Shown here in pieces: positions 1 through 21,779 of a stretch of 21,779 nt of DNA. Origin of the DNA: a virus; the IMG/VR virus record IMGVR_UViG_3300047499_000055, positions 1 to 21,779 of that record; one strand, written 5' to 3'. Position 1 is the first letter of the stretch; each line of letters opens with the position of its first letter. The position numbers were made by a program, and so were the translations under genes. A model generated the notes under the pieces. The model ran no database searches. It saw only the letters and a program-made list of their open reading frames with translations, and was not told where the DNA came from.

Positions 1-1365
1 TATCAAATCTTCCTCCGCCTGCTTCCGCACGTGCCGCGCGATGAGCTGCGGGTGATTGACAGCACGATCCGCCTGTTCACCGAGCCCGTGTTGCGCCTGG
101 ACGTGCACCGCTGCGCCGGTTTCGTGGTCGCGGAGCGGCAGAAAAAATCCGCACTTCTGGCGGCCGCGGAAACCAATGCGGATGCGATGCAGAGCGCGGA
201 CAAGTTCAAACTCGCCATAGAGGCGCTCGGCTACGCCTGCCCCATGAAGTGGATGCCGCCCACCAAGACAAACCCCGAGGGGCGCGAGATACCCGCCCTG
301 GCCAAGACGGACGAGGCGATGACCGCGTTGTTGGAGCATGAGGATGAGCGGGTGCAGGCGCTTGCGATGGCGCGCCTGGGCGTGAAATCTACCCTGGGCG
401 AGACCAGGGGGATGCGTATGTTGCAAACTTTCGGGCGCGGCCCGCTGCCGGTTTATCAGAAGTATTGGGGCGCTCACACCGGCCGCACCGCCGCCGGCGA
501 CGGATCGAATTACAGCAACCTGCCGCGTCTTGACCGGGATGGCGGCGAACTCCGCCTCTCCATTCTGCCGCCAGAGGATAGTGCGCTTGTCATAGGCGAC
601 CTGGCGCAAATCGAGTTGCGGGTGAACGCCTGCCTGGCCGGAGAGCAATGGGTGCTCGACGCGCTGGCGGAAGGGCGGGACATTTACTCTGAAGTGGCCA
701 GCGAACACTTTGGCTATCCGGTATCCAAAGCCACGCTACGCGAGCGTCAATTCGGAAAATCGATGGTACTTGGATGCGGATTCGGCATGGGACCAGCCAG
801 GTTCAGGCAATACTGCCGCATCAACGGTTTCGATCTGACCGAGCAGGAATGCGAGCGCGCAATCAAAGGGGTCTACCGCCCTATGCACGGCAACATCGTA
901 AAGTTCTGGAACAAATGCGGCGACCAGGTGTTGCCTTTGATGCACCAGAACGCGACGGTCGTTTGGCAGCAAGGGCCGGTTCAGCTTGAAATACGCGAGC
1001 AAAAGATTTACGGCCCGAACGACACGGCGCTGGATTACGGCGGACTGCACAAAGATGAAAATGGCGATTGGCGCCTCCCGACGCGGCGCGGCCGGATATT
1101 TTTGCACGGGCCAAAAATTTGCGAAAACGTGGTCCAGTGGCTTGCGCGCTGCATCATGTGGCAAGCCCACCTTCGCATCATCGACCGGACGCCGTATGCG
1201 AAACTGTGCCTTACATCGTATGATGAATTGGTTTACAGTGTGCCGAAAGAGTTTGGTTTGGACACGAAGATCATCGTCGAACAGGAGTTGTGCCGCGTGC
1301 CCGAGTGGATGCCGGGCATACCTTTGGCCGCTGAAGTTCATGTGTCCGATAAATACGATAAGTAG
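1..1365 (+). CDS. Family A DNA polymerase, phage PolA type (5' end outside window)
   Basis: Replicative DNA polymerase of the Pol I family, 454 residues visible. The frame is open through base 1, so the 5' part, presumably with the 3'-5' exonuclease, lies outside. Numbering from the first visible codon, motif A is GDLAQIELR with catalytic Asp200, replacing the usual DYSQIELR. Motif B is R249-x3-K253 followed by LGCGFG. Motif C is YDE at 407-409, with Asp408 and Glu409 catalytic and Tyr in place of the usual His. An HTGRTA...SNLPR segment before motif A is typical of the family. The residue matching E. coli Pol I Phe762 is Leu257, and Phe261 matches Tyr766. It leads the replication operon, and the RNA ligase follows after 17 bases. 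The family is certain; that this is the phage's own replicase is an inference from context. Confidence 0.95.
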   Translation, partial: YQIFLRLLPHVPRDELRVIDSTIRLFTEPVLRLDVHRCAGFVVAERQKKSALLAAAETNADAMQSADKFKLAIEALGYACPMKWMPPTKTNPEGREIPALAKTDEAMTALLEHEDERVQALAMARLGVKSTLGETRGMRMLQTFGRGPLPVYQKYWGAHTGRTAAGDGSNYSNLPRLDRDGGELRLSILPPEDSALVIGDLAQIELRVNACLAGEQWVLDALAEGRDIYSEVASEHFGYPVSKATLRERQFGKSMVLGCGFGMGPARFRQYCRINGFDLTEQECERAIKGVYRPMHGNIVKFWNKCGDQVLPLMHQNATVVWQQGPVQLEIREQKIYGPNDTALDYGGLHKDENGDWRLPTRRGRIFLHGPKICENVVQWLARCIMWQAHLRIIDRTPYAKLCLTSYDELVYSVPKEFGLDTKIIVEQELCRVPEWMPGIPLAAEVHVSDKYDK

Positions 1366-1382
1366 GCAGGAAAGTAGCCGCT

Positions 1383-2021
1383 ATGAAAGAATACCACAAG
1401 ATACACACTGTTTTCAAACGAGATATGAACAGCCCGCGTAAGACCTTGCGTGAGGGCGATTACTCTCAGGATACGTTTGCCTACCTCGAAAACAACCAGT
1501 GGGTTTACACTGAGAAGGTGGATGGCACCAACATCCGCGTGATGATCCAAAACAGCGAAATCTCCTTTGGCGGCAAGACTGACAACGCGCAAATACCGGC
1601 ATTTTTGGTCAAACGGCTTCAGGAGAGGTTTCTGCCACAGTCGAATCGCCTGACCGAGATGTTCCCGGACGGCGCCTGCCTCTACGGCGAAGGTTATGGC
1701 GCTCGTATCCAGAAAGGTGGCGGCAACTACCGGCAAGATCAGGACATTGTGCTGTTTGATGTGCTGGTTGGGGAATGGTGGCTGCAAAGGGAATCGGTCG
1801 AAGATGTCGCAGCCAAGCTTGGACTCGATGCAGTGCCGATCATCGGCCGAGGGACGCTGCCCGAGGCTGTGGCTCTGGCGCGCAGCGGCTTCAACTCGAC
1901 ATGGGGCGATTTCCGCGCTGAGGGGATCGTAGCCCGTCCTGCCGTTGAGTTAAAGGCGCGCGACGGAAGCCGGGTCATCACCAAGATCAAACATTGTGAT
2001 TTTGCTTGCCGGACTTACTAA
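1383..2021 (+). CDS. RNA ligase (Rnl2-like nucleotidyltransferase)
   Basis: ATP-dependent RNA ligase of the covalent nucleotidyltransferase superfamily, 212 residues. It would join 3'-OH and 5'-phosphate RNA ends through a lysyl-AMP intermediate. Motif I is EKVDGTN with the adenylated lysine at Lys45, motif III is GEGYG with Glu103, motif IIIa is DIVLFDV at 121-127, motif IV is EGIV at 180-183, and motif V is KIK at 201-203. All five motifs are in order, and the length fits a compact ligase with only the adenylation domain. An AGGAAAG ribosome binding site at 1368-1374 lies 8 bases before the ATG. No polynucleotide kinase gene is visible nearby. In phages such ligases repair tRNA or other RNA cut by host defences; that role here is inferred. 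A DNA ligase is less likely because motif I is KxDGTN. Confidence 0.9.
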   Translation: MKEYHKIHTVFKRDMNSPRKTLREGDYSQDTFAYLENNQWVYTEKVDGTNIRVMIQNSEISFGGKTDNAQIPAFLVKRLQERFLPQSNRLTEMFPDGACLYGEGYGARIQKGGGNYRQDQDIVLFDVLVGEWWLQRESVEDVAAKLGLDAVPIIGRGTLPEAVALARSGFNSTWGDFRAEGIVARPAVELKARDGSRVITKIKHCDFACRTY

Positions 2022-2031
2022 GGAACGCTTG

Positions 2032-2715
2032 ATGATTTTCTCATATACCTTCCTCAATACCTACCACGACATATGCCCACGCCGCGCGTATGAGATTTAT
2101 ATTGCCAAATCCATACCCTACACCGACACGCCGGCCACGATTGAGGGGAAGGCGCTGCACAAGGCGATTGAGCGTCGCCTGCTTCATGGCGCGCCTCTGC
2201 CGCCCGAACTCGCTACGATTGAGCCAATATGCGCCAGTTTCACGGGGCGCGGGCTGAAACTGGCGGTTGAAATGAAGCTCGGGGCGACGAAGGACTGGCG
2301 CCCGACCGATTTCTTCGAGAAAAAGGCGCCCGACAAGATTTACGACGACACGCCCCGCCTGCGCGGTGTGCCTGATTTGAACGCCTACACAACCGCGTTG
2401 CAGGCGGATGCGATTATTGTCGATTGGAAAACAGGAAAGCCGCGCGATAACTACCTTCAGCACTCGATCAACGCCGCGCTGGTATTCGCGCATTACGGGC
2501 GGGTACAGCGGATCACTGCGCTCAACGTCTACACAAGGACGGGCGAGATAGGTGAACGCCATAGTTTCGGGCGCGGCACCCTGGCGCAGCAGCACGCGCA
2601 TCTGGCCAGGCTGATGGATGAGGTCGAGCAGGCAGAGACGTTCCCTGAGCGCCGGAGCCCGCTATGTCAGTGGTGCCCGGTCAGGGCGTGTCAACACAAT
2701 CGCTCCGCGGCATGA
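2032..2715 (+). CDS. Cas4/RecB-like PD-(D/E)XK nuclease with Fe-S cysteines
   Basis: Single-strand DNA exonuclease-like protein of the PD-(D/E)XK superfamily, 227 residues. From the N-terminus there is a YHDICPRR segment with Cys15, a GKALHKAIE segment with His43, GVPD with Asp115, then DWKTGK giving Asp131 and Lys133, and a Q143 helix. The C-terminus carries C212-x2-C215-x4-C220. One N-terminal cysteine plus three C-terminal ones is the Fe-S cluster arrangement of Cas4 and AddB nucleases. I chose the ATG at 2032 because AAGGA at 2020-2024 lies 7 bases upstream; a GTG at 1996 is in frame but would overlap the ligase. The stop overlaps the next gene as ATGA. No cas1 or CRISPR is present, so a recombination or DNA-processing role with the following helicase is more likely than spacer acquisition. 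Confidence 0.9.
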   Translation: MIFSYTFLNTYHDICPRRAYEIYIAKSIPYTDTPATIEGKALHKAIERRLLHGAPLPPELATIEPICASFTGRGLKLAVEMKLGATKDWRPTDFFEKKAPDKIYDDTPRLRGVPDLNAYTTALQADAIIVDWKTGKPRDNYLQHSINAALVFAHYGRVQRITALNVYTRTGEIGERHSFGRGTLAQQHAHLARLMDEVEQAETFPERRSPLCQWCPVRACQHNRSAA

Positions 2716-3008
2716 CCCAACAACAGCGCGAAAAAAAGAAAATCAAGGAATGGCTGGACAGCCTCGGTCCGCGCTGTTTTCATTTTCCGGTGCTCGCCAA
2801 CGGATACGGCAAGAACGGCGTGGGCGACCGCGTGGCCTGCATCGACGGGCGTTTCATCATGATTGAAGTGCTGGCCGAAGGTGAGCCGCCGAAAAAGTGG
2901 CAGGCGAAGCGGATCAAGGAAGCGCAGGCGGCAGGCGGCGTCGGGATTGCGGTGCATCTGGTGTCTGAGTTGATTTACGAGCTGGCGATGGCGGGATTTT
3001 TGTTTTGA
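2712..3008 (+). CDS. VRR-NUC-like small protein, catalytic lysine replaced
   Basis: A 98-residue protein with the layout of stand-alone phage VRR-NUC domains: a basic N-terminal helix, GVGD with Asp39, a GRF turn, IEV with Glu52, Gln64 and an AQAAGG segment. In the family the E-x-K motif normally reads EVK; here codon 54 is CTG (Leu), so the expected lysine is absent, and the PD motif is GD. It may therefore be a weak or inactive nuclease, or use another lysine such as Lys61 or Lys62. The ATG at 2712 overlaps the upstream stop as ATGA. The longer in-frame start at 2664 would lie inside the nuclease gene and is less likely. Its place between a nuclease and a helicase suggests a shared DNA transaction. 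Family membership is judged from motif layout. Confidence 0.8.
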   Translation: MTQQQREKKKIKEWLDSLGPRCFHFPVLANGYGKNGVGDRVACIDGRFIMIEVLAEGEPPKKWQAKRIKEAQAAGGVGIAVHLVSELIYELAMAGFLF

Positions 3009-4588
3009 TCTTCAGCGCCGCTCATCGCGCCATCGTATACCCGCCCGAGCAGGCCGCTGCCGTGCTGCAATATCTGCCCGACGCCGCGCACCAGATCGGC
3101 ACGCATGTCGCCGTGAAGGCCACGCAGCCCAACATACAGGTATTGCGGTTGATCGGCCTGCCCGTGCCGTCGCTGATGGAGATAGCCTACGACTGGCCAA
3201 GCAAGCCCGGCATTACCCCCATGGCGCACCAGCGCCTTATGGCGGCCTTCATTGCGGCACACCCTCGCAGCTTCAACCTCTCTGAGATGGGTGTCGGAAA
3301 AACCCTGGCGGCGTTGTGGGCCTACGACTATCTCATGCGGCTCGGGATGGTTCATCGCGTGGTCATCCTGGCTCCTTTATCGATCCTCAGACGAGCATGG
3401 GCAGATGAGATATTTCGACACTTTATGAATCGGCGGTCGAGCATCCTGGTCTACGGCGACAGAAAAGAACGCGCCGCCGCACTGGCGCAAAAACGCGATT
3501 TTTATATCCTGAACCACGACGGACTTGCGATCGGTACGCAGCGCGGGCGCAAACTCGTGCTCGGCGGGATGGCGCTCACGCTGCGCGACCGCGAGGATAT
3601 CGACGCCGTGATAGTGGACGAGGGGAGCGCGTTCAAGGATCACACGACGTTCCGCAGCCGCGTGCTGCGCGCCACGATCCACAACAAACTGTATATCACC
3701 TGGATGAGCGGGACTCCGGTGCCGAACCAGCCGACGGACGCCTGGAGCCAGGCGCGGATTGTGCGCAAGGACTATACCGAGCCGTTCGATGCTTTCCGCG
3801 ACCGCACGATGCAGAAAGTAAGCAGCTTTAAATGGGTGGCGCGGCCGGCCGCTAAAGCCGCCGCGTTCTCAATCCTGACGCCCGCCATCCGGTTCGCGCG
3901 CGACGAATGTATGGATTTGCCCGACTGTCAGATTCCGCCCCCACTGGAAGTAGCCTTGTCCAAAGAGCAGCAGGCTGCGTACGATGCGCTGCGGAAAGAC
4001 TTGTCGGTGCAGATGGCCACGGGCGAGCGGATTGATGCGGTCAACGAAGGCGTACTCCGCATGAAGCTCATCCAGATCGCGTGCGGCGAGATATACGACC
4101 AGCAGCACCGGGCGCATCACCTGGACTGCGGCCCGCGCCTCGACGCTCTGACCGAGCTGTGCCGCGAGGCAAGCGGTAAAGTACTTGTGTTCGCCCCGTT
4201 GACAAGCGTGGTGGAAATGCTTTACCGCTATCTCACGAAAGAGTTTTCCGTGGAAATGGTGAACGGCAATGTATCGGCCAAACAGCGCGGTGTCATTTTC
4301 CAGAATTTCGAGACTACGGAGACGCCGCGCATCATTGTGGCGGACCCCGGCACAATGGCCCACGGCCTTACTCTTGTCGCTGCAAATACTACTGTATGGT
4401 ATGCGCCATCGGATCGGCTGGAGGTTTACGAGCAGGCGAATGCGCGGATGAACCGGCCGGGACAAAAACGCAAGATGCTGATTGCCAGGCTTGCGAGCAC
4501 TCCGGTCGAGAAGGAGATTTACCGGCGCTTGGCGGAAAAGAGTAGTTTGCAAGGTGCGATTCTTGAAATGGTGAGGGCGGGCAGATGA
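3005..4588 (+). CDS. SNF2-family DEAD-like helicase/translocase
   Basis: Superfamily 2 ATPase of the SNF2 type, 527 residues, expected to translocate on double-stranded DNA or remodel DNA-protein complexes. Visible motifs are His75-Gln76, Walker A in the form EMGVGKT with Lys99, a VILAP segment at 120-124, Walker B DEGS at 205-208 where DEAH or DEGH is usual, and SGTP at 235-238. In the C-terminal lobe there is KVLVFAP, then a GLTL segment, and motif VI around QANARMNRPGQ at 477-487 with both arginines present. The start is TTG at 3005, overlapping the upstream TGA as TTGA with GGCGGGA shortly before; no ATG occurs until about 3176, which would cut into the N-terminal region. The C-terminus overlaps the next gene by four bases. 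Phages often pair such an enzyme with nucleases for recombination. Confidence 0.9.
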   Translation: MIFSAAHRAIVYPPEQAAAVLQYLPDAAHQIGTHVAVKATQPNIQVLRLIGLPVPSLMEIAYDWPSKPGITPMAHQRLMAAFIAAHPRSFNLSEMGVGKTLAALWAYDYLMRLGMVHRVVILAPLSILRRAWADEIFRHFMNRRSSILVYGDRKERAAALAQKRDFYILNHDGLAIGTQRGRKLVLGGMALTLRDREDIDAVIVDEGSAFKDHTTFRSRVLRATIHNKLYITWMSGTPVPNQPTDAWSQARIVRKDYTEPFDAFRDRTMQKVSSFKWVARPAAKAAAFSILTPAIRFARDECMDLPDCQIPPPLEVALSKEQQAAYDALRKDLSVQMATGERIDAVNEGVLRMKLIQIACGEIYDQQHRAHHLDCGPRLDALTELCREASGKVLVFAPLTSVVEMLYRYLTKEFSVEMVNGNVSAKQRGVIFQNFETTETPRIIVADPGTMAHGLTLVAANTTVWYAPSDRLEVYEQANARMNRPGQKRKMLIARLASTPVEKEIYRRLAEKSSLQGAILEMVRAGR

Positions 4589-4983
4589 GCGGTGCGGCAT
4601 TGGATTTCGCGCATGTGGTCGCGGCGTATATCAAAACGCGCGACGAAAAAGATGCGCTGGCGGAAAAGCACAAGGCCGAGCTTGCACCGCTGAATGAAAA
4701 TCTTAAAAAGATGGAGGGCTGGTTTCTGGCCAAGCTGAACGAGGCCGGGCTTAAAAACGCCAAGACGGAGCACGGCACCGTGTTGACGGTGGAGCGGTGC
4801 AATATCAAGGTGACGGATCGCCACGAGTTGGAGATTTTCGCGTCGCTACACGACCTTGATTTTTTCGTGGCTGAAGTGGACACGAAGGCAATCAAGGAAT
4901 ATCTCGACAATTCCGCGTCGCGCATTGTTCCGCCTGGCATCGAAGTGTCGTATTTGGTTTCAGCGCAGGTCAGGAGGGCATGA
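4585..4983 (+). CDS. Phage coiled-coil protein of unknown function
   Basis: A 132-residue protein of a kind common in phage replication modules but without a function I can name. Residues 15-55 are charged and heptad-like, predicting a helical hairpin or coiled coil. The rest looks like a small alpha/beta domain with a GTVLTVERC strand and a C-terminal segment ending PPGIEVSYLVSAQVRR, which resembles the closing strands of many uncharacterised phage proteins located near SSB or recombination genes. The start overlaps the helicase stop as ATGA. A role as a DNA-binding or annealing accessory factor is possible but rests only on position. Confidence 0.8.
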   Translation: MSGAALDFAHVVAAYIKTRDEKDALAEKHKAELAPLNENLKKMEGWFLAKLNEAGLKNAKTEHGTVLTVERCNIKVTDRHELEIFASLHDLDFFVAEVDTKAIKEYLDNSASRIVPPGIEVSYLVSAQVRRA

Positions 4984-4987
4984 CTAA

Positions 4988-5224
4988 ATGAACAGCGTTT
5001 CACAAAGAACGGCAGCTCTGCTAAAGCTAGCAGCAGGCGAAATAAATAATTTGCGTCGCCGCAACGAAATCCTTGCCGCGCAAGTTTTTGTTGTCGAGGC
5101 GTTCCACGCGGCTATGTTTGGCGCGCCCCGCGGCGCCGGCGATATTTCTGAGGATATCGCATGGAAGTGTCTTTCACTGGCCGACGAGATTATGACCTCC
5201 ACTAAAAATGTGGAAAAGGAGTAA
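4988..5224 (+). CDS. Small hypothetical helical protein
   Basis: A 78-residue protein I do not recognise. It is mostly helical by composition, with a basic INNLRRRNE segment near residues 19-27 and an acidic C-terminus. It has no signal peptide, membrane segment or cysteine cluster, only a single Cys near residue 61. The start is well supported: AGGAGG at 4972-4977 lies 10 bases before the ATG and is one of the strongest ribosome binding sites in the window. It sits four bases after the preceding gene and five before the next, inside the replication operon. Confidence 0.75.
   Translation: MNSVSQRTAALLKLAAGEINNLRRRNEILAAQVFVVEAFHAAMFGAPRGAGDISEDIAWKCLSLADEIMTSTKNVEKE
5216..5221 (+). promoter_or_regulatory. 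Strong ribosome binding site fixing a TTG start
   Basis: AAGGAG lies 8 bases before the TTG at 5230 and overlaps the last codons of the preceding gene. No ATG occurs near it in the correct frame, so it supports the rare TTG codon as the true start. Confidence 0.75.
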
Positions 5225-5229
5225 ACCAG

Positions 5230-6471
5230 TTGAACGAACTCGCAACCTTTAATTTTGGCGCCAACGTCCCCGCGCATTTGCGCCGGCACGCCGCCGTCTC
5301 CGCCCATCAGTCGATCCTGTCCAATCTGCCCACGGGAAGCTGGCAAAAAATCAGTTATGCCGGCAGCAAATGGGCGCTCATATCGGCGGAAGGGGACAAA
5401 ACCTACACCGGCACCATGGAACTCGACATAATCCTGGTCCGCGCGAACCCGAATATCTCGAAGCGTTACTACGAAGGCGCGTACGACCCGAACAATGAGG
5501 GCACTGCTCCCGACTGCTGGGCGGACAACGGCCAGGGGCCGGGCGCTCGCGTGCCCGATCCGGTGTCCAAGGTATGCGCGACATGCGACCTCAATAAATG
5601 GGGCAGCAACGTCGGCGTTTCCGGCAAGCCGACCAAAGCCTGCTCTGATGTGAAGCGCATGGCGGTGCTGGTATTTGCGCCGAACAAGGCGGCCGGTGAG
5701 CGGGTGCTTCTGCCCGGCTGTTGGGAATTGGACGTTCCGGGCGCCTCGCTCAGAAACCTGGCGGCTTACGCGAAGGAAACAGAAGCCAACGGCGCGGCCG
5801 TGACGATGGTTGTCACCCGACTTACCTTCGTGCCCGAGGCGAATTTTCCGCAACTCGCGTTCCGCGCGCTCGATTGGGTGTCTCAGGCCGAAGATGCGGC
5901 GGTGCAGGCCGCTTACCAAGCGGAAGTGGCGCTGTTGCAGATCGGGTTGCAGGAAGCCGGTGGGCCGGTGCAGCAGGCCGAGCAGCCGGGGCAGGTTGGC
6001 GAAGTCGTGCAGAAAGTGACCGAACAGTTCACTCTCACTCTCAGTCCCGCTCCCGCTCCCGCTCCCGCTCCCGCTCCCGCTCCCGCTCCCGCTCCCGCTC
6101 CCGCTCCCGCTCCCCAAGCCGCAACCACGCCGGTTGCCCCGCCATGCCCTCCCGGTGTCGATCCTGCTCAGTGGGCGCAATTCCAGGCCATGCAGGCGCA
6201 GGCCATGGCGGCGGCAGCTCAGCACTTACCTTCGCAGCAGGCCTCCAATACGGTGCAGGAAGCGCCCCGTCGCCGCGGCAGGCCACCGCGCAACCCGGAA
6301 GCCGCTCAGGCGCAGCCTGCCGCCGCCCCGCAAAGCGGCATGTTCGGCGACCGTGGGCAACCTGCCCAAACAAATGGCAGTTTGCCCGCAAGTCAGGCAG
6401 TCGTGTTGAACCCGCAGCCCACAAGTGCGGCGATCGATGAAATCCTGAAGGGTATTCCGGGTCTGTCGTGA
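5230..6471 (+). CDS. Four-cysteine replication-module protein with Pro-Ala repeat linker
   Basis: A 413-residue protein of unproved function. Residues 1-240 form a folded region with Cys96, then Cys116-x2-Cys119 and Cys138, a possible zinc-ribbon-like site. A long disordered half follows, with eleven Pro-Ala units encoded by a perfect hexamer repeat, a Gln/Ala-rich stretch, and an AT-hook-like RRRGRPPR at 347-354. The protein ends in a short IDEILKGIPGLS tail. A folded N-terminus with a disordered linker and conserved tail is the plan of many single-strand-binding or scaffold proteins, but I cannot assign that role. The TTG start at 5230 is fixed by AAGGAG at 5216-5221, 8 bases upstream. The stop overlaps the next gene as GTGA. 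Confidence 0.85.
   Translation: MNELATFNFGANVPAHLRRHAAVSAHQSILSNLPTGSWQKISYAGSKWALISAEGDKTYTGTMELDIILVRANPNISKRYYEGAYDPNNEGTAPDCWADNGQGPGARVPDPVSKVCATCDLNKWGSNVGVSGKPTKACSDVKRMAVLVFAPNKAAGERVLLPGCWELDVPGASLRNLAAYAKETEANGAAVTMVVTRLTFVPEANFPQLAFRALDWVSQAEDAAVQAAYQAEVALLQIGLQEAGGPVQQAEQPGQVGEVVQKVTEQFTLTLSPAPAPAPAPAPAPAPAPAPAPAPQAATTPVAPPCPPGVDPAQWAQFQAMQAQAMAAAAQHLPSQQASNTVQEAPRRRGRPPRNPEAAQAQPAAAPQSGMFGDRGQPAQTNGSLPASQAVVLNPQPTSAAIDEILKGIPGLS
6045..6110 (+). repeat. Eleven perfect TCCCGC tandem hexamers
   Basis: Eleven uninterrupted copies of TCCCGC, followed by a partial copy, encode the Pro-Ala linker of the surrounding gene. The unit is six bases, so gain or loss of copies keeps the reading frame and changes only linker length. 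Identical codons throughout (CCC GCT) indicate recent slippage expansion and not selection on the protein alone. On the opposite strand the repeat reads as a Gly-Ser/Gly-Ala-rich shadow frame, which is not a gene. Confidence 0.95.
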
Positions 6472-6776
6472 CTGAGCCACTTTTTGCCGATCGACTGAAG
6501 AACGCGATGCGGGCGGCTGGATGCCGCCCCGCAGACCTCGCGATCCTGCTTGACCTGCCGCTGCCAACGCTGCAACGCTGGTTGTCCGACCTCGACTTTT
6601 TACCGCGCCGGCGGCAGGCGATCGAGCGCCGGCAAAGTATCGAAAAGAAACTCGCTCGTATTCATAAAGCTGTTGCGCAGCAAAGGCTTCCTGTGGACCA
6701 GTCGCTGCCGATTAACGAGATAAAGGAAGCGCTACGCAGTGTCAGGAACGAGTTTCTGTACGACCCGGTTCGCTGA
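6468..6776 (+). CDS. Small HTH-like DNA-binding protein candidate
   Basis: A 102-residue basic protein. Residues 5-45 have the spacing of a Cro/C1-type helix-turn-helix: FADRLKNAMRAAG, then ADLAILLDLP as the possible first helix of the motif and LPTLQRWLSD as a recognition-helix candidate. A strongly basic LPRRRQAIERRQSIEKKL helix follows. It starts at GTG overlapping the upstream stop as GTGA. A role as an operon regulator or replication accessory protein would fit, but this is inferred from fold layout only. The next gene begins either 34 bases downstream or overlaps its end, depending on start choice. Confidence 0.7.
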   Translation: MTEPLFADRLKNAMRAAGCRPADLAILLDLPLPTLQRWLSDLDFLPRRRQAIERRQSIEKKLARIHKAVAQQRLPVDQSLPINEIKEALRSVRNEFLYDPVR

Positions 6777-6810
6777 CGCCGTTCTGCCGGAGCAAGGACT
6801 CCGGTGCCTG

Positions 6811-9582
6811 ATGATAAGGCACAAGTACGAAAAGCCTTCCCACCGTTTTTATACTGATAACTTTTCGTTAGTGACCGACCTTGAAAGTATCGACGCTACT
6901 GGCGAGGATGTTTACTTTTGCACAGCAAGTCTAACAGGACGCCGCCGACTTGGAGAGCTGGTTCATTCGCTCAAAGCGTTCCGACTCGATGCGGACGTAA
7001 AGCCCGGCGCGTATGCGAGCCAGGCGGAAGCGGCGCGGGCAGTGGCCTCGGTATTGGCCAGCCTGGGTTTGTTGCCTACGTGGGTCAACAGCGGCAACGG
7101 CCTGCACTGCTACATCGTGCTGGACGAAGCCATTCCGCCCGCCGTATGGTTGCCGGGGGCGACGGTTCTGAGCGAACATTGCCGTTCGGCTGGTTTGGCA
7201 CTGGACCACGCGGTTACGACCGATTTGGTGCGGATACTGCGGTATCCGGGCACCTTCAACCGCAAGGCCGAGCCGAAGCCGGTCGAGTTATGGGGCGAGA
7301 TTCGCCTCAACGAAACGAAAGCTGTGCTCGCCGCGCTCGCCGGAGCGGCTCGCAGCACGCTTTCGCCGCCCCCCGCCGGCTTGTCTCGCCCAACCCGGCC
7401 GGCGGGGGGTTTTTTGGGCGACATGCACGGCGCAGCACTGCCAGCGAGTGCCGCCCTGGCGGCGCAACACTGCCGTCAGCTAGCGGACATGCGCGACAAC
7501 CGGCAGGCGCGCTCCGGGTGCTGGTATCCGCTGATAGGTGTGCTGGCCTGGTGCGAGGATGGCGATGCGCTGGCACAGGAGTGGTCATCTGCCCACGAAA
7601 CGTACACCGAGGCAGAGACCGCAGAAAAGCTCGATCGGGTGCGCGCGAAAACCACGGGGGGCACAACTTGTGCCACGTTGGAGAAACACTGGCCGCAGGG
7701 ATGCGAAGGGTGTCCGCACAAAGGCAGGATCACAAGCCCCGTGCAGCTTGGCCGCGCCGCTGCGACCGGCCAAGCTGCGGGCGCGCCAAGCGGGCAGGCC
7801 GGCGAGCCGCCGAGCGATATACCAAAAGCCCCCTGGCCTTTCAAGACGGACGGGAGGGGTGTTTACTACCTGGAAAGCGAGGGGGAAGACGCGAAGATCG
7901 CGCATATCTACACCCGTCCGCTTTTTCTCGCGCGCATGACCAAAAGCGAATTAGGCCAGGGCTTAGGCTCGGTTTTTCGCCACAAGGCGACGAAGGGTTG
8001 GGAAGAATTTCAGATACCGAACCATGTGCTGGTCAGCCGCGAGGCGCGCGGAGCCTTCGCCCGCTTTATCCCGGCCTTTCCTGAAAGCAACTGGCGAGCC
8101 ATGGCTGTTTACATCTCATCGGCGCAAAATCACTTGGAACCACAAGGCTACATATCTTTGTACGACCAATTCGGTTTTAAGCCGGCAGGCTTTAGTAACC
8201 CCGACCTGATTACGTCTTTCGTCCTGGGCGAAACCGAATATCTCGCGGACGGGTCGCAGCGGTTCGCCGCGCTGAACGAAAATCTGCGGAACCGCGCCGC
8301 GCTGATGCAGACCAGGGGCACGCGCGAAGCCTGGGTGAAGGCCGCGCACAAGTTTGTGGCGCCCGGCATGGAGCCGCACATGCTCACGATCATGTTGGCG
8401 CTGGCCGCACCCCTCATCTGCCTTACAGGCGGCGACGGCGCGGTCCTGTGCCACGGATACAGCCCCGATACCGCCACCGGCAAGACGTTTGCTGCCTTCG
8501 TCGCCTTGTCGATGTGGGGCAGTGAGCAGGCCTTTACCGTGGTCAGCAGTGACACGGAGAACGCGCGCAACCGCTTTGTGTCTCAGGCCGGCAACCTTCC
8601 GATTTATTGGGACGAATTCACCCTTCAGGACCCGGATATCGCTGAGCGGATTGTTATGGATTTTACGCTCGGGCGCGAGAAACGCCGCTCGCAACGCGAC
8701 GGGTCGCTGATGCAGATTGAGAATACGTGGAACAATTTAATTTTGACCAGTGGCAACCGCTCCCTGCGCGACATGCTTGGGCTGGCCAAGAGTGGGAGCG
8801 ACGACGCGGCGGCGGCCAGGGTGTTTGAGTATGCCGTCACCCCCTCGATCTACTCTCAGAGCGAAATGCTGGCGGTGGTGCGCGAGTGCCGGCAAAACTG
8901 CGGCCATATCGGGCGCGAGTTCATCGCGGCCGTGGTCCAGAAGCTGTCTTTTGTGCAGGCTGCGCTTGACGCGCGCATCAAGGAATACCAGGCTTTGCCG
9001 GGGTTCGGCCCCGAATGCCGCTACCAGGTGCGCACCCTGGCCGCACTCGATATTACCATGCGGATCGCGCAAGGGCTGAATTTCTTCCAGTTCACGCCGG
9101 ACAGATACATGCAGTTCGCCATTGGCCAAGTGAACGAGGCCGCGGCCGAGCGCCTGTCACTTAAGGCGAATACGAATCCGCTGGGCCGGTTTTTGGCCGA
9201 GAACCAGGACAAGATCCTGGTCGTGCCCGAGAAATGGCAGAACAGGGATCGGTTCTATCAAGTGCCTATTCTGCTCCCGCGCGGCAAGCTGTATGCGCGG
9301 ATCGAGCGGGACAGCAACCGCATATACATCGACAAATCGTTTTTTGATTCGTGGCTGCTCGAAAAGAAATTCGACAAACGCAGCGTTCTGCATAAATTCA
9401 AAATCGACAAGGTTTTGCAGGGCGAGAAGATGATGACGTTGTCTGCGGGCGTGCGAGAGCTTCAGGTCGCATTCGCGCGTGTCTATATTTTTGACGGGCT
9501 TAACCCTGTCGTGGCGGGTGTGGTCGAGGGCAATATCGTGGCCATGATGCCACCGGAACCGAAGTTGAAGGTGGCGAAATGA
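6811..9582 (+). CDS. AEP-type primase fused to P-loop helicase (DUF927-like)
   Basis: A 923-residue replication protein that probably primes and unwinds DNA. The N-terminal archaeo-eukaryotic primase-like domain has Asp60-x-Asp62, SGNGLH at 94-99, and D138-x2-R141 with RYPGTFN at 144-150. A PriCT-like region follows (EWSS...YTEAE) with a TC...GCEGCPHKG cysteine cluster. The helicase half resembles DUF927 proteins: P-loop SPDTATGKT with Lys558 and Thr559, Walker B IYWDEF with Asp601 and Glu602, and an ILTSGNRS sensor-like segment. I chose ATG 6811 because AAGGA at 6794-6798 precedes it and the domain begins there; GTG 6739 is in frame, overlaps the previous gene by 38 bases, and would add 24 unremarkable residues. 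The linker between the halves contains a terminator-like hairpin. The stop overlaps the next gene as ATGA. Confidence 0.9.
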   Translation: MIRHKYEKPSHRFYTDNFSLVTDLESIDATGEDVYFCTASLTGRRRLGELVHSLKAFRLDADVKPGAYASQAEAARAVASVLASLGLLPTWVNSGNGLHCYIVLDEAIPPAVWLPGATVLSEHCRSAGLALDHAVTTDLVRILRYPGTFNRKAEPKPVELWGEIRLNETKAVLAALAGAARSTLSPPPAGLSRPTRPAGGFLGDMHGAALPASAALAAQHCRQLADMRDNRQARSGCWYPLIGVLAWCEDGDALAQEWSSAHETYTEAETAEKLDRVRAKTTGGTTCATLEKHWPQGCEGCPHKGRITSPVQLGRAAATGQAAGAPSGQAGEPPSDIPKAPWPFKTDGRGVYYLESEGEDAKIAHIYTRPLFLARMTKSELGQGLGSVFRHKATKGWEEFQIPNHVLVSREARGAFARFIPAFPESNWRAMAVYISSAQNHLEPQGYISLYDQFGFKPAGFSNPDLITSFVLGETEYLADGSQRFAALNENLRNRAALMQTRGTREAWVKAAHKFVAPGMEPHMLTIMLALAAPLICLTGGDGAVLCHGYSPDTATGKTFAAFVALSMWGSEQAFTVVSSDTENARNRFVSQAGNLPIYWDEFTLQDPDIAERIVMDFTLGREKRRSQRDGSLMQIENTWNNLILTSGNRSLRDMLGLAKSGSDDAAAARVFEYAVTPSIYSQSEMLAVVRECRQNCGHIGREFIAAVVQKLSFVQAALDARIKEYQALPGFGPECRYQVRTLAALDITMRIAQGLNFFQFTPDRYMQFAIGQVNEAAAERLSLKANTNPLGRFLAENQDKILVVPEKWQNRDRFYQVPILLPRGKLYARIERDSNRIYIDKSFFDSWLLEKKFDKRSVLHKFKIDKVLQGEKMMTLSAGVRELQVAFARVYIFDGLNPVVAGVVEGNIVAMMPPEPKLKVAK
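7369..7415 (+). terminator. Intrinsic-terminator-shaped hairpin inside the primase-helicase gene
   Basis: Bases 7369-7380 (CCCCCCGCCGGC) are a perfect inverted repeat of 7398-7409 (GCCGGCGGGGGG), giving a 12-bp GC-only stem with a 17-base loop, directly followed by TTTTTT at 7410-7415. This is the textbook form of a rho-independent terminator on the plus strand; the minus strand lacks a T run on the other side. It lies within the open reading frame, in the Pro/Gly-rich linker between primase and helicase domains. Whether it terminates when translated through is unknown. Confidence 0.7.
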
Positions 9583-9827
9583 CATCCGGAACTTGCTGCT
9601 CCTGGCGACGTCGCCCGCCGCCGCCGCCGCCGCCGCGCATCGTTGTCGAGTTAGGGTTTCCGTGCTGCCAAGCGCCTGTCGGTAAAATACGGTCAACCGG
9701 CCCGATCGTGCGCTGTTGCGCTCCGGTTAACGAGGGGCAAAAGCTTTGCGCGGAGCACTACAAAAAAGCATACGCGGCGTTTATCCCGCCTCCCCCTCCA
9801 AAAACGTCGGTATCTCCCCCGCCCTGA
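9579..9827 (+). CDS. Small Cys-rich, proline-run protein (possible zinc finger)
   Basis: An 82-residue protein, last of the plus-strand operon, starting at an ATG that overlaps the primase-helicase stop as ATGA. It has paired cysteines at residues 6-7, 29-30 and about 45-46, then a CAEHYKKAY segment near its C-terminus whose Cys and His resemble the end of small treble-clef or HNH-like zinc sites. Runs of seven and five prolines flank this core. No catalytic HNH histidine can be identified, so a structural zinc protein is the best guess. Its last 47 bases overlap the convergent minus-strand gene. Confidence 0.6.
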   Translation: MTSGTCCSWRRRPPPPPPPRIVVELGFPCCQAPVGKIRSTGPIVRCCAPVNEGQKLCAEHYKKAYAAFIPPPPPKTSVSPPP

Positions 9828-10002
9828 GAGACGCCAGCAGCTTGTTCAGGTTGCTGGCCTTCTCCCGTTGAAAAGCGTTCTCCTGCAACTTGGTCGTGGT
9901 GCCGAGCACGGCGGCGGCGGTCGCCTGTTTCACACGCGCCACGCCAAGAAAGGTCTCATCCTCCGGTCCCGGCAGCGGCACCGTCAGCAGCTCGCGCTGC
10001 AC
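9781..10002 (-). CDS. Small helical protein, last gene of the virion operon (start uncertain)
   Basis: A 73-residue protein if started at the GTG at 10002. It has no recognised family. It is helical by composition, with KQATAAAVLGTTTKLQENAFQREKAS forming a probable long amphipathic helix in two parts, ending EGEAG. The frame stays open far upstream, but that part is a shadow of the ATP-grasp gene. No ATG or TTG occurs near the ATP-grasp stop at 10038, and no clear ribosome binding site precedes the GTG, so the start may be wrong or may depend on coupling. Its 3' end overlaps the convergent small Cys-rich gene by 47 bases. Confidence 0.55.
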   Translation of the reverse strand: MQRELLTVPLPGPEDETFLGVARVKQATAAAVLGTTTKLQENAFQREKASNLNKLLASLRAGEIPTFLEGEAG

Positions 10003-10037
10003 GTCCAGGGCGAGTTCTGTGAGGACCGACTGCTTGG

Positions 10038-11363
10038 CTAGGGAGTCGCCGCGTAGCTCATCCCAAGGGCGTATCCGTGGTCCCGCAGGCGGGGCAACTG
10101 CCAGCGGAGCCGGTCCCCTATGTCCGTCCTGTACATTGGCGAATTCGGCAACGACAAGCGATCCAATATCTGATAGGCGTGCCGGCGGGCTTCCTCCACA
10201 GTCGCCCCCGTTCCGCTCCCCACCAGAATATACGTGCCCGCCGTTACCCAGATCGGCGCTTCGAGGATTTGCCCCTTTATTTTTTGGGGGGCGGCCCCGA
10301 GGGCGACTTCGCATGGGTGGACTGAATCCCGCATTGATGGCTGAATTCCATAGATGGGAATCCCCGTCACCAGGTCCACCGCCAGCCTGTTGTACGGGTA
10401 ATCCGGGATTGAGAGGACTACTCCCGCCGCAATCGTTTTCTTTTTGAAAATCGAAGGGGCGTGCCCCGTCGCCAGGTCCATCAGCCATTCCGCGGGGTCT
10501 CCCTCATGCAAAGCCTGCTGTATGTTGAACGTAGGCCAGCCGGGGCGGCATGTGAACTCCAAAGGCCAGGGGGCGCCGGCCGCGTCGATAATGCAGTTTA
10601 CGTCGATATAGCCGACGTAGCCCGACCGGCGTAGCGCGGGAGCGAATGGGGCAAGGACTGCATCGGCCAGTGCGGAGCGTAGAGTATATCGAAGCACAGT
10701 TCCTTGCTCGCCCGTATTTGGCCCCCTGTCGCCGTCGCATAGCTTCTTGAACTCGAAGTTTTCGCACCACGCATCCGCAAAACCCGCCGGGCCAAACCAG
10801 CCGCCCACTGCCATTTCGTCGCCATCGATTTTCTCCTGTAAGATAAAATCCCGTCGCTTGTTATGCTTTTTCCACCGTTGCAGCATATAAACCAAGTCTT
10901 CAGGTGTCTTGGCTACGTACGACAGCGCCTTGTCGGCATCGCCGCTCGGCTTGGACACGAACGCCTTGTCCTGTTTTTTGACGAAAGCGATCGCCGCGTC
11001 GTAGTCGTGAAACTCCACCGATTTCGGCACCGCGATACCTTTCTGGCGGAACATCGCCATGCCTTTGTTCCGGTCCAGCTCCCAATCTGCGACTTCTTCC
11101 GTAGCACCCACGATCGGCGGCGTATTCTGGTGCCGGCGCAGCATATCCATGTCGCGCATCCAAAGCGTGTTGTCGGTTAGGAAGATCAGGTCGGCCCACT
11201 GCACCCATGGGCGCCATTCAGGCACGCGCTCGATAAGGCCGCGTCCGATCGGATCAAGGCGCGGTTTGGGCGGCACATACCATTTGACCGCGTGCCCGGC
11301 CGCCTGGCACCGCAGGAGCCAGTCTACCGCGTTCGCCTGGGCGTCAAGGCATAAAATCCTCAC
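10038..11363 (-). CDS. PurD-like ATP-grasp ligase
   Basis: A 441-residue ATP-grasp enzyme similar to phosphoribosylamine-glycine ligase, forming an amide or similar bond through an acyl-phosphate. Visible are KPSGDADK at 138-145, LQEKIDGDE at 175-183, the PurD signature DGDRGPNTG at 210-218 continuing EQG where PurD has GMG, YIDVN at 252-256, and LEFTCRPGWPT at 268-278 with Glu269 and Arg273. The length is near that of PurD, but the first 90 residues lack an obvious PurD pattern. It starts at GTG, overlapping the stop of the 51-residue acidic ORF as GTGA, with GAGGAAG at 11368-11374 upstream. It sits among virion genes and not with purine genes, so its substrate is open: a virion protein, a peptide or a nucleotide-like small molecule. 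Confidence 0.85.
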   Translation of the reverse strand: MRILCLDAQANAVDWLLRCQAAGHAVKWYVPPKPRLDPIGRGLIERVPEWRPWVQWADLIFLTDNTLWMRDMDMLRRHQNTPPIVGATEEVADWELDRNKGMAMFRQKGIAVPKSVEFHDYDAAIAFVKKQDKAFVSKPSGDADKALSYVAKTPEDLVYMLQRWKKHNKRRDFILQEKIDGDEMAVGGWFGPAGFADAWCENFEFKKLCDGDRGPNTGEQGTVLRYTLRSALADAVLAPFAPALRRSGYVGYIDVNCIIDAAGAPWPLEFTCRPGWPTFNIQQALHEGDPAEWLMDLATGHAPSIFKKKTIAAGVVLSIPDYPYNRLAVDLVTGIPIYGIQPSMRDSVHPCEVALGAAPQKIKGQILEAPIWVTAGTYILVGSGTGATVEEARRHAYQILDRLSLPNSPMYRTDIGDRLRWQLPRLRDHGYALGMSYAATP

Positions 11364-11515
11364 TCGTCTTCCTCGTCTGCGTCGTCAGGCGCTTCATCAG
11401 GCTGGCCCACGGGATCGGTGTCTTCGTCTTCTTCGTGGATCGGCGGCGGGTCTATCGGGCAGTTGCACCGCTCGTCCAGGTCATCCTCAGGGCCGTGTGC
11501 TATGATCGATCGCAT
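11360..11515 (-). CDS. 51-residue acidic mini-protein coupled to the ATP-grasp gene
   Basis: A short ORF starting at ATG 11515. The N-terminus MRSIIAHGPEDDLDERCNC contains two cysteines, then a PIDPPP turn, and the last 25 residues are almost all Asp, Glu, Pro and Thr. Its TGA overlaps the GTG of the ATP-grasp gene by four bases, the same overlap style used across this genome. There is no good Shine-Dalgarno sequence before its ATG, which lowers confidence. Function unknown: it could be a structural acidic tail peptide, a DNA mimic, a substrate of its neighbour, or only a leader that delivers ribosomes to the ligase. Confidence 0.6.
   Translation of the reverse strand: MRSIIAHGPEDDLDERCNCPIDPPPIHEEDEDTDPVGQPDEAPDDADEEDE
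11368..11374 (-). promoter_or_regulatory. Ribosome binding site for the ATP-grasp gene inside the acidic ORF
   Basis: GAGGAAG on the minus strand lies a few bases before the GTG at 11363 and is made by the Glu/Asp codons at the end of the preceding acidic ORF. It supports the GTG start and translational coupling. Confidence 0.65.
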
Positions 11516-11552
11516 GGAGCCAACGTCATTTCAGCACGCCGTGTTCGACGGG

Positions 11553-13259
11553 TCATTGTGCGTCATCCTGAGCGGGCTGCGCGCCTTGTGGCAGGGGCAA
11601 TCCCCCGGCTATTGAGCGGGCTACGAGGCGGCGCGTTTGCGGCATCGCCTGCGCGACCGCGCGAAACGCCGCGGTGCCGGGCTTGGTGTAAAGCGCCGAC
11701 CCCAGCGCCGCTGCCGCCGCCATCGGCGCACCGGTTCCCGTCGCCGCAGCCCCTCCAGCCGCCACACCGCCGCCGAGAATGTGATTGACCAAGTGCGCCT
11801 GAAGCAGCCGCCCGGCCGTCCCGCTATCGGGCACGGTGTTCCCCACCACTTTTTGCGCCGCTTCCGCGAAAGGCTGCATTCCGGCGACACCTTTGGCGGT
11901 GTTTAATTTATCCTTCGTAGGATCGTTCTGCTTGATCTTTTGCAGCAGCTTGGCCGGCGAGAAGACACCTTCCGTCACCGTTGAATCCGCAGCCGCGCGC
12001 TGGATCGGTTTGTAAAGCGCGTACGCCTGGTTGACCTTTTGCAGCTCCCCGGCGAATTTCGGGTTTTGCCGCGTCAAGTTAGCACGAAGAACATCGCGCA
12101 CATCCTGTATAGCCGAGCCAAACTCCCGTTCTGACGCAAGCGACGAATTCCGGTAGGTTTTCGCAAGCTGGCTTAATTCACTTTCCACCGCTTTGAACGT
12201 ATTCCCGGTCATGTATTTGTTTGCGGTAAAGCGCGGAACAAGAAAATTAGCCATCAGTTTATTGAACTGGTCAACTTGCGCGTGAGGCAGGGTGCCTCCC
12301 TGAATACGCCGCATCACGTTCGACAAATCCCGATCGAGAACCGAATCGACACGAAGTGATAGGTTCGGCAGCACCTTGTTGTAGGCGTCGTCCAGCGCGT
12401 CCGCTGCGGCAGAAATCGCCGCGTGCCCGGCCTTCACGTCCGCCGGCAGGCTGGCGCCGATAGGTTTCAACGCCTGGTTCACCGCCGCCGTGTTGAAGCT
12501 GTGCATGGCTTCTTTGCGCGCTTCAGCGATGAAGTGCCCGACGACGGGCACGGCCGTCGCCTTCTGCTCCGCATAGTTGGCCGCGGCGCCTGCAATCTGA
12601 CCCGGGGTTAATTTCACGCCGGCCGCGACCAGCAGCTTCTTCGCCGAATCCTGGAGCACTTTACCGACCACGCCGGCCGCCGCGCCGCCGACAGCGCCCA
12701 TTCCGATTTGCTTCAGTTTTTCGTTCGCGAACGCTCCGAGAGAGCGATCCAAATCTTTCATCTGCGCTTGGTGGACAGGGGTCAGCAAGCCATTGGTTAT
12801 CCCTGCGACGGCCGCTTCGACCATAGGAGACGCGATTTTGTAGGCCTTGGCGATTTTGCCCGCCGCTCCTACTGGCGTGACCGACGATCCGGCCAGGTCG
12901 CCGAGAAACGTTGCCCACGGATGCGCTGCAAGATCAGGACCGAGTTCGGTATTTATGCGGTCCAAACCCTTTTGCGCATCCGCCTCGATCGCGCGGCCCG
13001 GCCGCGGTGCAAACGTGCTGACACCGCGACCGAACAGCTCCTGGCCGCCGAGTGCCAGCTTACCAAAACCACCCGCAGCGCCTTTGAGAGCCGATACAGC
13101 AGCGTTATCCGGCGCCGCCTGGGGCTGAGCAGGAGCAGTAGAAGACCCTGCATTGGCGGGAGCGTCGATCGCCGGTGCCGCCATCCATGCCGGCTGAGCG
13201 CCTTGCGGGGGAGGCTTATTGACAAGGGGAGCCTCCATCCATGCAGGTTGGTCCGCCAT
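11553..13259 (-). CDS. Probable ejection/internal virion protein, large
   Basis: A 568-residue Ala-rich protein. The N-terminus carries two copies of a QPAWMxAP motif (residues 4-11 and 22-29), a feature seen in phage internal virion proteins, followed by an Ala/Pro/Gln linker. Several hydrophobic Gly/Ala stretches follow (around 52-75, 118-145, 182-200 and near 490-520), able to insert in a membrane. The middle is helical. Such proteins leave the podovirus head with the DNA and help form a channel through the envelope. No lytic transglycosylase motif is apparent. The ATG overlaps the upstream stop by one base (TAATG). The tail repeats a PQGAQPA sequence also present near the N-terminus. The assignment rests on composition, size and position, and on resemblance to the three-protein ejection sets of P22-like phages. 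Confidence 0.75.
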   Translation of the reverse strand: MADQPAWMEAPLVNKPPPQGAQPAWMAAPAIDAPANAGSSTAPAQPQAAPDNAAVSALKGAAGGFGKLALGGQELFGRGVSTFAPRPGRAIEADAQKGLDRINTELGPDLAAHPWATFLGDLAGSSVTPVGAAGKIAKAYKIASPMVEAAVAGITNGLLTPVHQAQMKDLDRSLGAFANEKLKQIGMGAVGGAAAGVVGKVLQDSAKKLLVAAGVKLTPGQIAGAAANYAEQKATAVPVVGHFIAEARKEAMHSFNTAAVNQALKPIGASLPADVKAGHAAISAAADALDDAYNKVLPNLSLRVDSVLDRDLSNVMRRIQGGTLPHAQVDQFNKLMANFLVPRFTANKYMTGNTFKAVESELSQLAKTYRNSSLASEREFGSAIQDVRDVLRANLTRQNPKFAGELQKVNQAYALYKPIQRAAADSTVTEGVFSPAKLLQKIKQNDPTKDKLNTAKGVAGMQPFAEAAQKVVGNTVPDSGTAGRLLQAHLVNHILGGGVAAGGAAATGTGAPMAAAAALGSALYTKPGTAAFRAVAQAMPQTRRLVARSIAGGLPLPQGAQPAQDDAQ

Positions 13260-14839
13260 TACGGTTTTTTCCGGTGTGATCCGTCAGGCGCGATAAATTC
13301 CGCACCCGAGGGAAGCGCATTGTAATCCGCGTCGGACGATATTTTCACGGGCGGCTTTGGCGTCTCGTCGCCTGCCGGGCTTGCTTGTATCCGCTGCTTT
13401 ATCGCATCCAGTTTTTCAGCATAAGATTGCGTGCGGTTGTCCATGTCCTTATATGCCACGCCTTCGATCACGTTGCGGATTTGATCGACGTTGTACGCGC
13501 CCGAAAACAACTCCGCTGCCACGCGGCGGCTATCGACGGTGGAACCTTGTGCGCCGGTCGATCCAGACATGACTTTCGCGTATTCGTCCGCGCCCGTCAG
13601 AAGTGCGGCGATGTAAGGCGGGATATTCTTGTCGCCGAGAGCAATCGCCCCTCCCTGAACCCATTTGTTTATGAAAGGGCCGAGGTTTGTCGGCACACCT
13701 TTCGGCGCCAAAGATAGCGCAAGCTCGAAATTCTTTTTGGCAGTCGCTTCGAAACTCTCCGCTGCGTCAGCCTGTTTTTGCAGATTATTCAAGCTGCGGC
13801 TGTCCGCTGTGACGCCTGCCGCGTGGGCGATATCCGCTTCGACCGTCACCTTTTCGAGCCTGCGCTGGCGCGCCGCCTCGTTCAAAATCTGCGTACGAAC
13901 GCCGCCCGAATTAAGGCCGAGCAGTGGCATTTTGCTTGTTTCGCGGTATTCACGCGCTGCGTCGTAGATCGCGTCGGGCGTGGCTTTCGCTTGCCCCACC
14001 TGGCCGCCTGCACCGAGCTTGGAGAGGCCTGCCGGCGCATCGTCCACAGGCTCTACTTTGCCTGTAGCGACGTTGGCCCGGTACATTTTGCCGTCTTGGC
14101 CGGTGAGAAACTGCCAGCCCTTAGCGCCCGCGTTTTCGCCTGCAATTACGATCCGCTGGCCGCCTTGCGCTTCTTCCGCGTAGTCGTGCCGCGTGCGCTC
14201 GTCCAAAGACCTGCTTTCGCGCGCCACAAGCTGCTGCGCCTGATAGACCTTAAGTTTGTCTTCCCACTCCTGCCTTTGCGCCGGCATAGCCTGTCGCGCC
14301 GCCATCATAATTGCCTGCGGCGGCGTGCCGGGCGGCGCCACCTCGGCGATTTCCTGCGTGAGAGATTGCAAACTGGGCGGCGGCGGAAACCCCGAGGAAG
14401 CGCCAGGTTGCGCGGGCGCGGCGCCTGCACCCGACTGCGGTGGTAGCGGACCTGCAAGCGGGCCAGGCGACATACCGCTGGGTGTGCCACCGGGCAGGCC
14501 GGCGTTGCCTGGTGCCCCGATCATCTGTGCGCCCGGCAGCGTTGGGCCCCCCTGCGCCGGCGCGGGCTGCGCGCCACCTTGCCCGGGCGCTTGCGCCACA
14601 TCGTAAGGGGTTGACTGCTGCCGGGGCTGGCTGTCTTGCTGAATTTTCGCGAGACTGGACGCGAGCGAAGCCTTATCGGCCCAGCCCTGAAGCTGCAATT
14701 GCTGCTGCGTAAACTGAAACTCCGCAGCCGCCTGCTGCAACTTCATCTTTTCAAGCGCGAGCTTTTTCTGCTGCTCTTGCGCCTGCTGCGCGTAGTCGAG
14801 CACATGACCAACGGAACCGAGAAAAGCGAGCGCGCTCAC
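13259..14839 (-). CDS. Probable ejection/internal virion protein, middle
   Basis: A 526-residue protein. It has a hydrophobic N-terminus, a Gln-rich coiled coil at about residues 14-65, then a long low-complexity Pro/Gly/Gln/Ala linker to about 160, a helical region, and a C-terminal ISSDADYNALPSGAEFIAPDG segment of the type that closes many phage virion proteins and is often a small binding tail. I chose GTG at 14839 because it overlaps the upstream stop as GTGA; a TTG one codon earlier is in frame. It lies between two other probable ejection proteins. No enzymatic motif is visible. The role as the second member of an ejection set is inferred. Confidence 0.75.
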   Translation of the reverse strand: MSALAFLGSVGHVLDYAQQAQEQQKKLALEKMKLQQAAAEFQFTQQQLQLQGWADKASLASSLAKIQQDSQPRQQSTPYDVAQAPGQGGAQPAPAQGGPTLPGAQMIGAPGNAGLPGGTPSGMSPGPLAGPLPPQSGAGAAPAQPGASSGFPPPPSLQSLTQEIAEVAPPGTPPQAIMMAARQAMPAQRQEWEDKLKVYQAQQLVARESRSLDERTRHDYAEEAQGGQRIVIAGENAGAKGWQFLTGQDGKMYRANVATGKVEPVDDAPAGLSKLGAGGQVGQAKATPDAIYDAAREYRETSKMPLLGLNSGGVRTQILNEAARQRRLEKVTVEADIAHAAGVTADSRSLNNLQKQADAAESFEATAKKNFELALSLAPKGVPTNLGPFINKWVQGGAIALGDKNIPPYIAALLTGADEYAKVMSGSTGAQGSTVDSRRVAAELFSGAYNVDQIRNVIEGVAYKDMDNRTQSYAEKLDAIKQRIQASPAGDETPKPPVKISSDADYNALPSGAEFIAPDGSHRKKP

Positions 14840-15669
14840 CAACCGCTATCCGGAGCGCTGCCGGCCCCACTGAAAGCGTTGCCACCGAACAATCCGGACA
14901 ACGCGCTCAAACCGCCCAGCCCGGTGTCCGAAAGCCCGAAACCAAGCAGAGAACCGAGGCCGCCGAGAATACCGTTAAACTGGTTTTGCTGCGCGTTGTA
15001 TTGCGCAAGATTATTTCCGTAGCCTTGATTGGCCAAGCCAAGATACTGGTCCGCCGCGCCTGTCACCCCCTGGTCCAGCCCTTGCTGAGTGCCGAGCGCG
15101 CCCAACGCCGCGCCCAGGATCGAGTTGGCCGTCGAGTACGGGAGCGCGCCACCCCCCAAGGTTGCTTGCGCGCCAAGATTGCCCTGGCTTGCCCCCTGGC
15201 CGAACGCCGACTCGGCGCCCTGAACACCCTGCAACTGGCGCTGAAGCTGGTTGTTCTGCCAATCAATATTGAAGTTGCTGTTGTTCTGAGCGGCTACCGC
15301 CTGCCCGTACGGCGTGGCGCCCACGCCTGAGGCGGCCAGGATCGCACCCGTCTGGTCCTGGTTTTGCTGCTGCGTGCGCGCGTAAAGCGCGTTCTGCGGG
15401 TCAAACGCCGTGTTCAGCAGCGAGTTACCCGCCCCATAGAGTTGCCCGGAAGCGCCACCCGCCTGCCCGCCCAACGCCGTCAATTGGTTCCCCGCAGCAC
15501 CCGCCGCCGCCTGGTAGCCTTGGCCATACGGGTTATTGACGATGCCCTGGGTCAACCCGTAGCCCTGTCCGGCCAACCCCTGAAGACCGGATAAGGCGCC
15601 TGAGTAGGCGTTATTCGCCTGGCCGAAATTCGAGTAATTGGGCGCCTGCGGCACCGATGGTTCGCTCAC
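14836..15669 (-). CDS. Probable ejection/virion protein, Gly/Gln/Ala-rich
   Basis: A 277-residue protein rich in Gly, Ala, Gln and Asn. It has no signal peptide; the C-terminal quarter is a Gly-Leu hydrophobic stretch (NGILGGLGSLLGFGL and onward) that could contact a membrane. The region NALYARTQQQNQDQTGAILA followed by a QNNQLQRQLQG helix is typical of structural phage proteins near ejection genes. I placed the start at GTG 15669, which has GAGG and AGGA upstream at workable distances; an in-frame TTG at 15678 has AGGA too close to serve it. First of three consecutive structural genes that parallel the small, middle and large ejection proteins of P22-like phages; that parallel is an inference from order and size. 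Confidence 0.7.
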   Translation of the reverse strand: MSEPSVPQAPNYSNFGQANNAYSGALSGLQGLAGQGYGLTQGIVNNPYGQGYQAAAGAAGNQLTALGGQAGGASGQLYGAGNSLLNTAFDPQNALYARTQQQNQDQTGAILAASGVGATPYGQAVAAQNNSNFNIDWQNNQLQRQLQGVQGAESAFGQGASQGNLGAQATLGGGALPYSTANSILGAALGALGTQQGLDQGVTGAADQYLGLANQGYGNNLAQYNAQQNQFNGILGGLGSLLGFGLSDTGLGGLSALSGLFGGNAFSGAGSAPDSGW

Positions 15670-15681
15670 CGGCCTCAAATC

Positions 15682-16164
15682 CTATTCCAGATACGCACCC
15701 ATTACCATTTCCATCGGTCGAAGTCCAAGGCGACGCAACAAACCACCCAGAACTTCCGCCTGTCGAGGATCCGCCGATAGCGTCAACCCCGCCATCACCT
15801 TGCATGGGCGAGGTAGCACAGGAAGCAAAGCCTTCCACATCCCCGCCCACACCAGGCCGCGCCGCCCAGGCCCTTCATCGGGCACAACCCAGATCGTTTC
15901 GTCCCGCACGTAAAGGGTGCCGGTGTGCCTGTCGGGGCGGAAAAAATTCACGCCGATATAGCCTACTAAGACATCATCTCTGCGGGCGATAAACGCCCGG
16001 AACGATCCGGCCTGCTCGCGCTGCAAATAAGCGCCCCAATTGACCGACAGTGGGACAGTAGTCTTGTCCGTTGCGATTTCGGTCCAGTGCGCTTTGATTT
16101 TTTCGCCAAGGCGGTCGTTCACCAGCAGGTCGAGAAGAGGCTCGAAGGCGTAGGTCAGCCCCAA
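15682..16164 (-). CDS. GNAT-like N-acetyltransferase
   Basis: A 160-residue protein with the outline of a GNAT acetyltransferase: an N-terminal helix, then the FRAFIAR and LVGYIGVNFF strands, a TLYVRDETIWVVPDEGPGRRGLVWAGMW segment where the strand is followed by a basic RRG turn and helix (the acetyl-CoA pyrophosphate site in GNATs is Q/RxxGxG/A), and a C-terminal LGLRPMEMVMGAYLE strand. The start is TTG at 16164, supported by AAGGATAGG just upstream; no ATG fits. It overlaps the end of a 34-residue membrane ORF by ten bases. GNAT genes among phage virion genes are common and their targets are mostly unknown. Activity cannot be judged from motif alone. Confidence 0.75.
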   Translation of the reverse strand: MGLTYAFEPLLDLLVNDRLGEKIKAHWTEIATDKTTVPLSVNWGAYLQREQAGSFRAFIARRDDVLVGYIGVNFFRPDRHTGTLYVRDETIWVVPDEGPGRRGLVWAGMWKALLPVLPRPCKVMAGLTLSADPRQAEVLGGLLRRLGLRPMEMVMGAYLE

Positions 16165-16259
16165 CGCGACCTATCCTTGGCGGCGACGCACATGACAGCG
16201 ACAAGGATACCGAGCATCCCGCCGACAAACGCCCCGACCACGAAGCCCGACGCGAACAT
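16155..16259 (-). CDS. 34-residue single-pass membrane peptide (DUF3789-like)
   Basis: A short ORF encoding a hydrophobic Gly/Val-rich transmembrane segment (residues 2-26, VVGAFVGGMLGILVAVM at its centre) followed by a basic AAKDRSRWG tail. This layout resembles the short phage membrane proteins of the DUF3789 type. Its ATG shares a base with the upstream stop (TGATG), and its end overlaps the GNAT gene by ten bases. No strong ribosome binding site is present, so translation would depend on coupling. Function unknown; a lysis or envelope role is possible. Confidence 0.6.
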   Translation of the reverse strand: MFASGFVVGAFVGGMLGILVAVMCVAAKDRSRWG

Positions 16260-16399
16260 CAGGCGCTACGGGGGCCTGGCGCTTTGGGCAGCGTGGCGGG
16301 GCCGGTGCGCAGCACGGGTTTTGCGGTTGTCTTGGGTAGGCGCGAGGTCGATTTGTCGCTGGACGACACGCACCCGTTTCCGCCGGCTTTCATGGTCAT
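16259..16399 (-). CDS. 46-residue basic peptide
   Basis: A short ORF starting at ATG 16399 that overlaps the lipoprotein stop as ATGA, with GGAG seven bases upstream; a second ATG two codons in is possible. It is basic and rich in Ser, Thr, Lys and Pro, with a single Cys at residue 10 and no membrane segment. The stop overlaps the next tiny ORF as TGATG. I do not recognise a family. The exact overlaps on both sides are the main support that it is real. Confidence 0.6.
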   Translation of the reverse strand: MTMKAGGNGCVSSSDKSTSRLPKTTAKPVLRTGPATLPKAPGPRSA

Positions 16400-16746
16400 G
16401 GCGTAGCTCCGTGAATGGCCACGGTTGCTACCGTGGCGGTTGAAGGAGGCGGGGAGACCGGCACTCCGGCCTTACCCCCCACTGCCTGGGCCGCGGCAGC
16501 GCAATCCGCCTGGACCGCTGCCGCCGTCGCGTTGGTCGCGACTACCGCAATCGGCGCCGCCGCACCCAGCTTCGCCGTCGCATCCGCATCGATCAAGCCG
16601 GCGATAATCTGACCGCCGCCCCCCGTGTCTATCGCACAGAAAAGCTGGCCCGCCGGAGACGACAAGGCAGTCGCAGCTGTTGCCAAACTCCCCGCGTTGC
16701 AGCCGGCCAGGGGGAGCAGCGCGGTAAGCAGAAAAATGTTTTTCAT
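16396..16746 (-). CDS. Phage lipoprotein with lipobox LAGC
   Basis: A 116-residue lipoprotein. The signal peptide is MKNIFLLTALLPLAGC with the lipidated cysteine at residue 16 followed by Asn, which would not retain it in the inner membrane by the Asp+2 rule. The mature part is Ala-rich with SPAGQLFCAIDTGGGG and two further cysteines that could pair. I chose ATG 16746, with GAGAGG seven bases upstream; the longer frame upstream is a shadow of other genes. Its position among small membrane genes suggests a lysis or superinfection role, and an outer-membrane spanin is one possibility, but it is not proline-rich like Rz1. Export as a lipoprotein is well supported; the job is not. Confidence 0.8.
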   Translation of the reverse strand: MKNIFLLTALLPLAGCNAGSLATAATALSSPAGQLFCAIDTGGGGQIIAGLIDADATAKLGAAAPIAVVATNATAAAVQADCAAAAQAVGGKAGVPVSPPPSTATVATVAIHGATP

Positions 16747-16901
16747 AGATTGCCTCTCAGCAGAATCACGATGATGACGATAACCAAAACCAGGCCGATC
16801 CCGCCGAAACCGGCGTAATTTCCGAACCCGCCGTAAAATCCCCAGCCCCCGCCGCAGAGCATGAGGATCACCAGAATAATCAGCAGCGTCTGCATACTCA
16901 T
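16743..16901 (-). CDS. 52-residue two-pass membrane peptide
   Basis: A short ORF with two hydrophobic helices, LLIILVILMLCGGGW at about 6-20 and IGLVLVIVIIVILL at about 35-48, separated by a Gly/Tyr/Phe-rich turn and ending in RGNL. The plan resembles the DUF3309-type small membrane proteins found in bacteria and phages. It overlaps both neighbours as ATGA. A second ATG two codons in is possible. It might be a holin-like or antiholin-like peptide given the gene cluster, but size alone is weak evidence. Confidence 0.65.
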   Translation of the reverse strand: MSMQTLLIILVILMLCGGGWGFYGGFGNYAGFGGIGLVLVIVIIVILLRGNL

Positions 16902-17185
16902 GGCGTTTTAAGAGCCGGCGGTGTCGGCACCACACCGCCGGCAGGCACCGTGCCGGCGGGCGGGCTGGGCGCGTTTTTGCCCACGTTCAGCGCGATCCTG
17001 GCCAGAACGCCGTAAAGGGTTTGGTACCAGCCGGGCGAGGTCGCGTGCGCAACAGGCAGGACAATGAGTGCTGCCTGGATCAAAGCCGCGGCCGCGACAA
17101 TGAGGCTGATGATGCCCGAGACGTGCTGGCCGAAGCCGAGCGCCGTCAGAACCGTGCTTAAACTCGCCGCTGCGTTCGGGTCCAT
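16898..17185 (-). CDS. Holin-like small membrane protein candidate
   Basis: A 95-residue protein starting at ATG 17185, chosen because GGAG lies six bases upstream; GTG 17203 is in frame. Residues 20-45 form one clear membrane helix (SGIISLIVAAAALIQAALIVL), then a second, less hydrophobic amphipathic segment WYQTLYGVLARIALNVG, then a Pro/Gly/Val-rich soluble tail. This resembles small proteins usually found beside phage lysis genes. Its stop overlaps the next gene as ATGA. The holin label is an inference from size, helix and neighbourhood; no endolysin is visible in the window to confirm a lysis cassette. Confidence 0.6.
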   Translation of the reverse strand: MDPNAAASLSTVLTALGFGQHVSGIISLIVAAAALIQAALIVLPVAHATSPGWYQTLYGVLARIALNVGKNAPSPPAGTVPAGGVVPTPPALKTP

Positions 17186-17217
17186 CGCTATCTCCGCTTT
17201 CACGCCTTATAGCATGG

Positions 17218-17481
17218 TCAACGAAGATGGAAAATATATGGAACAGCCCAGCCAACAACCACGCCGACGCCCCCGACAAAAAGAATCATCGCCCGAAGGC
17301 CCCCTTTGCCTTGCGCAAGGGCCTCTTTTGCCTCGTCCAGTTTCTCGTAAACCTTCGCGAAGTTCGCAGAGGTCTCCGCGCGCAGTGCGGCCATGTCGCG
17401 CCGAAGTGCGGCTTGGCCTGCCTGAAGCCCTGAAACCTCCCCTTCCAATTTACCTAGCGACCTTTCCCAGCTTTCCGTCAC
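17218..17481 (-). CDS. XhlA-like coiled-coil protein with C-terminal membrane helix
   Basis: An 87-residue protein with a coiled-coil-like N-terminal two thirds (KLEGEVSGLQAGQAALRRDMAALRAE, then KVYEKLDEAKEAL) and one C-terminal membrane helix (AMILFVGGVGVVVGWAVPYIF). This layout matches the hemolysin XhlA-type holin-accessory proteins of phages. It starts at GTG 17481 with AAGGAG at 17490-17495, 8 bases upstream, which is among the best sites in the minus-strand module. It lies between the fibre gene and the small membrane cluster, as a lysis gene would. Homology is judged from topology, not from specific residues. Confidence 0.7.
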   Translation of the reverse strand: MTESWERSLGKLEGEVSGLQAGQAALRRDMAALRAETSANFAKVYEKLDEAKEALAQGKGGLRAMILFVGGVGVVVGWAVPYIFHLR

Positions 17482-17489
17482 GGTAATAA

Positions 17490-17495
17490 CTCCTT
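17490..17495 (-). promoter_or_regulatory. Strong ribosome binding site for the XhlA-like gene
   Basis: AAGGAG on the minus strand stands 8 bases before the GTG at 17481, in one of the few small gaps of the operon. It suggests translation of the lysis cluster is started independently of the fibre gene. Confidence 0.7.
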
Positions 17496-17508
17496 ACAGC
17501 GTAACGGC

Positions 17509-18618
17509 TTACCACTCCAGCAAAAGGTATCCGGGGCCGCCCGCACCACCTGTCGTGCTTCCGCCCGAGCTGCCTGAAGCGCCTGCGCCGCCCGACCCGA
17601 ACCCTTGGCCATTTTGGCCATTTTGGCCGTCGAAGGCGGGTGTGCCGCCTTTTCCAAGCAGGCAGTCGCCGCCTGCACCCCCAACGCTCAAAGAGCCGCT
17701 AAGGAAGCCTTCGCGTCCGTTCGATCCGCCCGACCCGCCTTGCGCACCGCCCGATGACGGGCCGGTGTTCGTGCCGGCAGTGCCCCCGTGACCGTACCCG
17801 AGGGTGATGAGGCTCGAACCTGAGTAGGTCATGGTGGTAGAGCCGCCGTTGCCGCCGTTGCCGCCAGCCGTGCCGGCGCCGCTCAACCCCACGTTAATTG
17901 CATAAACCCCACCCGGAGTCACCGTGAGGGGCTGCTTCAAGATTGAGTCGCCTGCACCACCCCCACCGCCACCCGAATCGGCATTGCTCAGTACGCCACC
18001 ACCCGCACCACCCGCCCCACAACCCGAGACATAGGCCAGGGTCACGCCGCTGGGGCACGTCCAGGTCTGCGCGCTGCTCGACTGCTCGAATTGTGCGAAC
18101 CGCGCCGCGTTGAACGCGCTGGGCGGCGTATTGACCAGGACAAAGCCACCAAGCGCCGATTGGTAGGTTATCAGCATGACCTGGTTGGCGAGGGTAGCGG
18201 TGATTTGCTGCTGGCCGCCGGCATCGTACAACGGCACCGCCGTCAGCGCCGTTCCGCTGTACGCTTGGTAGGCGATCAGCACATTGCCGCCGGACACCAC
18301 CGAATTAGGCATCCTGAAAAGCAACGTAAGCCCGTTCTGGTAGGAGCTGACCGTGGCACCGGCCGCGGTCGTGGTAACCGTGAGCGTCAGGCTCGCAACC
18401 GAAACCGTACACGGAACAACCGTTCCCGCGCCCAGGCCCAGCGCCGTCAGAGCGGTTTGAATAGTTGACCCACCCGTGCCGCCATTCGCGATAGTAACCG
18501 GCGTGGTAGGGATCGAAAGACCGTTCAGGTAACTGACCAGCGCGGTAAAGTTCGCGTTGACCTGCGCAGACGCAGCAACCTGGCCGGGAGAAAAGGCATA
18601 GGGAACGCTTGCAGGCAT
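17509..18618 (-). CDS. Glycine-rich tail fibre/adhesin-like protein
   Basis: A 369-residue virion protein. The N-terminus has SPGQVAASAQVNANFTAL at about 10-27 and an ANGGTGGST segment at 44-52, both common at the base of phage tail fibres. A beta-rich middle domain (about 65-175) is followed by FEQSSSAQTWTCPSGVTLAYVSGCGAG and then about 150 residues dominated by Gly with Ser, Asn and Ala. The protein ends GPGYLLLEW, a closing strand typical of glycine-rich virion domains. Such regions can form stacked polyglycine-II helices, as in some fibre adhesins, and would be host-contacting. The ATG at 18618 follows the upstream stop by one base. No chaperone or collagen-like repeat is seen. Confidence 0.75.
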   Translation of the reverse strand: MPASVPYAFSPGQVAASAQVNANFTALVSYLNGLSIPTTPVTIANGGTGGSTIQTALTALGLGAGTVVPCTVSVASLTLTVTTTAAGATVSSYQNGLTLLFRMPNSVVSGGNVLIAYQAYSGTALTAVPLYDAGGQQQITATLANQVMLITYQSALGGFVLVNTPPSAFNAARFAQFEQSSSAQTWTCPSGVTLAYVSGCGAGGAGGGVLSNADSGGGGGGAGDSILKQPLTVTPGGVYAINVGLSGAGTAGGNGGNGGSTTMTYSGSSLITLGYGHGGTAGTNTGPSSGGAQGGSGGSNGREGFLSGSLSVGGAGGDCLLGKGGTPAFDGQNGQNGQGFGSGGAGASGSSGGSTTGGAGGPGYLLLEW

Positions 18619-18619
18619 G

Positions 18620-20002
18620 TCAGCTCACTCCCGAATTATACTGCTGCACGTAACCAAGAACCTGCAACTGCATGTATATCGCGCCTACCGAAAAGCCTTG
18701 GTAGGAAGTCCCGCTCGCGGCGAAATAGCCTTGCTTGAACACAACCGGTTTAGCCCATTTCACGAAATTCGGCGCAAGCGGCACGTAACTCCCGTCCCAT
18801 GGCGCCCCGTCCCAATTGAAATTATCCCAGGTCGTATTCGTTGCGTTCGGCGTGATCGAGGTCGTGGCGAGCACAGTCGAATCCGACGCGTCGTAAAAAT
18901 CAATGAGGACCGTGGGCGAAGGCCCGATGAAACCCATATCCAGAGCCGCATAGATCATGGCGTTGTTCGCCAGTTCCTTATTGTCGGGCAAAAGCGAAGT
19001 CTGGTATTCCCAAGCCATCGCGTTGCCGAACTCGGTATAATTACTTGTCTCGCTCGGCACTACGTCAGTCTGAAAGAGACCGAGATAGACGGTATCGACA
19101 GGCGCCGTCAGGACGTAGGTGACGGTGTTGCTTTCGACTAGCGTAATCGCGTCCCGCACCTGGATCGTATGCGTGCCGTAAGTGGCGCTTGGGCCGCCGC
19201 CTGACCAGGATACCCCGTCCGTATATCCTGTCAGACTGGTCCAGGCGCTACTATCTTCCTGGTACTGCATCGTGGATGCAATCGGGCCGAAATTAAATCC
19301 GGTCAACGGTATAACGCTATTGTAGACAGGCGTGACGTTATTCAGTGTCAGAACCTCGCCGGTATCAACACCCCCCTCATTGTAGTACCCTGTCCCGGTG
19401 ATCGAGAATGTGACGGGTATGAGATTTCCGGCATTCAACTGAATGCCGGTTATGCAGTTCAAAGGCATGTTCTGCGGAAAATACGTTGACTCCCATATCA
19501 AGGGGGACATGGGCGAATTCATGTAGATGCCCGGAGTGCTAACCCAAATACCACCTAAAACAGATGTTCCGCCGGGGTAGGCAGTGCTTTGCGTAGAAAT
19601 AATCAGGGTGGTTGTGATTCCGACGTTCTGCGTATAAGGCGGATCAGGGGGCGTAAACGTACCGACGAAAAAAGACCCTGAATTCGACCCGATATCAGGC
19701 GTGGAATTATTGATCGTAGTGAACGTAATGCCGGAGTAACCGCCGAACCCTGGGAACGTTGCGGGGTAAGTGTCCCATTCGTAAGTAATAATAGGATCGC
19801 TACCGAAACCGGAACCAGGGTTGGCGCTTTTAATGTAGCACGTCAAATCGGTTCCAAGACCGCCCAGCGGGTCATACCCCAGAGATTCCGTTGTCGTCAG
19901 GGTAAGATTTACCGACTGGCAGTTTTGCGAAAGCGCGATCGTGCCGCTATTGGTCAACGTGCTCAGCGATATTATGCTGTTTATGTTGATGGTTCCGGTC
20001 AT
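18620..20002 (-). CDS. Beta-rich tail/virion protein
   Basis: A 460-residue protein nearly all beta strand, rich in Thr, Ser, Gly, Asn and Tyr. Residues 10-60 form a Thr-rich domain, about 225-300 looks Ig-like (IPLTGFNFG, a YQEDSSAWTSL strand and a final VTYVL strand), and 303-460 form a separate domain with WDNFNWDGAPWDG and a KPVVFKQGYFAASG segment that I have seen as a closing domain in short-tailed phage virion proteins. The ATG overlaps the stop of the nozzle-like gene as ATGA. The DNA is visibly more A+T-rich than the flanking genes. It probably belongs to the tail tip or a fibre; the exact part is not assigned. Confidence 0.7.
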   Translation of the reverse strand: MTGTININSIISLSTLTNSGTIALSQNCQSVNLTLTTTESLGYDPLGGLGTDLTCYIKSANPGSGFGSDPIITYEWDTYPATFPGFGGYSGITFTTINNSTPDIGSNSGSFFVGTFTPPDPPYTQNVGITTTLIISTQSTAYPGGTSVLGGIWVSTPGIYMNSPMSPLIWESTYFPQNMPLNCITGIQLNAGNLIPVTFSITGTGYYNEGGVDTGEVLTLNNVTPVYNSVIPLTGFNFGPIASTMQYQEDSSAWTSLTGYTDGVSWSGGGPSATYGTHTIQVRDAITLVESNTVTYVLTAPVDTVYLGLFQTDVVPSETSNYTEFGNAMAWEYQTSLLPDNKELANNAMIYAALDMGFIGPSPTVLIDFYDASDSTVLATTSITPNATNTTWDNFNWDGAPWDGSYVPLAPNFVKWAKPVVFKQGYFAASGTSYQGFSVGAIYMQLQVLGYVQQYNSGVS

Positions 20003-21183
20003 GACGGCGGCAGCGCGAAAGCAGCAATGAACGTGTTGTTATACGGCCGCATAAAAACCGTGGGCGTCGTATGCGGACCTGTCCAGGATTTCAAGCCGTA
20101 GTTGAACCAGTACTCCTGGTTGGATTGGATCGTTGCTGCCGCGACCTGCACGGATATGCGCAGCGTCTGCATGTTGAAGGCTGCGCACATGCGTGACGGG
20201 TAAACGGCGTTTTGAAAAACCGCTTTCATCCCCGTGCCCCAATCGCCGATAGGGTCTGAAACGTTGCTGCTGAAGTCGATCAGTCTCACACCGTCAGGCG
20301 CAACGAAGGCCAAGCCGCGGGGTGTGGGCGTGACAGTGTTCGGCGCCAAGGTGCCTGTCGCCACGTTCAAAGTGTTGACGGTCCAGATGCCGGGGAAACC
20401 GGAATAGTCGCCGGTCACCTGGAAAATGTTCTGGATGCCCTTAAAAACCATCAGAGACTGAATAATGCCTCCCTGCACGTTGTTCAGGGGCAGGCCTGCG
20501 AGTGCGGTGATCGGTGTCGAGTCGCCGAACGTCAGAACCTGGCCGGCGTTCGTCTGCTGGAGGGGTAGGAATTCATCGCTCGCCTGCACGGCGTTGCCTA
20601 CTGCGTAGTAGGCTCGGCCGCCGTAGACCGCCACCGCGACGGGCGGGCTGGGGAGCACGTTCGGGGACGGTAGACCGTTCGCGACCTGGAAATTTCCTGA
20701 GTGCCATACCGGGGTGGCGGGTGTCGTGAGGTCGAACCACCCGATATAGCCGTTCGCGGGGCCTTGAAAGCCGGGATGCGTGACGATGACGTAGGCGCCC
20801 AGGGACACCATCGTCGGGGGCGTCCAATCCCCGTTTACCGACTGGGTATAAGGCGTATTGGAAGAAGTGATATTACTCGGAACGGTAGAAGTTTGGGTCT
20901 CAAGGTTGTAGATGAACGGCACATCGAAGCCATTACCGTTCGAAACCATTCCATAAACCGTCGAGCCGAGAATCAGGAACACCGTAACCCCGGCATTGCC
21001 TAGCCCGATCGTGTTGGGGAGCTGGATCGAGGCGGGGCGGGGCACAAACAGCCCGCGGGTCGTGGGTGCGGGTATGAGGTTCTGCAAGGACAGCATGGAG
21101 CCGGGGCGCATGTCCGTGCTGTCGAGCGTGTCCGTGATGCCGACCGGGCGCCACGTCAGGGTGCGAGCGCCGCGAATCGGCAT
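19999..21183 (-). CDS. Tail nozzle/beta-propeller-like protein
   Basis: A 394-residue protein with repeated beta hairpins (VTVFLILGSTVYGMV, AVAVYGGRAYYAVGNAV, RGLAFVAPDGVRLIDF) and intervening turns, the sort of blades seen in tail nozzle proteins such as P22 gp10 and T7 gp12. It starts MPIRGARTLTW at ATG 21183, after a GGGGGTGA site, three bases past the stop of the adaptor-like gene. Its order (adaptor, nozzle, other tail protein) matches short-tailed phages. The family was recognised from pattern and order only, so the nozzle name is provisional. No enzymatic motif is visible. Confidence 0.65.
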   Translation of the reverse strand: MPIRGARTLTWRPVGITDTLDSTDMRPGSMLSLQNLIPAPTTRGLFVPRPASIQLPNTIGLGNAGVTVFLILGSTVYGMVSNGNGFDVPFIYNLETQTSTVPSNITSSNTPYTQSVNGDWTPPTMVSLGAYVIVTHPGFQGPANGYIGWFDLTTPATPVWHSGNFQVANGLPSPNVLPSPPVAVAVYGGRAYYAVGNAVQASDEFLPLQQTNAGQVLTFGDSTPITALAGLPLNNVQGGIIQSLMVFKGIQNIFQVTGDYSGFPGIWTVNTLNVATGTLAPNTVTPTPRGLAFVAPDGVRLIDFSSNVSDPIGDWGTGMKAVFQNAVYPSRMCAAFNMQTLRISVQVAAATIQSNQEYWFNYGLKSWTGPHTTPTVFMRPYNNTFIAAFALPPS

Positions 21184-21186
21184 GCT

Positions 21187-21779
21187 TCACCCCCATACTT
21201 GCTTGGTGTCGGGCAGCGTATTGAGGTTCTGACCAAACCGCCGCCGGTCCAAGGTGACCGTCTTGGCCCGCCCTTCATCGTCATTCGTCAGCTTGAGGTA
21301 GGCCTCGAGCTGCTTGTCCGCCAACTGCTCAAACATCAGCTTCCGCGTGTCGTCCGTCTGCTCCATCATAACGGCTGTCAGCTTCAGCCGCAGATAAGCC
21401 TGGTTCGGAAACCACGGGACAAGCCCGAAATTGGTAAGATCAGGCAAAAGCCGTCGATACTGAATGCGGAACGTCAGGGCCAGGCTGGCGGGCGGCCAGA
21501 CATACAGCAACGGCGCCGTAGGCGGCTCCTGTCCGAGCGGACTTACATCCGTCGCGAACAACTCGGGTAACGCCGCAAGACCGCTCTGCTGGACCTGCTG
21601 CTCATACTCCGTAAGGTCCACGGATATCATCGGGTAGGAAATGCCGTTGTAGAGATACCAGGCACCGTCGCGCTCAACGCGCTTGTAATCCATCGGCAAC
21701 AGATAAGGGCCACTTCCGTTCCCGCTGCCGTTGTCCGCGATGAACGTGCCGGTGAACTGCCCGCGGCAAAGGTCCAGGT
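21187..21779 (-). CDS. Head-tail adaptor/tail accessory protein (5' end outside window)
   Basis: The frame stays open on the minus strand to the right edge, so the visible 196 residues are the C-terminal part of a longer protein; a shorter frame from TTG 21699 would begin inside it. Upstream of that TTG the reading continues with TGTFIADNGSGNGSGPYLLP, which joins smoothly to the MDYKRVERD segment. Further on are LLYVWPPASLALTFRIQYRRLLPDL, VPWFPNQAYLRLK, TDDTRKLMFEQLADKQLEAYLK and a TLDRRRFGQNLNTLPDTKQVWG end. This pattern matches the tail accessory/adaptor proteins of short-tailed phages such as P22 gp4. It is the first virion gene visible and is followed directly by the nozzle-like gene. Confidence 0.75.
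   Translation of the reverse strand, partial: LDLCRGQFTGTFIADNGSGNGSGPYLLPMDYKRVERDGAWYLYNGISYPMISVDLTEYEQQVQQSGLAALPELFATDVSPLGQEPPTAPLLYVWPPASLALTFRIQYRRLLPDLTNFGLVPWFPNQAYLRLKLTAVMMEQTDDTRKLMFEQLADKQLEAYLKLTNDDEGRAKTVTLDRRRFGQNLNTLPDTKQVWG

Follow-up and report, generated by a model that had tools for sequence, protein, structure and literature searches.

What is an enzyme resembling PurD, the glycinamide ribonucleotide (GAR) synthetase of purine synthesis, doing at the end of a phage virion operon? The question arises from an IMG/VR virus record, analysed here as a stretch of 21,779 bases (the window), in which a first-pass annotation had read positions 10038-11363 as a PurD-like ATP-grasp gene with a possible role outside purine metabolism. 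The gene is real: an uninterrupted open reading frame (ORF) of 441 codons with a GTG start occupies the minus strand, which the annotation had left unspecified, and the plus strand of the same interval carries several stops. We refer to this PurD-like ATP-grasp ligase (10038..11363, minus strand) as AG.

AG is the last gene of a minus-strand, virion-side operon in which tail genes are followed by a GNAT-like gene, three larger proteins and AG, and which converges with a plus-strand, replication-side operon. By gene order, the virion-side operon contains a gp11/gp12-like tail region (18620..21777, minus), a tail-fibre-type protein (17509..18618, minus; phrog_863), a GNAT-like acetyltransferase in the place of T7 gp13 (15682..16164, minus; a weak Acetyltransf_1 match, with relatives matching phrog_1249), a gp14-like protein of 280 aa (14836..15678, minus; homologues in 36 loci) and two presumed ejection proteins, one gp15-like (13259..14842, minus; 527 aa) and one large and gp16-like (11553..13259, minus; 568 aa, no database match). 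A small acidic ORF of 51 aa with the C-terminus DDADEEDE (11360..11515, minus; coordinates derived from the sequence) overlaps the start of AG by 4 nt. On the facing strand, the last large gene is primase/helicase-like (6814..9582, plus; named by eye, as are the polymerase, nuclease, helicase and primase labels throughout the replication operon), and an RNA ligase match lies at 1383-2021. Two local peculiarities were also seen. The gp12-like protein is encoded by two overlapping ORFs (18620-21183, minus; 394 and 460 aa), where relatives have one ORF of 536-679 aa; the second of the two carries about 300 extra residues at its N-terminus. A perfect 6-bp tandem repeat of 11.7 copies occurs at 6045-6114, with a Pro-Ala run in a 413-aa ORF (5230-6471).

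The annotation had placed AG between probable ejection proteins and the operon end. The position at the end stands and recurs in relatives, whereas the ejection label comes from gene order and relatives, the window's own proteins having no PHROG or Pfam match. Specifically, a PHROGs search assigned no family to AG or to the gp14-, gp15- and gp16-like proteins, and the latter three matched no Pfam family either. Against the PDB, neither the gp14-like family profile nor the large upstream proteins gave a match; WD-40-type matches of the single gp14-like sequence arise through repeats and were taken as spurious, and its helical, low-confidence AF2 model (mean pLDDT, 59) was set aside. Relatives were somewhat more informative: 7 of 66 upstream proteins matched a DNA ejection family (phrog_598), 8 of 66 an acetyltransferase family (phrog_1249) and 5 of 66 head-closure families. 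Among 33 large upstream ORFs, matches were to phrog_894 (2), phrog_342 (1) and Peptidase_M15_3 (3), of the types endolysin, internal virion protein with endolysin domain and peptidase M15; portal families matched one or two, and the majority were uninformative. We infer the ejection role of these proteins from gene order and from matches in a minority of cases.

The relationship of AG to PurD is clear in its fold. Pfam detected GARS_A (E = 1.3e-8) and, under its cut-off, GARS_C (3.2e-7), and PurD structures in the PDB were matched at 2.4e-14 with the single sequence and 6.8e-26 with the family profile. An AF2 model built on a 50-row family alignment reached a mean pLDDT of 94.3 and a pTM of 0.92. 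The top 15 Foldseek matches in the PDB were all GAR synthetases, and VIA-align superposed the model on 2yw2 with Z 35.2 and an rmsd of 3.2 over 394 aligned residues, recovering the three-domain GAR-synthetase fold; PurT, PurK and PylC scored Z 23-25. The ATP-grasp homology thus lies well beyond chance, and we are confident that AG is an ATP-grasp protein with the whole fold of PurD. The alignment spans model residues 1..424, so the N-terminal part holds the PurD domain even though its sequence motif has vanished; the first-pass remark on a lack of PurD likeness in the first 90 residues is right for the motif and wrong for the fold. The family score is another matter. TIGR00877, the NCBIfam equivalog for PurD, is matched by all 50 family members (best E = 3.2e-29), but the window's AG scores 68 bits against a curated cut-off of 288.

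To locate the differences, we compared 12 canonical PurD rows (from 11 genomes), 50 phage rows and 54 genome-contig rows, the last ('CELL') set including the phage-branch sequences L083-L086. Residues for ATP, Mg and glycine are named for Aquifex aeolicus PurD in the accessible text of PMC8880213, and these were mapped onto the window through the family-profile PDB match and the comparison alignment. The ATP/Mg site is largely kept, with K143, E192, K214 and E100 corresponding to window K138, E183, K206 and E95, and with K103 and E185 changed to R98 and Q176. K138, E183, K206, E269 and R273 are invariant in the family, the first four of which, as ATP-site Lys and Glu residues and an acidic metal ligand, mark AG together with the fold as a member of the ATP-grasp superfamily. 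D254 and N256 are new invariant polar residues near the metal site. At the glycine site, the carboxylate-binding R287 is kept (R273), but the acidic D212 and E292 have become E204 and T278.

Further PurD residues have changed across the family. The metal-site Asn is N in 12/12 PurD rows and T in 50/50 phage and 54/54 genome-contig rows. Both the GDPE motif (PS00184) and the glycine-site Glu are lost: in the numbering of the reference PurD (L150), D293, which is near-invariant rather than fully invariant among PurD rows, is replaced by W276 in 98% of the 50 phage rows, and E295 by T278 in 86%. The family changes in that numbering are E187->Q, D214->E, G229->E, Y271->D, G273->N, N288->T, D293->W and E295->T, and the invariant PurD N226 is lost. 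In the N-terminal domain, G9, R11, E12 and H13 of the G-x-G-G-R-E-H loop occur in 12/12 PurD rows and are unconserved in phage rows, where conservation of P72, L76 and G79 (the GPEAPL loop) is also lost. Loss of the N-terminal loop may mean loss of phosphoribosylamine (PRA) binding, a reading we keep conditional because, according to PMC8880213, the structure of PRA binding is not known. In place of the PurD motifs, the shared columns define a signature of N-x-E-[FH]-K, T-G-E-x-G-T, G-Y-x-D-V-N and P-L-E-[FI]-T-x-R. The DGDRGPNTG motif singled out earlier is present in the window but is a minority form (of the 50 phage rows, 22% have P215 and 14% have N216) of a site whose consensus is NGDxGVATGEQGT. 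The altered pocket points to substrates that are neither glycine nor PRA. We regard it as highly probable that the family is an active ATP-grasp ligase that is not PurD.

The family extends well beyond the window. Within IMG/VR, 156 of 167 stretches found with the window's AG protein were relatives; a cellular-branch profile gave 488 of 531 and canonical PurD patterns gave 25 of 41, although these pattern-based counts come from separate queries and are not strictly comparable. Genome contigs yielded 67 related stretches out of 270; a few are phage-like (L083-L086) and the rest share about 28-36% identity, in metagenome-assembled genomes (MAGs) of Acidobacteria, Woeseiaceae, Planctomycetes, patescibacteria and DPANN archaea. 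In a quick tree built from 100 rows, the 12 PurD rows grouped as a single clade (support, 100) and the 88 family rows stood apart (100), split into a phage branch of 56 rows (100) and a sister branch of 30 genome rows plus L162 (90), with L163 a long branch of uncertain placement. The tree indicates a family distinct from PurD, comprising a phage branch and a sister branch whose members are scattered among bacteria and archaea. True PurD above the cut-off co-occurs in 11 of 17 genomes holding a cellular-branch gene; the other six are all MAGs, several from small-genome lineages. Together with the replaced glycine-site and N-domain residues and a position kept across very diverged phages, this co-occurrence supports the earlier proposal of a PurD-like enzyme with a non-purine role.

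Cellular members are mostly solo genes without a virion link, and a search for conserved neighbours revealed local patterns only. Four patescibacterial loci (L130, L143, L144 and L147) have a DAP-epimerase-family gene directly after the PurD-like gene, followed by a histidine kinase (families scanned in L144). In six loci from Woeseiaceae-type MAGs (L109, L119, L124, L129, L134 and L138), a PGM1/IQCH-like ATP-grasp gene and another ATP-grasp gene precede the PurD-like gene, with a GT5 glycosyltransferase as well in five (families scanned in L129); the arrangement suggests a pathway for a peptide or a glycan conjugate. A Nanoarchaeota MAG carries two adjoining ORFs of one BLAST cluster, possibly a tandem copy (L133:7825-10949).

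Among named phage records, MW202796 (source, Manatee Spring) is the only one with AG. Its gene is unannotated, encodes a protein 45% identical to the window's and sits behind the same kind of operon; other matches in named records share about 21-30% identity, and several carry the annotation purD. In window-type phages, the portal and capsid proteins of MW202796 each gave 0 of 18 matches, and we therefore used the gp12-like protein as census marker, keeping 80 loci, 19 of them in records of at least 38 kb. AG was present in 18 of these 19 records. In the exception, G038, which has repeated ends, the GNAT and gp14-like genes precede a large gene of 1123 aa in the usual order. AG is therefore no absolute requirement; within this phage group it is near-universal yet dispensable or replaceable. 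At its operon junction, G038 bears a Mom-like DNA-modification gene (L339:6710-7294, minus; phrog_1384, E = 9e-41), whose relatives across L001-L233 and the window were confined to L162.

Wherever flanks sufficed, the order was tail genes, GNAT-like, gp14-like, large genes and AG, followed by either a convergent replication operon or more late-strand genes; L162 and L163 differ. In 103 of 157 AG loci, an ORF on the same strand and 200 aa or longer ends at the AG start, the remainder having contig edges or short intervening frames. These 103 ORFs form 48 non-redundant clusters, with an AG overlap of 4 nt in 31 and 1 nt in 5. Within the operon, AG shows the highest conservation (52-61% in most loci compared, against 27-59% for the gp14-like protein), and BLAST found the gp15-like protein in one and the gp16-like protein in three loci. 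The median dN/dS of AG was 0.029 over 46 pairs, largely from one lineage (0.051 for the window against L002), which indicates strong purifying selection.

These observations lead us to propose a late role for AG as a carboxylate-amine ligase whose target is a virion or ejection protein, or a small molecule made at the assembly stage, a tentative reading that we place slightly on the doubtful side of an even call. AG would be an active ligase of an ATP-grasp family split from PurD, without GAR synthetase activity, and its late translation would be coupled to the large upstream gene for a presumed ejection protein. AG would activate a carboxylate as an acyl phosphate with ATP, and an amine on the virion or ejection protein would attack it to give the joined product; alternatively, AG would make a small amide that the ejection apparatus needs for its construction or delivery. 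We favour a virion target, above all the ejection apparatus, because of the position of AG, its overlap with the upstream gene and its presumed late expression, although that the target belongs to this apparatus in particular is a little more doubtful than the proposal as a whole. Weighing against the proposal are the absence of AG from G038, the differing order in L162 and L163, the portal-family matches of one or two large upstream ORFs, the uninformative majority of these ORFs and the solo cellular genes; podovirus late operons also include non-virion genes. If the target is not in the virion, AG would most plausibly yield a small-molecule product or, once ejected, act on the host. The first-pass annotation is thus partly confirmed in what it observed and partly supported in how it was interpreted.

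The best-surviving rival, which we nonetheless consider unlikely, is that AG is carried in the virion, ejected with the core proteins and active against a host molecule as infection begins. Podovirus ejection operons bear enzymes such as transglycosylases, and the fixed place and overlapping frames of AG behind presumed ejection genes, along with the hydrolase-type matches of some large upstream proteins, would fit such a role, but the modelled fold appears compact and soluble, with no obvious membrane or core-binding segment.

A narrower version of our proposal, in which AG is a dedicated ligase modifying the C-terminus of the upstream large ejection protein, was suggested by the tails of these proteins and is improbable. 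A Y-G or Y-x-G type pair occurs within the last ten residues in 14 of the 48 upstream-protein clusters, compared to 3 of 38 for the preceding gene, often as YGG[TP]xQ at the very end. An artefact of a Shine-Dalgarno sequence plus ATGA was dropped for the cases checked: the glycine codons vary (GGC GGC, GGT GGT, GGC GGG), so the tail is not merely a ribosome-binding site. However, it is found in a minority of clusters, some perhaps by descent, and the large protein of G038, which has no AG, ends in YGID, so the tail, though suggestive where it occurs, is no proof of a substrate. If the idea were true, the phage would encode a C-terminal ligation step in building or arming its genome-ejection machine. 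The small acidic ORF was also considered as a general substrate and rejected, being confined to the window subclade (the window, L003, L004 and L011, with homologous frames of 47 to 125 aa); L063 has a different acidic ORF before AG.

Two further readings appear quite improbable, and about equally so. AG might make or attach a group that modifies DNA bases, or yield some other product for counter-defence, as the Mom-like gene of G038 lies where AG would end; this is a single case, on the opposite strand beside a primase-like gene and with its one relative in L162, and by eye no other such gene was recognised in the window. Alternatively, AG might be a catalytically dead structural or chaperone protein, in line with the metal-site Asn-to-Thr and E185-to-Gln changes, but the invariant K138, E183, K206, E269 and R273, the likewise invariant D254 and N256 and the low dN/dS argue against this. 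Least probable of all is an auxiliary metabolic PurD that boosts purine synthesis via glycinamide ribonucleotide: despite best sequence and fold matches that are all PurD, TIGR00877 matches in all 50 members and reports of viral purD, the score is far below cut-off, the GGREH and GPEAPL loops and N288, D293 and E295 are lost, canonical PurD accompanies most cellular relatives and the gene sits in a virion operon.

We found no description of the phage family in the literature searched. It represents a conserved, selected enzyme at a fixed late-operon place in a very diverse group of uncultured phages, and a phage protein- or metabolite-modification step thereby becomes open to direct testing. 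Other phage ATP-grasp genes differ from it. Those of LUZ24-like phages, as described in the available part of PMC3890496 along with amidoligase and glutamine amidotransferase genes, are likewise podoviral, but the ATP-grasp protein has 291 aa and its gene belongs to the early set on the opposite strand, close to the amidoligase and a GGCT-like gene. The phage R2K/CDC123 peptide ligases (available part of PMC4431377) are also phage ATP-grasp enzymes and predicted protein modifiers, distinguished by the two-lysine RAGNYA feature; in family-library scans, no NCBIfam or Pfam match of AG points there. L-amino-acid ligase, PylC, PurK, PurT and biotin carboxylase share the ATP-grasp fold with AG (Z 23.1 for PylC and 23-25 for PurK/PurT, with L-amino-acid ligase 3vot in the Foldseek list), at 10-15% identity and some 10 Z units lower than the top PurD match.

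The cellular side of the family has been glimpsed before, as judged from the accessible portion of PMC3261824, which treats 'extra' haloarchaeal PurD-like proteins (rrnAC0307 and Hlac_1553) that lack GARS_N, the Mg sites and the PS00184 Asp as non-GAR synthetases, and from a Halarchaeum plasmid protein with 57.5% identity to a cellular-branch member. The likeness of rrnAC0307 and Hlac_1553 to AG is one of description, and the phage branch is a separate clade. PurD itself (TIGR00877, GARS_A/GARS_C) shares with AG the full-length fold with N- and C-domains, the ATP-site Lys and Glu, the carboxylate Arg and a C-terminal R-x-D-I-G, and differs in its GGREH and GPEAPL loops and in score. Three virome papers, in the text available, report purD/GART as viral auxiliary metabolic genes (PMC11360552, PMC11097641 and PMC12043954), the first describing GART as enriched in viruses more than 2.8-fold and as newly found in those of the sea, and these published calls may in part represent the AG family. 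Viral purD/GART 'auxiliary metabolic genes' should therefore be checked for the GGREH, TGGMG and GDPE motifs that mark canonical PurD before purine metabolism is inferred.
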